A program made the translations under genes and the position numbers. A DNA stretch of 64,000 nt, taken from assembly GCF_000583655.1 (NCBI RefSeq), contig NZ_BAKI01000009.1, positions 1 to 64,000 on the forward strand, in the 5' to 3' direction. Below are positions 1 to 64,000 of the stretch, one piece after another (the first letter of the stretch is position 1; the number at the start of each line of letters is the position of its first letter). The DNA is from Lentilactobacillus farraginis DSM 18382 = JCM 14108. GTDB lineage: Bacteria > Bacillota > Bacilli > Lactobacillales > Lactobacillaceae. A model generated the notes under the pieces. The model made no database searches, was not told where the DNA came from, and was given only the letters and a program-made list of their open reading frames with translations.

Positions 1-642
1 ATGCCCAAAGGAACGATTGTTAATGGGGAAGTCGTTTTGGGGAGTACAAAGAAAGTCTTAATGTCTGGTTGGGTTGGAGTCAGCTATGCTTTAAAGAAGA
101 AATTAAAGCTTAAAGAACCAACCAAAGAGTTTGGTGTTTATCTTTCATATTCGCCGAAGAAGTATACACCGGTTAAGCGGCCTGCCTATACTTTACCGTA
201 TGGCAACAACATCCTTTATTCCGGTGGTGTGAGCACCTTTAAGGATAGAGCCGTTAAATATTATCATGACTCATCGTTTACTAGTAATGCTTTAAGAATT
301 ACGTCAGATGGATATCTGGAGTTTTATAAATATGATCATACCCCTTTGGGCGACGGAGGACTTGAGTGGAATTACGTACAAAAGCCAACAAGTTATGTCA
401 AAATTAATTATGTGCTTAATAGGGGGGCAAAAAAATACTTATATTTTCAACGAAAACTTTCAGGAGTTAAGGCAACTCGTTTAAGTGGCGGTAGATATCG
501 TTATCGTTTAACAATCAACAATCTGCATACCCCATACAAATACACTGGTAAATTATATGATATGGTCGCCAGTTTTTATACGGTTGGAGGTGCTAAGTAT
601 TTCGAAGCCCCTGCACAATCAAATAATTATGGTGCTGATTAA
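1..642 (+). CDS. Secreted protein, family A, 3' part only
   Basis: This is the C-terminal part of a secreted protein of unknown function; the true start lies left of the window. It aligns over its whole length with the intact 279-residue protein at 3138-3977, whose equivalent position is about residue 70, so about 70 residues including the signal peptide are missing here. Shared blocks include KVLMSG, KRPAYTLP, ALRITSDGYLEFYKY and YDMVASFYT. It is rich in Tyr, Lys and Gly and has no membrane segment in the visible part, as expected for an extracellular protein. Its first visible Met is internal and should not be taken as the start. No function is recognised. Confidence 0.75.
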   Translation: MPKGTIVNGEVVLGSTKKVLMSGWVGVSYALKKKLKLKEPTKEFGVYLSYSPKKYTPVKRPAYTLPYGNNILYSGGVSTFKDRAVKYYHDSSFTSNALRITSDGYLEFYKYDHTPLGDGGLEWNYVQKPTSYVKINYVLNRGAKKYLYFQRKLSGVKATRLSGGRYRYRLTINNLHTPYKYTGKLYDMVASFYTVGGAKYFEAPAQSNNYGAD

Positions 643-692
643 ACCCTAATAGTTGTCTGCTTTTTGTTTATGAAAAAATCCCATAATCGCTA

Positions 693-896
693 ATGCTAGT
701 TAGTATCAATTCCGGACTATTAGTGGTGATCAGTGCCAAAAACACTTCCCAAATCTGTTCAGCTTGTGGAAATCATGATGGGTCTAAGCCCTTAACAATT
801 CGAGAATGGACGTGTCATAAGTGCCAAACCCATCATAATCGGGATATTAATGCGGCAGTTAATATCCTTAAGCGCGGATTAAAAGCTACTGGTTAG
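693..896 (+). pseudogene. tnpB: TnpB (IS200/IS605 OrfB) C-terminal remnant
   Basis: The reading frame encodes only the last part of a TnpB RNA-guided nuclease. Visible are the zinc-ribbon pair CSACG...CHKC and the segment [12 protein letters not shown], whose Asp is the third RuvC catalytic residue in this family. The roughly 300 upstream residues (N-terminal domain, RuvC I and II) are absent, since family A coding sequence ends only about 50 bases before. It is therefore a decayed insertion-sequence fragment and cannot be active. The ATG at the left edge of the frame is incidental. Confidence 0.85.
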
Positions 897-1015
897 GAAC
901 TAGCCATGGTAAAAGAGTGACGTTCTGTAAGTTAGGGTTTCGGCATACCGATGTAACAGCCTAAATACCACTACGTGTTTCCAGAAGCGCGATCATTTAT
1001 GGCCGAGTAGTTTAC
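897..1015 (+). mobile_element. Right end of the TnpB element, possible omega-RNA remnant
   Basis: The 120 bases directly after the TnpB fragment carry no gene and look like the conserved 3' flank of an IS200/IS605 element. In intact elements this segment holds the right-end hairpin and the omega RNA that guides TnpB. A structured-looking stretch around 970-1012 (CCAGAAGCGCGATCATTT...) would be the scaffold end. The exact element boundary cannot be fixed from this copy alone. Confidence 0.45.
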
Positions 1016-1055
1016 ACAATATAAATAATAAGATTATTAAAAGGAGAACCATTGG

Positions 1056-1871
1056 ATGAACAAAAGAATCGTACAATTCTTATCTATTGGCTTATTAACG
1101 TTGGGAATCAGCACGTTCCAGCCGATAATTTCTCATGCTTGGACAGCTATAAATAAGTATACTTGGACTTCTGGAAAGGCTGATGCTGCAATTTATTATA
1201 CTAACACAAATAAGAATGCATATATTTGGAACTCCCGCTTCAACAAAAAACTGCATAATCTAAAAAATTATCCATATACTACTTGGTATGTCAGTCGTTC
1301 ATTTGTCCATAATAATAAAGTCTACTACTCAATTAGTAATGGCAATAAAGTTAGAGGAGTTGTTTGGCACGGTTATGTAACGCCAGCTGTTGTTAAAAAT
1401 CTTAATAGTTTTAATAGCAATAGTGATTATCTTAGCTACTTAAATACTGACAAATCTCAAAAGCTTTCGCGGGCCTTGTTAAAATTAATTCCTAACGCAA
1501 ATGTGAGTCTTAATTTATCTAAGCAGGCTGCCATGAACAAAATTACAGATTATCAAAATGTAATTAATTTGGGGACTGTGAGTGGTACTGTGACTGAGGG
1601 CGCAATCACTCACAAAACAATTATTCATGATTTCTTGATGGCTTCCAATACAACTAATACTGCTAAAGCAAAAACTACTGGGAAAATGCTGGCGGCAAAG
1701 GGCTACACAAGTGATAAATTAGCTTCACTGATGAACCAAGGCTATCAAGTTGGTATTTACGTCAATGACGGTGCTGCAACTTCAGTTGGCAAATCTGGAT
1801 ATCCCAGCACTATTAGTTTTAAATCGTCAGTTCAAAATAACATGGCATTTGTAGTTGCAAAGCCAAAATAG
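1056..1871 (+). CDS. Secreted protein, family B (copy 1)
   Basis: A 271-residue protein with a Sec signal peptide (residues 1 to about 28, hydrophobic core FLSIGLLTLGIS, likely cut after SHA). The start is fixed by an AAGGAG site 9 bases upstream. The mature part has blocks shared with the proteins at 2121-2966 and 4258-5079: AYIWN, a KLHNLKNYP segment, YYSISNG, VVWHGYVTP and SQKLSRALLKLIPNA. These define a three-copy secreted family. No catalytic motif, LPXTG anchor or membrane segment is seen in the mature protein, so it is probably released or held non-covalently at the cell wall. Function unknown. Confidence 0.85.
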   Translation: MNKRIVQFLSIGLLTLGISTFQPIISHAWTAINKYTWTSGKADAAIYYTNTNKNAYIWNSRFNKKLHNLKNYPYTTWYVSRSFVHNNKVYYSISNGNKVRGVVWHGYVTPAVVKNLNSFNSNSDYLSYLNTDKSQKLSRALLKLIPNANVSLNLSKQAAMNKITDYQNVINLGTVSGTVTEGAITHKTIIHDFLMASNTTNTAKAKTTGKMLAAKGYTSDKLASLMNQGYQVGIYVNDGAATSVGKSGYPSTISFKSSVQNNMAFVVAKPK

Positions 1872-2120
1872 CTACTACAAAAGTAGGTAAATTAAGGTTA
1901 AACCCGAATTTACCTGCTTTTATGTTAAATCTTTGCTCTATCAACCCGAATTATTTGGCAAATTATCGACAGACTTTTTGCAATTTTAGCGGACCATTAA
2001 CCTTGATATTAAAGCTATAAAATAATCAATAATTTTTGAATTTTACAAACCATAATTTTGCTACAATAGATCTTGGAACTGGGTATAGGAAATGCATTAT
2101 TTTTAGAAAGGAAATCTTAT

Positions 2121-2966
2121 ATGAAAAAACTTAAATTAATACTAATTCTGCTTACAACAATCGGCAGTTTTGCCTTTCTCGCAGTCGGTAACGTTAAAGC
2201 TACTTCAATCCCATCTAATTATTCATTCGACTATCAAAAAGCTGGGGCAGTACCTTATAAAGCCAAATCCGCCTCACAGTCGGCCTACTTATGGAACTAT
2301 CGTCACACTAAACGGCTTCACAATATTAAAAATTATCCCAATTCAAATTGGTATGTTTTTTACGCAAAAGTCAAAAAATATAATAACAAGCGGGTAGTTT
2401 ACTATTATGTTGGTGCCAGTGCTAATTTCAAAATTAAAGGTTGGATTTGGAGTGGCTATCTTACCCGTTTACTAGCTAAGTCACCTGCAGATTTTAAAAC
2501 AGAATCAACATTTATCAACTATGTTAAAACGGATCGATCACAAAGATTAGCCAGAGCAATTCTAAAATTATTCCCTAATACACAACTTAAACTTGATTTG
2601 TCCAAAGCCGCAGTCACAAGTGCAAATTGGAAACCCACTTTAGATCCAAATTATATCAACTATATCAACGTGAATGATTTAAAACCTACCGGATCAACCC
2701 AAGTCGGCAGCGACATTATGTGGTATTTAAGTAAAACTGCCGGAAAACCTATCACCCAAAGAGTTAACTATGTGAAGCGTATTTTAAATGAGAATGGCTA
2801 CACAGACGAAAAGCGGAAGAGTATGGATAATTATTATATCGGAATTGCTTCTTTTGACGGCGCTCAGGATAGTCCCCAATCGTACTTCACCACACCTTAT
2901 CCATCCACTTGGTTAGATGACAGTCAAAATAATAGTACCTTGATATACTTGGCCACTGCTAAATAG
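2121..2966 (+). CDS. Secreted protein, family B (copy 2)
   Basis: A 281-residue secreted paralogue of the neighbour at 1056-1871. I place the start at the ATG at 2121, 8-10 bases after GAAAGGAA and directly followed by a positively charged signal peptide (MKKLKLILILLTTIG, cleavage probably after VKA). An upstream in-frame ATG at 2073 would add a non-hydrophobic extension and lacks a ribosome site. Conserved blocks are AYLWNYRHTKRLHNIKNYP, a GWIWSGYLT segment and SQRLARAILKLFPNT. Function unknown; each copy has its own ribosome site and long spacer, so the copies need not be one operon. Confidence 0.85.
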   Translation: MKKLKLILILLTTIGSFAFLAVGNVKATSIPSNYSFDYQKAGAVPYKAKSASQSAYLWNYRHTKRLHNIKNYPNSNWYVFYAKVKKYNNKRVVYYYVGASANFKIKGWIWSGYLTRLLAKSPADFKTESTFINYVKTDRSQRLARAILKLFPNTQLKLDLSKAAVTSANWKPTLDPNYINYINVNDLKPTGSTQVGSDIMWYLSKTAGKPITQRVNYVKRILNENGYTDEKRKSMDNYYIGIASFDGAQDSPQSYFTTPYPSTWLDDSQNNSTLIYLATAK

Positions 2967-3137
2967 ATATGTATATCTCAAAGAAAATGATTTACAAATT
3001 TCCAAAGTACTATCGTGTCTTTATTAATTATCATATTGAAGTTAAATTATCCTTTAGAGCTTTAACGAAACTGGTATGCAGGCTTAAACATTAAACTTTA
3101 AAAATGCAAAGAGTATCGAGAAAGGAAGAAAATTGTT

Positions 3138-3977
3138 TTGAAAAGGACAGCATGTTTAATTACGGTATTTAGTTTTGTCTTATTTATGGCCTTAACTTTT
3201 TCATCGAATAAGTTAGCTATGGCTAGAGAAATAGGGCTTCATAAAGTCAGCAGTAGTTATATAAACAAGATTGGGGAACGCAATCAGTATTATCGTTTAA
3301 ATCAAAATACCAGGGTCAAATATGCAGGTAAGAAAGTTACTTTGCCTAAAGGGACGATTGTTAGCGGTACAATTGCTGAGAGCAGTACAGGTATAGGCAA
3401 AACTGGTAAAGTTTTAATGTCTGGATTGGTTGATATCAGCTATGCATTAAAAAAAAGAATAGGTGTTAAGGAGCCGACAAAGACTTTTAATGTTTACCTT
3501 CTATATTCGCCAAGTAGGTATACTCGGGTAAAGCGGCCAGCTTATACTTTACCCTTTGGCCGTAATGTGCTTTATTCTGGGGGCATAAGCGCTTTTAAAG
3601 AGCGAGCAGTCAAATATTATTACAATTTGTCGTTTACCAGCAATGCCTTGAGAATCACGTCAGATGGCTATTTGGAGTTTTATAAATATAACAAGAAGCC
3701 CTTGGGTGGTGGCGCACTTGAATGGAATTATACGCAAAAACCATCAAGCTACGCTAAAATTAGTCATACGCTTAATAAAGGATCAAAAAAGTATTTATAT
3801 TTTCAAAAAAAGATTTCAGGTATTAAAGCAACTCGTCTAAACAATGGTAAATATCATTATCGCTTATCAATTAATAATCAGCACACGCCATACCAATATA
3901 TCGGGAAATCGTACGATATGGTAGCCAGTTTCTACACCATAGGTGGCACTAATTATTTTGAGGCACCAGCAAGGTAA
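3138..3977 (+). CDS. Secreted protein, family A (complete copy)
   Basis: A 279-residue secreted protein starting at TTG 3138, behind GAAAGGAAGAA. The signal peptide spans about residues 1-30 (core LITVFSFVLFMALTF, cleavage after AMA). The remaining residues match the truncated protein at 1-642 throughout, with blocks LPKGTIV, KVLMSGLV, RPAYTLPFG, SNALRITSDGYLEFYKY and YDMVASFYT. Tyr-, Lys- and Ser-rich, no anchor motif. It sits between two family B copies, so families A and B alternate along the region. No known domain is recognised; a surface or adhesion role is only a guess. Confidence 0.85.
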   Translation: MKRTACLITVFSFVLFMALTFSSNKLAMAREIGLHKVSSSYINKIGERNQYYRLNQNTRVKYAGKKVTLPKGTIVSGTIAESSTGIGKTGKVLMSGLVDISYALKKRIGVKEPTKTFNVYLLYSPSRYTRVKRPAYTLPFGRNVLYSGGISAFKERAVKYYYNLSFTSNALRITSDGYLEFYKYNKKPLGGGALEWNYTQKPSSYAKISHTLNKGSKKYLYFQKKISGIKATRLNNGKYHYRLSINNQHTPYQYIGKSYDMVASFYTIGGTNYFEAPAR

Positions 3978-4014
3978 GCAATTCGGGTGATTAAATAATG
4001 GGGTTAGTATAAAA

Positions 4015-4130
4015 CTTGAGACAACTTTTGAGAGCGTGTAGAATTATTTCCTATATAAGAAAGGGTTGTCTCATAATGTCAAAACGTTATCTTACTGAAT
4101 TTAAACAAAATATTTTTTTGGTTAGCGATT
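4015..4130 (+). mobile_element. IS3-type left-end remnant with start of orfA
   Basis: The stretch begins with TGAGACAAC (4017-4025), which recurs inverted as GTTGTCTCA at 4066-4074, and is followed by an ATG at 4076 encoding MSKRYLTEFKQN, the usual beginning of an IS3-family OrfA transposase. After about 13 codons the similarity stops and the frame runs into unrelated residues, ending at 4225. Only the left terminus and the first codons of orfA remain. Element family is inferred from the N-terminal motif and terminal layout. Confidence 0.5.
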
Positions 4131-4257
4131 TAACCCTTTTAGCAAGTGACCACGCTGACGCAAAGAATGCCACCGGCAATTATTCAAGAATGCCAGTAAA
4201 GCGTTCGATACAATATCTAAATTGAGGCGAATGTAACTTTGGGGAGGAAAAATAATA

Positions 4258-5079
4258 ATGTCTAACAAATTAATTAAGTTTGTCGTCAGTTGCATCCTAA
4301 CAATTGGCATTGGGATCACCATTCAAGCAAACACAGTTCACGCCAATGTTTTATTTGGTGACTGGACTAATTTTCGTGATTCATGGATGGACTACGGTAT
4401 CAATCAAAAAACGGTTAAAGCTCACAATGCCTATATTTGGAATTTAAGCCATACCAAACGGATTCATAATTTAAATAACTATAAAAATACGACTTGGTAT
4501 ACGATGATGGCCTTTACCCGAACCAAAAGTAACAAAGGACCCATTTATTATAAAATTTCTAACGGCACTAATATCACCGGGGTCGTTTACAACAAGTACC
4601 TCACCAAATATTACGCTGAAGAGCCCAAAACTTTCCAAACAGATGATCAATACCTGCACTATCTGAAAACAGCCCCCTCACAAAAGTTAGCGCGCGGTGT
4701 GATGCGTTTGTTTCCCAATAGTCACGTTAGTCTAAAGCTTTCACAGATTGCTTCAGATCAGTATGACTCGGGAAACGAAACCTTAGTAAACGCCGACTAT
4801 ACCGATGTTCAAACCACTCTTTATCGAAACGCTTTTAGTGTTTTAGAAGCTTGGCAAACCAAGAAGACGGCTACTCAGCGAATTGCAATTTTTGAAAAAT
4901 ATTTAAATTCAATTGGTTATGACCAGGCTAAACGGGATTCGATGAGTGATTATCAACTAGGACTCTTTATTCGTGACGGCGTTGGTATCGGTCAGCCGTC
5001 AACTCAACTCCCAATTGAAAAAACAACCGATGACGCTGGTGCTTTGAGCTATCAAGTCCTGTTAGCTAAAGAAAAATAA
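4258..5079 (+). CDS. Secreted protein, family B (copy 3)
   Basis: A 273-residue secreted protein, start ATG 4258 behind GGGGAGGAAA. Signal peptide about residues 1-29 (core FVVSCILTIGIGITI, cleavage after VHA). It repeats the family B pattern: AYIWNLSHTKRIHNLNNY, GVVYNKYLTKYY and SQKLARGVMRLFPNS, then a more variable C-terminal half (IRDGVGIGQP region). The IS3 remnant lies immediately upstream, so its present promoter may differ from that of the other copies. Function unknown. Confidence 0.85.
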   Translation: MSNKLIKFVVSCILTIGIGITIQANTVHANVLFGDWTNFRDSWMDYGINQKTVKAHNAYIWNLSHTKRIHNLNNYKNTTWYTMMAFTRTKSNKGPIYYKISNGTNITGVVYNKYLTKYYAEEPKTFQTDDQYLHYLKTAPSQKLARGVMRLFPNSHVSLKLSQIASDQYDSGNETLVNADYTDVQTTLYRNAFSVLEAWQTKKTATQRIAIFEKYLNSIGYDQAKRDSMSDYQLGLFIRDGVGIGQPSTQLPIEKTTDDAGALSYQVLLAKEK

Positions 5080-5173
5080 TGTTGATTCAATAGCTACCGA
5101 TTGATCTGAGTCTTTATTAAGACGCTTAGTTGAAACGGATCTCGTAATTGAACTTCTGAATATAATAAAAAAT

Positions 5174-5223
5174 AACAAGCCCTATGTAATTAGCGTATCA
5201 AAACTAATTACATAGGGCTTGTT
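5174..5223. terminator. Perfect 20-bp stem hairpin, intrinsic terminator
   Basis: AACAAGCCCTATGTAATTAG (5174-5193) is matched exactly in reverse at 5204-5223 with a 10-base loop. It lies between a plus-strand gene ending at 5079 and a minus-strand pseudogene ending at 5285, so a bidirectional terminator is likely, although the T-tract is short. Confidence 0.65.
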
Positions 5224-5284
5224 AATCTGGATCCCAATACTTTAAATCTCCAACAAGGCCTTGATTAAAGTACTTTTAATTCCG

Positions 5285-5719
5285 TTAGAAAGCCGATTTC
5301 TTCACAGAATAAATGCATTGCGTATAGTCAGGACTGGTATGAAAGACTAATGTTGCATAAATATAATCAGCAGAAGTTCCACCATCTGGGTGACTAATAC
5401 TGCCTTCACCCAACTGTGGTGCTTCAGTTTAAACGTTCGCCTGCTCTTCTTTAGAAAGAGATAGTGAAACCGTTATTCGATCCTTAAATGACTAATCGGT
5501 CTTTAAGATGTGTGGTGCCTCTTGTTGATTGTATCCGCCGCCAGTAATATAAACCATATTTCCGTTACTAAATTCAAGCCCTTGGTTTGAATTCCAAGGT
5601 AAATGTGCCGTAAATGGTTTATTGCTTACCAGAGCACCATTCGACTTGTATGATTTATGAAAGATGTCATCCGTGCCAGGTAGATATAACTTCGAATAGT
5701 TATACATACGATCTAACAC
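5285..5719 (-). pseudogene. Decayed gene fragment with two in-frame stops
   Basis: Read on the minus strand, one frame stays open from 5719 to the TAA at 5285 except for a TAG at 5489-5491 and a TAA about 20 codons later. The remaining protein contains KLYLPGTDDIFHKSYKSNG, GLEFSNGNMVYITGGGYN and, after the stops, GTSADYIYATLVFHTSPDY. The frame continues upstream of the GTG at 5719 to another stop without a credible start or ribosome site, so the 5' end is lost too. The composition suggests an extracellular protein like its neighbours, but it is not clearly family A or B. Confidence 0.6.
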
Positions 5720-5840
5720 TTTTTTGTTTAGTTTTATGATAATATTTGAAAGTTATTAAATTTAGTTAGCGTGTCAGTGACCATGCGTAGGTGCAGTAAG
5801 GGGGAAACTGGTATTTATTGAAAAATACATGTCGAAATTT

Positions 5841-5873
5841 GGAGGGTTACTTTTAATGTTCGTTCATAACTAG
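5841..5873 (+). other. Mini-ORF with strong ribosome site (MFVHN)
   Basis: GGAGGG at 5841-5846 is followed, 9 bases on, by ATG GTT-type codons giving a five-residue ORF (MFVHN, stop at 5871-5873). It lies in the 200-base gap upstream of the ABC ATPase. It may be a leader peptide or just the scar of a lost gene. Nothing else convincing is seen in 5720-5926. Confidence 0.2.
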
Positions 5874-5926
5874 TACAATTTAGTAAGTAAAAGTAAACAA
5901 ATCATCTTTTATAGGAGGCTGATAAA

Positions 5927-6544
5927 ATTTTACGAGTCGATAATCTATCAATAAAAATGCGTCATCCAATTCTTAATGATTTTAGTTACCGATTTAAGCG
6001 TGGGCAAAGTTATTTGATCGTTGCTACTAACGGGACGGGGAAAACAACATTTTTCAGGACGCTTGTTAACTTGGTGAAAAAAGAACGAGGTGAGATTAGT
6101 TTTGATAACCAACCTTTTGATCAAAATAAACACCAGGTTTTCTTTTATGAGTCGCCGGATTGGCTCGATGGTAATTTGTCTGGGTTAGATTATCTTAAAT
6201 TTGTTAAGCATCAGTGGCGTTCTACGCAGAATATCAATGATGTTATTACATATTGGGGTATGGGTGATTATATTAAGGTTCCGATTAAAAAGTATTCATT
6301 GGGCATGAAGCAGCGGGTGCTGATTGCGATGTATTTTATTAGTGATGCAGCTTATTTCATCATGGACGAAATAAGTAATGGACTTGATGAGGACAGTCGG
6401 AAACTTCTCTATGAAAAGTTACGAGCGGTTACCAAGCAGGAGAAGAAGTGTATTCTTGTTTCTTCTCATTATCGTTCGGATATGACACCAATTGTGGATC
6501 ATGTCCTTGAGTTGAAAGATCGAGTTATGAGAGAGGTGAGTTAA
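5927..6544 (+). CDS. ABC transporter ATP-binding protein, apparent ATT start
   Basis: This is the nucleotide-binding subunit of an ABC-2 type exporter. Walker A is ATNGTGKTT (residues 33-41), the signature is YSLGMKQ, and Walker B with the D-loop is FIMDEISNGLD. No ATG, GTG or TTG lies in frame between the stop at 5912 and ATG 5957, yet AGGAGG (5913-5918) sits 8 bases before an ATT at 5927. Starting there gives 205 residues, exactly the length of the paralogue at 42988-43605, and the N-termini align without a gap (LSIK...PILNDF versus LSLV...PILNDF). The next ATG is 38 bases from the ribosome site and would cut off the first beta strand. Its stop abuts the permease start. Confidence 0.85.
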   Translation: MLRVDNLSIKMRHPILNDFSYRFKRGQSYLIVATNGTGKTTFFRTLVNLVKKERGEISFDNQPFDQNKHQVFFYESPDWLDGNLSGLDYLKFVKHQWRSTQNINDVITYWGMGDYIKVPIKKYSLGMKQRVLIAMYFISDAAYFIMDEISNGLDEDSRKLLYEKLRAVTKQEKKCILVSSHYRSDMTPIVDHVLELKDRVMREVS

Positions 6545-7705
6545 ATGAATTACGCTTCCTTTCTTCTACGAAAAGTGATCAAGTCCAAACTTTTTATTGT
6601 CTCAGTGTCCATTATCATAGTTATCATAGTGGCGTGTTTAGCACTTAACCTTCGAAACAAAGATGATCAAACGTTGGCTTCCAATTCGAAAGATCAAATA
6701 ACATTTGACACTCGACAGATAAAGCGGAGTGCGTTTGATAAGACAAAAGCTAATCGGGACAATATAAAGCTGACTCAAAAAGATCGTCAAATGAATCGCC
6801 GTATTCAAAAAATGACAAAAATAAAGAAGTGGCGTTCGGCCTATCGTTCACAAATTGCTTACAATAATTGGCAGCTTCAATCCGAAAATAATAGTAGAGT
6901 TGTTGATCGTTCACTTGTTAATCTTTGGATGAGTGAAATTTATCGGTGCCACTACCTTTATAAGTTAAATTTGCCGGAACAATCAAGAAGCAGTCCGACG
7001 ACCGGTATTTCATTTGCCATGTTTGTCGATCAAATGATTTCGTCGGTATTAATTCCATTACTCATCATTTTTAATTTTGGCTTACTGTACACAAGGCGCT
7101 TTGGTCATAACGTAGATAAAGATCGACTTTTGCCAATGAGCATTAAACAGAGTGAGTGGCATAACTTATCAGTTGGCTATACAGTTGCGGGCCTGTTTGT
7201 ATTGATTGCAGTGGTAACGAGTTTACTGGCTGCATCGCTTATTTCCGGTTTTGGAAATTGGCGTTACCCGATTGCATTCTACACGCCAAAGCTTCCGTTT
7301 AACATCTACGTTTCCCAAGGTTCTTTGGTGTTGCCAACACTTATACTTCGAATCTTGAGTGCTTGTTTTATCGTGACGTGTGTTTATTGTATTGCTACGT
7401 TAACTAAACAGGTATTATCAACTGTTTTAATCAGTACGTTGATGTTAATTGGAACGAGTTTGGTCACACCGGATCTAAAGCTGCTGGCCAAGGTAGGGCA
7501 GTATTTACCAACGAGTTATTTTAATGGTGTTAATGTTACTTCTGGGCAGCTGGCTTACGAAACCAGGAATATTCAGTTTAGTTATATTCATGGAGTTGTG
7601 ACGCTGTTTATCTGGATAGTTGTCTTGATGGTTATCTCTTACGTTATCCAAAGAATCCGGCAACGCTACTATGATAATGGCATAGCTGGAATTTCTGAAA
7701 ATTAG
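6545..7705 (+). CDS. ABC-2 type permease
   Basis: A 386-residue membrane subunit for the ATPase immediately upstream (stop TAA then ATG, no gap). It has one N-terminal membrane helix (about 13-33), a charged stretch of about 120 residues probably outside the membrane, then about five helices. Motifs SSPTTGISF, YTRRFG, DKDRLLPMS and GQYLPTSYFNGV are shared with the permeases at 40665-41768 and 41810-42949. The pair probably exports, or protects against, a peptide or lipid-active compound; the neighbouring toxin-like gene fits that, but the substrate is not known. Confidence 0.85.
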   Translation: MNYASFLLRKVIKSKLFIVSVSIIIVIIVACLALNLRNKDDQTLASNSKDQITFDTRQIKRSAFDKTKANRDNIKLTQKDRQMNRRIQKMTKIKKWRSAYRSQIAYNNWQLQSENNSRVVDRSLVNLWMSEIYRCHYLYKLNLPEQSRSSPTTGISFAMFVDQMISSVLIPLLIIFNFGLLYTRRFGHNVDKDRLLPMSIKQSEWHNLSVGYTVAGLFVLIAVVTSLLAASLISGFGNWRYPIAFYTPKLPFNIYVSQGSLVLPTLILRILSACFIVTCVYCIATLTKQVLSTVLISTLMLIGTSLVTPDLKLLAKVGQYLPTSYFNGVNVTSGQLAYETRNIQFSYIHGVVTLFIWIVVLMVISYVIQRIRQRYYDNGIAGISEN

Positions 7706-7719
7706 ATATTATGTAAAAT

Positions 7720-7764
7720 GTATACATGTCCACATGTATATTTGTATACATTTTTACATGTGGA
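7720..7764. repeat. Nested direct and inverted repeats downstream of the permease
   Basis: TGTATACAT occurs at 7720-7728 and again at 7743-7751, and TCCACATGTA (7729-7738) is inverted at 7755-7764. This could be an operator array or a fold-back structure. It lies between the permease stop and the terminator. Confidence 0.4.
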
Positions 7765-7771
7765 TAAGTAG

Positions 7772-7807
7772 AAATAGGGAAATTGGGAATTTTCCCTATT
7801 TTTAATA
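7772..7807 (+). terminator. Intrinsic terminator of the ABC operon
   Basis: An 11-base stem AAATAGGGAAA / TTTCCCTATTT with an 8-base loop is followed by a T-rich tract, 66 bases after the permease stop. From here to 8082 I see only AT-rich promoter-like sequence. Confidence 0.75.
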
Positions 7808-8082
7808 AATTTTTTTGCGATTTATAGAGACATAAATTTAAATAAATTGATTTAATCACAAGATAATCTGGCTCAGATCTTATTCAAAATAATGGTTTTC
7901 ATAAAAAATTCATTGAATATTCACAGAATCTTCAATTATTGATTATATTCCATGTACTGCAAGGCTTTATAGAAGGTTAGGCAAATTTTGAAACGTTGAC
8001 GAGTATGGGATCGCATGATAGATTAAATCAGTCGACACATAACTGATGTACATCAGAATCTATAAACACGAAGGAAATCTAT

Positions 8083-8711
8083 ATGTTAAAAAATCGGTTG
8101 CTCTCTTAGCGGTTACTTTAACATTTGGAGCGTCAACAATTGTGCCCACAACTTTAGTTTCTGCGGATTCGATTACTAATAATTCAATTTCTCAGGAAAA
8201 TGATAGTGCGAAACCGGCGTCTGCAGAAGTAAATAATGGTGCACTGGATAATTCACAATTGTCCACCTTACAGAAACAAAAATTGTAACAGGAAATTGCC
8301 AAACGTATGACAACGACAACTAACAGTGATGGAGATACGGTGAGGTCCATCAGTGACTCTGATATGCTAGATGCTGTTAATCAAGTTGATCCTAGTCTTG
8401 CTAATCAACTTCAGGTTTCGATGGGCTCTGTTGCTAATGGTACAAAAGAAGTTTCAAAAATAGTTTGGCATGGAAACTTTGATATTTATTTAAGTGCCGG
8501 TGTGCTTAATTTTGCTAAGAAAGTTGGCATTAATCTTGCGTTAACTGGATTATTGGCTCCTTTAGCTGCCATTCCTGGAGCTGAAGCTACCGCTGCAGTT
8601 TTTGCTGTTAAGCAGTTACTGTCTGGATAGGTTGTTCATGAAAATCATTTTAGCGATGGACGAATTTTGCATTTTAAAGGATTTGATTACAAAAATTGGG
8701 AAAGACAATAA
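8083..8711 (+). pseudogene. Secreted hydrophobic toxin- or bacteriocin-like protein, broken
   Basis: Three lesions interrupt what was one gene. The ATG at 8083, behind AAGGAAAT, is followed by six A; seven would give MLKKSVALLAVTL, a normal signal peptide joined to the long frame. An in-frame TAA at 8286-8288 and an in-frame TAG at 8628-8630 follow. Reading through gives about 209 residues: signal peptide (cut near VSA), a Ser/Asn-rich region, then IVWHGNFDIYLS, a Gly/Ala-rich hydrophobic stretch (GLLAPLAAIPGAEATAAV) and the tail GRILHFKGFDYKNWERQ. A signal peptide, amphiphilic Gly/Ala core and aromatic tail resemble secreted bacteriocin-like proteins. The tail overlaps the next gene, a small membrane protein, as in toxin-immunity pairs. 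The family is inferred. Confidence 0.6.
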
Positions 8712-9085
8712 AGCAACATAAGTGGTTGTATGCCTTGGATATTTTGAGTATTTTAATTGCATATTTTTTTTCTATCTTTTTGGATAATTCGTTAGAAAAA
8801 AGGTTAGTAATTTTTATATTAGCTGGAGGATCTTTACTGATTTCGATACACTTTATGGCGTATTTATTTATCAGAGATCGAAAAAGGCAAGCAGATTCGA
8901 GACTTGGAAAGCAAATAGCATTGATTTGTGATGCCTTGTTTACGTTTATTTTATTTTCATTTCAATCTGTAAAGCTTCCTGGATATCTGGAGACTTTCTG
9001 GACGGTTAGTTATCTTATTTGCATAGGCAGCTTTTTTATAGCTATTTATTTACTTTTTCGTTTATTGGATAATCTACTGGTTTGA
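8696..9085 (+). CDS. Small four-helix membrane protein, possible immunity protein
   Basis: A 129-residue integral membrane protein with four predicted helices (about 12-28, 36-57, 77-95, 105-125) and basic cytoplasmic turns. The start is probably TTG 8696, weakly placed behind AAAGG; it overlaps the restored tail of the upstream toxin-like gene by 16 bases, which suggests translational coupling. Small multi-helix proteins directly downstream of secreted peptide toxins are often self-immunity proteins, so that role is proposed. Unlike its partner it is intact. No named family is recognised. Confidence 0.65.
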   Translation: MGKTIKQHKWLYALDILSILIAYFFSIFLDNSLEKRLVIFILAGGSLLISIHFMAYLFIRDRKRQADSRLGKQIALICDALFTFILFSFQSVKLPGYLETFWTVSYLICIGSFFIAIYLLFRLLDNLLV

Positions 9086-9260
9086 GCATTATTTTTTTTA
9101 AAAATAGTGTTTTAAAGATGAAAATTTAATCTCGATAAAGGTCCCCCTTTTAAACATTTGATGTTAAATACAATCATAAAAAATATTTTTGGTATGGAAT
9201 GGGCTTATACTATTCTAACCTTTCGTTACGTTTGTTGGTAAAATCAGAAATATTCAAAAT

Positions 9261-9312
9261 AATTGAGGAGCTTCCAAAAAGTTTTTTACTTTTGGGGGCT
9301 CCTCAATTTCTT
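9261..9312 (+). terminator. Intrinsic terminator
   Basis: AATTGAGGAGC...GCTCCTCAATT forms a long stem, extended by TTCCAAAAAG/CTTTTGGGGG pairing, followed by TTTCTTTTTT. It ends the 8-9 kb unit; the preceding 9086-9260 holds no gene. Confidence 0.8.
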
Positions 9313-9338
9313 TTTTGATGTTGCAAGAAGAAACAGCA

Positions 9339-9638
9339 TCACTTTTGCATTTTACTAATCCGCTGGTTTAAACGAATGGTGATGGCAAGTGTTATGATAA
9401 GAAATAATCCCGTAAGGATATAAATATAAACATCGGGCATAGGGATGACAATTAAAATGACAAAAACGGCAGTGATATACGCAATTAAACCGACATATTT
9501 TCCTGCTAATAGAGATTCTTTGGTATAAGGTTTTCTTGCCGTATTGTTTCCTGCTATTAAGAACAGTAAATGACCTTGCCTAAATATGAAACCTAATACA
9601 AACGGCAAAATTGCCCACAGCATATTCCACGAAAGCAT
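9339..9638 (-). CDS. Small membrane protein, DUF3784-like
   Basis: A 99-residue protein with three hydrophobic helices (about 4-20, 47-66, 70-89). The sequence between helices 1 and 2, GHLLFLIAGNNTARK, resembles the conserved hallmark of DUF3784 proteins, a widespread Firmicutes family without a known role. Start ATG 9638 follows AAGGAGAG at good spacing. It is a single-gene unit facing the plus-strand terminator at 9261-9312. Confidence 0.7.
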   Translation of the reverse strand: MLSWNMLWAILPFVLGFIFRQGHLLFLIAGNNTARKPYTKESLLAGKYVGLIAYITAVFVILIVIPMPDVYIYILTGLFLIITLAITIRLNQRISKMQK

Positions 9639-9856
9639 AATTTTCTCTCCTTGTCTTTAATGCTTGCCGGTCAACACTCTATAACTAAATTATATACGAA
9701 TAATTAATTAGTTACAATTAACTTAATAACCCGTTTTATTGGATTACAGACATATCTGTAAGCAAAACGATGGTGGGCATTGAAAGTTGAGTCAGCCTGA
9801 TTTTCATTAATAATTGAGATGGACTCTTACCATTCGACATGGATCAAATAGTAATA

Positions 9857-10411
9857 TTAGTGAGCGTACGTGGTAAGGAGCCATTCATCTCGCAAGATAC
9901 CGTATTTTACCGAATCATAATAGTGTCCTTGCCAATATCGGACTTGACGAATGCGGCCTTCCAATTTCATACCGATGTGTTCGCCCAATGCCATCATACG
10001 TTTATTTCCCGACCATGTCGTGAAACCGATGTGTGGTAAATCGGTTACATCGTTGAATAAATGGCTTAACCAAAGTTTGAGAGCAGTCGTCCCAATATGG
10101 TTGCCCCAAAGTGCCGAAGTGTAGATAGTAATGCCCACTTCCAACCAACGTTTAATCTGACCATCATCAAAATAAGCAGAAAGCGCGCCAACAATTTGAT
10201 GATTAAATATAATTACCCAGCGGTAAGGATTATTAAGCCACTCGTTGGGGCCCACAGTTGTTAGAAAGGCTTTTCTTGAAGGCAATTGATCGTGAAAATA
10301 AGGACCATTCCATTTTGTCCATTCTGCGTTTGGATTGCTAAAAGCCAGCTGCCAGAATTCAGCTAATTCGGTTCGCTTAAGGGGCCGAATCTCAATTTTA
10401 TTTTGGGGCAT
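9857..10411 (-). CDS. GNAT family N-acetyltransferase (RimJ/RimL-like)
   Basis: A 184-residue GCN5-type acetyltransferase, which transfers acetyl from acetyl-CoA to an amine. Order: N-terminal IEIRPLKRTELAEF strand-helix, GALSAYFDD, EVGITIYTSALWGNHIGTTAL (the motif A region for acetyl-CoA pyrophosphate binding), then NKRMMALGEHIGMKLEGRIRQVRY typical of the RimJ/RimL branch. I choose ATG 10411, 9 bases after AGGAAGG, over the GTG at 10420 that touches the ribosome site. Substrate unknown. Confidence 0.85.
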   Translation of the reverse strand: MPQNKIEIRPLKRTELAEFWQLAFSNPNAEWTKWNGPYFHDQLPSRKAFLTTVGPNEWLNNPYRWVIIFNHQIVGALSAYFDDGQIKRWLEVGITIYTSALWGNHIGTTALKLWLSHLFNDVTDLPHIGFTTWSGNKRMMALGEHIGMKLEGRIRQVRYWQGHYYDSVKYGILRDEWLLTTYAH

Positions 10412-10597
10412 GGTGGTCACCTTCCTGATTGAAGAATTAAGATTGTGCTTTTAAAACATAGTAAACCAAATTTACGAACGAAACGCAATTCCAAATAAGG
10501 GATCCCCCGTAAATTTTTTGATTTTACTTGCGTCTATGGGCAAGCTGGCCAATCTGCAGTAAACTTCTAGTAATAGATATAGAGGGAGTTGATTTAT

Positions 10598-11443
10598 TTG
10601 GCACAAAAAGTCTGGTTTATTACCGGGACTTCAAGCGGTTTTGGTAAAAGTTTGGTTGAAGAGTTGATTGATCAAAATGAGCTGGTAGTTGCGACTGCCC
10701 GGGATACCCAAAAGATTGCTCAATGGGAAAATGATCCCAATGTTTTGGTTGCCCAGCTGGATGTAACTAAGGAAGCCTCTATTCAAAAGGCAGTGGCTGA
10801 AACTGTATCAAAATGGGGGCGCATTGATAATCTGGTAAATAATGCCGGCTGGGGATATTTTGGTTCTGTTGAGGAATCTAAAGAAGCCGACGTGCGACAA
10901 ATGATGGAAACCAATTTCTGGGGAACTGCTGCCGTTACAAACGCGGTTTTACCATTAATGCGGAGTCGCCGCAGTGGTTATATTTTTAATATTACTTCAA
11001 TGGCTGGAATAACCGGTGTTCCGGGTTTTGGCTATTACTGTGCTACCAAGCACGCGGTTGAAGGGCTGATGAAAACATTAAGTCAGGAAGTAGCACCCCT
11101 GGGAATTAAGGTAACCAATGTTGAACCGGGGCCCTTTAGAACTGACTGGGCCGGCCGTTCTCACAAAGCAGCTGCCCGCAATATCAAGGACTATGATCAA
11201 ACGGCTCACGCAAACGATGCGCAGATTGAGGCAAAGTCCGGGAAACAAATCGGTTCACCTGAACTGTTGGCAAAAGGAATTGTTAAATTAAGCCGAACGG
11301 AAAATCCACCACTTCATTTCTTGGCCGGCGAAAAGTCGGTAACACGGGCATTGACTGAAATTGCCAATCAAAAGCATGATTTTGAAACATGGCAGCAGCT
11401 GTCCGCCAGTTTGGATTATGGACACGAAAGTGATTGGCAGTAA
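10598..11443 (+). CDS. SDR family NAD(P)-dependent oxidoreductase
   Basis: A 281-residue short-chain dehydrogenase/reductase. The Rossmann motif TGTSSGFG is at about residues 9-16, NNAG at about 82-85, and the catalytic Tyr and Lys are in YCATK near residues 146-150; Ser of NITSM completes the triad. Start TTG 10598 has AGGGAG 9 bases upstream; TTG 10589 would sit on the ribosome site. The C-terminal part (PGPFRTDWAG) resembles the 'classical' SDRs often annotated as oxidoreductases of unknown substrate. It is followed by its own terminator. Confidence 0.9.
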   Translation: MAQKVWFITGTSSGFGKSLVEELIDQNELVVATARDTQKIAQWENDPNVLVAQLDVTKEASIQKAVAETVSKWGRIDNLVNNAGWGYFGSVEESKEADVRQMMETNFWGTAAVTNAVLPLMRSRRSGYIFNITSMAGITGVPGFGYYCATKHAVEGLMKTLSQEVAPLGIKVTNVEPGPFRTDWAGRSHKAAARNIKDYDQTAHANDAQIEAKSGKQIGSPELLAKGIVKLSRTENPPLHFLAGEKSVTRALTEIANQKHDFETWQQLSASLDYGHESDWQ

Positions 11444-11462
11444 GTGAGATATATTTTTGATG

Positions 11463-11507
11463 TACGTGATGGGTGTATTCAGGAAGTAACCCTGTCACGT
11501 ATTTTTT
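11463..11507 (+). terminator. Intrinsic terminator after the SDR gene
   Basis: TACGTGA...TCACGTA stem with inner GGGT/ACCC pairing, followed by six T. Confidence 0.75.
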
Positions 11508-11538
11508 ATGAAGAAAACATTCAAGGGTGTGAGAAGTT

Positions 11539-12330
11539 ATGAGAAAGAGAAATTGGTTCAATATTGTGATTATATTTGGAATAGCTTCGTTAATAGTGAT
11601 TGGTTTACCATTGCTGGTATTGCCATTTAAGCACATGCTTCAATCAGCGAATGGGGTTTGGCTAATCTGTGTACAGGAAATTTTGACCGTTGGAATTGCC
11701 TTCTTAGTTAATAAATACTATGTTAGACAACCCGTTTTTTACCGATTTTCCGCTTCAATAAGAAGTCTTATTTTTGTTGCCAGTCCCGTTTTAATTGTGC
11801 TCTTCATCGATATTTTATCAATGGAGCTTATTTCCAACCTGTCTTCCAAACTTTGGGGAGAGTTGATAATGACACTGATTAGTACAACGTTAATTGGTAT
11901 TTCCGAAGAATATCTTTTCAGAGGTCTTATATTTCCCCAAGTACTGAAGGCAATTGGTACTTGGACGCATAAGGATCTTTACGCGGCGATCAGCGTCTCC
12001 AGTTTGCTGTTTGCCTGTATCCATGTTTTAAATTTGTCCAACCAGGATTTAACAGCAACCGTTATTCAAATGATCAATGCCTTCTCACTTGGTTGTTTGT
12101 TCTGTGCCCTTTACATTCGATCAGGGTCACTTTTATTGCCAATTATTTTCCACAGTCTTTGGGATTTCAACGTGATTGAATTAGATGGCATATTTTTAGC
12201 CCCGAGTTCGATTTTTGGGACAATCATCTTTAATGTCGTTGTATTGGCAATCACGGCGTATGATTTGCGGAATTGGCAGTTGAGTAAACAGGATAATTGG
12301 ATTGAAAAACTAGCGGCTGTTAAGGGTTGA
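11539..12330 (+). CDS. CPBP family intramembrane metalloprotease (Abi)
   Basis: A 263-residue polytopic membrane protein with the CPBP (CAAX protease and bacteriocin-processing) motifs: EEYLFRG (motif 1, paired Glu and Arg), CIHVLN (motif 2 His) and HSLWDF (motif 3 His). About seven to eight helices are predicted. Family members cleave prenylated proteins or small peptides in the membrane; in lactobacilli several sit beside bacteriocin genes as immunity proteins. No bacteriocin gene is adjacent here, so the substrate is open. The start ATG 11539 has only a modest ribosome site (AGGGTGTGAG). It converges with the next gene, with 4 bases between stops. Confidence 0.88.
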   Translation: MRKRNWFNIVIIFGIASLIVIGLPLLVLPFKHMLQSANGVWLICVQEILTVGIAFLVNKYYVRQPVFYRFSASIRSLIFVASPVLIVLFIDILSMELISNLSSKLWGELIMTLISTTLIGISEEYLFRGLIFPQVLKAIGTWTHKDLYAAISVSSLLFACIHVLNLSNQDLTATVIQMINAFSLGCLFCALYIRSGSLLLPIIFHSLWDFNVIELDGIFLAPSSIFGTIIFNVVVLAITAYDLRNWQLSKQDNWIEKLAAVKG

Positions 12331-12334
12331 AGAG

Positions 12335-12964
12335 TTAGTTGTTTTTGATGTGATAGGGTTTAATATCTTTAGCGAATTGTTTTAGCAGTGCGTTTCGGTA
12401 CTGTTTGGGACCTGATGAGTGTTTAACATGTTGCCAGAGGATTGCCGCTACTTTTAACTTCTTTGAGAATTCCTTACTTTTTGGACTTTGACAAAAATCA
12501 TGAACAAAATGGTTCCACTGGTAAGTTTGTTCTTCAGGCGTTTTTGAAGCTAGTTGATCCGGTGTTGGGTTGGTTATTAATCGAACGAGATCACCGATTG
12601 TCACAGTTAAATCGTGCTTGGCTTCAGCTCGGCGTTTAGTAATAGCCATATTTTTAGTAAACGAAAATTTTCCCACGTTGAAGTAGGTTTTAAAAAATAT
12701 TCTGGCCTCATTGTTAAAAGAGAAGCCTGAGTCAACCAACGGTGTGTTCAAGTGAATATCTGCCGCTTTAAGTGCTTTTCTTTTGGCTGATTTACGTACC
12801 GGTTTAATTTGATTAACGGGAATACCGGATAAAAAGCAATCCAGATAATGATTCAACTCAGCTTTGGTTCCTTGGGTTGGTAGCCCGTGTTCTCGACAGA
12901 GTTCAATGAGTTCGGCTTTGTAAAAGTAGGCTTCTTTAAACGTCTTTTTGGTGAGTTGGGTCAT
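12335..12964 (-). CDS. SAP-domain protein (DUF6434-like)
   Basis: A 209-residue basic protein. Residues about 8-45 (FKEAYFYKAELIELCREHGLPTQGTKAEL) form a SAP helix-extension-helix, a nucleic-acid-binding fold. After a Lys-rich linker (RKSAKRKALKAADIHLNTPLVDSGF) comes a globular part with FNNEARIFFKTYFNVGKFSF and LKVAAILWQHVKHS, which resembles the DUF6434 region of lactic acid bacteria. A DNA- or RNA-binding role is likely; the process is unknown. Start ATG 12964. Confidence 0.75.
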   Translation of the reverse strand: MTQLTKKTFKEAYFYKAELIELCREHGLPTQGTKAELNHYLDCFLSGIPVNQIKPVRKSAKRKALKAADIHLNTPLVDSGFSFNNEARIFFKTYFNVGKFSFTKNMAITKRRAEAKHDLTVTIGDLVRLITNPTPDQLASKTPEEQTYQWNHFVHDFCQSPKSKEFSKKLKVAAILWQHVKHSSGPKQYRNALLKQFAKDIKPYHIKNN

Positions 12965-13091
12965 ACGATCATCTTTTCCTTGAATATTTGGTTACATTAA
13001 TTATACGCTTTTGTCTAAAAGGGACATGCGGTTATTTTCTTATGAAATTTGTTAGGAAAAGACGTCTTGCCCCATTATTTTGATAATCAAT

Positions 13092-13155
13092 AACCCCCAA
13101 AGAGGTGGTGAGGTTAGGGTATACCTCAACTTCATCACCTCTTTGGGGGTTTTGA
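13092..13155. terminator. Long-stem hairpin, probably a bidirectional terminator
   Basis: AACCCCCAAAGAGGTG (13092-13107) is inverted exactly at 13136-13151, followed by T residues on the plus strand. It lies 3' of the minus-strand gene at 13168-13566. Confidence 0.7.
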
Positions 13156-13167
13156 AATTAATTATAA

Positions 13168-13566
13168 CTAATTGGCCCGTGTTAAACTCACAGTTAAGAC
13201 ATTATCTTTAGTAGTATTGTAACTTGCCAAAATTCCATTAACGACATCGGCTGCCGGTCCATGGGTGGCAGTTGACCGATGATACGTGTTAATCCAAGTT
13301 CCAAGTGCGTCAAGTCCAAATTCGAAGCCCTCAAAGACCTGCATGTAGGTTGAAGATTGAGGAGCCGGTGTTACAATCGTGATTTTTTGAACGCGTTGGT
13401 TTTGAATGATCATCGTTAGGTTGATTTCATTGGTATCAAAGAAATTGATCTCACCGTCATTAGTACTGGTTGGAAGCTTATAATCACCGAGCCGCATATT
13501 CTCATTATAGACCCGGGAAACATAAGCGTAGGTGCCAAGATCGTTTGTACCTAATTCTTGAGTCAT
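13168..13566 (-). CDS. Hypothetical protein, 132 residues
   Basis: A soluble protein of unknown function, start ATG 13566 behind AAAAGGGGACG. Notable segments are YAYVSRVYNENMRLGDYKLP, NEINLTMIIQNQRVQKITIV and LDALGTWINTYHRSTATHG. It has no signal peptide, membrane helix or known catalytic motif. It stands alone between a terminator and the reductase fragment at 13631-14472, transcribed in the same direction as the latter. I do not recognise the family. Confidence 0.7.
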   Translation of the reverse strand: MTQELGTNDLGTYAYVSRVYNENMRLGDYKLPTSTNDGEINFFDTNEINLTMIIQNQRVQKITIVTPAPQSSTYMQVFEGFEFGLDALGTWINTYHRSTATHGPAADVVNGILASYNTTKDNVLTVSLTRAN

Positions 13567-13630
13567 TTCATCGTCCCCTTTTTGCCAATATTATATCGGC
13601 TTTTGGCGTTATCAGGGGACAAATTGCCTG

Positions 13631-14472
13631 CTATTCGAATTCTTCGTAGACGTTTGGATCCTGACCGTCAATTCGACCGTCTTGTTTGTTGAGACCGTTA
13701 ATTTCATGAATTTCATCGGTTGTTAATTCAAAATCAAAAACGTCTAGATTAGCTCGTTGATGGTTTAAGTTGGTTGACTTTGGAATTGGAACAATGCCAC
13801 GTTGAATATGCCATCGTAAAATAATCTGACCGACATTTTTATGATATTTTTCGGCCAATTTCTGAATGATTGGCTCTTTAAGCGCAGCGCTGCCCCGACC
13901 CAGGGGACTCCATGCCTCGGTTACAATGCCGCGTTTGCGGTCCTCTTCAAGCATGCGTTCCTGAACCCAGTAGGGTGAACTTCGATTTGATTGACCGCTG
14001 GGGTAACCCCGGTTTCTTTAATAACGCGATCCAAATGCTCGGGTTCAAAATTGGAAACACCGATTGAGCGGATTAAGCCGCGCTTTTTAGCATCAATCAT
14101 GGCTTGAAAGGCTTCGACGTAATGATCACGTTTCGGCAATGGCCAATGAATGACGTAAAGGTCAAGGTAGTCGACACCTAAACGGTAAATCGACTCTTGG
14201 ATAGCTTTAGTTGCTTCATCATATTGATGATATTTGCCGGGAAGTTTGGAAGTCACGATAAATTGCGAACGGGGGATTCCCGATTTTCGAATGGCTTCGC
14301 CGACAACGCCTTCGTTATCGTAGTTAGTAGCGGTATCCAAAGCCCGGTAACCGTCTTTAATAGCTGCCAGGATTTGTTGGACGCCTTCACCACCCCGGAT
14401 TTGATAAGTTCCTAATCCAAGGGCGGGTAATTTGTAGCCATCGTTTAACGTTACGTCTGGAATCTTAATCAT
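13631..14472 (-). pseudogene. Aldo/keto reductase, frameshifted
   Basis: An NADPH-dependent aldo/keto reductase of the 2,5-diketo-gluconate reductase type. The first part has GLGTYQIRGGEG, DTATNYDNE (catalytic Asp and Tyr), TSKLPGKYHQY (Lys) and VIHWPLP (His); the second has SPLGRG and the NADP-binding IPKSTNLNHQRANLDVFDF. They are in different frames. One base is missing near 13973-13975, where HPYWVQERMLEEDRKRG would be read; adding it restores 280 residues, the normal size. Start ATG 14472 has AGGAGG. It follows the small gene at 14487-14795 by 14 bases, probably one operon. The break may be a sequencing indel. Confidence 0.85.
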
Positions 14473-14486
14473 AAAGTAAATGCCTC

Positions 14487-14795
14487 CTAATTGTTTTGGT
14501 GCGGATCATTTGATTTATCCGGTTTGTCTTTTACTTGATTATTCTTAGGTGGGGTAGCTGTTTTTCTGACGGTCAGGTACCAGCCAACCTGCATCGATTG
14601 ATTGGGATTAATATACTCGGCGCTTAAATGGTAATATTTGGCATATGGGCTTTGATCTTCAATCAGGTGTTTAACGGTTAATGCGTCTGATCGACTGTCA
14701 AAACGCAGTTCGCTGTTGGTGCTGTAATCACTGTGCTTGCTGGGATCGCTATATGCTTTGTTAAAAAAGTCCAGGAACTGTTCGGATTTATTCAC
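14487..14795 (-). CDS. Hypothetical protein, 102 residues
   Basis: A small soluble protein with an acidic/aromatic body (EQFLDFFNKAYSDPSKHSDY, YAKYYHLSAEYINPNQSMQV) and a Lys/Asn/Pro-rich tail (NNQVKDKPDKSNDPHQNN) that is probably disordered. Start GTG 14795, about 12 bases after AGGAGGGA. It is the first gene of a two-gene unit with the aldo/keto reductase. No family is recognised. Confidence 0.65.
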   Translation of the reverse strand: MNKSEQFLDFFNKAYSDPSKHSDYSTNSELRFDSRSDALTVKHLIEDQSPYAKYYHLSAEYINPNQSMQVGWYLTVRKTATPPKNNQVKDKPDKSNDPHQNN

Positions 14796-15008
14796 GATTG
14801 ATCACGTCCCTCCTCTATACCTACCATTGTACTCAACAATTCAATTGAATGCGATGGATAGGCCGGGATTCTTTAATTTGCATTCTTTTTTGGGTGAAAT
14901 TCCTTTTAAAAAGTCTTTTCCTTGACTAAAATTAAATTGTTATCGCTTTTAATTAAGTTTAAAATTTAAGTATGCTCATTAACTTACTTTTATGATAGGG
15001 GGCGGGTG

Positions 15009-15977
15009 ATGATGGAACGACATAGAAAGGGCCTGTTGCTGGTTAATTTGGGGTCACCGGCTTCGCCATTAAACAAAGATGTCAAAGCGTATCTACAGGA
15101 GTTTCTGAGTGACCAGCACGTCGTTGAACTGCCAAAATGGTTCTGGCAGCCACTACTTCGGGGAATTATTTTACCAGCCCGGACTTGGCGGTCAGCTACC
15201 TTTTATCAGCATATGTGGCGGCCGGATGGATCACCGCTGGTTATTTACACAAAGCTGATGTGTGAAAAGGTTCAAAAACGATTGGCGAATTGGGATGTCC
15301 GCTACGCAATGACTTATGGTCAACCGGATATAAGCGAACAATTACACAGGATGAAAGCTGCGGGCGATCAGTCAATTATTGTTTTACCGTTATTTCCTCA
15401 ATATACCAAGAGTACCCATGGGGGGATTATTCAACAGGTTCAAGACTCGGGTGTTAAGACAACGGTGATTCACCATTTTTACCAATATCCACAATATCAG
15501 AAAATGTTGGCCCAACAGGTGGATCGTTGTTACCGACAAAAAGATTATGACGCGGTGATTTTCAGTTATCACGGCATTCCAACTGCCATGGTCAAACACG
15601 GGGACCCTTATTTAAAAGAGTGCCATGAAACTACTGCCGGCGTCATTAAGTATTTGCAGTTGCCGCATGAAAAGGTAAAAATGGCTTTTCAATCCAAGTT
15701 CGGTCCAATGCCCTGGCTGAAACCGTATCTGAAAAATACATTGATGCAATTGGCGGCAATGGGAAAACGAAACGTTTTGATTGTGACGCCTTCGTTTGTC
15801 GAAGATTGTTTGGAAACGATCGAAGAAAATGACGTTCAAAACTATCAAACATTTCGAGCTAGCGGTGGCCGAATTTTTGATTCCGTACCGCCAATGAACG
15901 CGAGTGACCGATTTTGTGATTTTCTGGCGACTATCAGTGTTGACCAGTTAAAAGAAGGGAAGCGGTTTGATGAATGA
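15009..15977 (+). CDS. hemH: Ferrochelatase (coproporphyrin or protoporphyrin type)
   Basis: Inserts Fe2+ into a porphyrin to make (copro)haem, in the cytosol. The 322-residue protein has LLLVNLGSP at the N-terminus, LPLFPQYTKST, the catalytic His in SYHGIP (His188) and the catalytic Glu in VEDCLETIEE (Glu269). Their spacing of 81 residues matches that of the Bacillus enzyme (183/264). Start is ATG 15009 or 15012, both just after AGGGGG. No other haem biosynthesis gene is in the window, so the cell may use imported porphyrin. Its end overlaps mntH by 8 bases, so the two are translated from one message. Confidence 0.92.
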   Translation: MMERHRKGLLLVNLGSPASPLNKDVKAYLQEFLSDQHVVELPKWFWQPLLRGIILPARTWRSATFYQHMWRPDGSPLVIYTKLMCEKVQKRLANWDVRYAMTYGQPDISEQLHRMKAAGDQSIIVLPLFPQYTKSTHGGIIQQVQDSGVKTTVIHHFYQYPQYQKMLAQQVDRCYRQKDYDAVIFSYHGIPTAMVKHGDPYLKECHETTAGVIKYLQLPHEKVKMAFQSKFGPMPWLKPYLKNTLMQLAAMGKRNVLIVTPSFVEDCLETIEENDVQNYQTFRASGGRIFDSVPPMNASDRFCDFLATISVDQLKEGKRFDE

Positions 15978-17292
15978 ACCGGGTAAGAAAAGCCTTGATG
16001 AAATCAATCAAAGCGTTGAAGTTCCCAGCGTTTATGAAACCTCTTTCTTGCAAAAGTTTTTAGCCTATAGTGGTCCCGGAGCCCTGGTTGCGGTTGGTTA
16101 TATGGATCCGGGTAACTGGCTGACGTCGTTATCCGGTGGCGGCCAGTACCGTTATAAACTGCTATCGGTATTATTGTTATCAATTTTAGTCGCGGTGTTT
16201 ATGCAGACACTGGCAATTAAGCTGGGAGTTGTGACTAGACAAGATTTAGCCCAGGCAATTGCGGTAAAGGTGCCGAAAATAGTTCGTTATAGTTTGTGGC
16301 TGATTAACGAAGTTGCGATGATGGCCACAGATATGACAGGGGTTGTCGGAACAGCGATTGCCTTGAAACTGTTATTTGGACTGCCATTGATTTATGGTAT
16401 TTTACTGACAATCTTGGATGTCCTAATGGTCTTGCTGTTTTTGCGATTTGGCATTCGGCGGATTGAGTTTATTGTATTGGCGGCGATTATGACAGTTGGG
16501 GTTATTTTTGGGATTGAAGTTTTTCGGGCACACCCGGTATTTGCCAGTATTTTAAATGGCCTTATCCCAAATTCACAACTTTTAATGAATCATCGCGAGC
16601 TGGTCTTAAGCCTTGGAATTGTTGGTGCGACAATTATGCCCCATAACGTTTATCTGCATTCGTCGTTGGCGCAAAGCCGCCGTTACGATTATCATAATCC
16701 CAAACAGGTTAACGAAGCGCTAAGATTTGCCAAATGGGATTCCAACGTTCATTTGGGAGCTGCTTTTTTAATTAATGCGTTGCTGCTGATTCTGGGCGGG
16801 TCGCTGTTTTTTAATAAGGGTAATCAATTAACCGCCTTTCGAGATGTCTATGAAGGCCTTAAGAATTCGGCGATTGTCGGGACGTTGGCCAGTCCGCTGA
16901 TGAGTACCCTGTTTGCGTTTGCATTACTTATTACAGGGTTGATTTCATCGATTACCAGTACCTTGGCGGGCCAAATTGTGATGGAAGGTTATTTAAATAT
17001 TCGGCTGCCACTTTGGGAACGTCGACTGTTAACCCGGTTTGTAACACTGATTCCGATTTTAATAATCGGATTTATCGTTGGGTTTAATGAGCAAACGTTT
17101 GAAGCAATGATTGTGTTTGCGCAAATTGCTTTATCAATTGCACTGCCGTTTACGCTGTATCCAATGGTTGCTTTGACCAGCAGTCGAAAATTAATGGGCC
17201 GCCATGTTAATTCAACCGGGACGATGATCTTGGGATATGGTTTAACGACTATCATTACTATTTTGAACGTTGTGTTCATGATTAATATTTAA
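15970..17292 (+). CDS. mntH: Nramp family Mn2+/Fe2+ transporter MntH
   Basis: A proton-coupled importer of divalent Mn and Fe, 440 residues with about 11 helices. The metal-binding motif DPGNW is in helix 1 (after GYMDPG) and the second signature MPHNVYLHS in helix 6; both are intact. The start is ATG 15970, behind GAAGGGAAG, within the hemH end (8-base overlap). Co-translation with ferrochelatase suggests shared use of iron. The next gene, a flavin reductase, follows 37 bases on without a terminator. Confidence 0.95.
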   Translation: MNEPGKKSLDEINQSVEVPSVYETSFLQKFLAYSGPGALVAVGYMDPGNWLTSLSGGGQYRYKLLSVLLLSILVAVFMQTLAIKLGVVTRQDLAQAIAVKVPKIVRYSLWLINEVAMMATDMTGVVGTAIALKLLFGLPLIYGILLTILDVLMVLLFLRFGIRRIEFIVLAAIMTVGVIFGIEVFRAHPVFASILNGLIPNSQLLMNHRELVLSLGIVGATIMPHNVYLHSSLAQSRRYDYHNPKQVNEALRFAKWDSNVHLGAAFLINALLLILGGSLFFNKGNQLTAFRDVYEGLKNSAIVGTLASPLMSTLFAFALLITGLISSITSTLAGQIVMEGYLNIRLPLWERRLLTRFVTLIPILIIGFIVGFNEQTFEAMIVFAQIALSIALPFTLYPMVALTSSRKLMGRHVNSTGTMILGYGLTTIITILNVVFMINI

Positions 17293-17329
17293 TGAAGTAA
17301 AAATTTTGATGTAATGGGGGAAACTGTTT

Positions 17330-18091
17330 TTGAAAATCTTGGGTATTTTAGGTGCCCACCGTCGAGACGGAATTACTGCAAAAATGCTGGCAACAGTTTT
17401 GGCTGGAGTTGAGGCGCCTAATCAAACAGAATTGATTTATTTGGAAGACTATTCATTTAAACCTGATCAAATCGATCAAAAAGATCCGGTCTTGGACGAG
17501 TTGGAACAAAAGCTGCTGAAAAGTGATGTTTGGGTATTGGCAGCCCCAACTTATTGGGGTGGCTTGGCCGGTAAAATGAAGGATTTTTTTGACTGCATGC
17601 GTGAACGCCTGGTTCGAATTGATCACTTGGGTGGCACACACCCTGACCGGTTCAAGGATAAGCATTATTTAAGCATAACGGATTGTTACACCGGTACGTT
17701 TGAAAATTGGGTAACCGGGGTTACGGATCAGAGCTTTCGTGCAATTGACAAAGTGATGTCGGCAGCCGGCGTTATTAAAGTACACGAATTAGTACTGACA
17801 AATACTTATGGCATGACAGAACTGCCGGCAGCTAAAAAACAGCTTTGTCTTAAATGGGGCAAGCGCTTAAATATAGTTAAGAAACGAGATGATAGTACCG
17901 TGAAAAGATATATTGAATTATTTTTTATGATCGCACTAATGGCATTGCTTACGATGGGGATTCAATTCGGCTTTCATTTGGTTCCCCGGGGTGGATTTTG
18001 GCTGAGTTACGGCTCTTTTGTCTTAATTTTTTATGTTTTGTTGGCATCAATTCTGCACTTTTTCACGGTGGTTAAACATCGACGTCGATAG
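17330..18091 (+). CDS. NAD(P)H-dependent FMN reductase with C-terminal membrane helices
   Basis: Residues 1 to about 185 are a flavodoxin-like fold: GILGAHRRDGITAKML (phosphate loop), APTYWGGLAGKMKDFFDC (FMN contact, as in WrbA/ArsH-type reductases) and LSITDCYTG. Residues about 195-253 add two hydrophobic helices (FFMIALMALLTMGIQFGF; FVLIFYVLLASILHFF) and a basic tail, so the enzyme is probably anchored with its active site in the cytoplasm. Start TTG 17330, behind GGGGGAAA. Third gene of the hemH-mntH operon; a role in reducing iron for the transporter or ferrochelatase is an inference. Confidence 0.8.
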   Translation: MKILGILGAHRRDGITAKMLATVLAGVEAPNQTELIYLEDYSFKPDQIDQKDPVLDELEQKLLKSDVWVLAAPTYWGGLAGKMKDFFDCMRERLVRIDHLGGTHPDRFKDKHYLSITDCYTGTFENWVTGVTDQSFRAIDKVMSAAGVIKVHELVLTNTYGMTELPAAKKQLCLKWGKRLNIVKKRDDSTVKRYIELFFMIALMALLTMGIQFGFHLVPRGGFWLSYGSFVLIFYVLLASILHFFTVVKHRRR

Positions 18092-18248
18092 ACCAGAATT
18101 TATGATTATTTAAATCTGATTTTCAATCGATGCAGTTCGGTGCCTTGTAAGGTGAAGTAAGCGGCTTATATATGGGAAGTCGGCTTAAAATAAGGTATGA
18201 TGCTGATAACGATAGGTAATTAGCGTTAAATGACGAGGAGGGGTTCCC

Positions 18249-19178
18249 TTGAAAAATGTTTATTTTGATCATGATGGTAACGTGGATGACCTGGTGTCGT
18301 TACTGTTACTGCTTCAAATGCCCGATGTACGCTTGACGGGTGTCGGCGTTATTGATGCGGATGGCTATATTGAACCGGCTGTCGATGCTTCCCGAAAAAT
18401 AATTGCCAAGTTCGGCCACGGTAATCCGGTTCGGGTAGCCGCGTCAAATTCACGAGCTGTTCATCAGTTTCCAAAGGAATGGCGGTTGAGTTCGTTTTCG
18501 TTTGATGCGTTTCCAATTCTAAATGAACATCAACCTGAGTTGGCACCGATTGCCAAACAGCCGGCCCACTTGGACATGGTTGATAAAATTAATCGGGAAA
18601 CCGGGAAAACAACGTTGGTGATGACCGGGCCGTTAACAGATTTGGCTCGGGCCTTGGCGGTTGACCCCGACATTACGGACAAGATTGATCAGCTCTATTG
18701 GATGGGCGGCACAATGCGAACCCGGGGGAATGTTTTGGAGCCCAAACACGATGGCAGCGCTGAATGGAACGCCTACTGGGACCCATTCGCTGTTAAGACC
18801 GTCTGGGATTCCGATATTAAAATTCAAATGGTTGGCTTGGAGAGTACCAATCAGGTGCCGTTAAATGCTGATATCCAACAGCACTGGGCCGACCTGCGTC
18901 GTTACCCGATGATGGATTTGATTGGCCAGGGTTATGCATTGGTCTCTTCGTATGAAGCCAACTCTACTTATTATCTGTGGGATGTTTTGACGACTGTTGC
19001 CAGTCAATATCCGGAAGTGGTTACGACTAAGGACACCAAGGGCGATGTTGTGGTTAATGGTCCCAGTGCCGGCAAAACTTATGAGACGGCAACCGGCCGG
19101 CCGATTGAGTTGGTTACAGCTGTAAAGGCGCCAAAGTTCTTTGATAAACTTGATGCCTTATTAACACAGGAAGTGTGA
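18249..19178 (+). CDS. Inosine-uridine preferring nucleoside hydrolase
   Basis: Hydrolyses ribonucleosides to base and ribose in the cytosol. The family's Ca2+-binding N-terminal motif is present as DHDGNVDDLVSLLLL (residues 7-21; usually DxDxxxDD), followed by VAASNSRAVHQFPKEW, TLVMTGPLTDLARAL and MGGTMRTRGNVLEP; a C-terminal DVLTTVASQYP carries the last metal-site Asp. 309 residues is typical. Start TTG 18249, behind GAGGAGGGG. It overlaps or abuts the next flavoenzyme gene, so they probably form an operon. Confidence 0.92.
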   Translation: MKNVYFDHDGNVDDLVSLLLLLQMPDVRLTGVGVIDADGYIEPAVDASRKIIAKFGHGNPVRVAASNSRAVHQFPKEWRLSSFSFDAFPILNEHQPELAPIAKQPAHLDMVDKINRETGKTTLVMTGPLTDLARALAVDPDITDKIDQLYWMGGTMRTRGNVLEPKHDGSAEWNAYWDPFAVKTVWDSDIKIQMVGLESTNQVPLNADIQQHWADLRRYPMMDLIGQGYALVSSYEANSTYYLWDVLTTVASQYPEVVTTKDTKGDVVVNGPSAGKTYETATGRPIELVTAVKAPKFFDKLDALLTQEV

Positions 19179-19183
19179 TTGCG

Positions 19184-20379
19184 ATGAGTTATTTGCAGGT
19201 TTCAAAGTCATTGACACTGCCATGTGGTGTTACCGTTAAAAATAGGTTTGTTAAAACGGCGTTAAGTGAAACGATGGCAACTGACCAACACCGTTCAGAC
19301 GCGCGATATGAAAAATTATACCGTCAGTGGGCAATGGGTGGCGCCGGAATCGTTATTACGGGAAATGTTATGGTTGATCGAGCGGCCATCGCCGAGCCGG
19401 GCAACGTTGTGGTTGATGATGAACGTGAATTGCCGGAGCTTCAGCGATGGGCGCAAAATGGTACTCTAAATCAAACACAGTTATGGCTGCAATTGAATCA
19501 TCCCGGCCGACAATCACCCAAACAGTTTTCGGCTCGGCCGGTTGGCCCCAGCGCTGTGCCGATTACCGGTGTCAATCACCGGGCGTTTAATCCGCCACGG
19601 GCATTAACGATTGACGAGATAAAAGAATTAGTCACGAAGTTTGTTAGAAGTGCCGTTATTGCACAAAAAGCAGGCTTTACCGGTGTTCAGCTGCATGGGG
19701 CATTTGGTTATTTGATTAATCAATTTTTATCGAAAAAACCAACCGGCGGACTGATGAATATGGTGGTTCTCTTGAGAATCGGATGCGGTTTTTGATTGAA
19801 GTTTATCAAGGGATTCGCGAAGCGTGTGGTAAAGCATTTCCGATTAGTTTAAAACTGAGCTTGACTGATATTGATCTGGCGGGATTCACCGAAAAGACAT
19901 TAACGAGGGTTGCCAAACGGATGGCCGATCTGGGGATTGATATGATTGAAATTGCTGGAGATGATTACGAAAATTCGCAAATCGGTTTTTCCGGTCATGC
20001 CCACCTGATTAATCGGCTGGTTGACGTTCCGATTGCTCTGAGCGGTGGTTTTCGGCACATTTCTGCAATGGAAGAAGCTTTGGGTAGGCAGGATGCAGAC
20101 CTGATCGGAATTTGCACGCCGATGGCTGTCATGCCGGATATGCCAAACCGTATTTTAAATTCGACTTACCGTCCCGTAAAGCTGCCATTGTCAACGGGGA
20201 GTTCTAAGTTGGACGATAAGTTAAAGACTCTGATTATGACCAGTTATTGTGAGGAGCAGGTTCACCGGCTCGCTGAAGGAAAACCGCCGAAAATCTATCG
20301 CAATGCTTGGCGGTCGGTATTGGCCGAAGCCCGCCTGCATGGTCTCAATGGGTTGAAACCACGGCGGGCACAATCGTAA
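19184..20379 (+). pseudogene. NADH:flavin oxidoreductase (Old Yellow Enzyme family), frameshifted
   Basis: An FMN-dependent ene-reductase-type TIM barrel. The first frame contains LPCGVTVKNRFVKTALSE, WLQLNHPGRQSPK (active-site His and neighbours) and GVQLHGAFGYLINQFLSK; the second SLKLSLTDIDLAGF and LSGGFR (phosphate binding). One A is missing from the six-A run at 19733-19738: with seven, the conserved KTNRRTDEYGGSLENRMRF is read and the protein is 398 residues, normal for the family. Start ATG 19184, behind GGAAGTG, just after the nucleoside hydrolase stop. The break may be a homopolymer error. Confidence 0.85.
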
Positions 20380-20384
20380 GTGGA

Positions 20385-21074
20385 TTATTTGGCTTGCAGG
20401 TCTCTAAAAATGGCCTGCATGCGGATTTCAATGTCATTGAGTTCTTTAGCATAATGTTTTAAATTGGCAGAATGCTGCTGAACCTTTTTCGGGTCGGCGT
20501 CGGTCTTGTAGCTGAGTTGATGTTCCAAGCTGGCCCACATATCCATGCCGATAGTCCGAAATTGAATTTCCACGGGGACGTCAAAGACACCCTTTGACTG
20601 AAAAACAGGAACGGAAACCACTAAGTGCAAACTTCGGTAACCACTTTCCTTGGGATTCTCGATATAGTCTTTTCGTTTCAAAACCGTTACATCCGACTGC
20701 TCGGAGAGGGCCTTTTCAACGGTATAAATATCATCGATGTAGTTGGTGACAACTCGGATGCCGGCGATATCGAAAATGTGGTCGCGCACATTTTCGGTTG
20801 TGAGTGCGAGCCCTTTTCGCTTTAACTTTCCGAATAAACTATTGGCTGATTTTAACCGTTCCTCCATATGGTGAATTGGATTATGATCATAATCCGTTGA
20901 GTACTCATCATCCAGATTTTCCAGTTTAGTGCCGATTTCGTTGGCGGCAGAGTGGGAGAGCTGGTAAATATTAATCAGCTCTTTAATATCTGGTATTCGG
21001 TTTTGAAGATTAGATTGTGTTAGTTGCTCTTCGATTTGTTTGACGTTCATAAAATTACTGCGTTCAAGAATCAT
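20385..21074 (-). CDS. Small alarmone synthetase, (p)ppGpp synthetase
   Basis: Transfers pyrophosphate from ATP to GDP/GTP to make (p)ppGpp. The 229-residue protein has only the RelA/SpoT synthetase domain, without the hydrolase or TGS/ACT domains. Motifs: RDHIFDIAGIRVV, KDYIENPKESGYRSLHLVV (substrate and Mg binding) and PVEIQFRTIGMDMWASLEHQ (catalytic Glu and His), with a C-terminal helix. It belongs to the RelP/RelQ group; I cannot decide which. Start ATG 21074, after GAGGTGA. It converges on the OYE gene with 5 bases between the stops. Confidence 0.9.
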   Translation of the reverse strand: MILERSNFMNVKQIEEQLTQSNLQNRIPDIKELINIYQLSHSAANEIGTKLENLDDEYSTDYDHNPIHHMEERLKSANSLFGKLKRKGLALTTENVRDHIFDIAGIRVVTNYIDDIYTVEKALSEQSDVTVLKRKDYIENPKESGYRSLHLVVSVPVFQSKGVFDVPVEIQFRTIGMDMWASLEHQLSYKTDADPKKVQQHSANLKHYAKELNDIEIRMQAIFRDLQAK

Positions 21075-21127
21075 GTGATCACCTCATTGAATGATATTGA
21101 TTGGTGCTACTTAACTATGTAGACGAA

Positions 21128-21156
21128 GGGTCGGATTGAAAAAACCGACTCTTTTT
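21128..21156 (+). terminator. Small hairpin with T-run
   Basis: GGGTCGG...CCGACTC with a 10-base loop, followed by TTTTT on the plus strand. It lies between two minus-strand genes, so its direction is odd; it may simply fold in the transcript of the reductase gene at 21167-22084. Confidence 0.4.
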
Positions 21157-21166
21157 AAATTTATAC

Positions 21167-22084
21167 TTAAAAACTCTTAAACAGTTGATCAATTTGATTG
21201 AATTCGGCATCGCTCAGCTGCACAGTCAATGCTTTGGCGTTGCTGTGAACCTGGTCTGCTAAACGGGCTCCAGGAATTACGACACTAATGTCTGGGTCTT
21301 TAATATACCAAGCCAAGATTGTCTGGGCAATGGTTGCCTGATGCGCAACTGCAATTTCTTTAACCTGTTCCAAGGCATTCATAATGGTTGCGTATTGTTT
21401 GGCAGAGAATTGCTGGAATTTATTACCATCAGCCGGTGTATACTTACCGGTTAACAGGCCGGATGCTAATGGGAAGTAAGGCACAAATGAAATCTGGTGT
21501 TCTTTAAGATATGGAAATTCGGCCTTTTCGGCTTCTCGATGAACCAGGCTGTAATTATCCTCAACAATATCGACTTGCTCAGCCGCGTTGGCTTCTTTGA
21601 TTTGGTCTAATGAGAAGTTGGAAACGCCAATTGCCTTGATTTTGCCGGCCTTTTTTTCATCAGCTAAAGCTTGAACAGCTTCAGCTTTGGGTGTTTGATC
21701 GTCTGGAAAGTGAATATAGAAGATATCGATATAGTCAGTTTGAAGGCGTTCAAGGGCATCATCAACTGCCCTTTTCAAAAACTTGGGATCGTTATTGGGT
21801 TTTAAATTATTATTTGGATCTTGCGCAGCTTTGGTTGCAATAACAAATTTTGAACGATCGTAATCTTGAGTGACGTTGCCAATAATTTCTTCTGATTTCC
21901 CCAAACCATACATAAAAGCAGTGTCCAAAAGTGAAATACCGTCGTTTAAAGCGGCTTTAATAACCGCGACGCCATCTTCATCTTTTAAACCGTCGAATAG
22001 ATTATGGCCGCCGACTTTATTGGTTCCCAAGCCGAGTGGGGTAGTCGTAACGTTACTTTTACCTATTTTGATTTTTTGAGCCAT
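21167..22084 (-). CDS. Aldo/keto reductase
   Basis: A 305-residue NADPH-dependent oxidoreductase of the AKR TIM-barrel family, subgroup of YdhF/Tas or AKR11/13-like proteins. Seen are PLGLGTNKVGG, LLDTAFMYGLGKSEE (catalytic Asp and Tyr), ATKAAQD (Lys), YIHFPDD (His), GVSNFSLDQ and the NADP-binding VVIPGARLADQVHSNAKAL. Start ATG 22084, after AGGAGG. Intact, unlike the other reductase at 13631-14472. Substrate unknown. Confidence 0.92.
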   Translation of the reverse strand: MAQKIKIGKSNVTTTPLGLGTNKVGGHNLFDGLKDEDGVAVIKAALNDGISLLDTAFMYGLGKSEEIIGNVTQDYDRSKFVIATKAAQDPNNNLKPNNDPKFLKRAVDDALERLQTDYIDIFYIHFPDDQTPKAEAVQALADEKKAGKIKAIGVSNFSLDQIKEANAAEQVDIVEDNYSLVHREAEKAEFPYLKEHQISFVPYFPLASGLLTGKYTPADGNKFQQFSAKQYATIMNALEQVKEIAVAHQATIAQTILAWYIKDPDISVVIPGARLADQVHSNAKALTVQLSDAEFNQIDQLFKSF

Positions 22085-22121
22085 GTTGGTTCCTCCTATT
22101 TACTTTGAATCGTGAAAAATA

Positions 22122-22153
22122 AGGAGACTTGGCAGTTTTACTGCCAGTCTCCT
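22122..22153 (-). terminator. Terminator of the dps gene
   Basis: AGGAGACTTGGCAG / CTGCCAGTCTCCT stem; on the minus strand it is followed by TTATTTTT, 40 bases after the dps stop. Confidence 0.75.
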
Positions 22154-22194
22154 AAATTGTAATTCAATTTTAACATAATGGCCAAAGTTATTAA

Positions 22195-22688
22195 CTAACG
22201 ATTGACGTTATTAATCATCATAGGGCCCTTTCCCAAATATGCGTTTATCATCCAAATATTTTTATCAATAGCTTCTTTAAAACCATTTAACATATCCTGG
22301 GTTGGAAAATCCTTTTCATCGTCCGTAATTTCAATTCCTTTTTGGTATTGATTACGCAGGTATTTGAATTGATCGACCAGCCGCTGCATAAAATCACGCA
22401 TTGTGAGTTGGTCCCAAGTGATTTTTTCGTCCGGTAGGCCGGTATGATCGATAAACTCATGGGTGGTGGCGTAAGGCGAACCGTTAATGGCAATTAATCG
22501 TTCGGCAACGTTGTCCAGCTGATCGGCTAATTGGTCATGATAATCATCCATTAGCGGGTGCAGTCTAAAGAAGTTTTCGCCGCGCATATACCAATGGGTT
22601 TGTTGGATATTTGTTTGGAGTTGACTGAGTCTGCGACCAACTGATTGAGCTGTTCACGGGTCTTTGGAAAATCGTACTTATCTGCCAT
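22195..22688 (-). pseudogene. dps: Dps family DNA-protecting ferritin-like protein, frameshifted
   Basis: Forms a 12-subunit shell that oxidises Fe2+ and protects DNA in starvation and oxidative stress. From ATG 22688 (behind AGGAGGGA) the first frame reads MADKYDFPKTREQLNQLVAD and runs out of frame near 22596-22601. The second frame then gives the ferroxidase region MRGENFFRLHPLMDDYHDQL and the typical NVAERLIAINGSPYATTHEF. One added base near GGGTTT joins them through THWYMRG, giving 164 residues, the usual Dps length. The break may be an assembly indel. Confidence 0.85.
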
Positions 22689-22815
22689 AAGATAATCCCT
22701 CCTATAATCAAATCAATCATTAACTTGCTTACAGCCATAGTTTATCTATAATATTGGCCGGTTTGCAAGCAAAATGATTGTCGATTTTGAGTGCTGGAGA
22801 GATTAACCGTGTTTA

Positions 22816-24141
22816 TTATTGCGCAGCGTGTTCCGGATCTTGGTCTTCGGTTGGCTGCCCGGTAGGTTCGTTCAAAGCGGAATGCTTGGAAGTTTCCAGC
22901 ATGCGGACATAGACCAGTAAACTGACAAATGCGGCCGCTGAAACATAATAGAAGAACCAGCTTTCATGGCCGATGTTTTTCAACCATAGGGCGACGTATT
23001 CCACGGTACCACCAAAGATGGCAACCGTCAGGCCGTAAGGAAAACCAACGCCAAGTGCCCGAATTTCTGTTGGGAAGAGTTCAGCCTTCACAACGGCGTT
23101 GATGGAGGTATAACCGCTAACGATTAATAGTCCGGCCATCATTAGTAGAAAGGCACTGAATTCACTATCAAAATATTGCAGTCCCAAGAAAATCGGGATG
23201 GTCAGCAGGGTGCCGCCGATACCAAACCAATAAAGAAGCGGTTTGCGACCGATTTTATCAGAAATATGACCAAAAAGTGGTTGGAGACCCATGAAGATTA
23301 AAAGTGCCAAAAAGTTAATCAAAGTAACGGATTTAGCGGGTAAGCCCAACGTATTAATCATGTATTTCTGCATATAAGTGGTGTAGGTGTAAAAGGCGAT
23401 GGTACCGCCAAAGGTCAGGCCCATAACCGTTAAAACCTGGCCGGGATACTTAGCTAGCTGATGCAGCGTTCCCCGACCGGTGTTGGCCTTTTCAGCGTGT
23501 TTGAACTGGTTAGTTTCGTCCATGGATAATCGCAGATAAAGCACGATCACAGCTCCTATAGCGCCAATTCCAAACGGGATTCGCCAGCCAAAACTTCTAA
23601 TCTGTGCGTCTGTAAGCACGGCTTGAAGCCCGATTTGAATGATTAGGGCCAATAATTGACCGCTAATCAAGGTGACGTATTGAAAGGAGGCGTAGTAACC
23701 CCGCCGATTGGACGTGGCCATTTCTGATAGGTAGGTGGCAGAGATACCATATTCACCACCAAGTGACAGTCCTTGAACCATTCGGATGACTACTAATAAT
23801 ATCGGTGAAAAAATACCGATTGTCGTATAGGTTGGAATAAGCGCGATCAGTAGGGATCCACCAGCCATAATACTGACGGAAAGTGTCAGGGCAGCCCGGC
23901 GACCGTGTTGATCGGCATATTTACCCATAATAAAACTACCGAATGGCCGCATCAGAAAGCCGACCGCAAAGACCGCGGCAGTACTCAATAATTCGACGGT
24001 CTGATTACCATCAGGGAAGAATGAGGCAGCAAAATAAATGGCGAAAGACGCGTAGATGTACCAGTCAAACCATTCGACCATGTTACCAAGCGAACCCTTA
24101 ATAATATTGCTTGTGATTCGTTTTTGACTTAAAGTTTGCAT
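22816..24141 (-). CDS. MFS transporter, metabolite:H+ symporter (MHS) family
   Basis: A 441-residue, 12-helix importer of the ProP/KgtP/ShiA branch, which takes up organic acids, betaines or proline with protons. Signatures: NMVEWFDWYIYASFA in helix 1, GKYADQHGRRAALTLS (the MFS loop 2-3 motif), RMVQGLSLGGEYG in helix 4-5 and GHISDKIGRKP in loop 8-9. I place the start at ATG 24141, 9 bases after AAGGAGG, rather than at the far upstream in-frame starts. Substrate cannot be read from sequence. The upstream 24142-24380 is AT-rich promoter sequence with no gene. Confidence 0.9.
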   Translation of the reverse strand: MQTLSQKRITSNIIKGSLGNMVEWFDWYIYASFAIYFAASFFPDGNQTVELLSTAAVFAVGFLMRPFGSFIMGKYADQHGRRAALTLSVSIMAGGSLLIALIPTYTTIGIFSPILLVVIRMVQGLSLGGEYGISATYLSEMATSNRRGYYASFQYVTLISGQLLALIIQIGLQAVLTDAQIRSFGWRIPFGIGAIGAVIVLYLRLSMDETNQFKHAEKANTGRGTLHQLAKYPGQVLTVMGLTFGGTIAFYTYTTYMQKYMINTLGLPAKSVTLINFLALLIFMGLQPLFGHISDKIGRKPLLYWFGIGGTLLTIPIFLGLQYFDSEFSAFLLMMAGLLIVSGYTSINAVVKAELFPTEIRALGVGFPYGLTVAIFGGTVEYVALWLKNIGHESWFFYYVSAAAFVSLLVYVRMLETSKHSALNEPTGQPTEDQDPEHAAQ

Positions 24142-24381
24142 AAAAACCAACCTCCTTACATGGTAATGTAACTTTAACCCTGTATTAATAGTGGTTATAA
24201 TAAGATTCCCCTTACAACTCAATTGAATTAAAAATCAAAATCAGTATATCATTTGTGAAATTCTCATTGTTTTCATATTATAATTTAATAGACCTTTGGG
24301 TGCAAACATTATTGATAATTATTTTTGGGAAGTTGATATTGAAATGATCCTGATTAGGTATAAATATGAAGAATCGTTATA

Positions 24382-24432
24382 AAAATGAGATTAAGCGCTC
24401 TCGATTTTGAGCAGACGCCTAATCTCATTTTG
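24382..24432 (-). terminator. Terminator of the marR-HAD unit
   Basis: AAAATGAGATTA / TAATCTCATTTT stem with inner CTC/GAG pairing; the minus-strand copy ends in TTTTT. It lies 70 bases beyond the HAD stop. Confidence 0.7.
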
Positions 24433-24500
24433 AATTGGTTAGTTGAATTGTTTTGAAATTCTTAAATTAAAGTTGGCTGGTGCAAGCAGATAGCCTTCGA

Positions 24501-25184
24501 CTAATTACAAATTGCCGTTAATGCGTTTAGTTTGTCAATCTGATAAGTTGGCTGAGTTTTCGTTTGATTTAAAGCGTGATGCGGGTTAAACCAAACCGAG
24601 TCTAAACCGTAGTTGGCCGCACCGAGAATGTCGGAAGTCAGTGAATCACCGATAACCAGCGCTTTCCTTCGGTCAAAGTGTTTAATTTGGTGGGCGACAA
24701 AGTCAAAAAATGCGCGCTGAGGTTTTTGATAACCGATATTTTCCGAGATGAACATCTGGTTGAAATATTTAGCGATGCCGGCTTCGTGAACCCGCTTTTC
24801 CTGGGTCTTGGCAATCCCGTTTGTTACGATATACAGTTCATGATTTTGACTGAGGGCCATTAACAATTGTTTTGCACCGGGAATTGGATCATGACCCTCA
24901 GCTAAATATTGCCGGTAGGTTTTTTCAATGGCCGCGCCGTTAATGTCCTCGCCAAAGTGGCGAAACAGGAGCGTAAATCGGCTGTTTAGCAGGTCACTTC
25001 TGGTAAGATTGCCCTTTTCGTATCGCTGCCAGAGAATGGTGTTTAATTGATGGTAATAGTTGGCGATAGCTGGGGTTAACGGCTTATTGAGATGTTGAAA
25101 CAGCTTTTTTAAAGCTCGCTTTTCAGATGATTGAAAATCCAAAATTGTATCGTCGATGTCAAACAATAGGGTAGCGTAAGACAA
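24501..25184 (-). CDS. HAD family hydrolase, YjjG-type nucleotidase
   Basis: A 227-residue phosphatase. Motif I DIDDT (residues 9-13, nucleophile and acid/base Asp), motif II TNG (VTNGIAKTQ), motif III Lys in QKPQRAFF and motif IV GDSLTSDI are all present. The cap and length fit the YjjG/YfnB group, which dephosphorylates pyrimidine and other nucleoside monophosphates as house-cleaning. Start TTG 25184, where the ribosome site GGAGTGAG overlaps the stop of the MarR gene; the two are co-transcribed. Confidence 0.88.
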   Translation of the reverse strand: MSYATLLFDIDDTILDFQSSEKRALKKLFQHLNKPLTPAIANYYHQLNTILWQRYEKGNLTRSDLLNSRFTLLFRHFGEDINGAAIEKTYRQYLAEGHDPIPGAKQLLMALSQNHELYIVTNGIAKTQEKRVHEAGIAKYFNQMFISENIGYQKPQRAFFDFVAHQIKHFDRRKALVIGDSLTSDILGAANYGLDSVWFNPHHALNQTKTQPTYQIDKLNALTAICN

Positions 25185-25190
25185 TGTGGC

Positions 25191-25618
25191 TCACTCCAAA
25201 CTTTCATTAATGATTGATGAAACAACCTTTTCAATTGCCGGAATTAATGGGCTGTCTGGTTTAATGCCGGTTTCGCTGAATCGACTCTCCCACCACTGTT
25301 TACGAATATTTTTGATTACGGGGACAATTTTTTGGCCGGATGTCGTCAGGTTTAAAATGATTGACTTGCCAACGCCGGCTGTTTTGGTTAGATAGCCAGA
25401 TCCTGCATTTTCTTTATTTCCCGAGTAGCCAGACCTTTATCGATCACCAGTGATTTAGCAACCTGATTTTGATTGATATATTGATTGTCGTCAATAGTCA
25501 GTAAAATACAGGCAGCGGTCGGGTTCAAGTGATGCTTTTTAAATAACTCGCCGGTGTCTTTATAATATTGGCGATGGAGAATGGAAATATCCTGTGCGAG
25601 GTAACCGATATCTTTCAA
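25191..25618 (-). pseudogene. MarR family transcriptional regulator, frameshifted
   Basis: A winged-helix regulator diverging from alsS-alsD. The first frame gives IGYLAQDISILHRQYYKDT and the HTH region NQNQVAKSLVIDKGLATREIKKMQD; the remainder GYLTKTAGVGKSIILNLTTSGQKIV (the wing) and a C-terminal dimer helix lie in the next frame. One missing base near 25398-25402 explains it; adding it gives 142 residues, normal for MarR. Start TTG 25618. Its position facing alsS suggests control of acetoin synthesis and of itself, in place of the usual LysR-type AlsR. The indel may be an assembly error. Confidence 0.8.
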
Positions 25619-25630
25619 TGTGTTTATCCC

Positions 25631-25730
25631 TTCAAATTCAAATTAATCTGTTCAAATTCAAACTTTAGCATTTTTTAGTTGACAATTCAACATAAGGACA
25701 TTAACCTTTGAAAGTAAGTTGAATTGTCAA
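25631..25730. promoter_or_regulatory. Divergent marR/alsS control region with repeats
   Basis: TTCAAATTCAAA occurs at 25631-25642 and 25651-25662, 20 bases apart. TTGACAATTCAAC (25679-25691) is inverted as GTTGAATTGTCAA at 25718-25730. MarR proteins bind such inverted repeats; the left half also contains a -35-like TTGACA for alsS. Which element is the operator is not decided by sequence. Confidence 0.55.
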
Positions 25731-25757
25731 CATAGAAAAATGAAGAGGTGCAAACCA

Positions 25758-27432
25758 ATGGCGACTAATAAACGTGGTTCTCAAGCTTTAATTCAGTCAA
25801 TGATTAATCAAGGAATTAAATATGTTTTTGGCATTCCCGGCGCAAAGGTCGATCAATTATTTGAAGATTTGCAGTATAGCGATGATCCAAGGTACCCAAG
25901 CTAATTGTTGCCCGTCATGAACAAAACGCGGCTTTTATTGCAGCTGGGATTGGCCGTTTAACCGGCAAACCCGGAGTCGTTGCGACAACTTCCGGCCCGG
26001 GAGTTTCCAACCTGACTACCGGTTGATGACAGCAACTGCTGAAGGTGATCCGGTTATCGCACTTGGTGGCCAAGTACCACGAGACGATCTTTCAAGGCTG
26101 ACTCATCAAAGCATTCCAAGCAAAGAATTGATGAACTTCGCAGCTAAGAGCAGCACTGAGGTTCAAGACGCAAACAACCTTTCAGAAGCGTTTATGAATG
26201 CTTACACTGCGGCTGTTTCACCAAAAGCCGGTGCCGCGTTTATTTCGTTGCCGGCCGACGTTTTGGGTGATGAAACGACCCGACCGGTGATTAAGCCACT
26301 CACAAAGTCAGCCCCAAGCCGGGCTTCCGACGAGACGTTGGATACAATTATTGGTTTATTGAAGAAAGCCAAGTTACCAGTTATTTTAGCCGGCATGCGG
26401 GCATCTTCTGAGGAAGTGACAACAGCATTACACCGGTTACTGGGAAAAGTATCGCTTCCGGTTGTGGAAACATATCAGGGTGCCGGCATTATTTCTCATG
26501 AATTCGAAAACGATTTCTTCGGTCGAGTTGGCTTGTTTAGAAATCAAATTGGTGACACACTTTTAAAACAAAGCGATTTGGTTTTGGCAATTGGGTACGA
26601 TCCCGTTGAGTACGAAGCCCGAAATTGGAATGTTGAACACAACGATACCGTTATTAATTTGGATAGTGTTGCGCCGGAGTTAAGTAATGACTATCAACCC
26701 AATGTGATCGTGGAAGCAGATATTGCAGCTACGCTTTCAGCATTGACGGACAGACTGCCAGCTGATTACCGACTTGCTGATGATGCCGTTACCCACCTGG
26801 AGAAACTGAGGGCTGAGTTTGAGGCTGAAGGGTTGACTGAAACCAAGGCAAAACCGGGGACGATTCACCCGTTGACGATCGTAAATGAACTTCAAAAGCA
26901 AGTCGATGATGAGACAACCGTTACAGTTGATGTGGGCAGCCATTACATTTGGATGGCGCGTCATTTCCGAAGCTATCGCCCCCGTCATCTGCTATTCAGT
27001 AACGGCATGCAGACACTGGGTGTCTCACTGCCCTGGGCGATTGCAGCTAAACTGGTTCGGCCAAACGAAAAAGTGGTTTCCGTTTCCGGTGATGGTGGTT
27101 TCCTATTTTCCGGTCAAGAGCTTGAAACGGCGGTTCGCTTGAATCTGAACATTGTCCAGTTGATTTGGAATGATGGTTACTATGATATGGTTAAATTTCA
27201 GGAAGAAGCTAAATATGGTCGCGATGCCGGTGTCGAATTTGGACCGGTCGATTATGTTAAGTATGCGGAAAGTTTCGGTGCGACAGGATTGCGGGTTTCC
27301 GATCCAACTAAGCTTGGCGACGTACTTAATCAGGCCTTTAAGGCAGACGGTCCGGTAATTGTTGACATTCCAGTGGATTATAGTGATAACATTAAGTTGA
27401 AGTCTGCGTTATTAAAAGATATCTTAAACTAG
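25758..27432 (+). pseudogene. alsS: Catabolic acetolactate synthase, two frameshifts
   Basis: Condenses two pyruvate to alpha-acetolactate with thiamine diphosphate. Three frames add up to the whole enzyme: YVFGIPGAKVDQLFEDLQ (N-terminal, from ATG 25758 behind GAGGTG), then [20 protein letters not shown] (ThDP-activating Glu), then GDPVIALGGQVPRDD to the end with ThDP/Mg motif SGDGGFLFSGQELETAVRLN. One base is lost near 25891-25892 (G run) and one near 26023-26024 (T run). Restored length is 558 residues, as usual. It lies 17 bases before alsD. The intact alsD, and two indels in short runs, favour sequencing error or very recent loss. Confidence 0.88.
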
Positions 27433-27449
27433 GAATAGGAAGTTATAAT

Positions 27450-28160
27450 ATGGCGAAACATACAACTTTATACCAGCATGGAACGCTGGCATTACTGGTT
27501 CCCGGTCTTTTGAAGGGGACTATGACAATGGGAGATCTGCTGAAACACGGTGATACCGGAATTGGAACGGGTGAGGGCCTTGACGGTGAGCTGATCATTT
27601 TAAACGGTAAGCCTTACCAAGTTGCCGCCGACGGGAAGGTTAATGTTGTGCCGGATTCGTTTACAATGCCATTTGCCAATATTCACTATGCCCGTTATTT
27701 GCCTTTAGCCGAGTTGGAAAATGTTTCCCAGGATGATCTTAACGAGCAGATTGTTTCTTTAAGTAAAGCCGGAAATACCTTTTTTTCGGTTAAAATTACG
27801 GGAACGTTTTCGGACGTTAAAACTCGGGCTGTTAGAAAGTCAGAGCCGCCGTTTCATACGCTTGCCCAAACGGCCCGAAACCAGAGTATCTTTACCAGGG
27901 ATAAAGTTGATGGCACTTTAATCGGCTATTACTCGCCGGAATTGTTTGATGGTGCTGCGGTGGCCGGCTTTCATCATCATTTTTTGGCTGATGATCGAAA
28001 GTTTGGTGGCCACGTCTTAGACTTTCATCTGGATAAGGGTGAGGTTTCATATCAGCTGTTCGATACTTTTGAACAACATTTGCCGGTTAATGATAAACGA
28101 TATATGCAGCATGACTTTTCGTCTGATGATATTACAGAAAGCATCCATACGGCTGAATAA
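27450..28160 (+). CDS. alsD: Alpha-acetolactate decarboxylase
   Basis: Converts alpha-acetolactate to acetoin and CO2, disposing of pyruvate without acid. The 236-residue cytosolic protein has the zinc-binding cluster HHHFL near residue 172 with upstream GEGLDGELIILNGKPYQ and a conserved Glu and Arg set (KSEPPF). Length and motifs are canonical. It is the second gene of the alsS-alsD operon and ends 90 bases before a terminator. Confidence 0.95.
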   Translation: MAKHTTLYQHGTLALLVPGLLKGTMTMGDLLKHGDTGIGTGEGLDGELIILNGKPYQVAADGKVNVVPDSFTMPFANIHYARYLPLAELENVSQDDLNEQIVSLSKAGNTFFSVKITGTFSDVKTRAVRKSEPPFHTLAQTARNQSIFTRDKVDGTLIGYYSPELFDGAAVAGFHHHFLADDRKFGGHVLDFHLDKGEVSYQLFDTFEQHLPVNDKRYMQHDFSSDDITESIHTAE

Positions 28161-28250
28161 ATAAGCTGATAGCTATTCTGCCAGTAATATCTTAAGATTA
28201 TGGGTACTAAAATACACTAAAAATTATAATGATATTACTAAAAAATAGTT

Positions 28251-28284
28251 TTCGCTTCAAATACTGAAGCGAAGGCTTTTTTTC
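28251..28284 (+). terminator. Terminator of alsS-alsD
   Basis: TTCGCTTCA / TGAAGCGAA stem with a short loop, followed by GGCTTTTTTT. Confidence 0.85.
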
Positions 28285-28325
28285 GTGGCGAGAAAAAATA
28301 TTTGTCAGATAATAATATCTTACGG

Positions 28326-28427
28326 TTGATTTATCCGTACAAATGTTATAATATGCTATCATACAAACGATACAAGTTTATGAAATGTATAAGTGTTAAA
28401 GAATGACTAAATTTGTAAGCGTTGTTA
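28326..28427 (+). promoter_or_regulatory. Promoter region of the sugar transporter with a cre-like site
   Basis: TTGATT (28326-28331) and TATAAT (28347-28352) resemble -35/-10 elements, though only 15 bases apart. TGTAAGCGTTGTTA (28414-28427) matches most of the CcpA cre consensus and lies downstream of the start, where it would repress. The 28285-28562 gap holds no gene. Confidence 0.35.
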
Positions 28428-28562
28428 TAATAAGCGATGATTGAAAAGTCTTATTATAAAAGTAGTTGGAGATTTGTTTGATTTATTATGTAACCCCTTT
28501 CAATATCTGGATCAGGTAATTGGGATTAATTAAGAAATTTATTATGTATAGGAGAATTGAAA

Positions 28563-29951
28563 ATGGAAAATGCGACTGCTACAGAAAAGAAAATTTCAAG
28601 CAAGTTCATCTATTTCTTTGGTTCATTTGGTGGCATCTTGTTTGGATATGATATTGGTGTGATGACGGGAGCGCTACCTTTTCTGCAAATCGACTGGGGA
28701 CTCCAAAACGAAGCCGGAATTGTCGGCTGGATTACTTCCTCTGTGATGCTGGGTGCTATTTTTGGTGGCGCAATTGCCGGCCAGTTATCAGATAAACTCG
28801 GTCGTCGAAAAATGATTTTACTATCTGCGATTGTTTTCACCATCGGTTCCCTTCTTTCAGGGATTTCACCAAATAATCAGGGTGAATATTATTTAATTGC
28901 CGTTCGGGTATTCCTGGGGCTGGCTGTTGGAGCTGCTTCCGCGCTGGTACCAGCCTATATGTCTGAAATGGCGCCGGCCAAAGCACGTGGGAGTTTATCC
29001 GGACTTAACCAGACAATGATTGTGAGCGGCATGCTTTTATCCTACGTGGTTGATTTTCTGCTCAAAGACCTGCCTGAAAACTGGGCATGGCGATTAATGT
29101 TGGGCTTGGCTGCCGTTCCTGCTATTATTTTATTCTTCGGTGTTTATAAACTGCCTGAATCACCGCGTTTCCTCGTTAAATCAGGTCGTGAAGCTGATGC
29201 GCGGCGGGTTTTAACTTACATTCGGACTAATGATGATGAAATCAATGATGAATTAAAGCAAATCAAACAGACCGCAAATGAAGAAAAAATGGCCGCCCAA
29301 ACAACTTCCTGGGCAACTGTTTTTAGTGGCAAGTATCGTTATTTGGCCATCGCCGGTATCGGTGTTGCGGCTTTCCAACAATTTCAAGGGGCCAATGCAA
29401 TCTTCTATTACATCCCACTGATTGTTGAAAAAGCAACCGGTAAAGCTGCCAGCTCCGCTTTGATGTGGCCAATTATCCAAGGGGCCATTCTGGTTATTGG
29501 TTCACTGGTTTACATTGCGATCGCCGAGAAATTCAACAGAAGAACCTTATTGATCATGGGTGGTTCCGTAATGGGCCTGTCATTCTTGTTGCCGGCAATT
29601 TTGAATGTATTGATTCCAAATGCCAGTCCAATGATGATTGTGGTCTTCCTAAGTATCTACGTTGCTGCTTATTCATTCACTTGGGCACCATTAACCTGGG
29701 TTCTGGTCGGAGAAGTCTTTCCATTGGCAATTCGGGGCCGGGCTTCCGGTGCTGCTTCGTCAGCTAACTGGATCGGTTCATTCGCCGTGGGCCTATTGTT
29801 CCCGATTATGACCGCTCATATGCCGCAGGATGCCGTCTTCGCAATTTTCGGTGTCATCTGTCTACTGGGGGTTCTATTCATCCTGAAAGCCGTTCCTGAA
29901 ACTAAGGGCCGGACGCTGGAAGAAATTGAGGAGCAGGGAACTAATAAATAA
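28563..29951 (+). CDS. Sugar:H+ symporter, MFS sugar porter family
   Basis: A 462-residue, 12-helix importer of the AraE/XylE/GalP type. Signatures: FGYDIGVMTGALPF in helix 1, GQLSDKLGRRKMIL in loop 2-3, PAYMSEMAPAKARG after helix 4, PESPRFLVK at the end of helix 6, QQFQGANAIFYY in helix 7 and VPETKGRTLEEIE at the C-terminus. It probably takes up a pentose such as arabinose or xylose, or a hexose. Start ATG 28563 lies 8 bases after AGGAG; TTG 28557 is too close to it. Monocistronic. Confidence 0.93.
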   Translation: MENATATEKKISSKFIYFFGSFGGILFGYDIGVMTGALPFLQIDWGLQNEAGIVGWITSSVMLGAIFGGAIAGQLSDKLGRRKMILLSAIVFTIGSLLSGISPNNQGEYYLIAVRVFLGLAVGAASALVPAYMSEMAPAKARGSLSGLNQTMIVSGMLLSYVVDFLLKDLPENWAWRLMLGLAAVPAIILFFGVYKLPESPRFLVKSGREADARRVLTYIRTNDDEINDELKQIKQTANEEKMAAQTTSWATVFSGKYRYLAIAGIGVAAFQQFQGANAIFYYIPLIVEKATGKAASSALMWPIIQGAILVIGSLVYIAIAEKFNRRTLLIMGGSVMGLSFLLPAILNVLIPNASPMMIVVFLSIYVAAYSFTWAPLTWVLVGEVFPLAIRGRASGAASSANWIGSFAVGLLFPIMTAHMPQDAVFAIFGVICLLGVLFILKAVPETKGRTLEEIEEQGTNK

Positions 29952-30040
29952 AAACGTTCTTAACGTACCTCAAGATTCATTTGATTTATAATTGCAAAAA
30001 CTCGGGGGTTTCTGACATTTCACCACCTCGTTAAGATTAA

Positions 30041-30090
30041 AAAGTTGGCTGATTTCAAACTTCACGTTTGATTCAGCCAACTTTATTTTT
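30041..30090. terminator. Bidirectional terminator between convergent genes
   Basis: AAAGTTGGCTGA (30041-30052) is inverted at 30073-30084, flanked by A and T runs on either side. It overlaps the stop of the minus-strand gene ending at 30083. Confidence 0.8.
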
Positions 30091-30373
30091 TGCTGCCAAA
30101 TTGAATAAAAACCATTATTAGGAAAAAAATACCAAAAATGATAGCCGAAACACTGATAATAATTGTCGAAACGAGATCATAGAAGGGCTGGATCAGAAAA
30201 TAAACGCCGATACCGTTTGAAAACAAACCAGCCAACACCAAGTAAACTGAGAGTGCAGCAAATAAACATTGGTGCGTAAGATAGCTGAATTTTTGAAGTG
30301 CATACCAAATGATCAACCCGCTGAAAATAATTCCCAACAATAGGTAGAAATTTGGATCGTGCCAGATAGTCAC
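30083..30373 (-). CDS. Small membrane protein, 96 residues
   Basis: Three hydrophobic helices (about 9-26, 34-52, 64-90) and a short charged tail (FGSKK). No family recognised. Start ATG 30373, with GGAG 8 bases upstream. It lies 21 bases downstream of the DJ-1 gene and is probably co-transcribed with it. Confidence 0.65.
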   Translation of the reverse strand: MTIWHDPNFYLLLGIIFSGLIIWYALQKFSYLTHQCLFAALSVYLVLAGLFSNGIGVYFLIQPFYDLVSTIIISVSAIIFGIFFLIMVFIQFGSKK

Positions 30374-30394
30374 GAGAACAACTCCTTAAACAAC

Positions 30395-31081
30395 TTATTT
30401 AAGCAGATTTTTGATAACGGCTTCGCCAACCGCTGTCGCTGAATTAGGGTTTTGACCGGTAATCAAATGACTGTCAACGACGACGTTGGCTTTGAACGGC
30501 TCCCCCTTGACGAAGTCCGCGCCGGCTTTTTTTAATTCGTCTTCCGGCAAGAATTTGATTTCACTGGTTAATCCGTTAAGGGCTTCCTCGTCGTTGGTAA
30601 AACTGGTTAGCTTTCGATTGGTCGTAAAATGCTTGCCATCTTTTGTCCGCATTGCCAAAAGGGCGGTTGTTCCAACGCAGTTTGCTGCCACAATGCCACC
30701 ATTGGCAATAATTTGTTGGGCTGTCTTGGCTAATGGTTTATTTTCGGGAAAGTCCCACATGGCCCCATGGCCGCCGGCAAAATAAATGACCTGATAATCA
30801 TCGGGATTAATTTCTGCCGGGCTTAGTGAAGCGGCTAAATGTTGATTTCGAAAAAAATTATCCAGATAAAAATGCCAATCAATTTCGTCCATATTATCAC
30901 CGGAAAGGCATAGCGGATCCAAAGGAATATAACCACCGGTTGGGCTTGCGTAGTCAACCTGGATTTCGTTATCCTGCATCACTTGGTCAAAATGGGTTGC
31001 TTCACGCAGCCATAGACCAGTTGCCCGGTTGACGTTATCGAATTTGGGAATATTTGTTGCCACAATTAAAGCTTTTGTCAT
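30395..31081 (-). CDS. DJ-1/PfpI superfamily protein (Hsp31-like)
   Basis: A 228-residue cytosolic protein of the class I glutamine amidotransferase-like fold, in the branch of Hsp31/YajL-type glyoxalases and chaperones. FAGGHGAMWDFPEN (acidic residue and oxyanion region) and the nucleophile elbow AANCVGTTALL are visible. The usual CHG of this family is CVG here, so the elbow Cys is kept but the following His is Val. Start ATG 31081 follows GAGGTA by 9 bases. A role in handling reactive carbonyls is likely, but the His change may alter activity. Confidence 0.85.
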   Translation of the reverse strand: MTKALIVATNIPKFDNVNRATGLWLREATHFDQVMQDNEIQVDYASPTGGYIPLDPLCLSGDNMDEIDWHFYLDNFFRNQHLAASLSPAEINPDDYQVIYFAGGHGAMWDFPENKPLAKTAQQIIANGGIVAANCVGTTALLAMRTKDGKHFTTNRKLTSFTNDEEALNGLTSEIKFLPEDELKKAGADFVKGEPFKANVVVDSHLITGQNPNSATAVGEAVIKNLLK

Positions 31082-31342
31082 AAATTGAATTACCTCACTT
31101 CGGAATGGTAATAAGCGAACTGAACATATCACATATGTATTTTAGATCTTTTGAGTAATAGCGCAAGGATAGTTTGCCCACAATTAAAATGCGAAAGGGC
31201 ATTGGCGATTATGGCGAAGATATGTTACTATCAACACAGCTCATTATAATTGTTTATAGAAAGTTAACTAATAATCAATTATCACGAGCTCGGATAAACT
31301 ATCTGACTAGGTGTGTAAACAGGATTTTGAATGGAGGAAAAC

Positions 31343-32261
31343 ATGGCAGATACAATTTTAGATGTTGAGGGGCTGAATAAGAACTTTGGTTCTAAAAAGG
31401 TCTTAAAAAAACGTCTCTTTTTCTGTTGAAAAGGGACATATTGTCGGCTTGGTTGGTCCCAACGGAGCCGGGAAATCAACAATCATGAAAGCAATTCTGG
31501 GTTTGTTTAATTATCCAAGCGGCAAAATTACAATTGATGGTCAACCGGTTTCTCAAACCAGCCATCAAGCCTTGGAGAAAGTCGGGGCATTGATTGAGTA
31601 TCCCGGCATCTATCCGTTTTTAAGCGGCTTACAGCATTTGGAACTTTTCTCAAACGACGGCGTTTCCAAGCAACAGGTCATGGAGATTGTCGATAAGATG
31701 AAGATGGGCTCATACATAAAGAGAAAGGCAAAGACCTATTCTCTTGGAATGAAACAAAAATTGGGGATCGCGTTGGCATTGGTTAACCACCCCGAATTTG
31801 TCATTCTTGATGAGCCGATGAATGGTTTGGATCCGCAAGCCAATAAAGATTTGCGGACAATTATTATGGACTTGGCCAAACAGGGGACTACTTTCTTGAT
31901 TTCCAGTCATATTTTGAGTGAGTTGGAAAAATTAATTGATGATTTGGTCGTAATTGATAAGGGACAAATTGTTTATCGTGGTGATATGGCTACGTTAGAA
32001 AGTGACAGTACCCGCTCGATGGTTCTTCAGACTTCTGATAACGATAAAGCCAAAGATATTTTAACGCAAAACGGGTATCAGTTAATTGATTCCGATGAGG
32101 GGCATATCAGTATCGTCGAGGATGAAAAAACCAAGATGGCTGATATTATCAAACTGCTTTCGACCAACGATATTGAAATTGAGGATGTTAAGCACGTTCA
32201 CAGTGATCTTGAGACCTCATTGCTTAATCTGTTGCAGAACGACAAGGTAAAGGAGGGCTAA
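31343..32261 (+). pseudogene. ABC transporter ATP-binding protein (BcrA-like), frameshifted
   Basis: The ATPase of a two-component ABC-2 exporter like those giving bacitracin or lantibiotic resistance. From ATG 31343 (behind GGAGGA) the frame reads ADTILDVEGLNKNFGSKKVLK and then stops because the A run at 31405-31411 has seven A; with six, NVSFSVEKGHIVGLVGPNGAGKST follows. Later motifs: signature YSLGMKQ, Walker B VILDEPMNGLDP and switch His ISSHILSELE; a C-terminal domain of about 90 residues follows. Corrected length 305. This is the only gain, not loss, among the indels here. Seven bases before its permease. Confidence 0.88.
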
Positions 32262-32268
32262 AGGGATT

Positions 32269-33042
32269 ATGGTAACGTTAGTAAAACAGGAACTGTTTAA
32301 ATTAGTCCACAAGAAGAGCACTTGGATAACGTCGGTACTGATGTTGGTAATTATGACGATCTATGCTTTTATTGCTCGAAATAACGCAAATACGTTTGAC
32401 CCCAAGGCAATTTATATTGGCTTGTTTACCGGGATGACGTGGGTGGTTTTCTTCATGATTGCCGCTTCCAGCTCCATTATCTCGATGGAGTTTCAGTATG
32501 GGACAATCAAGGAACTACTCTATCGGAAGTATTACCGCGGCGAAATTTTGGTAAGTAAATGGATTACCATGTTTTTGTATTCGGTTTACTTCATGCTGTT
32601 GGCTTTTGTTTACGCTCTTATCCTGAAAGTTACGGTGCTGAACAGTAATTTCCAGTTGAGTGAAAACTATGGTTACAAGCACAGCATTCTAACGACGACC
32701 ATTTATACGTCATTGGCACAATTTGTTTCTCTCTGGCTGATTCTAAGCCTGGTGTTGTTGCTGGCCAATCTCTTTAAGAGTTCGGCAGCGGCCATTTCCG
32801 TTGGTATTATCGGCTATTTTGCGATTAGTATTATTTCATCGCTGTTGGCTATTGTAATTAAAAAATGGACTTGGTTGAAGTGGAATCCGTTAAATATGAT
32901 GAATTACCCTAACCAAGTAGCCAGTCCAAGCTTAAAGCATATCACCCTTTTGTCGACAAATGAATTATTGATCGGTAGTTTGGTTTATATGGCTATCTTC
33001 TTGGGAATCAGCTATGTTGTTTTCAAACGACGAAGCGTATAG
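32269..33042 (+). CDS. ABC-2 type permease (BcrB-like)
   Basis: The 257-residue membrane partner of the ATPase just upstream, with six predicted helices: about 19-36, 55-75, 103-127, 145-170, 177-200 and 231-252. N-terminal LVKQELFKLVHKKSTW and SSIISMEFQYGTIKELLYRK are typical of this family, the second being the coupling-helix region. It probably expels or removes a membrane-active peptide. A terminator follows. Confidence 0.85.
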   Translation: MVTLVKQELFKLVHKKSTWITSVLMLVIMTIYAFIARNNANTFDPKAIYIGLFTGMTWVVFFMIAASSSIISMEFQYGTIKELLYRKYYRGEILVSKWITMFLYSVYFMLLAFVYALILKVTVLNSNFQLSENYGYKHSILTTTIYTSLAQFVSLWLILSLVLLLANLFKSSAAAISVGIIGYFAISIISSLLAIVIKKWTWLKWNPLNMMNYPNQVASPSLKHITLLSTNELLIGSLVYMAIFLGISYVVFKRRSV

Positions 33043-33072
33043 ACGCGATCGTCTTTAAATTCAAATAAGTTC

Positions 33073-33116
33073 AAAATCGTCAGCCACTGAAACGGTGCCT
33101 GGCGATTTTTTGTTAT
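33073..33116 (+). terminator. Terminator of the BcrAB-like operon
   Basis: AAAATCG...CGATTTT stem with inner GCCAC/GGTGCC pairing, followed by TTTTTTGTT. Confidence 0.75.
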
Positions 33117-33136
33117 GAAGTTGTTAACAATTCAAT

Positions 33137-33185
33137 AGCACAACATATAGTGCTTCGTGTTCCTATAACACATATATATTGTGTT
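33137..33185 (+). promoter_or_regulatory. Tandem NrdR boxes upstream of nrdD
   Basis: AGCACAACATATAGTGCT (33137-33154) and AACACATATATATTGTGTT (33167-33185) are imperfect palindromes close to the NrdR-box consensus ACACwATATmTTGwGT. Their centres are about 31 bases apart, three helical turns, the usual arrangement for cooperative NrdR binding. They lie 83 bases before nrdD. Confidence 0.85.
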
Positions 33186-33267
33186 TTAAAGGCTGTTTTT
33201 CAAAAATTTTTTCGCTATACTAAACAATGTTAACTAAATTTTCGAGTTTATCAAAGGAAGGGATTCT

Positions 33268-35469
33268 ATGGATTACGTTAAGACGGAAAAATCAATTCAG
33301 GATAATATCGACCTTCGTCGTCTGACTGTGATCAAGGCTGACGGTGAAAGAAGTCGTTTTTACCCTTATAAGATTAATTTGGCCATCGCGGCATTAACTG
33401 ATGAAAAGGCTGTTCAAGCTGAATTAAGACAACGCGTCTTTGAGCGGTTGTCCGGATTTGAACAGGAAGTTGATACCAAAGAAATCCGAACGATTTTTAA
33501 GGCAGTTCTCTCAGAGCTTGACCGTGGTGATTTGGTTGCCAGTTACGACAGCTATCGGCAAAAAGATGAAGCTAAATGGCGGGCTGCCGTTAACCCATCC
33601 ACCAAGCTGAATCAATTATTTGATAAAAGTGACACGGTCGTTCACGAGAATGCTAATAAAGACAGCAACGTTTTCAGTACCAGACGTGATCTGACGGCTG
33701 GGATGGTTGGCAAGTCCCTTGGCCTGACAATGATGCCGGAAACGGTTGGCAAAGCTCATTTACGCGGTGATATTCACTATCATGACTTGGATTATTCACC
33801 AATGACAGAAATGACTAACTGCTGCTTAATCGACTTTAAGGGCATGCTAAACAATGGATTTAAGATCGGGAATGCCGACGTTGAACCGCCCAAATCGATT
33901 CAAACCGCGACGGCCCAGATGTCCCAGATTATTGCCAATGTAGCTTCCAGCCAATATGGCGGTTGTTCAGCGGATCGGGCAGATGAATTGTTGGCGCCAT
34001 TTGCCAAGCTGAACTTTGAGAAGCATTTGGCTGATGCGAAACACTGGATTGCACCGGATAAACGGACGGCATTTGCCAAGGCCAAAACTAAAAAAGACAT
34101 TTATGACGCGATGCAGGCGTTGGAGTACGAAATCAACACGTTGTTTTCTTCTAATGGGCAAACACCGTTCACGACAATTGGTTTTGGGCTTGGAACTTCC
34201 TGGATCGAGCGGGAAATTCAAAAAGCCATTTTAAAGGTTCGGATTAAAGGATTGGGCAAACAGCACCGGACGGCTATTTTTCCCAAATTGATCTACACGC
34301 TAAAGCGTGGTTTGAACCTTAAACCATCAGACCCCAATTATGATATTAAGCAACTGGCGATTGAATGTGCCACCAAGCGAATGTACCCGGATATCCTCAT
34401 GTACGATAAGATTATTGAACTAACCGGCAGCTTTAAGGCGCCGATGGGTTGTCGCAGCTTTTTACAAGGATGGCGTGACGAGAATGGTCGGGAAGTTAAC
34501 AGCGGGCGGATGAACTTGGGGGTTGTCACCATTAATCTTCCAAGAATTGCCATCGAAGCTCATGGTGATAAAGCCGTTTTCTGGGAAATCTTACAGGATC
34601 GATTGGAAGTTGCCAAAAAGGGCCTGCTGAATAAGGTGGCCCGCTGTAAACAGGCTAAACCTAAGAACGCGCCCATTTTGTATCAGTATGGTGCTTTTGG
34701 GAAACGATTGAAGGATACCGATTCCGTAGATGAATTGTTTACCCATCGTCGAGCAACGGTTTCACTAGGGTATATCGGCCTGTATGAAGTGGGGACGGCC
34801 TTCTACGGCCCTAATTGGGAGCATAACCAAGAAGCACATGATTTTACCGTATCAATTGTTAAATGTCTGCACGACCACTGTGTAAAATGGGAAAATCAGT
34901 ACGATTACCATTTCAGTGTTTATTCAACACCAGCCGAATCATTAACTGATACTTTTTGCGAATTGGATACTGAAAAGTTTGGCAAAATTAAGGATATTAC
35001 GGCAAAGGAATACTATACCAACAGTTTTCATTACGATGTCCGGAAAAATCCGACACCGTTTGAAAAATTGGCATTTGAAGAGGCTTATCCCAAATACGCA
35101 GCTGGTGGGTTTATTCATTACTGTGAATACCCCAATTTGAAGCAGAATCCGGCGGCTCTGGAGGCTGTTTGGGATTGGGCTTATGACCATGTCGGTTATT
35201 TGGGAACCAATACATCGATTGATCACTGTTACAAGTGTGGTTTCGACGGTGATTTTAAGCCGACTGCCAAAGGATTCGAGTGCCCGGAATGTGGCAATCG
35301 GGATCCCAAGACCTGCGATGTGGTAAAGCGCACGTGCGGTTACCTTGGGAATCCACAGATTCGACCGATGGTTCACGGCCGACATGAAGAAATTGCATCA
35401 CGGGTTAAAAATATGAGGTTGGGTGATATTAACGATGACGGAAACGCAAAAGACCAGACTGCCAAATAA
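33268..35469 (+). CDS. nrdD: Anaerobic (class III) ribonucleoside-triphosphate reductase
   Basis: Reduces NTPs to dNTPs without oxygen, using a glycyl radical. Order in the 733 residues: N-terminal ATP-cone (VIKADGERSRFYPYKINLAI), the ten-stranded barrel with SSQYGGCSADRADELLAPF (active-site Cys), MGCRSFLQGW, then a C-terminal zinc site CYKCGF...CPECGN and the radical loop RTCGYLG with Gly691. All key residues are present. Start ATG 33268 follows AAGGAAGGG. Controlled by the NrdR boxes upstream; overlaps nrdG. Confidence 0.97.
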   Translation: MDYVKTEKSIQDNIDLRRLTVIKADGERSRFYPYKINLAIAALTDEKAVQAELRQRVFERLSGFEQEVDTKEIRTIFKAVLSELDRGDLVASYDSYRQKDEAKWRAAVNPSTKLNQLFDKSDTVVHENANKDSNVFSTRRDLTAGMVGKSLGLTMMPETVGKAHLRGDIHYHDLDYSPMTEMTNCCLIDFKGMLNNGFKIGNADVEPPKSIQTATAQMSQIIANVASSQYGGCSADRADELLAPFAKLNFEKHLADAKHWIAPDKRTAFAKAKTKKDIYDAMQALEYEINTLFSSNGQTPFTTIGFGLGTSWIEREIQKAILKVRIKGLGKQHRTAIFPKLIYTLKRGLNLKPSDPNYDIKQLAIECATKRMYPDILMYDKIIELTGSFKAPMGCRSFLQGWRDENGREVNSGRMNLGVVTINLPRIAIEAHGDKAVFWEILQDRLEVAKKGLLNKVARCKQAKPKNAPILYQYGAFGKRLKDTDSVDELFTHRRATVSLGYIGLYEVGTAFYGPNWEHNQEAHDFTVSIVKCLHDHCVKWENQYDYHFSVYSTPAESLTDTFCELDTEKFGKIKDITAKEYYTNSFHYDVRKNPTPFEKLAFEEAYPKYAAGGFIHYCEYPNLKQNPAALEAVWDWAYDHVGYLGTNTSIDHCYKCGFDGDFKPTAKGFECPECGNRDPKTCDVVKRTCGYLGNPQIRPMVHGRHEEIASRVKNMRLGDINDDGNAKDQTAK

Positions 35470-36022
35470 CCCAAAACCAAAACAATGGTTGGCCAGGGAC
35501 CGCAGTCAGCGATACATTGCCAGTTATAAGCCGTTTAACATGGTGGATGGCGAAGGGGTTCGCTGCAGCCTGTATGTTTCCGGCTGCTTATTCAACTGTC
35601 CGGGCTGCTACAATAAAGTTGCCCAGAACTTCCATTACGGCCATCCCTATACCCAAGAATTGGAAGATCAAATTATTAAAGATATGTCCCAAAGTTATGT
35701 CCAGGGCCTAACGTTATTAGGCGGCGAACCTTTTTTAAATACCCAGGTTTGTATTAGACTGGCTAAGCGGATTCGATCCGAATTTGGTCACACCAAAGAT
35801 ATTTGGTCATGGACCGGTTACACGTGGGATGAGTTGATGGTGGAGTCTGAAGATAAGCTGGCTTTATTGCATTATTTGGATATTTTAGTTGATGGGCGTT
35901 TCCTATTGGCGCAAAAGGATTTATCGCTTCAATTTCGCGGCAGTGCCAACCAACGCATTATCAGCGTCCCAAAATCACTGGCGACGGGTAAAGTGGTTAT
36001 TTGGGATAAGCTGGTTAAATAG
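35435..36022 (+). CDS. nrdG: Anaerobic ribonucleotide reductase activating protein
   Basis: A radical-SAM enzyme that makes the glycyl radical on NrdD. CLFNCPGC (Cys51, Cys55, Cys58) holds the 4Fe-4S cluster; LLGGEPFLN is the SAM-binding GGE motif and WSWTGYTWDEL is typical of NrdG. 195 residues from ATG 35435, which overlaps the end of nrdD by 35 bases in another frame; a GTG at 35423 is the alternative start. The N-terminal extension of about 25 residues before YIASYKPFN is longer than in many homologues. Translationally coupled to nrdD. Confidence 0.95.
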   Translation: MTETQKTRLPNNPKPKQWLARDRSQRYIASYKPFNMVDGEGVRCSLYVSGCLFNCPGCYNKVAQNFHYGHPYTQELEDQIIKDMSQSYVQGLTLLGGEPFLNTQVCIRLAKRIRSEFGHTKDIWSWTGYTWDELMVESEDKLALLHYLDILVDGRFLLAQKDLSLQFRGSANQRIISVPKSLATGKVVIWDKLVK

Positions 36023-36035
36023 AGTGTCGAAATAA

Positions 36036-36104
36036 ATAAGGCTTTTTTAACTTTGAGGTGTGAGGTGTACCTCATTTGACCACGTTAAAAGAGCCTTATT
36101 TTTG
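36036..36104. terminator. Bidirectional terminator after nrdDG
   Basis: ATAAGGCTTTTTTAAC is matched by GTTAAAAGAGCCTTAT (36084-36099) with inner GAGGT/ACCTC pairing. T-runs occur on both strands; the next gene converges. Confidence 0.8.
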
Positions 36105-36117
36105 CTGCTGTCAAAGT

Positions 36118-37818
36118 TCATTTTAAATAGTCCCGTCGCCGTTCAAACAGGAAGAGAGAGGCAGCCGCGATGATGGTGAAAGGTAAAGCGGCCTTGTAAA
36201 GTTTCATAAAAGCAGCTGTCATATTTCGTTTAGTATTTGTTTTTATGGCGCTGACAACAGTTTTAATCTGCTTATTTTGACTGGCGACCTTTCTTTTTAC
36301 CAGGACGGCTACTTGATTGTGAATCAGGTGTTGTTGCCTTTTTGACAACTTTGTTGTAGCCGGAATTTTCGCAAGTGTTTTTTGATAACTGGTTTGAATA
36401 AGCTGCTTGGTTTTAGCAGCGTCAATGCCGGTTTTACTGGTATGAGCCGTTTTGCCATTACCTGAAATAGCTTTTTTGACGTTAGTGGCGATATCCGTCT
36501 TGGCTCTGGTTGATAGCTTGGTGACTTCAATTCTGGTATTTGCCTGGATAATTGATTGATGCCGGGCAGTGGTCAAGTTGGTAGTTAGTGCAGAAACAAA
36601 GATGGCGACTGCTAATAAAACACCAATTTGGCGAAAGACGCCAAGAACACTTTGCGAGGCGGAAAGCAACTTACCGGTAAATCTTGAAGCCCCCAGAACA
36701 ACCAGGGGGCCAGCGATAATCCCAAAACCACCGCCGATTAAAAGAAGGCTGATAATAGTTTGACCATAGTGTGCCGGATTGATAACGGCTAAAACAACGT
36801 AACCCGTAATTATTTGGAGAAAGCCAATTGTAATTAACAACCTTGGCCCGATTTTATCGTTTAACAGCCCACCAATTGGTGAGAAAATGAAGATCATTAA
36901 AGAGGCTGGCGTAATCATAAATGCGGCTACTAGTTCGGTTTTGTTAAGAACGTTGGTGAAAAAAGTCGGCATGATGACCAAGATCGCGACTAAAAAGATT
37001 TCTGTCAGTATGGTAACCAACGAAGCGCCGGTGAATTGGCGATTTTTAAACAGCGTTAGTGGGACCATTGGATCTGAGCTGTGTTTTTCAACAACAATAA
37101 ATCCAATTAGTGAGATAGTCGTAGTGCTTAACAGCCCGACAATAACGTGACTTGACCACCCCCATTCGTTTCCCTTAACAAGCGCCAGGGTCAGACTGAA
37201 CAGTAAGAGCATTGAGAACAGCATGCCCCAAAGATCAATTTTGGCTTGAAAACGGGATTCGTTTTTTAGTGGTAATAGGAAGAAGCACAATGTTAATACA
37301 ATTAGGATTAAAGGCAGGTTAATAAAGAATACATATCGCCATCCAAGGTACTGGGTAACAATTCCACCAATGGTAGGCCCAAATGCGGAAGCAAATCCTT
37401 GAGTGACCCCTAAGGCGGCTAAAACACCGGTTCGATGTTGAACGTTTGTCATGGAAATGCCGATGGTCATGCTTGCCGGAAAGATAATGGCTGCGCCTAA
37501 ACTTTGGATACCCCGGCCAATAATGAGTAGGGAGATATTGCCGGCGGATCCGGATAGAAACGACCCAAGTGCAAAGAGAATTAGGCCGACCAGATACAGT
37601 TTATTTCGGCCGATAATATCAGCGATTCTACCGAATGGAATGGTAAATACGGCAAAGGTAATCGTGTAGATATTAAGCGCCCAGGATAAATTACCCAAAC
37701 TGACATTTAAGCCACTTTGAATAGCCGGCAAGGCAATGTTCATGACAGTCGTGTCCAGCATACAGAGAAAGATGCCGATCATCATGGAAAAGATAATTAG
37801 TTTTTGTTTGATATGCAT
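36118..37818 (-). CDS. MFS multidrug efflux pump, DHA2 (EmrB/QacA) family, with long C-terminal loop
   Basis: A 566-residue, 14-helix drug:H+ antiporter. Motifs: LDTTVMNIALPAIQ in helix 1, GRIADIIGRNKLYL in loop 2-3, RGIQSLGAAIIFPAS in helix 4 and LGVTQGFASAFGPTIGG (motif C) in helix 5. Between helices 13 and 14 (about residues 412-540) is a hydrophilic Lys/Thr/Gln-rich stretch of some 125 residues, much longer than usual and predicted to lie outside. Start ATG 37818. Divergent from the TetR gene, which probably represses it. Confidence 0.9.
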   Translation of the reverse strand: MHIKQKLIIFSMMIGIFLCMLDTTVMNIALPAIQSGLNVSLGNLSWALNIYTITFAVFTIPFGRIADIIGRNKLYLVGLILFALGSFLSGSAGNISLLIIGRGIQSLGAAIIFPASMTIGISMTNVQHRTGVLAALGVTQGFASAFGPTIGGIVTQYLGWRYVFFINLPLILIVLTLCFFLLPLKNESRFQAKIDLWGMLFSMLLLFSLTLALVKGNEWGWSSHVIVGLLSTTTISLIGFIVVEKHSSDPMVPLTLFKNRQFTGASLVTILTEIFLVAILVIMPTFFTNVLNKTELVAAFMITPASLMIFIFSPIGGLLNDKIGPRLLITIGFLQIITGYVVLAVINPAHYGQTIISLLLIGGGFGIIAGPLVVLGASRFTGKLLSASQSVLGVFRQIGVLLAVAIFVSALTTNLTTARHQSIIQANTRIEVTKLSTRAKTDIATNVKKAISGNGKTAHTSKTGIDAAKTKQLIQTSYQKTLAKIPATTKLSKRQQHLIHNQVAVLVKRKVASQNKQIKTVVSAIKTNTKRNMTAAFMKLYKAALPFTIIAAASLFLFERRRDYLK

Positions 37819-37907
37819 GATAAAACTCCCTTAATGATTTTTAAATTAAGCGATGATCAATTATTTCCCGCGGTTTTGATTCGCTTGCTTTGTAGATTAT
37901 CATGCGG

Positions 37908-37923
37908 TATCTTAATTAAGAAT
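37908..37923. promoter_or_regulatory. Palindrome in the DHA2/TetR divergent promoter
   Basis: TCTTAATTAAGA (37910-37921) is a perfect 12-base palindrome in the 138-base gap between the divergent pump and tetR genes. It is a reasonable operator for the TetR protein; not otherwise supported. Confidence 0.45.
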
Positions 37924-37956
37924 ATTCTGTTGACAAAGGGAGGGAATTTGTAAACA

Positions 37957-38481
37957 ATGTCACCAAAAGAACTAAAGGACCAAAAGTTGACTGATATTTT
38001 TAAGGCTTTGATGGGTTTATTAAAAGAGCGTTCATTCGAGGAAATTTCAGTGACAATGTTGGCAAAACGGGCAGGCGTCTCAAGAGCGTACTATTACAAA
38101 AATTTCTCAACGTTTGAAGATATTGTCAACAAGTACGAGATGCTGCGGATCATTACTTACCTCCGCCAATTACCAGATGCTGCCGGCTTTACATTAGAGA
38201 CACTAATGACCCACTATTTTCAACTGGTTTTGGTAGATCGTGATGATCAGCTGGTTTTAATTTCAACCGGAAAAGAACAGATTTTAATCAAGACATTTCA
38301 CACAGTTTTAGTTTATTTACTTAGAAATAAGTTGATTCCCTTGTCTGAGCGGACAACTGATCCTTATTGGGGAGACTACTTTTCCGGAGCGGTTATTAAT
38401 TTGTCGATCAGTTGGCTTAAGCAGGGGGCAACCGAGTCCCCTCAGTTTATGGGCAGAAAGATCGCAACTTTTGTTAATTAA
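37957..38481 (+). CDS. TetR/AcrR family regulator
   Basis: A 174-residue repressor. The N-terminal HTH is FEEISVTMLAKRAGVSRAYYYKNFSTFEDIV (about residues 28-58), followed by an all-helical ligand domain with no closer family identification. Start ATG 37957; a GGAGGG lies 18 bases upstream, rather distant. Gene order with the divergent DHA2 pump is the standard one for drug-responsive efflux control. Confidence 0.9.
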   Translation: MSPKELKDQKLTDIFKALMGLLKERSFEEISVTMLAKRAGVSRAYYYKNFSTFEDIVNKYEMLRIITYLRQLPDAAGFTLETLMTHYFQLVLVDRDDQLVLISTGKEQILIKTFHTVLVYLLRNKLIPLSERTTDPYWGDYFSGAVINLSISWLKQGATESPQFMGRKIATFVN

Positions 38482-38508
38482 ACAATGTGGTTTAGGGGGA
38501 ATTCCAAG

Positions 38509-38961
38509 ATGACTTTTTATACTTATAACTATTTACACGCATCGCAAAATACATGGCAGTACGCGCGAATTATTATTATTTGCGTGGTGGTTTTGGGCTT
38601 CATTTTATTTTCAATACATTATCTGCGGCATCGCTTTGATATGAAGTATAAGGATTTGAGTATTATTTTTGGGACGTTGTTATTGCTGATTTTGGGGATG
38701 CAGTATAATGATTTCAGTAATATTCAGAATTCGATTAAACAATCCGGCCAAATGACAACGGTTGTCCGGGAGGCAGCCAAGCAGTTGGACGTTTCCAAGG
38801 AATCAATCAGTGTTAATGCAACTACGCCCAACGATAATGTGCTGATAAAGTCTTCTAAAGGTTTTTTTAGAGTGGACTATAACACGGATGGTTCACAATT
38901 TGTTTTGGAACGAGTCGATCTTTACGATTCAAGTAATGTAAAAGTTGAGGGGGAAAAATAA
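38509..38961 (+). CDS. DUF3290 family membrane protein
   Basis: A 150-residue protein with two N-terminal helices (about 20-40 and 48-66) and a C-terminal domain outside or inside the membrane (AAKQLDVSKESISVNATTP). It matches DUF3290, a family found next to DUF421 in lactobacilli and bacilli. I choose ATG 38509, 8 bases after TAGGGGGA, over ATG 38485. Its stop overlaps the start of the next gene by one base (TAATG), so the two are coupled. Confidence 0.85.
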   Translation: MTFYTYNYLHASQNTWQYARIIIICVVVLGFILFSIHYLRHRFDMKYKDLSIIFGTLLLLILGMQYNDFSNIQNSIKQSGQMTTVVREAAKQLDVSKESISVNATTPNDNVLIKSSKGFFRVDYNTDGSQFVLERVDLYDSSNVKVEGEK

Positions 38962-39605
38962 TGTTTACATACTCTGATGTAATGTTGAAATTAATCGTGG
39001 GTTTTGTTTTTATTACATTGTTGATTAATTTAACCGGTAAGGGGAATTTAGCACCAACTTCAGCGATTGATCAACTGCAAAACTATGTATTAGGTGGTAT
39101 TGTCGGTGGTGTGATTTACAATCCAGCGATCACGATGGCGCAGTTTGTTGTTATTTTACTGCTCTGGTCGTTGTTAATTATGGTTACTCGTTATTTGAAA
39201 ACCCACATTCACTGGTTTGGTAAGTTTATTGAGGGCGACCCAATTACAATTGTTCGCAACGGGAAACTATTGGTTGAAAATTGTTTGCGGGCAAACCTGT
39301 CTGCCAAAGAAGTCGACTTCAAATTAAGAACGGCCGGGGTTTACGATATTTCGGAAGTCAAGCGGGCAATTGTTGAACAAAACGGGTCGGTAACGGTTTT
39401 AAAATTCGGCGCCGGCAGTATTCGCTACCCGGTCATTGTTGACGGTCAAGTTGATCCGGATGTCCTCGATATCATGAGCAAGGATCAGACTTGGCTGGAT
39501 GAAGAATTGAAACAGCACGGGATAAAAAATATCAGGGATGTGTATATGGCGACTTTCCGAAACAGCAAATTGGAAGTTGTTACTTATGATCAAAAGGATG
39601 AGTAA
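38961..39605 (+). CDS. DUF421 family membrane protein (YetF/YcaP-like)
   Basis: A 214-residue protein with three N-terminal helices (about 7-24, 42-58, 62-79) followed by a soluble domain with IVRNGKLLVENCLRANLSAKEVDFKLRTAGVYDISEVKRAI, the hallmark of DUF421 (YetF). These proteins are membrane components of unknown role, in spore formers linked to spore membrane stability. Coupled to the DUF3290 gene; a two-subunit membrane complex is likely. Confidence 0.88.
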   Translation: MFTYSDVMLKLIVGFVFITLLINLTGKGNLAPTSAIDQLQNYVLGGIVGGVIYNPAITMAQFVVILLLWSLLIMVTRYLKTHIHWFGKFIEGDPITIVRNGKLLVENCLRANLSAKEVDFKLRTAGVYDISEVKRAIVEQNGSVTVLKFGAGSIRYPVIVDGQVDPDVLDIMSKDQTWLDEELKQHGIKNIRDVYMATFRNSKLEVVTYDQKDE

Positions 39606-39673
39606 AGTGTAACGGTGAGTTGTTTTTGAAAAATCGTTTCACATGAAACATTTAAATAAAAAGTTGTATTTAG

Positions 39674-39716
39674 GGGAATCGTCTGTTTAAGGAATGAAAC
39701 GGATTGTTCCCTTTTT
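39674..39716 (+). terminator. Terminator of the DUF3290-DUF421 operon
   Basis: GGGAA...TTCCC outer pairing and TCTGTTT/AAACGGA inner pairing, followed by TTTTT. Confidence 0.65.
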
Positions 39717-39719
39717 GAA

Positions 39720-39998
39720 TTGAAGCTATTAAAGCAACCACAGTCGGTTGAAGCTTTCGTAGTTTCGGATCCTTTTGGTAGTGGTGAGTGGTTAAAATTT
39801 CAAGTAGGCCAAATTCCTAAGAAAGGGATGAATTACGCGCTCGTTTTGCATAAAGGATCATATGTTAAGCGGGCCAGGCTAATCGCTCGATCGGACATTC
39901 CCAAACTGATTCGATCGATTATTGGTTGGCCGGATCAATATATGCCCTACGCGTATAAGAAATTTGGCCCCAAAGGTTCTTGGAATCCATTTTACTAA
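39720..39998 (+). CDS. Hypothetical protein, 92 residues
   Basis: A small basic soluble protein (segments GSGEWLKFQVGQIPKKGMNY and IGWPDQYMPYAYKKFGPKGSW). The frame begins at TTG 39720 directly after the terminator T-run and has no clear ribosome site or promoter, so the start, and expression, are doubtful; the coding texture of the C-terminal part looks real. It may be a 5'-truncated gene. It converges on the XRE regulator with 1 base between stops. Confidence 0.45.
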   Translation: MKLLKQPQSVEAFVVSDPFGSGEWLKFQVGQIPKKGMNYALVLHKGSYVKRARLIARSDIPKLIRSIIGWPDQYMPYAYKKFGPKGSWNPFY

Positions 39999-39999
39999 C

Positions 40000-40509
40000 T
40001 CAGTACCAGGTAAGATTGAGCCAATGATGGACAACTGCTGAATAGGCGAGTAAACCATTAATCAAAAGGGAGCCGGTTAAAACAGCGGCTGGCAGCCAGT
40101 GGTACTTGTGGTGGGTTAATTTATAGGATTGCTGGCAGACAGCGTAAGTAGACGTTATAAGTCCCAAAATAGGGATTAAACCGATTACCACTATCAGAAT
40201 CAGCAAATAGGTTTCGATTTTTTGGACTCGTTCCAATTCCCGTTGTTGAAGTAGGTCAAATATTCGCAAAAATTCTTCGCGATCTGATTCGATTTGGAGG
40301 TCCAGGTAGTGGTTGTCTTTTACCAATTTATCCAGAGGTACCTCATAAGTATGACTTAAAAGTTTTAAGTTATAGAGATCGGGTCGTGAATGCCCATTCT
40401 CCCAACTGGAAATTGACTGGCGGGTAACTTGCAGCTTATCGGCAGCTTCCTGCTGGGAAAGGCCCTTTTTTAAACGGGCTTTTTTGAGTTGCGTCGGTAG
40501 TTTATCCAA
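40000..40509 (-). CDS. XRE family regulator with C-terminal membrane helices
   Basis: Residues about 7-60 are a Cro/C1 helix-turn-helix (QLKKARLKKGLSQQEAADKL, VTRQSISSWENG). After a coiled-coil-like charged segment come two hydrophobic helices (about 101-122 and 140-160), so the DNA-binding domain is tethered to the membrane. Such regulators often sit by ABC exporters or sense the envelope. Start TTG 40509 behind GAGGAGA. The ABC genes beyond it run in the same direction upstream but are 155 bases away; a link is only possible. Confidence 0.85.
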   Translation of the reverse strand: MDKLPTQLKKARLKKGLSQQEAADKLQVTRQSISSWENGHSRPDLYNLKLLSHTYEVPLDKLVKDNHYLDLQIESDREEFLRIFDLLQQRELERVQKIETYLLILIVVIGLIPILGLITSTYAVCQQSYKLTHHKYHWLPAAVLTGSLLINGLLAYSAVVHHWLNLTWY

Positions 40510-40664
40510 AAAAGCATCTCCTCATTGTGTTGTTTTGACTGGTACATAATATATATACGGCTTTGTCGTCAATTATTTTTATTTTTTCCTAAAATAAACG
40601 CCGTCTGTCGTGATTCTTAATCCGGCAGGCGGCGTTCATGAATGATTTGGGAATGGCTGATTGT

Positions 40665-41768
40665 TTAAGCGGCTCGGGATTGACGCAGATATTGAAGAAC
40701 ATAGCTGGCTGCACCAAATAAAACCGTCCCAATAATTAAGGCTTTGATACCATTGACGTAATTGATTTGGTAGTTTGCGGCGTCGTGTGCCAGCCTGTTT
40801 GATAGGACGCTTACGCCATTGAAATAACTGGTTGGCAGATACTGGGCAATTTTTGAGATTGGTTCCACGAATGGCGTTAAAAGATTTGTACCAATCAGCA
40901 ATAGCATATTGAGAAATAACGTTGTTAAGGTTTTTTTGGTTAAAATCGCGAAAAAGAAGACAGATGTTGCGACGAAAAAGGAACTTAAAATTCGAAGAAC
41001 AATTGTTGGTAAAATAATTTGGCTTTGAGGGATGTAAATTTTGTAAGAGAGTTTTTTTGAAAATAGCGCAACTGGGTATCGAGTGTCTCCAATTCCAGAA
41101 ATTATCGAAGCTGTGAGAAAACCCAGCCCCAATATTATCAAGAGTAAGGCTAACGAAATGAACCAACCGGTCATAATGTTGCAACTGACATTTGCAGCTG
41201 ATGTTACAGGAAGTAGAGAATCCTTATCAAGTTGCCCGATAAATCTTCTTGTATATATTTGTGAACAAATGAGAACAATCAAAACGGGTGCAATCCATTG
41301 CTCAACGTAGAGCAGAAATGAAATACCTGTTGCGGGAGATTCTTCAGATTGCTGGGGGATATTTAAGCGAGATAAAGCTTTGTAAAGATTGGTCTCTGAA
41401 TTAAAGGCATTGGCCATTTCAGGATCATTGCCACCCATCTTCTTTTCGCTTTTCATAATTTGATTATTAATGGTGATCTGGGTTTGATATGCTTTTCGCC
41501 ACTGCTTATTGTGAATAGCTTTTAAAATTTTCCTATTTACAGTAAGGTCATGCTTTATCTCGGGGACCACTTTGTGATTGCGTTTTCGAAATGTTCTAGC
41601 TTGTTTCATATCCGTTGAAATTTGGCTCTCCGCCATGCCCTTAAGTGTGTCAGAATGTTGGTTTTTAATATTAAAACCCAAACAGATAAAGACAATTAAC
41701 AGAGAAATACAAATAGCGATCCAAGACAGTTTTGCTTTGTAAACTTTTTTGGATAGAAAGTAAATCAT
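40665..41768 (-). CDS. ABC-2 type permease (second subunit of the 41-43 kb module)
   Basis: A 367-residue membrane protein with the same plan as the permease at 6545-7705: N-terminal helix (about 13-30), a hydrophilic segment of about 110 residues, then about five helices; shared motifs SPATGISF, YTRRFIGQLDKDSLLPV and AQYLPTSYFNGVSV. Start ATG 41768, with GGAAAGAA; an upstream in-frame extension overlaps the preceding gene and is rejected. It follows the sister permease by 41 bases. The two may form a heterodimer with the ATPase at 42988-43605. Confidence 0.85.
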   Translation of the reverse strand: MIYFLSKKVYKAKLSWIAICISLLIVFICLGFNIKNQHSDTLKGMAESQISTDMKQARTFRKRNHKVVPEIKHDLTVNRKILKAIHNKQWRKAYQTQITINNQIMKSEKKMGGNDPEMANAFNSETNLYKALSRLNIPQQSEESPATGISFLLYVEQWIAPVLIVLICSQIYTRRFIGQLDKDSLLPVTSAANVSCNIMTGWFISLALLLIILGLGFLTASIISGIGDTRYPVALFSKKLSYKIYIPQSQIILPTIVLRILSSFFVATSVFFFAILTKKTLTTLFLNMLLLIGTNLLTPFVEPISKIAQYLPTSYFNGVSVLSNRLAHDAANYQINYVNGIKALIIGTVLFGAASYVLQYLRQSRAA

Positions 41769-41809
41769 AATAGCGCTTCTTTCCTTAGTCTGTTTATTGG
41801 AACTTATGG

Positions 41810-42949
41810 TTAGGTTCGTTGACGCTGACGGACATATTGAATGCCAAAAGCGGCCAAGCCAAGCAGGATCGTCCAACTAATTAAGGCTGCAATACCATGG
41901 ATCATATTTATTTGCGGGTTCTTGGCAAGAAAGGCCAGTCTACCGGAAGAAACACTGACGCCGTTAAAGTAACTGGTAGGTAAATATTGACCAATTTTTG
42001 AAAGCAATTTAATAGAATCGGTTAATTGATTGGTGCCGATTAGGATTAGCAGATTCAGTAGAAGCGTTATGAGCGCCTTCTTTGTCAAAATTGCAAAGAA
42101 ATAAACACAGGTTACAGCAAAGCACGAACTTAATATTCGTAAAATAATTGTTGGAATTACGAATTCACTTTGAGGTTGATAGATGTTGAAGGGAAACTGG
42201 GGTGTGTAGTAAGGAAATGGATAATGCCAGTTGCCAACACCAGAAATACTGGTCGCACTTAAAAAGCTAAAGCCGATTACTAATAGCGCCAGCGTGACAG
42301 CTAGCGTGTAACCGCTAAAAAGATTTGCCAAGGTACGTTTACCCAGGCTGATCGGTAGTAAAGTGTCTTTATCCAAAAAGTGGACAAACCGCTTGGTGTA
42401 GAGTTGTGAGCAAATAAAGATGACTAGCAGGATAATTAATACTGACGAAACCAGATCATCAATATACAAAAAGAAACTGGTTCCTGTAGTAGGGGAATCT
42501 GTTGATTGATCAGCGATGTTGAGCTTGATCAATGCTTTACAGAGAAAAATCTGACTAATAAGTGATTCCCTAAAATATTTGGTAACTTCAGCGCCATTGT
42601 TTGGCGACATACTAAGCACCCAATTATTATAAGCAATTTGTTTTTTGTAAGCTTTTCGCCAGTTCCGTTGGTGTAACAATTCTTTGATTCCTTTGTTCAT
42701 TTGCATATCGTCATTAATTGTTGAGATTTCATGGTGGGCATTTCTTTTAATATCTCCAGCTGTGTAGTGGCTCTTTTGGTTAATATCATAAGATATTTGT
42801 GCCTGCGCATGACTTTCAAAAGTTTGTTTGTGTTGATTATGCAAATTAAAAAACAGGCATGTTAGAACAACGATGATTGTTAAAGCAACGGATAATAAGA
42901 CTAATATTGACTTTAATCCTTTTTTCAATAGGAAAGTTGGATAATTCAA
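41810..42949 (-). CDS. ABC-2 type permease (first subunit of the 41-43 kb module)
   Basis: A 379-residue membrane protein, closest in plan to the permease at 6545-7705: helix about 13-35, extracellular stretch, then five helices; motifs DSPTTGTSFF, YTKRFVHFLDKDTLLPI and GQYLPTSYFNGVSVSSGRLAF. Start TTG 42949 lies 9 bases after AAAGGAGG; an in-frame extension into the ATPase gene is possible only without a ribosome site and is rejected. Part of an ATPase-permease-permease operon on the minus strand. Substrate unknown. Confidence 0.87.
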   Translation of the reverse strand: MNYPTFLLKKGLKSILVLLSVALTIIVVLTCLFFNLHNQHKQTFESHAQAQISYDINQKSHYTAGDIKRNAHHEISTINDDMQMNKGIKELLHQRNWRKAYKKQIAYNNWVLSMSPNNGAEVTKYFRESLISQIFLCKALIKLNIADQSTDSPTTGTSFFLYIDDLVSSVLIILLVIFICSQLYTKRFVHFLDKDTLLPISLGKRTLANLFSGYTLAVTLALLVIGFSFLSATSISGVGNWHYPFPYYTPQFPFNIYQPQSEFVIPTIILRILSSCFAVTCVYFFAILTKKALITLLLNLLILIGTNQLTDSIKLLSKIGQYLPTSYFNGVSVSSGRLAFLAKNPQINMIHGIAALISWTILLGLAAFGIQYVRQRQRT

Positions 42950-42987
42950 AATAATCGCCTCCTTTAAAGCATTGTCTAAACAGTCGT

Positions 42988-43605
42988 TTAAGACTCCGCT
43001 ATTATTTTTTGGTTTTCCAAATGAAGAATACGGGTTGCAATAACCGCGACATCTGACTTGTAGTGGGACGATATAATAACGCATTTTTGTTCATTGACAG
43101 CGGCATCTTTAATGCGATCATATAGTCGTTTTCGGCTTTCTTCATCCAACCCGTTGCTAATTTCGTCCATGATTAGGTAAGTGGCGTTACTGCAAAAGTA
43201 CATCGCAATGACCAGATGCTGTTTCATGCCGAGCGAGTATTTTTTAATGGGTAGTCTAATGTAATCGGCCATTTTCCAAAAATTGATCTCTTCATTTAGG
43301 TTACGAGGTGATCGCCACTGCCTTTGAACAAATTTAAGATAGTCCAACCCGGACAAGTTACCGTCCAGCCAATCCGGAGTTTCGTAGAAGAAAACTGCCT
43401 GTTTTTCTTTTTTAAATGGTTGGCCATCAAAACGAATGGTGCCATGTTTATGTTTAATAAGATTTGTAAGTGCCCGGAAAAATGTTGTTTTTCCCGAACC
43501 GTTGACGGCAGAGATTAAACAGATATTGCCCGTCTTAAATTGGTAGCTGAAGTCATTAAGGATAGGAACCCTTGTGACTAGTGATAATTGATTTACTTCG
43601 ATCAT
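42988..43605 (-). CDS. ABC transporter ATP-binding protein
   Basis: A 205-residue nucleotide-binding subunit. Walker A is AVNGSGKTT (33-41), signature YSLGMKQ, Walker B YLIMDEISNGLD and switch His in IISSHYKSD. The first Gly of Walker A is Ala, as in its paralogue at 5927-6544, with which it shares length and most motifs, including ETPDWLDGNLSGLDYLKFV. Start ATG 43605, behind AAGGAACGG. First gene of the three-gene operon; 38 bases before the first permease. Confidence 0.9.
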   Translation of the reverse strand: MIEVNQLSLVTRVPILNDFSYQFKTGNICLISAVNGSGKTTFFRALTNLIKHKHGTIRFDGQPFKKEKQAVFFYETPDWLDGNLSGLDYLKFVQRQWRSPRNLNEEINFWKMADYIRLPIKKYSLGMKQHLVIAMYFCSNATYLIMDEISNGLDEESRKRLYDRIKDAAVNEQKCVIISSHYKSDVAVIATRILHLENQKIIAES

Positions 43606-43850
43606 GGTATTTTACCGTTCCTTTTTTTATTAATGATAGTTGGTTAATGCAACACCAGATGCACTATTTGGAATAGCATGGTAATGTCGGTTTTAATCTA
43701 GCAGACTTTGGTGTATTTGAGGAGTCTGGATTTGTTGACACCGACTTTACATGACAGTAACGCCAAGGGAGCATAAGCTTTAAATAGTTAGTATGTAATT
43801 TTGGATTTTTGATTGCGTTTTAAAAAACGCAAACTGGTTTGTAAACTAAA

Positions 43851-43893
43851 AACCGGTTCCCAGCGGATAGCGAGTATCCGTTGAGAACCGGTT
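43851..43893 (-). terminator. Terminator of the amino acid permease gene
   Basis: AACCGGTT (43851-43858) and AACCGGTT (43886-43893) flank an inner CGGATA/TATCCG stem; on the minus strand a TTTTTAG follows. The rest of 43606-43912 holds the likely ABC promoter but no gene. Confidence 0.75.
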
Positions 43894-43912
43894 GGTTTTA
43901 AAAATTGGTTAG

Positions 43913-45321
43913 CTAAAGTTGATTGTTTTCATTATCAGAAGCAGGGATGGTAATCGTCGATTTTTCCCTTGCTGACCAAAGGCCAAAACCGATGCACCAG
44001 ATCAGCCCGCCGATTGCCGGAATGGTACCATCGCCGTTAAAGAACAGACTGAAATAAATAACAACGAAAAAGCCGATTAATGCCGGATCAATCCATTTGT
44101 AGCCCTTTAGAACGAAGCCGTCGGGATCAAAGTCGGCGGATTGCCGGTATTTATAATGGGCAACGATAGTTAACAGATAAACTACCAATGCCAAGTCACT
44201 GGTTGTAGAACAAATCAGTGTAAAAGCGTTGTCGATTCCTGGAATACTACTGATTAGTGGTGCCAGCATGATTAAAAGGCTGAGAAGGCAATGGCCCTTG
44301 CCGGAACGCCGGTTTTTGAAACGGATTTGAATTTCGGCATTATCGTACCGTTGGATTCTGACGCCAGTTGGTAGAAGTGTCGACCGGCTGAATAGAGAAA
44401 ACTATTCAATGAAGATGAAGCAGACGTTAGAACCACGAAGTTAATCACGCCGGCGGCCGCTTTTAGACCAGCCAGTGCAAATACTTGGACGAAGGGGCTT
44501 TGATCGGCATTTAGACTTCGCCAGGGGTAGATTGCCATGATAACGATAATTGCACCAATATAGAATAGTAGGATTCGATAAATGGTTTCGTTGATTGCTT
44601 TGGGGAGAACTTTATGTGGGTTCTTAGTTTCAGCAGTGGTAATTCCGACAAATTCCATTCCTTGAAAGGCAAAAAAGACCATCGGTAGGGCGCCGATAAA
44701 ATTTGTTAAGCCATTTGGGAAGAACTTGAAACCATCAAAAATATTACTGAAGCCGGCATGACCAACCGGTGTTTTAAAACTCGTGGTTGCCATTATGATA
44801 CCGGTAACGATCATGGCAATAATCGCGACAATTTTTATCATCGCAAACCAGAACTCGGCTTCACCGAACAATTTAACGGCGATTAGATTAACAGATGCCA
44901 AGATAGCCAAGATGGCAATTTGAATGATCCAGGCATCAATATTTGGAAACCAAAAGCGAACATAGGTTGAAATCGCGGTTAATTCCGCCATTCCAATAAA
45001 AATAAGTTCCAGCCAATATGACCAACCGGCAAAATAGCCCATTTTTGGTCCCAGATAACGGCTGATAAAAGCGATAAAAGTATGTTCTGAGGGGGTTTTG
45101 TAGAGCATTTCACCAATTGCCCGCATCATTAAGAAGAAAAAGAAGCCGATAACGGCATAAATAAAAATGATGGACGGACCGGTTTTGGTAATAGATGTAC
45201 CAGCTCCGAGGAACAGACCGGTTCCAATAGTGCCGCCCAGTGCGATCATTTGAACGTGTCGGTTGGATAATTGCCGTTTGGTGCCATCAGCATTTGTTCG
45301 GCCGGTAGTTGTTTCTTTCAT
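43913..45321 (-). pseudogene. Amino acid permease (CycA-like, AAT family), frameshifted
   Basis: A 12-helix amino acid:H+ symporter of the APC superfamily. The first frame (from ATG 45321, behind AAGGAGAA) covers helices 1-9 with ALGGTIGTGLFLGAG, GEAEFWFAMIKIVAI, FAFQGMEFVGITTAETKNP and VINFVVLTSASSSLNS. The rest continues in the next frame (YKYRQSADFDPDGFVLKGYK). One base is missing in the four-A run at 44274-44277; adding it restores 469 residues. Sequence resembles CycA, the D-Ala/D-Ser/Gly carrier, but substrate is an inference. The break may be an assembly error. Confidence 0.85.
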
Positions 45322-45759
45322 AAGATTCTCCTTTTTTTAAAATGAATTCCCTGAAACTTTAAAGCCTCAAGCCGAGAGGAAACAGGTTAGTGACAGCTTG
45401 ATGGCTATTTTTCGTCAAATTGACAAACCAGTGTCAAAATTTAACGATAACGTTTATTTAAAAACTGAAATTTTACAACTATACTTTGTTATAAGTCATG
45501 CCATAATTAAATAAAATGCAAGTAAAAAGTTAAAATTTTCTAATAATATATTAATTATAGAGTGCCGTTGTGGTTGATTTAATCATGATTTTGTTAAAAT
45601 TAAACAATATTTATTCAGGCTGCCAAATATTATTAATTGACTTCTCATAAATTTGTTATACTATTAACAATAACATTTGCTTGAGTGAATGTTGATTTGC
45701 AACGTGTGTCCGTATTTGATAAACACACATGCTTTTAAACTTCTCGGAGGTGTACCATC

Positions 45760-46935
45760 ATGGAATTAAACGATATTAATCCAAACGTGTTAAACGTCAA
45801 GCCCTCTTCAATGCGAGAGTTTGACCATGAAATTAGTGCTGACCCGCAAATTGTCAAGTTGACGTTGGGTGAGCCAAACTTTGATGTTCCTGCTCACATT
45901 AAGCAGGCCGCTATCAATGCGATCGATGATAATTATTCGCACTACCCATACTTTTGGGGCTATGCGGAACTCCGAGAAGCCGCGGCGAAATATTATCAGG
46001 AGAAGTTTGGTTATCACTACACGGCAGACCAAATTGTTGTGACTGTCGGTGCGACTGAAGCAGTAGCTGATGCGGTAGCTACTCTGTTTAAGCCCGGTGA
46101 TGCTATTATTCTACCGTCACCGGCTTACCCGTTATATGACGCTTCAATTGCCATGCATGGATTAAAGCAGGTTCGGATTGATACCAGCAAGACTGACTAC
46201 ATTTTGACACCGGAGGCGGTTCAACAGGCAATTGATGCCAACCCTGGTTTGAATATTCGGGGGTTGATTATTACTGATCCGAATAATCCAACCGGTGTGG
46301 CGTACACAGAAGATCAGTTAAAGGCGTTGGTACCGGTTTTGAAAGAAAATCAAATTTGGGTTATCAGTGATGAAATTTATGGTGAATTAACTTACGGCCA
46401 AAAGCATTATACGTTGTCTACCTGGCTGCCTGATCAGACGGTGATTGTCAACGGGCTGTCCAAGTCTCATGCGATGACCGGCTGGCGATTGGGGTATGTT
46501 TTCGGGCCCAAGGGCTTCATTGATGAAATTGCCAAAGTTCATCAATTTACCGTTACGACGCCAACCTCGATTGTTCAGTATGCGGCAATCGAGGCTATGA
46601 AGCATGGTCAAAATGACGCGGAAGTTATGCGTAAGCAGTATGAAAAACGGCGGGATTTTGTTGTTAAAAACTTAAGTGAAGCCGGCTTTGACGTTGTTCA
46701 TCCCGGCGGCGCCTTCTATGTTTATGCCAAGATTCCAAAGAGTCTGCATATGGACAGCTGGACCTGCGTTCGGACGCTGGCTAAAGACTATCACATCGGG
46801 TTATTCCCGGGGGCTTCGTTTGGCGACGATGCTTCGATTCGAATCAGTTACGCTGCCAGCGATGAAGCTTTGAAGGCTGCCATGGATGCTGTTAAGCAAC
46901 TGGTTGCTGATAAAAGCATTGTCAGTGATAAATAA
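45760..46935 (+). CDS. Aminotransferase class I/II (PatA/AraT-like)
   Basis: A PLP enzyme of fold type I, 391 residues. Motifs: LTLGEPNFDVP at the N-terminus, GATEAVADAVATLF, DPNNPTGVAYT, VISDEIYGEL and the Schiff-base Lys in NGLSKSHAMTGWRLGY; Arg of IRISYAAS binds the carboxylate. It resembles N-acetyl-LL-diaminopimelate or aromatic aminotransferases; the donor is unclear. Start ATG 45760, behind CGGAGGTG. Its promoter lies in the 440-base gap 45322-45759, which holds no gene; a short hairpin GTGTGT...ACACAC sits near 45705-45729. Confidence 0.9.
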   Translation: MELNDINPNVLNVKPSSMREFDHEISADPQIVKLTLGEPNFDVPAHIKQAAINAIDDNYSHYPYFWGYAELREAAAKYYQEKFGYHYTADQIVVTVGATEAVADAVATLFKPGDAIILPSPAYPLYDASIAMHGLKQVRIDTSKTDYILTPEAVQQAIDANPGLNIRGLIITDPNNPTGVAYTEDQLKALVPVLKENQIWVISDEIYGELTYGQKHYTLSTWLPDQTVIVNGLSKSHAMTGWRLGYVFGPKGFIDEIAKVHQFTVTTPTSIVQYAAIEAMKHGQNDAEVMRKQYEKRRDFVVKNLSEAGFDVVHPGGAFYVYAKIPKSLHMDSWTCVRTLAKDYHIGLFPGASFGDDASIRISYAASDEALKAAMDAVKQLVADKSIVSDK

Positions 46936-46979
46936 GAGATTAAGTCATCCAAGCCGGGTTTTTTAGATTCGAAAAAAAG

Positions 46980-47026
46980 ACACCGTTAAAGTTAGGCTCA
47001 CTTGCAATAACTTTAACGGTGTTTTA
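46980..47026 (+). terminator. Terminator of the aminotransferase gene
   Basis: ACACCGTTAAAGTTA (46980-46994) is inverted exactly at 47008-47022, followed by TTTT. Confidence 0.85.
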
Positions 47027-47053
47027 TCGTGATTGAGAAAGGTGGCGTGTCAG

Positions 47054-47686
47054 ATGGCATCAGAACAGGAACGGTTGGCCTCAGGGAAACTATATAACAT
47101 CTATGATCCGGGCTTTGCTGAAAAATATAAACGGAAGGCCGAATTGCTTCAACAAATTAATTTTCCTTGTCCGGGCGTTGATCCACAAGCAAAATTGACG
47201 GCGTTAATCGGAAAAATGGGTCATAATTGCTACGTTGAGCCGCCGTTTTTCTGCGATTTTGGCGATAATATTACGTTTGGCGACGATGTTTATTGTAATA
47301 CCAACTGTATTTTTCTGGATTCGGGGAAAATAACAATTGGTGATCGGGTTTTGATCGGCCCGCGGGTAAACTTATTTGCGGCCGGTCACCCAATTGATGC
47401 CGGTGTTCGTGATGAGTGGCTGGGATTTGCCAAACCGATTACGATTGGTAATGATGTTTGGCTCGGCGGAAACGTTACCGTAAATCCCGGTATTACAATT
47501 GGCAGTAACGTTGTTATCGGTTCTGGCGCCGTTGTTACAAAGGATATTCCGGAAAACGTCGTTGCAGCGGGAAATCCCTGCCATGTTATCAGGCCGATTT
47601 CTAATCGGGATAAAGCAAAATGGCAGGCTGAAGAGGCGGATTATGTGAAAGACCAGGGCCCCGTAAAGAAGCCGCACATTCAATAA
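47054..47686 (+). CDS. Sugar O-acetyltransferase (maltose/galactoside type)
   Basis: A 210-residue left-handed beta-helix acetyltransferase using acetyl-CoA. N-terminal mac domain (SGKLYNIYDPGFAEKYKRKAEL), then hexapeptide repeats including FCDFGDNITFGDDVYCNTNC, IGPRVNLFAAGHPIDAGVRD (catalytic His) and GNDVWLGGNVTVNPGITIGSNVVIG. Start ATG 47054, behind GAAAGGTGG. It may acetylate maltose, glucosides or other sugars. Monocistronic, with terminator 10 bases on. Confidence 0.9.
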   Translation: MASEQERLASGKLYNIYDPGFAEKYKRKAELLQQINFPCPGVDPQAKLTALIGKMGHNCYVEPPFFCDFGDNITFGDDVYCNTNCIFLDSGKITIGDRVLIGPRVNLFAAGHPIDAGVRDEWLGFAKPITIGNDVWLGGNVTVNPGITIGSNVVIGSGAVVTKDIPENVVAAGNPCHVIRPISNRDKAKWQAEEADYVKDQGPVKKPHIQ

Positions 47687-47696
47687 GCGTAAGTAA

Positions 47697-47734
47697 AAAA
47701 GCTGATTCTTCGGTTGAGGAAGAATCGGCTTTTT
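47697..47734. terminator. Bidirectional terminator
   Basis: AAAAGCTGATTCTT (47697-47710) pairs with AAGAATCGGCTTTT (47720-47733); it separates convergent genes. Confidence 0.85.
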
Positions 47735-47737
47735 AGA

Positions 47738-49176
47738 TTAATGCAGCGGTTTCTTTTCTTTCATGGTAAACGACAAAAGTAACGCGGCAATGGCGATTAT
47801 TAACGTAAAAATAAAGCCAAATGAACACCGTTTGTGAATGCGACCTGCCTGGTTGGTGCCGAAAGCTGTTGGCCAAAACCGAGTAGTGCCGTTGCAATTG
47901 CCGTGGCGATCGCGCCGATAATCTGCTGGAAAGTATTCATGATGGTACTACCGTCGCTGGAAGTTTGCTGGTCAAGGGCGCTTAAGCCGAATGTTTGTGC
48001 TGGTGACATAGAAAGCGGGACGCCAATCATCATAATGATATGAGCCAAAATCACGTACCAGACGGGCGATGTCGATTTTGCGAACAGAAACAGGATGATA
48101 CCAATAATGGTTATAGCAAATCCGGTCGTACTTAACAGCCGTTTACTGATGAGGTCGGAATAGCGGCCGGCAATAGCAGAAACAGCCGCGTTAACGATGC
48201 CGCCCGGCAGCATCACAATACCGGTTAAAGCGACGGGGATTGCCAATCCATTTTGCCAAAACATCGGCAAAAGGTACATGGATGATAAAATAATCCCAAA
48301 ATCCATCATCACTAAAATGGCACCAGTACGATATTGGCGATTAGCAAAAATATGAAAATTCAAAATTGGCTCGGACACGCTGAGCTGGCGCTTGATATAC
48401 CAAGCAAGCAGCAGCAACGCAACAATCAGTGTAATGATGACAAAAGGCGATCCCCAGCCTTGATCGCTGGCCAGGCTAACGCCGGTAACTAAACCGCCAA
48501 ACCCGAGAGTTGAAAGAAGAATTGAGAAACTATCGATTTTAGGTTTGGTGATATTGCCGACATTTGGCAGGTATTTTATTGCGAGCAGCAACGCAATCAG
48601 CAGAAATGGCACAAACATCCAAAAGATCCATTGCCAGGATAAGACCCCCAGGATTAAGCCGGATAAAGTTGGCCCAATGGCCGGGGCGAACATGATGACC
48701 AATCCAATCAGGCCCATTGCGGCCCCCAGCTTATACGGTGGAAAGATTAGGGTGGCGACCGTGAACATTAGAGGTAAAATCAAGCCGGTACCGATTCCTT
48801 GGATCATCCGGCCGATTAACAATACCGGAAAACTACTTGCCAGGGCAGAAATAGCGGCGCCGACAATAAAGGCTGTAATAGCAAAAATAATAATTTGACG
48901 AGTTGAGAATAATCGTGATAGCAGACTTGATAATGGCAGAACAATTCCGATGACAAGCATATAGCCGGTTACCAGCCACTGAATGGTGCCGATATTGACG
49001 TGCAAAGCTGACATTAAGCTCGGTAGGGCAATGTTTAGTGAAGTTTCACTTAGCATGCCAACAAAGCCACCGATTAACATGCCGAGCATGGCAATAAAGG
49101 GATGGGTAACGGGCTTGGCCGCTTGACGCTGATGTTCTTGCGGTAAAGTCCGTTGATTTTCTAAAGATTTTTCCAT
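47738..49176 (-). pseudogene. MFS efflux pump, DHA2 family, 3' frameshift
   Basis: A 14-helix drug exporter of the EmrB/LmrB type. LSETSLNIALPSLM (helix 1), GYMLVIGIVLPLSSLLSRLF (loop 2-3), GRMIQGIGTGLILPLM and GLVIMFAPAIGPTLSG (motif C) are visible in the long frame from ATG 49176. At 47819-47821 a run of three A should be four; after that GFIFTLIIAIAALLLSFTMK would complete the last helix, for 479 residues. As read, the frame stops early with HLALFLR. The last helix is lost or mis-sequenced. The 49177-49570 gap holds promoters only. Confidence 0.85.
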
Positions 49177-49492
49177 AATTAAATGACGCTCCTAATTCTA
49201 ATTCTCTATAATTGATTTGGTTACCTTTTCAGGCATTTGATCATATTAGCATAAATAAAAAATTCTCGTAAGTTTTATTTTTAAAAAAGTCGTAATTATT
49301 CTTGCCCAGAAAAAAGAGCACTGAGTTTATAAATATTGATATTTTCAAGTAAGTTCGGAATAATTCTCATTAAAAAAGCAAGCAGGAAATCAGTCTTGAT
49401 CAGGGATATACACAAATGTAATAATATTTTTTATAATAATTTCATAAAATGTGACGATTTTTAATTAAAATTCTGTTAGAATATATCATAGT

Positions 49493-49538
49493 GATGTAAT
49501 TCGAAACAAGTATCATTCACCCCCTTTGAAATTACATC
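49493..49538 (+). promoter_or_regulatory. Inverted repeat in the gdhA leader
   Basis: GATGTAATT (49493-49501) is inverted as AATTACATC (49530-49538). It may be an operator or a leader fold, 30 bases before gdhA. Confidence 0.3.
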
Positions 49539-49561
49539 CAAAATATGTCGACAGAAAGTAG

Positions 49562-50916
<1,355 letters not shown>

Positions 50917-50956
50917 CCCGATTCGGTTCAACGGATAATTATCAGATTTGAAAAAG

Positions 50957-50998
50957 ACAGTGGCAGCTGGCATGTGTACCAGTCACCACTGTTTTTTT
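50957..50998 (+). terminator. Terminator of gdhA
   Basis: ACAGTGG...CCACTGT stem with inner GCTGG/CCAGT pairing, followed by seven T. Confidence 0.8.
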
Positions 50999-51004
50999 AG
51001 CACG

Positions 51005-52261
51005 TTAATTTAAATAGGAAATGGCGATGTGCTCAAATAGCTGTTGCATGTTCAGAAAGGCTGAGATTTCAACATATTCATTGGCTTGGTGAGCGGTTGT
51101 ATTGCCGGGTCCGACAATTAAAAACTCGCCCGATGGGTTATGGCGGCGAAACTCGGAGGCGTCGGTTCCCATAGATGATCCAATGGTTGGCAGCGGCAAT
51201 GCTTCTTTTAGATAATTGGCGGCACTGTCTTGTAATAGAGTCGCTAACCGGTTTGTACTCTCGTTTGCAACAGGTTTTTCACTTTGATCCACTACTAGCT
51301 TCAAATCAAATCCGGGACGCTTGTTAAGTTCGTAAACCAGTTCTCGAAGTTTACGAACCAGTTTTTGATTGGGCAGCTCTGGAATTGTTCGGACTTTTAC
51401 TTTTTCATACGCCAAGTCCGGAATGCTGTTAACCTGTTTACCACCAACAAAAACATCGGGCGCGTAAACGGTTTTGCCCAAGGTTGGATTTTGCTCCTTT
51501 AAGGATTGGTAAAGGGCTTTTTCCGCAACATAATATTGAACCAAGTGATCGATTGCGTTGATTCCCAATTTAGGCATGGCACTATGAGCGGCCTTGCCGT
51601 GTGACGTGACAGTATAGCTCATCCAGCCTTTGTGGGAATTAATGATAAAGTGTTGTTCGGGCGCTTTTGAAGTGTTTAACGCATCATAAAGAGCGGTTAG
51701 CTTCTCAGGTGAAATGGTGGCGGCACCACTGGCAAAATAAGTATCCAATTGGTCGAGCGGCACACCAGTCGGCTCCGAAAAAAGCATTCCGTCTAAGTCA
51801 TCACCATAGCCTTTATCAGATAAAAAGGCCGCCCCCTGCTCGGTTAATTCTTCGGAGATAGTAGCCAGCAGTCGCAGGGTGCCATGTTTTGGCAGGTGCT
51901 GCTCGTGAAGCTCGATCATTGTAATGACGAACTGGGCTAAGCCGGCTTTCATGTCTGACGCGCCGCGGCCGTAAATGCGGTTGTTGCTGACTGTAGCGGA
52001 AAACGGTGGGGTTTTCCAATTTGCTGCTTCACCTTCGTGGACTGTATCTAAATGACCGCTAAGCCCAAGTTTGGGATGTTGACCATCGCCAATTTCGGCA
52101 ATCACATTGCTGCGACCAGGGAATTGAGCAATAGCCGTTGCTTGAATTCCGTGTTTTTGAAACAGCTTTACCAGGTAATCGGCCGCTTCTTTTTCGTTAC
52201 TATTAACTGTTCGAATATTAATCAAGTCGCAAACAAGCTTAATTTTATCGGTTTCTTTCAC
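51005..52261 (-). CDS. M20 family metallopeptidase (ArgE/DapE-like deacylase)
   Basis: A 418-residue dizinc amidohydrolase. Metal motif LSGHLDTVH (His, Asp), GRGASDMKAGLA (bridging Asp), ATISEELTEQGA (catalytic Glu-Glu) and the C-terminal VGPGNTTAHQANEYV His. The inserted dimerisation domain carries SHGKAAHSAMPKLGINAID. It probably hydrolyses N-acyl or N-succinyl amino acids. Start GTG 52261, 10 bases after GGAG. Single gene; the 52262-52467 gap to lemA holds two divergent promoters. Confidence 0.9.
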   Translation of the reverse strand: MKETDKIKLVCDLINIRTVNSNEKEAADYLVKLFQKHGIQATAIAQFPGRSNVIAEIGDGQHPKLGLSGHLDTVHEGEAANWKTPPFSATVSNNRIYGRGASDMKAGLAQFVITMIELHEQHLPKHGTLRLLATISEELTEQGAAFLSDKGYGDDLDGMLFSEPTGVPLDQLDTYFASGAATISPEKLTALYDALNTSKAPEQHFIINSHKGWMSYTVTSHGKAAHSAMPKLGINAIDHLVQYYVAEKALYQSLKEQNPTLGKTVYAPDVFVGGKQVNSIPDLAYEKVKVRTIPELPNQKLVRKLRELVYELNKRPGFDLKLVVDQSEKPVANESTNRLATLLQDSAANYLKEALPLPTIGSSMGTDASEFRRHNPSGEFLIVGPGNTTAHQANEYVEISAFLNMQQLFEHIAISYLN

Positions 52262-52467
52262 GAGGCATCGACTCCAATATTTATTGTGGGAAAGTATGTG
52301 ATAGTTGAGGTAAAATGATTAATTCTTAAAATTAGATTAGAAAACAACTTCAGCATATTGTCCCAAGTAATCACCAAAATGTCAATTGGAAAGATTATTT
52401 ACGGAAAGTTGCATTCTTAGTCGGGTATGGTATGTTTAATACCAAAAGAATACGAGGAGGAATTCTA

Positions 52468-53016
52468 ATGATATGGATCATACTGGGCATTATTTTGGTT
52501 GTTATCATATTGGCCGTTGTTTTATATAACGGCATTGTTTCCCAGCGAAACTTGGTGGACGAAGCAGCCAGCCAAATTGATGTTCAATTACAACGACGGG
52601 CGGACTTATTGCCCAACCTGCTTGAAACGGTTAAGGGATATGCCAAACACGAAAGAGAAACGTTAGCAACGGTTACTCAAATGCGGGCGGCAATTTCTGA
52701 TCCCAATGCAAGTTTGGCGGATAAGGTGAAAGCGGATAATCAATTAAGTGGCGCTTTGAGCCATCTATTTGCCGTTTCTGAAAACTATCCGGACTTAAAA
52801 GCTAACCAAAACTTTCTATCGTTACAGGAAGAATTGACGAATACCGAGAATAAAGTCGCTTTTTCTCGGCAAAACTATAACAGTAATGTGATGGCGTATA
52901 ATAATAAGCTGCAAACCTTTCCCAGCAATTTAATTGCCAAATTCGGTAACTTTCCGGTTCGTGAGTATTTGGAAGCTCCGGAAGGCGCTAAAGAAGTTCC
53001 AAAGATGAAATTCTAA
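52468..53016 (+). CDS. lemA: LemA family protein
   Basis: A 182-residue membrane protein with one N-terminal helix (about 2-22) and a long helical domain outside: NGIVSQRNLVDEAASQIDVQLQRRADLLPNLLETVKGYAKHE is broken here only by family variation; the motif RRADLLPNLLETVKGY is diagnostic. Function unknown; it is regularly paired with htpX, as here (21 bases upstream). Start ATG 52468, 8 bases after AGGAGG; an in-frame ATG at 52432 lacks a ribosome site. Confidence 0.92.
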   Translation: MIWIILGIILVVIILAVVLYNGIVSQRNLVDEAASQIDVQLQRRADLLPNLLETVKGYAKHERETLATVTQMRAAISDPNASLADKVKADNQLSGALSHLFAVSENYPDLKANQNFLSLQEELTNTENKVAFSRQNYNSNVMAYNNKLQTFPSNLIAKFGNFPVREYLEAPEGAKEVPKMKF

Positions 53017-53037
53017 ATAAAGGGAGTTTCACGAGAC

Positions 53038-54033
53038 ATGGAAACAATTAATCAGCAGATAACCCAAAATAGAAGGCGGACCTGGCTGGTATTGGTCGGT
53101 TTTGTTTTTCTGATTGCGGTCATTGGTTTTTTATTGGGGCTGGTGTTTGCTTATCAAAATGATCAGCCGGATATGATGATTCCGCTGTACACGACACTGG
53201 GCTTTTTGGCTGGTGCTGCTATTTATACTTTCTTTGTATATTTGAGTGTGACGAATATTTTGATGAAATCGAGCAAAGCCCATCAGCTTCAAGAGGCTGA
53301 TGACCCAACATTGTTTAACATTGTCAGTGATTTATCGATGGCTGCCCATATTCCGATGCCCGATATTTACATGATGGATGAAGCAGCACCGAATGCGTTT
53401 GCGACCGGACGTGATCCGCAGCACGCGGCTGTCGCGGTAACCAGCGGCCTGCGAGAAATGATGAATCGTGAGGAACTTGAAGGTGTTTTGGCCCACGAAA
53501 TTTCGCATATTAAAAATTATGATATCCGGGTGTCGTCGATTACGGTTGCCTTGACTACTTTTATCGCTGGTGCCGGTGCCGTGATGATTATTGCCGGTGT
53601 CAGTATGATGCGGGGCGGTAACTGGTTGGGCTTTTTTGGTGATCGTGACCGGGATTCAAAAGATTCCAATTACTTTTGGCTGGCAATCTTGGCATTTGGC
53701 TTTATTGTGTGGCTGGGTGGCTGGATTATTAAAATTATTGGGGTTCCCATTGCCCAAATTATGCAATTTGCGGTTTCTCGACAACGAGAATCACTGGCTG
53801 ACGTTTCGGGCGTCAACCTGACTCGGGACCCTCAAGGATTAATTAATGCTTTAGAAGCGTTGAAGGAAGATGAAACGCCGATGAGTAATCCGGAGGCCAA
53901 AGGGGCAGCACTATATATCAATGAACCGGTTAATCAACACGGTCATACGCCGTTTCTGGTTAAAATGTTTGATACACATCCACCGTTGGATGAGCGGATT
54001 GCCAGATTAAAACGGCTCCTCGGAGAACAATAG
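53038..54033 (+). CDS. htpX: HtpX-like zinc metalloprotease
   Basis: A membrane-bound M48 protease that removes misfolded membrane proteins. Two N-terminal helices (about 16-37 and 48-68), the zinc site HEISH (His153, Glu154, His157), two further helices (about 175-195 and 215-237), then the third zinc ligand Glu in SRQRESLADVSG. 331 residues is a little above the 300 usual. Start ATG 53038 behind AAAGGGAG. Forms an operon with lemA and ends before the T-box leader. Confidence 0.93.
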   Translation: METINQQITQNRRRTWLVLVGFVFLIAVIGFLLGLVFAYQNDQPDMMIPLYTTLGFLAGAAIYTFFVYLSVTNILMKSSKAHQLQEADDPTLFNIVSDLSMAAHIPMPDIYMMDEAAPNAFATGRDPQHAAVAVTSGLREMMNREELEGVLAHEISHIKNYDIRVSSITVALTTFIAGAGAVMIIAGVSMMRGGNWLGFFGDRDRDSKDSNYFWLAILAFGFIVWLGGWIIKIIGVPIAQIMQFAVSRQRESLADVSGVNLTRDPQGLINALEALKEDETPMSNPEAKGAALYINEPVNQHGHTPFLVKMFDTHPPLDERIARLKRLLGEQ

Positions 54034-54131
54034 TTGACTGGATTTAAAGTTTTTTTCGAGATTAACTTGACACAGGTTTCCAAGCGCGGTAATATTCATG
54101 GCAAGAAATTTAATTGAATTCTAATATTTTT

Positions 54132-54391
54132 GCGGTGAAGAGAAGAGTAGGGAAATCAGTAGCGTAAAACAGCGACCATCGGTGGTGAAAGGGTGGGCAG
54201 GAACGTTTCCTGAAGATGAGCTCTGAGCAATTATCAAAAGTGAAAGCTTGCGATACGTGGGAAACACGATAAAATTCCGGGCATGTTTGTGCCTTAGAGG
54301 TATCGGTGGTAACGCCGGTATAAACTAACGGGTGGTAACACGATTAAAAGTCGTCCCTGTGCAGATCAGTCTGCGCGGGGACGACTTTTTT
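54132..54391 (+). ncRNA. T-box riboswitch 1, apparent Met specifier
   Basis: A tRNA-sensing leader. Stem I has the AGTA of the S-turn (GAAGAGTAGGG), a distal GGTGGTGAAA loop, and a specifier loop TGAAGATGAG whose codon would be ATG (54216-54218). The T-box GGGTGGTAACACG lies at 54330-54342 and the terminator stem AAGTCGTCCC / GGGGACGACTT with T-run at 54346-54391. Uncharged tRNA would favour the antiterminator and expression of the downstream PLP enzyme. Codon assignment is by loop position and gene context. Confidence 0.85.
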
Positions 54392-54413
54392 TATGGAAAG
54401 CGAGGAAATGCAT

Positions 54414-55595
54414 ATGTCTGAATTTGATACAAAGTTGGTTCATGGAAAGTCTCAGCACGATAATCAAACGGGTGCAGTTAATGTCCCAATTTATAATTCA
54501 TCAACTTACATTTTTCCAAAAGTTGATTCAAAAGTTACTTGGGACTATTCACGCTCGGGAAATCCGACCAGAAATTATTTGGAAGATCAGCTGGCGGCAC
54601 TTGAAAACGGTAATCGCGGGTTTGCGTTTTCATCCGGTTTGGCTGCTATTCATGCTGTTTTATCAATCTTTTCGCCGGGTGATCATATCGTAATTGGCGA
54701 TACAATTTACGGTGGCACGTTCAGACTGATTAATCAGTTTTTCAAACGTTGGCATTTGGAATTTACAGAAGTTGATACTCAGGATTTAAAAGCGGTTGAA
54801 AATGCCATTCAGCCAAACACCAAGGCGATTTACTTTGAGACGTTTACAAATCCACTGTTAAAAGTTACCAGTGTTAAGGCAATTTCAAAAATTGCCAAGG
54901 CACATAAATTATTAACAATTGTGGATAACACGTTTTTAACGCCGTATTTACAACGACCATTGGATTTGGGAGCTGACATTGTGGTTCATTCAGCTACCAA
55001 ATATTTGGGCGGGCATTCGGACGTAGTCGCCGGGGTTGCGGTTGTTAAAGATAAGGCGATTGCTGATCGGCTGTACTTTAATCAAAATGGGGTTGGCTCC
55101 GTGCTTTCTCCGGAAGATTCCAACTTGATTCGTCGAGGCATTCAAACCTTGGCTGTTCGTCTGGATCGTCATTTAAGTAATGCTGCCAAAATCGTTGATT
55201 TTCTTCAGCATCGACCCGAGGTTGCCAAAATTTACTATCCAGGAATTAAAGGCACCAAGGACTATGAAATTGCCACTGCGGAAACGAACGGCTATGGTGG
55301 TATCGTCTCGTTTGAACTGAAGAAGGGATTCAAGACGACCGAATTTGTGGAAAATCTGAAGTTAATTCAACTAGCTGTCAGTCTTGGGGCGGTCGAAAGT
55401 CTGATTGAGCTGCCTTATAAGATGACTCACGCGGAACTTTCGCCAGAAGAGCAGTTGGCAGCTGGCATTACGCATCAGTTGGTTCGGCTGTCGGTTGGTA
55501 TTGAGGATCCAAAAGACTTGATTGCTGATTTGGCACAGAGTCTTGACCAACTATCAGAAACCGAACCCACAGAGGTTGAGTCGGTTAATAAGTAA
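54414..55595 (+). CDS. Cystathionine gamma-synthase/lyase-type PLP enzyme
   Basis: A 393-residue enzyme of the Cys/Met metabolism PLP family. YDYSRSGNPTRNYLE-type motif (WDYSRSGNPT), GFAFSSGLAAIHAVLS, VDNTFLTPYLQRPLDLGAD and the Schiff-base Lys in HSATKYLGGHSDVVAG are present; the C-terminus LVRLSVGIEDPKDL is standard. It may be cystathionine beta- or gamma-lyase or gamma-synthase; sequence alone does not settle this. I choose ATG 54414, 7 bases after GAGGA. It lies behind T-box 1, so is made when methionyl-tRNA is uncharged. Confidence 0.9.
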   Translation: MSEFDTKLVHGKSQHDNQTGAVNVPIYNSSTYIFPKVDSKVTWDYSRSGNPTRNYLEDQLAALENGNRGFAFSSGLAAIHAVLSIFSPGDHIVIGDTIYGGTFRLINQFFKRWHLEFTEVDTQDLKAVENAIQPNTKAIYFETFTNPLLKVTSVKAISKIAKAHKLLTIVDNTFLTPYLQRPLDLGADIVVHSATKYLGGHSDVVAGVAVVKDKAIADRLYFNQNGVGSVLSPEDSNLIRRGIQTLAVRLDRHLSNAAKIVDFLQHRPEVAKIYYPGIKGTKDYEIATAETNGYGGIVSFELKKGFKTTEFVENLKLIQLAVSLGAVESLIELPYKMTHAELSPEEQLAAGITHQLVRLSVGIEDPKDLIADLAQSLDQLSETEPTEVESVNK

Positions 55596-55623
55596 TTAAA
55601 CGAGTGTCATATTTTTATGCTTT

Positions 55624-55873
55624 GAGCGAATGAGTAAGCTGATTGGAAGATTAAAGAGAGCCGCGATGGTGGAAAACGGTATCCGAAAATGGTTGAAGAT
55701 GGTTCGTGATTACGCAAACCATATTAAATAATCAGGTATGGTCGGCTGCCGCCGTTATCCGGTTCGAGAAGTATTCTTCTCGTTAAGGGATTATTTTGTG
55801 AAAAGTAATCCGAATAAAGGTGGTAACACGTAAAAAACGTCCTTTTGCCGATATGGCAGCTGGGCGTTTTTTT
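55624..55873 (+). ncRNA. T-box riboswitch 2, apparent Met specifier
   Basis: A second T-box leader 29 bases after the PLP enzyme stop. GCGAATGAGTA begins stem I, GATGGTGG is the distal loop, and the specifier loop TTGAAGATGG places ATG at 55699-55701, in the same GAAGATG context as T-box 1. T-box AAAGGTGGTAACACG is at 55816-55830 and the terminator stem AAACGTCC / GGGCGTTT with T-run at 55834-55873. It controls the transporter operon that follows. Confidence 0.85.
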
Positions 55874-55905
55874 ATTTGAATTTTTGACTAGGGAGATTGT
55901 TAAAC

Positions 55906-56952
55906 ATGAACTGTAAGAAAGTATTGGGAAGTATTGTTGGGGTATTGGCAGTTACATTAACTTTGGCGGGGTGCGGGAGTAATTCTGCCAAACAGCAGGT
56001 AAGTAAGGATTATAAGTATGGGTCTATTACGATTCCGGCCAAGGATGGGTCGGTCTGCAACGCGCCCAACTACATCGCTTATGAAAAGGGGTTCTTTAAG
56101 AAGAATGGCTTGAAAGCTAATTTAGTTGCCAATCCACGTGATATTAGTGACTTGGAAGCCGGCTTTGCCAGTGGCAAGTATGACGCGCAGAACGGTGATT
56201 TTCAATATCTGCCGGCAATTCAAAATGGTGCCCAGATTAAAGCTGCCGGTGGCATCCACCAGGGCTGCATTAAGCTACTGGTTCCAAAGAATTCAAGTAT
56301 TAAAAACGTCAAAGACTTAAAGGGTAAGACAATCGGGATTCCTGCTCAAGGATCTACCCCTCAGTATGTGACGTCAATCGCCTTACAGCATGCCGGTCTT
56401 GATCCTAAAAAGGATGTTTCATGGAAGGTCTTCAGCACGGACTTGTTGGCTAAAGCTGCTCAAAAAGGTGAAGTTGACGCAATTGGAACCGTTGACCCAT
56501 ATGCTTATCAAGCACAAAAACAAAATGGTTTTAAGACAATTATTGATAACAATAACTATTCTGGAAATAAAGAAATGGCCAAGATGGGCATGAAGAAAAA
56601 GGGTTCCTGCTGTTACCTGTATATTTCCAATAAATTGATTCAATCAAACAGTAAGAAAGCAAAGGCAATTGTGAAATCCTATCAGGAAGCTGCTTCGTGG
56701 ATTAACAAACACCCTGAAGAAACAGCCAAGATTGAGCTGGCCAAGGGATATGTTTCAAAAACGAAATTTATTAATGTCGCAAACGTATCACAAATTATCA
56801 AAGACGAGCACTTCAATTTGAACCTGTCAAAAGGTAAGTCGGATTTGAGCTACTATATCAGCCAATTGAAACAAGCAGGATACCTCAAGAAGGATACTAA
56901 GAATGCCGAGTTACTGAAGCAGGCTTATTGGAATCCAAAGTTGGATAACTAA
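55906..56952 (+). CDS. ABC transporter substrate-binding lipoprotein 1
   Basis: A 348-residue NMT1/SsuA-like solute-binding protein. Lipobox LAGC (Cys23) anchors it outside the membrane. The periplasmic-binding type II fold shows as APNYIAYEKGFFKKNGLKAN, LKGKTIGIPAQGSTPQYV and GEVDAIGTVDPYAYQ. Apart from the lipid Cys there are Cys51 (SVCNAPN), Cys121 (HQGCIK) and Cys235-Cys236 (GSCCYL), all kept in the second copy. Start ATG 55906, after GGAGAT. Ligand unknown; Met T-box control suggests a sulfur compound. Confidence 0.9.
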   Translation: MNCKKVLGSIVGVLAVTLTLAGCGSNSAKQQVSKDYKYGSITIPAKDGSVCNAPNYIAYEKGFFKKNGLKANLVANPRDISDLEAGFASGKYDAQNGDFQYLPAIQNGAQIKAAGGIHQGCIKLLVPKNSSIKNVKDLKGKTIGIPAQGSTPQYVTSIALQHAGLDPKKDVSWKVFSTDLLAKAAQKGEVDAIGTVDPYAYQAQKQNGFKTIIDNNNYSGNKEMAKMGMKKKGSCCYLYISNKLIQSNSKKAKAIVKSYQEAASWINKHPEETAKIELAKGYVSKTKFINVANVSQIIKDEHFNLNLSKGKSDLSYYISQLKQAGYLKKDTKNAELLKQAYWNPKLDN

Positions 56953-56967
56953 ACGGGAGGATAACTA

Positions 56968-57987
56968 ATGTTGGAAACAGTGACGTTATCGAAAAAGCAA
57001 CGTATTAAAGCTGTTAAGCAGGATAAAGCAGAAACTAAATACTGGAAACCATGGCGGACCACTTGGAATATTTTGAGCTTGGTAGCACTTATGGCTGCGT
57101 ATGCTGAAAATCAATTTGTTCCGGCTCAGGAATTAGTAAATAACGGGGCCTATAAATGGTTTCTGATTGCGTACTTTATTTACCTGGTTGTTGTTTACGC
57201 GGTTGGCTCGGTGATTCATGGAAGAATTCGGGTTTACAGCGGTCATTTTGCTCAGTTAAATACCATTTTGGGACTTTTGCTGGTTGTTCAGGATTTGATA
57301 ACCGAAAAGTTTGCGATTATTAAGCTGCCGTTTTTCGTCAGCTTTGCACAAATCCTAGACCAGATTAAAACTGATCAGAAACTATTAATTGCATCAACAT
57401 GGTCGTCATTAGGACTTTGGTTGATTAGTTTTGTCATTGGAACATTGATCGGTGTTATCTTAGGACTCTTTATGGGACGATACCGTCAGTTTAATTACTG
57501 GTCGTTTCCATTTTTAAAGGTAATTGGTATTATTCCGGCGGCTGCCTGGATGCCGTTAACCATGGTGATCTTTCCAACCAGCTATTTAGCCGAAATCTTT
57601 TTGATTGCATTTGCGGTTTGGTTTCCGGTCGCATTCATGACGATTGGCGGTGTGCAGAGTATTTCAACGGATTATTTTGAATCAGCCAAAACATTGGGGT
57701 TCTCGGAGTTTCAAATTTTGCGCAAAGTTGTTATTCCCGGAGCGCTGCCGAATATTTTTATTGGTATTTTTACAGCAATGGGCCTTTCGTTTACAATGTT
57801 GGTCATCTCTGAAATGATTGGTGCCAAAGTTGGTTTGGGCTGGTACATCAACTGGGCTAAAGGAGTCGGTAATTACACGCAAGTGTATGCTGCAATTGTG
57901 ATCATGGCCGTGTTATTTTCAGTGATTTTCAGCTTTTTAAATAAATTACAAGAATATGCGCTTCGCTGGCGCAAACGTTCAAACTAA
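56968..57987 (+). CDS. ABC transporter permease (SsuC/TauC-like)
   Basis: The membrane subunit of the importer, 339 residues. The EAA coupling motif is ESAKTLGFSEFQILRKVVIP and the fold has about six core helices after a cytoplasmic N-terminus; two extra helices (about 36-55 and 60-82) and one near 96-112 precede the core, longer than in standard SsuC. Start ATG 56968, behind GGGAGG. Lies 15 bases after the first lipoprotein and 13 before the ATPase gene. Confidence 0.9.
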   Translation: MLETVTLSKKQRIKAVKQDKAETKYWKPWRTTWNILSLVALMAAYAENQFVPAQELVNNGAYKWFLIAYFIYLVVVYAVGSVIHGRIRVYSGHFAQLNTILGLLLVVQDLITEKFAIIKLPFFVSFAQILDQIKTDQKLLIASTWSSLGLWLISFVIGTLIGVILGLFMGRYRQFNYWSFPFLKVIGIIPAAAWMPLTMVIFPTSYLAEIFLIAFAVWFPVAFMTIGGVQSISTDYFESAKTLGFSEFQILRKVVIPGALPNIFIGIFTAMGLSFTMLVISEMIGAKVGLGWYINWAKGVGNYTQVYAAIVIMAVLFSVIFSFLNKLQEYALRWRKRSN

Positions 57988-58000
57988 AGGAGGGTGCGGT

Positions 58001-58759
58001 ATGGTTCAACTAACAGTTCAAAATGTTAATCGGGTTTTACATGATAATGCCGGGCAACGGATCAACGTTTTGGAAGATATTAATTTTAACGTTAACTCTG
58101 GCGAATTTATTTCCATTATTGGTCCTTCCGGTTGCGGTAAAACAACGCTGTTGCGACTGATTTCAGGATTGGATCAACCGGAAGAAGGGCAATTAACCGT
58201 TGATGGTAAACCGATTACCCACCCCGATGTTTCCAGAGGATATGTATTTCAACACGGTAGTCTTTTTCCATGGGAAACCATTAAGGAAAATATCAGCTCG
58301 GGTTTAAAGGCGGTCTACGGGCGGCATTATGATAAAAAATTGGTTGACCACTATATTGATTTAATGGGGTTAAAAGGTTTTGAGTCGGCATATCCGCACC
58401 AGGTTTCCGGTGGGATGGCTCAACGGGCAGCTTTGGCCAGGTCAATTGTGTTAAGACCTGAATTGCTGCTTTTAGATGAGCCGATGGGTGCGTTGGATGC
58501 CTTTACCAGAGCAGATGTCCAGAACGTGATTCAACGGGTTTGGAAGCAGACAAGAACCACGATGATTCTGGTGACTCATGATATCGATGAGGCAATTTAT
58601 TTGGGAACTCGGATTATTGTGATGACACCAAGGCCGGGCCGGATTAAAGAAATTGTCACGAATCCACTGACATTTCCTCGGGATCGAACCAGTGATGACT
58701 TTCTAAAGTTTAGACGGACGATTCAGGATAAGCTCAATTTTGGCGTAACTGAAAACTAA
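58001..58759 (+). CDS. ABC transporter ATP-binding protein (SsuB/TauB-like)
   Basis: The 252-residue ATPase of the importer. Walker A GPSGCGKTT, Q-loop YVFQHGSLFPWET, signature VSGGMAQRAALARS, Walker B LLLLDEPMGALDA and switch His VTHDIDEAIYLG are all standard for the nitrate/sulfonate/taurine subfamily. Start ATG 58001, 6-7 bases after GGAGGG; an in-frame ATG at 57956 would overlap the permease. Complete and probably functional. Confidence 0.93.
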   Translation: MVQLTVQNVNRVLHDNAGQRINVLEDINFNVNSGEFISIIGPSGCGKTTLLRLISGLDQPEEGQLTVDGKPITHPDVSRGYVFQHGSLFPWETIKENISSGLKAVYGRHYDKKLVDHYIDLMGLKGFESAYPHQVSGGMAQRAALARSIVLRPELLLLDEPMGALDAFTRADVQNVIQRVWKQTRTTMILVTHDIDEAIYLGTRIIVMTPRPGRIKEIVTNPLTFPRDRTSDDFLKFRRTIQDKLNFGVTEN

Positions 58760-58785
58760 CTGTATTTATCTGGGGAGTGGTAGAT

Positions 58786-59816
58786 TTGAAGTTAAAACAT
58801 ACTATTATCGGTGCGTTGGGGTTGCTGCTGATTGTTGGTGGACTTGCCGGGTGCGGTAAGCAGCAAAGTGCCAACGTAACAAAAGATTATCCAAACGGAA
58901 GTATTACGATTCCAGCTAAAAACGGGTCAATTTGTGGGCCCCCAATTACATTGCCTATGAGAAGGGCTTTTTCAAAAAGAATGGGCTTAAGGCAAATTTA
59001 GTGGCCAAACCCACCAATATTTCAGATCTTGAAGCCGGGTTTGTCAGTGGTAAGTACGATGCGCTTAACGGTGACTTTCAGTATTTACCGGCAATTCAAA
59101 ATGGGGCTCAGATCCAGGCGGCCGGCGGCATTCATCAAGGTTGTATCCAAGTGCTGGTTCCAAGAAATTCAAAAATTAAATCGGTCAAAGATCTAAAAGG
59201 TAAAACGATTGCGACACCCGGCCAAGGATCGACACCGCAATTTGTAGCCTCGATTGCGCTTCAACATGCCGGCATTGATCCTAAAAATGGGGTAACGTGG
59301 AAAACTTATGATTATGATCTGCTTGCCAAGGCTGCTCAAAAGGGCCAGGTGGATGCGATTGGCAATGTTGACCCATATGCTTATCAGGCCATTAAGGAAG
59401 ACCATTTCCGAGTTATTGTAGATAATAATAACCATTCTGGGAACAGTGGGATGGCTAAAATGGGAATGAAAAAAGATGGTTCCTGCTGTTACCTGTATTT
59501 GGCTGATAAATTAACCAAACAGAGCCCTAAGAAAGCAAAGGCAATTATTAAGTCTTATCAAGAGGCAGCTGAATGGATTAATATGCATCCTCAACAAACG
59601 GCCTCAATTCTGCTGAAGAAAAAATATGTTTCAGCCAGCAAATTTGTCAATCGAAAAAACGTCGCCAACTTGGTTGCCAGCTATCATTTTGGCCTGAAGA
59701 AAGCCAAGGGCAAGACAGATGTTGCTTACTATGCGGATCAATTAAAACAGGCAGGCTTTTTGAAGTCAGATACAAATGTGAAACAGCTTGTTAACAAAGC
59801 TTACTATGATGGTTAG
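58786..59816 (+). pseudogene. ABC transporter substrate-binding lipoprotein 2, frameshifted
   Basis: A paralogue of the protein at 55906-56952. Signal peptide and lipobox LAGC, then SITIPAKNGSICG, after which one G is missing from GGG at 58936-58938 (tgtggggccccc would read CGAPNYIAYEKGFF). The rest (SGKYDALNGDFQYLPAIQNG, HQGCIQ, GSCCYLYLADKL, VDPYAYQ) matches copy 1. Adding the base restores about 343 residues from TTG 58786 (ribosome site GGGGAG). Duplicated lipoproteins in one operon suggest two ligands or affinities. The break may be an assembly indel. Confidence 0.85.
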
Positions 59817-59837
59817 ACACTGATGGAGGTGACCGGT

Positions 59838-60919
59838 GTGAGAGTAACAGTATCAAAAGCGAAACGGTTTGTCGAAAAAATTTACGATGGTTATGGTTTT
59901 TCCCGGAAAGACAGTGCGCTGATCGCGACAACTTTGGTAGATGCCGATCTACGTGGAATCACGTCACACGGGGTTCAGCGGCTTTCAATGTATGATCGAA
60001 AAATTCGAGCAAAGTATATTATTCCCTATAATAAATGGACAGTGCTTAATCAAACAAAAACCAGTGTTTTGGTGGATGCCAATCAGACAATGGGTCAGCT
60101 TGTCTCGGTGTTCACAATGGACCATATCATCAGTAAAGCTCAGCGTCATGGGATTGCAGTAGGCGTGGTTCGGGACTCCAATCACTTTGGGGCTGCCGGT
60201 TACTACGTGCGAATGGCTGCTAAAAAAGGTTGATCGGCATTGCATCTACGAACACGAATCCGCTGTTGGTACCGCCGCGTGCCGGGCAACCGTTTCTGGG
60301 CAGCAATCCGCTTGCGTTTGCATTTCCGACGAAAACCGGGGCATTTGTATTTGATGCTGCGACATCAACCGTTTCACTCGGTAAAATTGAAGTATTGTTA
60401 AAGCGTAATCGTCAGGTCCCCGGTCAATGGGCTATTAATGGTGACCGTGAACAATTGAATGATCCGCAGACGATTTTGGATGAGCTTTCACGAAGCCATC
60501 GGATCGGCGGCATTTTACCGCTTGGGGGACTTAACGAAGCGAATTCAAATTATAAAGGGTTTGGCAACGCGCTCATTGTTGAATGTCTAACGTCAATTTT
60601 AGCTCAGGGTTCGCTTTCGGCGGATCTTGGTAATAAAAACCATGATATCAGTCACTTCTTTTTGGCCCTTGATCCGGCATTGTTTGGTAATTTGGATAAA
60701 CTGGAATCATCTTTGTCACAGATGCTGGCAAGGATTCGCCGGCTGGCCCATTTACCGGAAGAATCGATTAGAATCCCGGGCGACAGGGAAATTCAAAATT
60801 ATGAAAAGAATCGGACCGCTGGTATTGCGGTGGCTGAAAAAACATTGAATGAAATTAATGAAATCGCAGATCGGCTGGGGGTTTCCAAATTAACACCTTC
60901 GAATAAAGTCAGGGAGTGA
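59838..60919 (+). pseudogene. Ldh2/malate dehydrogenase-type 2-hydroxyacid dehydrogenase, frameshifted
   Basis: An NAD(P)-dependent oxidoreductase of the type-2 malate/L-lactate dehydrogenase family, which also includes sulfolactate and ureidoglycolate dehydrogenases. First frame: DADLRGITSHGVQRLSMY (catalytic His) and VVRDSNHFGAAGYYVRMA; then one T is missing near 60230-60231 and GLIGIASTNTNPLLVPPRAG, FAFPTKTGAFVFD (substrate loop) follow. Restored length 360 from GTG 59838, behind GGAGGTG. Placed after the importer lipoprotein, it may oxidise an imported 2-hydroxyacid such as the methionine hydroxy analogue; that is inference. Confidence 0.85.
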
Positions 60920-60925
60920 TCGGAT

Positions 60926-62228
60926 TTGACTGAAGAAAAATTTGATACATTGCGAATTCATGGTGGCTATGATCCCGCCCAGCATCATGATTCGGCAACA
61001 GTTCCAATTTATCAAAACGTTGCTTTTTCGTTGGGCTCGGCAGAAAGAGGCGAAGCAGTTGCTCAGGGAACGGTTCCGGACGCATATATGTATTCCAGGT
61101 TGGTAATCCAACTGTTGGTGTACTTGAGAAGCGACTGGCTGCTTTGGACGGTGGCACAGAGGCGGTGGCCGTTGGCTCCGGAATGGCGGCGATTACCTAC
61201 ACTATTTTAAATGTAGCGGAAGGCGGCGGCCGGATTATCGCGCCGTATGATATTTATGGTGCAGCTTGGATGAGTTCGAGACACTTTTTCCAAAATATGG
61301 CATTCATTTTGACCTGGTTACGGACATTAATGACTTTGATGAAGTTAAGAGCTTGATTAAGGTTGATACCAAAGCGATCTACGTGGAAAGTGTAGCGAAC
61401 CCAACAACGGCGATTGCCGATATTGAGACGTTGGCAAGAATCGCCCATGCTGCCGGTATTCCATTAATCGTCGACAACACGTTTTCCACGTCTTATCTGT
61501 TTAAACCAATTCAATTCGGCGCAGACCTGGTTGTTTATTCATCAACCAAGGGAATTAACGGACACGGAAATGTGGTTTCCGGCGTTATCGTTGATGGCGG
61601 CAGGTTTGACTGGAACAGTAGTCGTTTTCCACAGTTTTTAGAAAATGAATTTATTTTAAAAAGTGAAACTCATCCTGATAATTACAGCTACGCAGCTGTT
61701 TATGGCAGACAGGCCTTTATCAAACGAATTCGGATGAAGTATTTGCGATTAATGGGAGCTGTTTTGGGACCATTTGACGCTTATTTGGAATTGATCGGGC
61801 TGGAAACTATTTCAGAGCGGTTAAATAAAGAGGTTGCAACCAGCTTAAAAATTGCCCGCTATCTGCAAACCAATCCACATGTTAAAGCGGTTTATTATAC
61901 CGGGTTGCCGGATTCCCCCCAGTATCCATTGGCCAAGAAGTATTTTCCAAAGGGGATTGGGACGGTTCTGTCGTTTGAGCTGGCTGGGACTGCCGAGCAA
62001 ACAAAGCGGGTAATTGATGCGGTTAGGCTGTTCCTATACCTGCCCAACGTCGGCGACAGTCGTTCATTAATTGTTAATCCAATTAAGATTACCCATCGTG
62101 AAGTCCCGGAAGAGCGTCGGGCAGCCAGTCATATTACTGATCAGTTACTCCGATTATCAATCGGTTTGGAAGACAGCGACGACCTGATCCATGATTTGGA
62201 CCAGGCAATTGCGTCAGCATTTAAATGA
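60926..62228 (+). pseudogene. metY: O-acetylhomoserine sulfhydrylase-like enzyme, two frameshifts
   Basis: A PLP enzyme of the MetY branch, which makes homocysteine from O-acetylhomoserine and sulfide. TLRIHGGYDPAQHHDSATVPIY and YMYSRL(GNPT) open; a G lost near 61102-61103 shifts to VLEKRLAALDGGTEAVAVGSG; a base lost near 61262-61268 shifts to EFETLFPKYGIHFDLV. Then VDNTFSTSYLFKP, Lys in YSSTKGINGHGNVVSGVIVD and the MetY-type GGRFDW. Corrected length is 434 residues, the MetY size, rather than the 380-400 of cystathionine enzymes. Start TTG 60926. Confidence 0.82.
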
Positions 62229-62238
62229 GGTGAAACAT

Positions 62239-63393
62239 TTGATAAGTGATCCAAAGACAGACATTTTACCGGAAATTATCAACCTAAGACATCAATTCCA
62301 CCGCCATCCGGAATTATCCAATCATGAATTTGAAACGACCAAACAGATTGCTGCTATTTTGGCTAATTGGGGAATCCCAGTCGTCCCAACCGATTTGGAC
62401 ACCGGGTTATTGGCAGAAATCAAGGGCCAACAACCGGGACCAACCATTGCCCTACGTGCCGATATTGACGCATTACCGGTTCAGGAGCAGACGGACCTGT
62501 CTTTTAAATCGGAAAACCCGGGCGTGATGCATGCATGCGGCCATGATCTGCACTTCTCAAGTTTACTGGGTGCTGCGTACGTCCTTAACGCACGAAAAGA
62601 AACGTTGAAAGGAACGGTCAGGTTGTTGTTTCAGCCCGCTGAAGAAGCTGGTCACGGCGGTGATCAGGTACTTGCCAAACACGTGTTGGATGGTGTCCAG
62701 GCAATTGTTGGCTTTCACAATAACCCTAACCTGCCCGTTGGCCAAATTGCGCTTCAAAAAGGGCCGTTGATGGCCGGCTGCTACCGGTTTTTAGTCACTA
62801 TTCACGGTGCCGGTTCCCATGGTGCCCGCCCGGAAAAGGGAAAGGACCCAATTGTGGCTCAGGCCGCAATTATTTCCCAGCTGCAAACAATTGTCAGCCG
62901 TTCAAGCAACCCGTTTGATGCCGTCGTTGTCAGTGTGACAAAGGTTCGAGCTGGTAAAACCTGGAATGTTTTGCCCGGGGCGGCGACTTTTGAAGGAACG
63001 GTCAGAACGTTTTCAGATGATAATACTGCATTAGTGAAAAAGCGATTTTACGAAATCGTTCAAAATACGGCGGCAGCTTTTGGGCAAACGGCTGAGATTG
63101 ATTGGAGTGTCGGTGCTTATCCGATTCAAAACGATGCAACGATTACAACAATTGTCAAAAATGGGTTAACGGCGCCAATTGTTAAGCCGGAACTGACCAT
63201 GACCGGTGAAGACTTCGCGACTTTTGAAGCCCAAATTCCAGGAACGTTTGCCTTTATCGGTTCTAACGGTCAAGCCAATGCGGCCGATCTACATGACCCG
63301 CATTTTGTTGGTGAAGACGGGACAATTCCACCGGCAATTGATTATTTTGTTCAAAGTGCGCAAAGCCTGCTGGACTATTTCAATTCAAAGTGA
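62239..63393 (+). CDS. M20D amidohydrolase (N-acyl-amino acid deacylase)
   Basis: A 384-residue metal-dependent amidohydrolase of the hippurate/IAA-amino acid/N-acetyldiaminopimelate type. LRADIDALPVQEQT, the Cys-His metal motif HACGHDLHFSSLLGAA, FQPAEEAGHGG (catalytic Glu pair), GFHNNPNLPVGQIA and the C-terminal His in DLHDPHF are present. Start TTG 62239, 7 bases after GAGGTG; immediately after the MetY-like gene. In Bacillus similar enzymes deacetylate N-acetylated sulfur amino acids, which would suit this operon. Intact. Confidence 0.88.
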   Translation: MISDPKTDILPEIINLRHQFHRHPELSNHEFETTKQIAAILANWGIPVVPTDLDTGLLAEIKGQQPGPTIALRADIDALPVQEQTDLSFKSENPGVMHACGHDLHFSSLLGAAYVLNARKETLKGTVRLLFQPAEEAGHGGDQVLAKHVLDGVQAIVGFHNNPNLPVGQIALQKGPLMAGCYRFLVTIHGAGSHGARPEKGKDPIVAQAAIISQLQTIVSRSSNPFDAVVVSVTKVRAGKTWNVLPGAATFEGTVRTFSDDNTALVKKRFYEIVQNTAAAFGQTAEIDWSVGAYPIQNDATITTIVKNGLTAPIVKPELTMTGEDFATFEAQIPGTFAFIGSNGQANAADLHDPHFVGEDGTIPPAIDYFVQSAQSLLDYFNSK

Positions 63394-63402
63394 GGCGGTT
63401 GG

Positions 63403-64000
63403 ATGATTGATATTTCACCTTTAATAAAGCCTGGTTTAGGGAACATCACACCATCACTGATTCGACAAATTAATAATCGATTTGGGAAAATTCCCGGCAT
63501 TGTGAATTTGACAATCGGTGAGCCTGATTTTAAAACGCCCGATCACATCAAATTGGCAGCTGTTCAAAGTATTCTTAACAACCGAACTCACTATGCGCCC
63601 AATCGCGGGACCGCAGATCTTTTAAAGGCAATCAGTGTTTATCTGGCTAGTCGGTTCGGCCTGGATTACAATCCGGACACGCAGATTATTGTAACTAACG
63701 GTGCCAGTGAGGCAATCAGTACCGTTTTTAACGGGATTATCGATACTGGGGATGTTGTCCTGATTGGGTCACCGGCATTCAGCCTATACCATACGTTAAC
63801 CATACTAAATGGTGGGGTCCCGGTTGAAATGGACGTGTCTAAAACAGGTTTTAAATTGACCCCCAAAATGCTAACCGGGTTTCTTAATAAATACCGTGAT
63901 AAAGTTAAATTAGTGATCTTAAACTATCCCAATAACCCAACTGGAATTACTTATACGCCTAATGAAGTTCGCGAACTTGCCAATGTCTTGCGCAACTACC
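63403..64000 (+). CDS. Aminotransferase class I/II, 5' part (runs off the window)
   Basis: The last gene, with 199 residues visible, open to the window edge. IVNLTIGEPDFKTPDHIK, NGASEAISTVFNGIID, SPAFSLYHTLTILNGG and LNYPNNPTGITYTPNEV are PLP fold type I motifs; the Schiff-base Lys lies beyond the edge. Start ATG 63403, 9 bases after the amidohydrolase stop, behind GAGGCGG. As the last step of the operon it could aminate the 2-oxo acid produced by the Ldh2-type enzyme to an amino acid; donor and acceptor are not readable. Confidence 0.88.
   Translation, partial: MIDISPLIKPGLGNITPSLIRQINNRFGKIPGIVNLTIGEPDFKTPDHIKLAAVQSILNNRTHYAPNRGTADLLKAISVYLASRFGLDYNPDTQIIVTNGASEAISTVFNGIIDTGDVVLIGSPAFSLYHTLTILNGGVPVEMDVSKTGFKLTPKMLTGFLNKYRDKVKLVILNYPNNPTGITYTPNEVRELANVLRNY

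Follow-up and report, generated by a model that had tools for sequence, protein, structure and literature searches.

A ferrochelatase gene overlapping a linked Nramp paralogue in Lentilactobacillus farraginis: a candidate operon for protoporphyrin salvage

The hemH-mntH pair and its neighbours

The window, a stretch of 64,000 nucleotides of Lentilactobacillus farraginis DSM 18382 (contig NZ_BAKI01000009.1), encodes three consecutive genes on its forward strand, and sequence and open reading frames place them as an earlier note on this DNA had done: hemH (15009..15977), predicted to encode a protoporphyrin (E. coli)-type ferrochelatase of 322 aa (TIGR00109, 255.8 bits against a cut-off of 124.6; PF00762, 318.4 against 27); an mntH paralogue tied to hemH (15970..17292), encoding a Nramp family protein of 440 aa, here termed MntH-h (NF001923 MntH, 464.7 against 430; PF01566, 319.2 against 29.8); and fmnR (17330..18091), which starts with TTG 37 bases beyond the end of mntH and encodes a 253-aa member of the flavodoxin-fold FMN reductase family (PF03358 FMN_red, 54.8 against 24; PF02525, 32.8 against 27). 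The 8-base overlap of hemH and mntH that had been claimed is present as ATGAATGA (15970-15977, forward strand), and the two genes are probably translationally coupled through it. An intergenic region (14796..15008), the expected site of the operon promoter, separates hemH from a divergent ORF (14487-14795, reverse strand). Promoter and terminator scans yielded 12 matches versus 9.2 (sd 3.2) in shuffles and 7 matches versus 4.2 (sd 2.3), respectively, and no site is claimed. Ferrochelatase was the sole haem-pathway family in Pfam scans of 47 window proteins (7 + 40; 69 window ORFs of at least 100 aa are listed), as expected from the earlier remark that no haem pathway gene is near. Comparison of the operon DNA with plasmids gave only short matches to seven records, six of them annotated Nramp.

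MntH-h was found in 19 of 201 Lactobacillaceae genomes, beside hemH in all 19 and apart from it in none of the 201; it is absent from all 144 ferrochelatase-free genomes and from 38 of the 57 that have ferrochelatase. At E 1e-140 it had no match in 397 other Bacilli genomes, a set whose Lactobacillaceae share is only partly listed. The two genes also lie side by side in all 15 named loci, which were fetched by HemH peptide patterns and so are close relatives, and they overlap by 1-23 bases in all 18 measured loci (the window and 17 others, from several genera), the mntH start nearest the hemH stop being taken by script; the 15 named and 18 linked loci are not independent, some being apparently the same strains (e.g. 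L006/G239 and L014/G218). Given the adjacency in every named locus and in every MntH-h genome, the pairing is more than chance. Ferrochelatase and importer thus appear to be one unit, as had been proposed, being found only together, overlapping and apparently co-inherited. In L. pentosus KCA1, MntH and ferrochelatase are KCA1_1121 and KCA1_1122, consecutive locus tags that suggest the same pairing, and the available part of that account lists them apart and draws no link (PMC3602190).

The third gene behaves differently from the pair. FmnR is indeed a flavodoxin-fold reductase with two membrane helices, to judge from its Pfam matches and from a C-terminal hairpin read from the sequence; its AlphaFold model has a low mean pLDDT (43) but shows helices at 188-214 and 220-251 whose ten-residue blocks mostly score 67-78, and no solved relative was found by sequence at E 0.001. 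Its homologues are conserved over their full length, hairpin included. Among the named loci, fmnR follows the pair in all 10 from Lentilactobacillus and in none of the 5 from Levi- and Lacticaseibacillus, and it is joined to the pair in only six of the 19 paired genomes (host included), all Lentilactobacillus. A trio conserved across species, which the earlier note took as the measure of its own proposal, is therefore rejected outside Lentilactobacillus, and the third member fails. Genomes with fmnR carry cydA in 73 of 77 cases and hemH in 34 of 77, and a somewhat larger share of genomes with ferrochelatase than of those without it have fmnR (34/57 against 43/144), all counts being uncorrected for kinship. 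Because it is unlinked elsewhere and tracks cydA, FmnR more probably reduces flavins or quinones in respiration than iron for HemH.

Ferrochelatase type and porphyrin supply

The window HemH clusters with E. coli HemH, away from the B. subtilis ferrochelatase, across a split supported 100/100 (the E. coli branch is long). All 19 mntH-linked rows fall inside one 24-row clade (100/100), and linkage labels change 3 times on this tree versus 16.5 in shuffles; L106 (frameshifted HemH, <250 aa) was left out. Five of the 24 rows lack a linked mntH, so this type of HemH can do without MntH-h. The window protein retains the catalytic His and Glu, has Arg at the site of human R115, and is 36% identical to E. 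coli HemH. At the site of human Tyr191, 23 of 24 members of its clade have Phe, and all 32 sequences of the other lactobacillar type have Tyr.

In coproporphyrin ferrochelatase, the propionates are held by Arg29, Arg45 and Tyr124 of LmCpfC, and the proximal residue is Tyr in Firmicutes and Phe in actinobacteria, according to the portions available of two sources (PMC7340540, PMC10427985). The window HemH has Leu, Phe, Ile and a proximal Leu at these positions, the last as in E. coli HemH; Arg30, Arg46 and Tyr125 (B. subtilis numbers, which assume a one-residue shift as seen for Tyr12/13) are all absent. HemH is thus predicted to be a protoporphyrin-type ferrochelatase that inserts Fe(II) into protoporphyrin IX, and coproporphyrin, the substrate named in the earlier note, is rejected on both residues and tree. 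Insertion of manganese as the proper reaction is a remote thought, since the catalytic residues are ordinary. The host genome does have the coproporphyrin ferrochelatase/ChdC route of Firmicutes, not in the window but on contig C62, where a plasmid-like chdC-MFS-cpfC set encodes a ferrochelatase about 20% identical to the window HemH with Arg, Arg, Tyr and Tyr at the four positions; this set would fit coproporphyrin better.

Unlike the protoporphyrin ferrochelatases of E. coli and human, the window HemH belongs to a monoderm genome with no match to HemE (URO-D; genome 94% complete), and the host cell apparently cannot make porphyrin. This claim is confined to the host genome, as URO-D matches of 109, 56, 43 and 33 bits occur in the paired genomes G216, G239, G218 and G185. 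Cytochrome bd subunit I is present in the host genome, and cydA in all 19 MntH-h genomes. The missing HemE together with cytochrome bd makes the finishing of outside porphyrin a natural role for HemH, and cytochrome bd the probable destination of the haem. FeoB is also present in the host genome, so MntH-h is not the sole candidate route for Fe(II); FeoB_C had no match in 12 of the 19 MntH-h genomes.

MntH-h as a separate Nramp group

A listing for 27 genomes gave 73 MntH places, of which 30 were examined as loci; the 29 paralogues compared here do not include L132, a duplicate of L093. The hemH-linked copies lie on one side of a branch supported 100/99 in a tree that is midpoint-rooted only and carries a long-branch warning; this tree and the overlap count leave out L091 (broken MntH). 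The metal-site motifs of canonical Nramp proteins (DraNramp, ScaDMT, EcoDMT), DPGN in TM1 and A..MPH in TM6, are retained in 18 of 18 linked rows and in 15 of 15 named loci, and the metal ligands are identical to those of manganese importers. Among 29 clade-specific columns, found first, the TM3 glutamate was then singled out for its known role: the site of DraNramp E134 is Glu in 29 of 29 paralogues, but Gly in 17 and Ser in one of the 18 linked rows (Gly124 in the window protein, 78 residues from the DPGN Asp, the same spacing as from 56 to 134 in DraNramp). MntH-h therefore has the metal site of a canonical Nramp but lacks this part of its proton pathway, and differs further in having hemH as its neighbour in every searched genome that carries it. 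By alignment, two other canonical TM3 residues, the aspartate D131 and the lower glutamate E124, are kept in 18 of 18 rows. The motif SGQ(N/S)STITG of the 29 paralogues becomes TG(L/M)ISSI(T/A)S in 17 of the 18 linked rows, and residue 261 of the window protein is a His where 29 of 29 paralogues have Gln, a change that might make up for the lost glutamate. The best solved chains for MntH-h are 5m94/5m95 and 5m87/5m8a, which we take to be ScaDMT and EcoDMT.

The TM3 glutamate is 98% conserved, and its change to Gln in EcoDMT leaves proton transport as in the wild type, in the accessible text of PMC6398981. The clade B Nramp of Bacteroides fragilis is proton-independent according to the part available of a preprint (PMC12873925); it keeps the metal motifs, as does MntH-h, but retains the TM3 glutamate without most other proton-path residues, whereas MntH-h shows the reverse, with at least the counterparts of D56, H232, D131 and E124 in place. 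Coupling was lost there and is predicted to be lost in MntH-h, whose transport would then be weakly or not proton-coupled. In L. paracasei, as far as the text at hand reports, a deletion shows manganese depletion by MntH1, and the other mntH genes are expressed >200-fold lower in milk (PMC7082583). Our translation of one reverse primer in that text suggests that MntH1 ends in KADVDEQ, an acidic tail that resembles the long universal MntH, unlike the hemH-linked type.

The linked copies are further set apart by their upstream regions. A TTAGGN4CCTAA box, MntR-like and presumably bound by MntR, precedes 18 of the 29 other mntH genes at 9 or more of 10 letters, and is perfect before the host's other mntH (C99); each scan was placed by the open frame's first Met, which is not the right start in a few (L114, L115, L117, L142), so that three of these 18 matches sit at a border of the scanned stretch. 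At the same threshold no box lies upstream of hemH in any of 18 linked loci (for L084, 139 bases only were scanned) or in the window, and 1000 random window pieces contain none; the best score in the intergenic region of the window is 6/10. Just before mntH, inside hemH, one locus (G211) scores 9/10 and the other 17 of 18 score 6 or 7 (6/10 in the window). Control of hemH-mntH-h through this box is therefore rejected. What had been called a Mn/Fe importer is of the Nramp family, but that description is too loose for a special paralogue without the box and the TM3 glutamate of other MntH. Fur-like boxes upstream of hemH show no excess over shuffles in the 18 loci, and PerR-like boxes (three mismatches or fewer) occur in 3 of 18 versus about 1 of 18 in shuffles (about 7%), an excess that is weak but not nil.

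Interpretation of the pairing

Comparative genomics makes it somewhat probable that hemH-mntH-h is a salvage operon that turns exogenous protoporphyrin into haem and brings its own Fe(II) importer. The comparison rests on a linkage that is both tight and exclusive, on a distinct paralogue group lacking box and glutamate, and on the protoporphyrin-type HemH, the lack of a HemE match and the presence of cydA. Protoporphyrin IX would be taken up from outside, and HemH would add Fe(II) to it, forming haem mainly for cytochrome bd. MntH-h would be a private Nramp importer supplying Fe(II) to HemH, presumably with iron rather than manganese as its cargo; the gene overlap would couple its synthesis to that of HemH, probably from one transcript, and it would escape the apparent regulation of the host's other mntH genes. 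In Lentilactobacillus, the widespread membrane reductase FmnR would have been added behind the pair, its likeliest job being electron entry to the quinone/flavin pool of the respiratory chain and its second possibility ferric reduction. The narrower proposal that MntH-h is a ferrochelatase-dedicated, proton-uncoupled entry for Fe(II), drawn in by the membrane potential and by the iron use of HemH and perhaps handed to HemH at the membrane, is offered only tentatively. Of the earlier interpretation, the hemH-importer unit and outside porphyrin are kept; coproporphyrin, the conserved trio and the loose importer label are not.

A pairing for metal stress, in which MntH-h imports Mn(II) while HemH completes haem for oxidative defence, both being wanted under peroxide, is unlikely. 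The shared metal ligands would suit it, as would the induction of E. coli mntH by peroxide-oxidised OxyR (PMC4361602, in part) and the rise of L. plantarum mntH2 with peroxide (PMC2174512, in part), but the host has a separate universal mntH with a box, Fur-like boxes are no better than shuffles and the PerR-like excess is weak. It is still less probable that an uncoupled MntH-h lets Mn(II) exit or equilibrate, sparing ferrochelatase from stalling in a manganese-rich cytosol, although in E. coli, according to the available text of PMC4361602, excess manganese with low iron stalls ferrochelatase, and protoporphyrin climbs about 80-fold. Loss of the TM3 glutamate may permit such downhill transport, but 38 of the 57 ferrochelatase genomes manage without MntH-h. 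The membrane potential, moreover, favours cation entry.

That an old gene order was retained by chance and descent without function is very doubtful. The trees are compatible with a single origin of the linkage and few losses, but the genes overlap in every measured locus across several genera, MntH-h never stands apart from hemH in the 201 genomes, and its dN is 0.07 versus L. hilgardii, with dS saturated (not computable for hemH, >2 for mntH and fmnR), so that constraint on the operon genes is shown only roughly. Least credible is the earlier note's full model, in which the trio forms a single path where FmnR maintains ferrous iron and HemH acts on coproporphyrin. Gene order and spacing in Lentilactobacillus and the somewhat greater frequency of fmnR in ferrochelatase genomes may be cited for it, but against it stand a HemH without coproporphyrin-binding residues and a reductase unlinked beyond that genus and following cydA more closely than hemH.

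The salvage reading changes which porphyrin is to be expected at the hemH locus, and draws attention to a mobile coproporphyrin set elsewhere in the same genome. MntH-h, a paralogue group without a residue tied by mutagenesis to proton movement, in cells whose other MntH keep it, offers a natural test of what proton coupling does in Nramp transporters. Its confinement to ferrochelatase loci makes this importer a strong candidate for dedicated Fe(II) supply in manganese-rich cells, and if this is true, porphyrin salvage in these bacteria would have its own line of metal, running from the importer to the chelatase.

Operon layout and linkage of hemH to mntH

L. farraginis encodes on the forward strand, 3' of a divergent ORF, a ferrochelatase (hemH, 15009-15977; closest named HemH proteins those of L. 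hilgardii and L. parafarraginis, 83% and 80% identical), an Nramp-family transporter (mntH-h, 15970-17292) and a protein of the FMN reductase family (fmnR, 17330-18091), co-directional and with uninterrupted frames, as the earlier note described; certain neighbouring genes are split. These include aldo/keto reductase and Oxidored_FMN genes (13631-14472 and 19175-20379), each in two frames, as is an NDH-2-like gene, recognized by eye, on another contig of this genome (C120, locus L021, 66-1747); the splits represent either sequencing errors or real decay. A ferritin-like protein 4 kb from the operon (22195-22587, reverse strand), matched by its profile only from position 25, is by guess of the Dps type, and five successive ORFs at 1-5079 (213-297 aa, without Pfam match) fall into two groups of paralogues, which are 70% and about 32-37% identical.

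Ferrochelatase is patchily distributed, being present in 57 of 201 Lactobacillaceae genomes. About 4 kb was taken on each side of 60 ferrochelatase places, some stretches ending early at contig ends. In a HemH tree of 63 rows, all 19 rows with mntH behind belong to a single clade of 24 (support 100/100); no locus read of the other lactobacillar HemH type has mntH directly behind hemH, and one of that type (L054) has an MntH of another kind some 3 kb upstream. A protein search of the 201 genomes found 19 copies of MntH-h (56-100% identity; next matches at most 51%), all of which, by the places listed, adjoin hemH, and none in the 144 ferrochelatase-less genomes. The two genes overlap by 1-23 bases in all 18 loci measured, taking the mntH start closest to the hemH stop. 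Among 398 Bacilli genomes drawn, a search at E 1e-140 returned only the L. farraginis copy, and among 29 order-level ferrochelatase loci (26 from other families), whose flanks were read for at most 1.5 kb, mntH was found only in L037, a Lactobacillaceae locus. Thus, the pairing is real and exclusive. By title and abstract opening, none of the papers listed on ferrochelatase or hemH with mntH describes such an operon; MntH (KCA1_1121) and ferrochelatase (KCA1_1122) of L. pentosus KCA1 are listed with no link drawn in the available portion of that report (PMC3602190).

Two ferrochelatases and their likely porphyrins

As one reading, the earlier note had imported iron fed directly to a ferrochelatase acting on outside porphyrin, with the anchored reductase keeping the iron ferrous, and it named growth with coproporphyrin and conservation of the trio as checks. 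Its observation holds and its interpretation is half correct: the hemH-mntH unit is supported, but coproporphyrin as the HemH substrate and the trio as a conserved unit are not. HemH of the operon shares 36% identity with the E. coli protein and 23% with the B. subtilis enzyme. At the columns of Arg29, Arg45, Tyr46, Ser53 and Tyr124, which are reported to hold coproporphyrin in LmCpfC (PMC7340540), it has Leu, Phe, Tyr, Ser and Ile, whereas a second ferrochelatase on contig C62 has Arg, Arg, Tyr, Ser and Tyr. The latter (cpfC) lies in a set with chdC and an MFS transporter gene whose frame is broken in the assembly (locus L020, 2006-5107). Given the different residues and the separate set, protoporphyrin and coproporphyrin would each have a ferrochelatase in this genome. 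The column of Tyr191 of the human enzyme (HemH residue 129, 15393-15395) holds Phe in 23 of the 24 members of the operon HemH clade, and Tyr in all 32 HemH of the other lactobacillar type.

Contig C62 may belong to a plasmid or stem from contamination. Its cpfC shares 99.7-100% identity with the copies of four plasmids read (L. plantarum, Loigolactobacillus, Limosilactobacillus) and matches 11 plasmid records at 99% or more. The ratings of the genome are 2.86% contamination and 94% completeness. None of the five other ferrochelatase-bearing Lentilactobacillus genomes has a second ferrochelatase. The set (loci L020, L112, L113, L165, L166, L167) may be a mobile coproporphyrin-to-haem kit that includes a candidate transporter for coproporphyrin. 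In three of four plasmids read with the set chdC is shortened, with IS3 genes adjoining the remnant in L165; L167 and C62 have the whole gene. Lactococcus plasmid pAH1-1 (L113) carries a more distant hemQ-MFS-hemH set.

Haem destination, flavin reductase and regulation

The best explanation of the operon is salvage of outside protoporphyrin to haem, with MntH-h as a putative dedicated Fe(II) importer. This genome has no match to URO-D (HemE), which is matched in 7 of 24 genomes searched (23 to 109 bits), and it has cydA on C120, followed by genes identified by eye as cydB, cydC, cydD and two of FMN-reductase-like type (the latter at L021, 8638-10200). With kinship ignored, all 19 MntH-h genomes have CydA, compared with 114 of the 182 others; it is likewise found in 47 of the 57 genomes with ferrochelatase and 86 of the 144 without; of the Lentilactobacillus sampled, six genomes with the operon, this one included, all have cydA, and three without the operon also lack it. 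A FeoB_C match is present in this genome and six more of the 19, and absent in 12.

FmnR homologues occur in 77 of the 201 genomes (only as fragments in one, G123). By the places listed, six sit behind mntH-h, all in Lentilactobacillus, so that the trio is not a conserved unit; others are in genomes with hemH elsewhere (28) or without ferrochelatase (43), and the 14 such loci read have differing neighbours, with thiamine-type genes, by eye, in one genus. FmnR is commoner with hemH (34/57 versus 43/144) but more closely tracks cydA (73 of 77 genomes, kinship ignored; the four exceptions are all one genus), and is therefore read as part of the respiratory side, joined to the operon in one lineage.

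Excess manganese with low iron is reported to stall E. coli ferrochelatase (PMC4361602), and MntH1 of L. paracasei to deplete manganese (PMC7082583); its primer-coded tail, as translated here, marks the latter as apparently of the universal MntH type. An inverted repeat, TTAGGN4CCTAA, matched at 9 or 10 of 10 letters upstream of 18 of 29 other mntH genes, perfectly so for the universal-type mntH of this genome (contig C99), is inferred from position and symmetry to be a manganese-regulator site; none of 1000 random window pieces has it at 9/10 or better. Such a match is absent upstream of hemH from the window, all 18 linked loci and all 41 other ferrochelatase loci. Directly before mntH-h, within the hemH 3' end, the window matches at 6/10, and one of the 18 linked loci (L093, genome G211) at 9/10. 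Together with faint PerR-like boxes and with matches to URO-D in other genomes that have the pair, this match slightly weakens protoporphyrin salvage and slightly strengthens a less likely alternative, in which the pair serves Mn(II) import and haem completion under metal or peroxide stress.

MntH-h as a separate Nramp group

In a midpoint-rooted MntH tree, which carries a long-branch warning, the linked copies all fall on one side of a branch (support 100/99) from 30 other MntH loci, one of which duplicates a linked copy; the others comprise a long universal type (about 530 aa) and shorter types (about 460-470 aa). L. farraginis itself has, besides the C99 protein, a distant homologue on contig C77. 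Twenty-nine columns are clade-specific (18 linked rows versus 29 paralogues). All 18 linked rows retain DPGN and A..MPH, the motifs of the metal site, but the TM3 glutamate, found in 29 of 29 paralogues and ScaDMT, is replaced by Gly in 17 and Ser in one, with Gly in all 15 named loci as well. This site and the TM3 aspartate lie 78 and 75 positions from the DPGN aspartate, the same spacing as from D56 to E134 and D131 of DraNramp. Solved entries 5m8a and 5m8k have Ala and Gln at the aligned column, evidently as engineered mutants.

According to PMC6398981, E134 is conserved at 98%, and its mutation abolishes the uniport of protons and severely reduces their flux in the presence of Mn, metal transport remaining significant. 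The same paper states that the E-to-Q mutant of EcoDMT still transports protons, an argument against any simple extrapolation to the loss in MntH-h. The Ser row (L090, genome G219), with a near-usual motif (SGQNATITG) and the earliest branch among the linked copies, is a possible evolutionary intermediate. At residue 261 of MntH-h all 18 linked rows have His where all 29 paralogues have Gln; this new histidine could take over a role. A stronger point than the earlier note made, and beyond its view, is thus a group of Nramp proteins in Lactobacillaceae that is tied to ferrochelatase by gene linkage and lacks the glutamate of the proton pathway.
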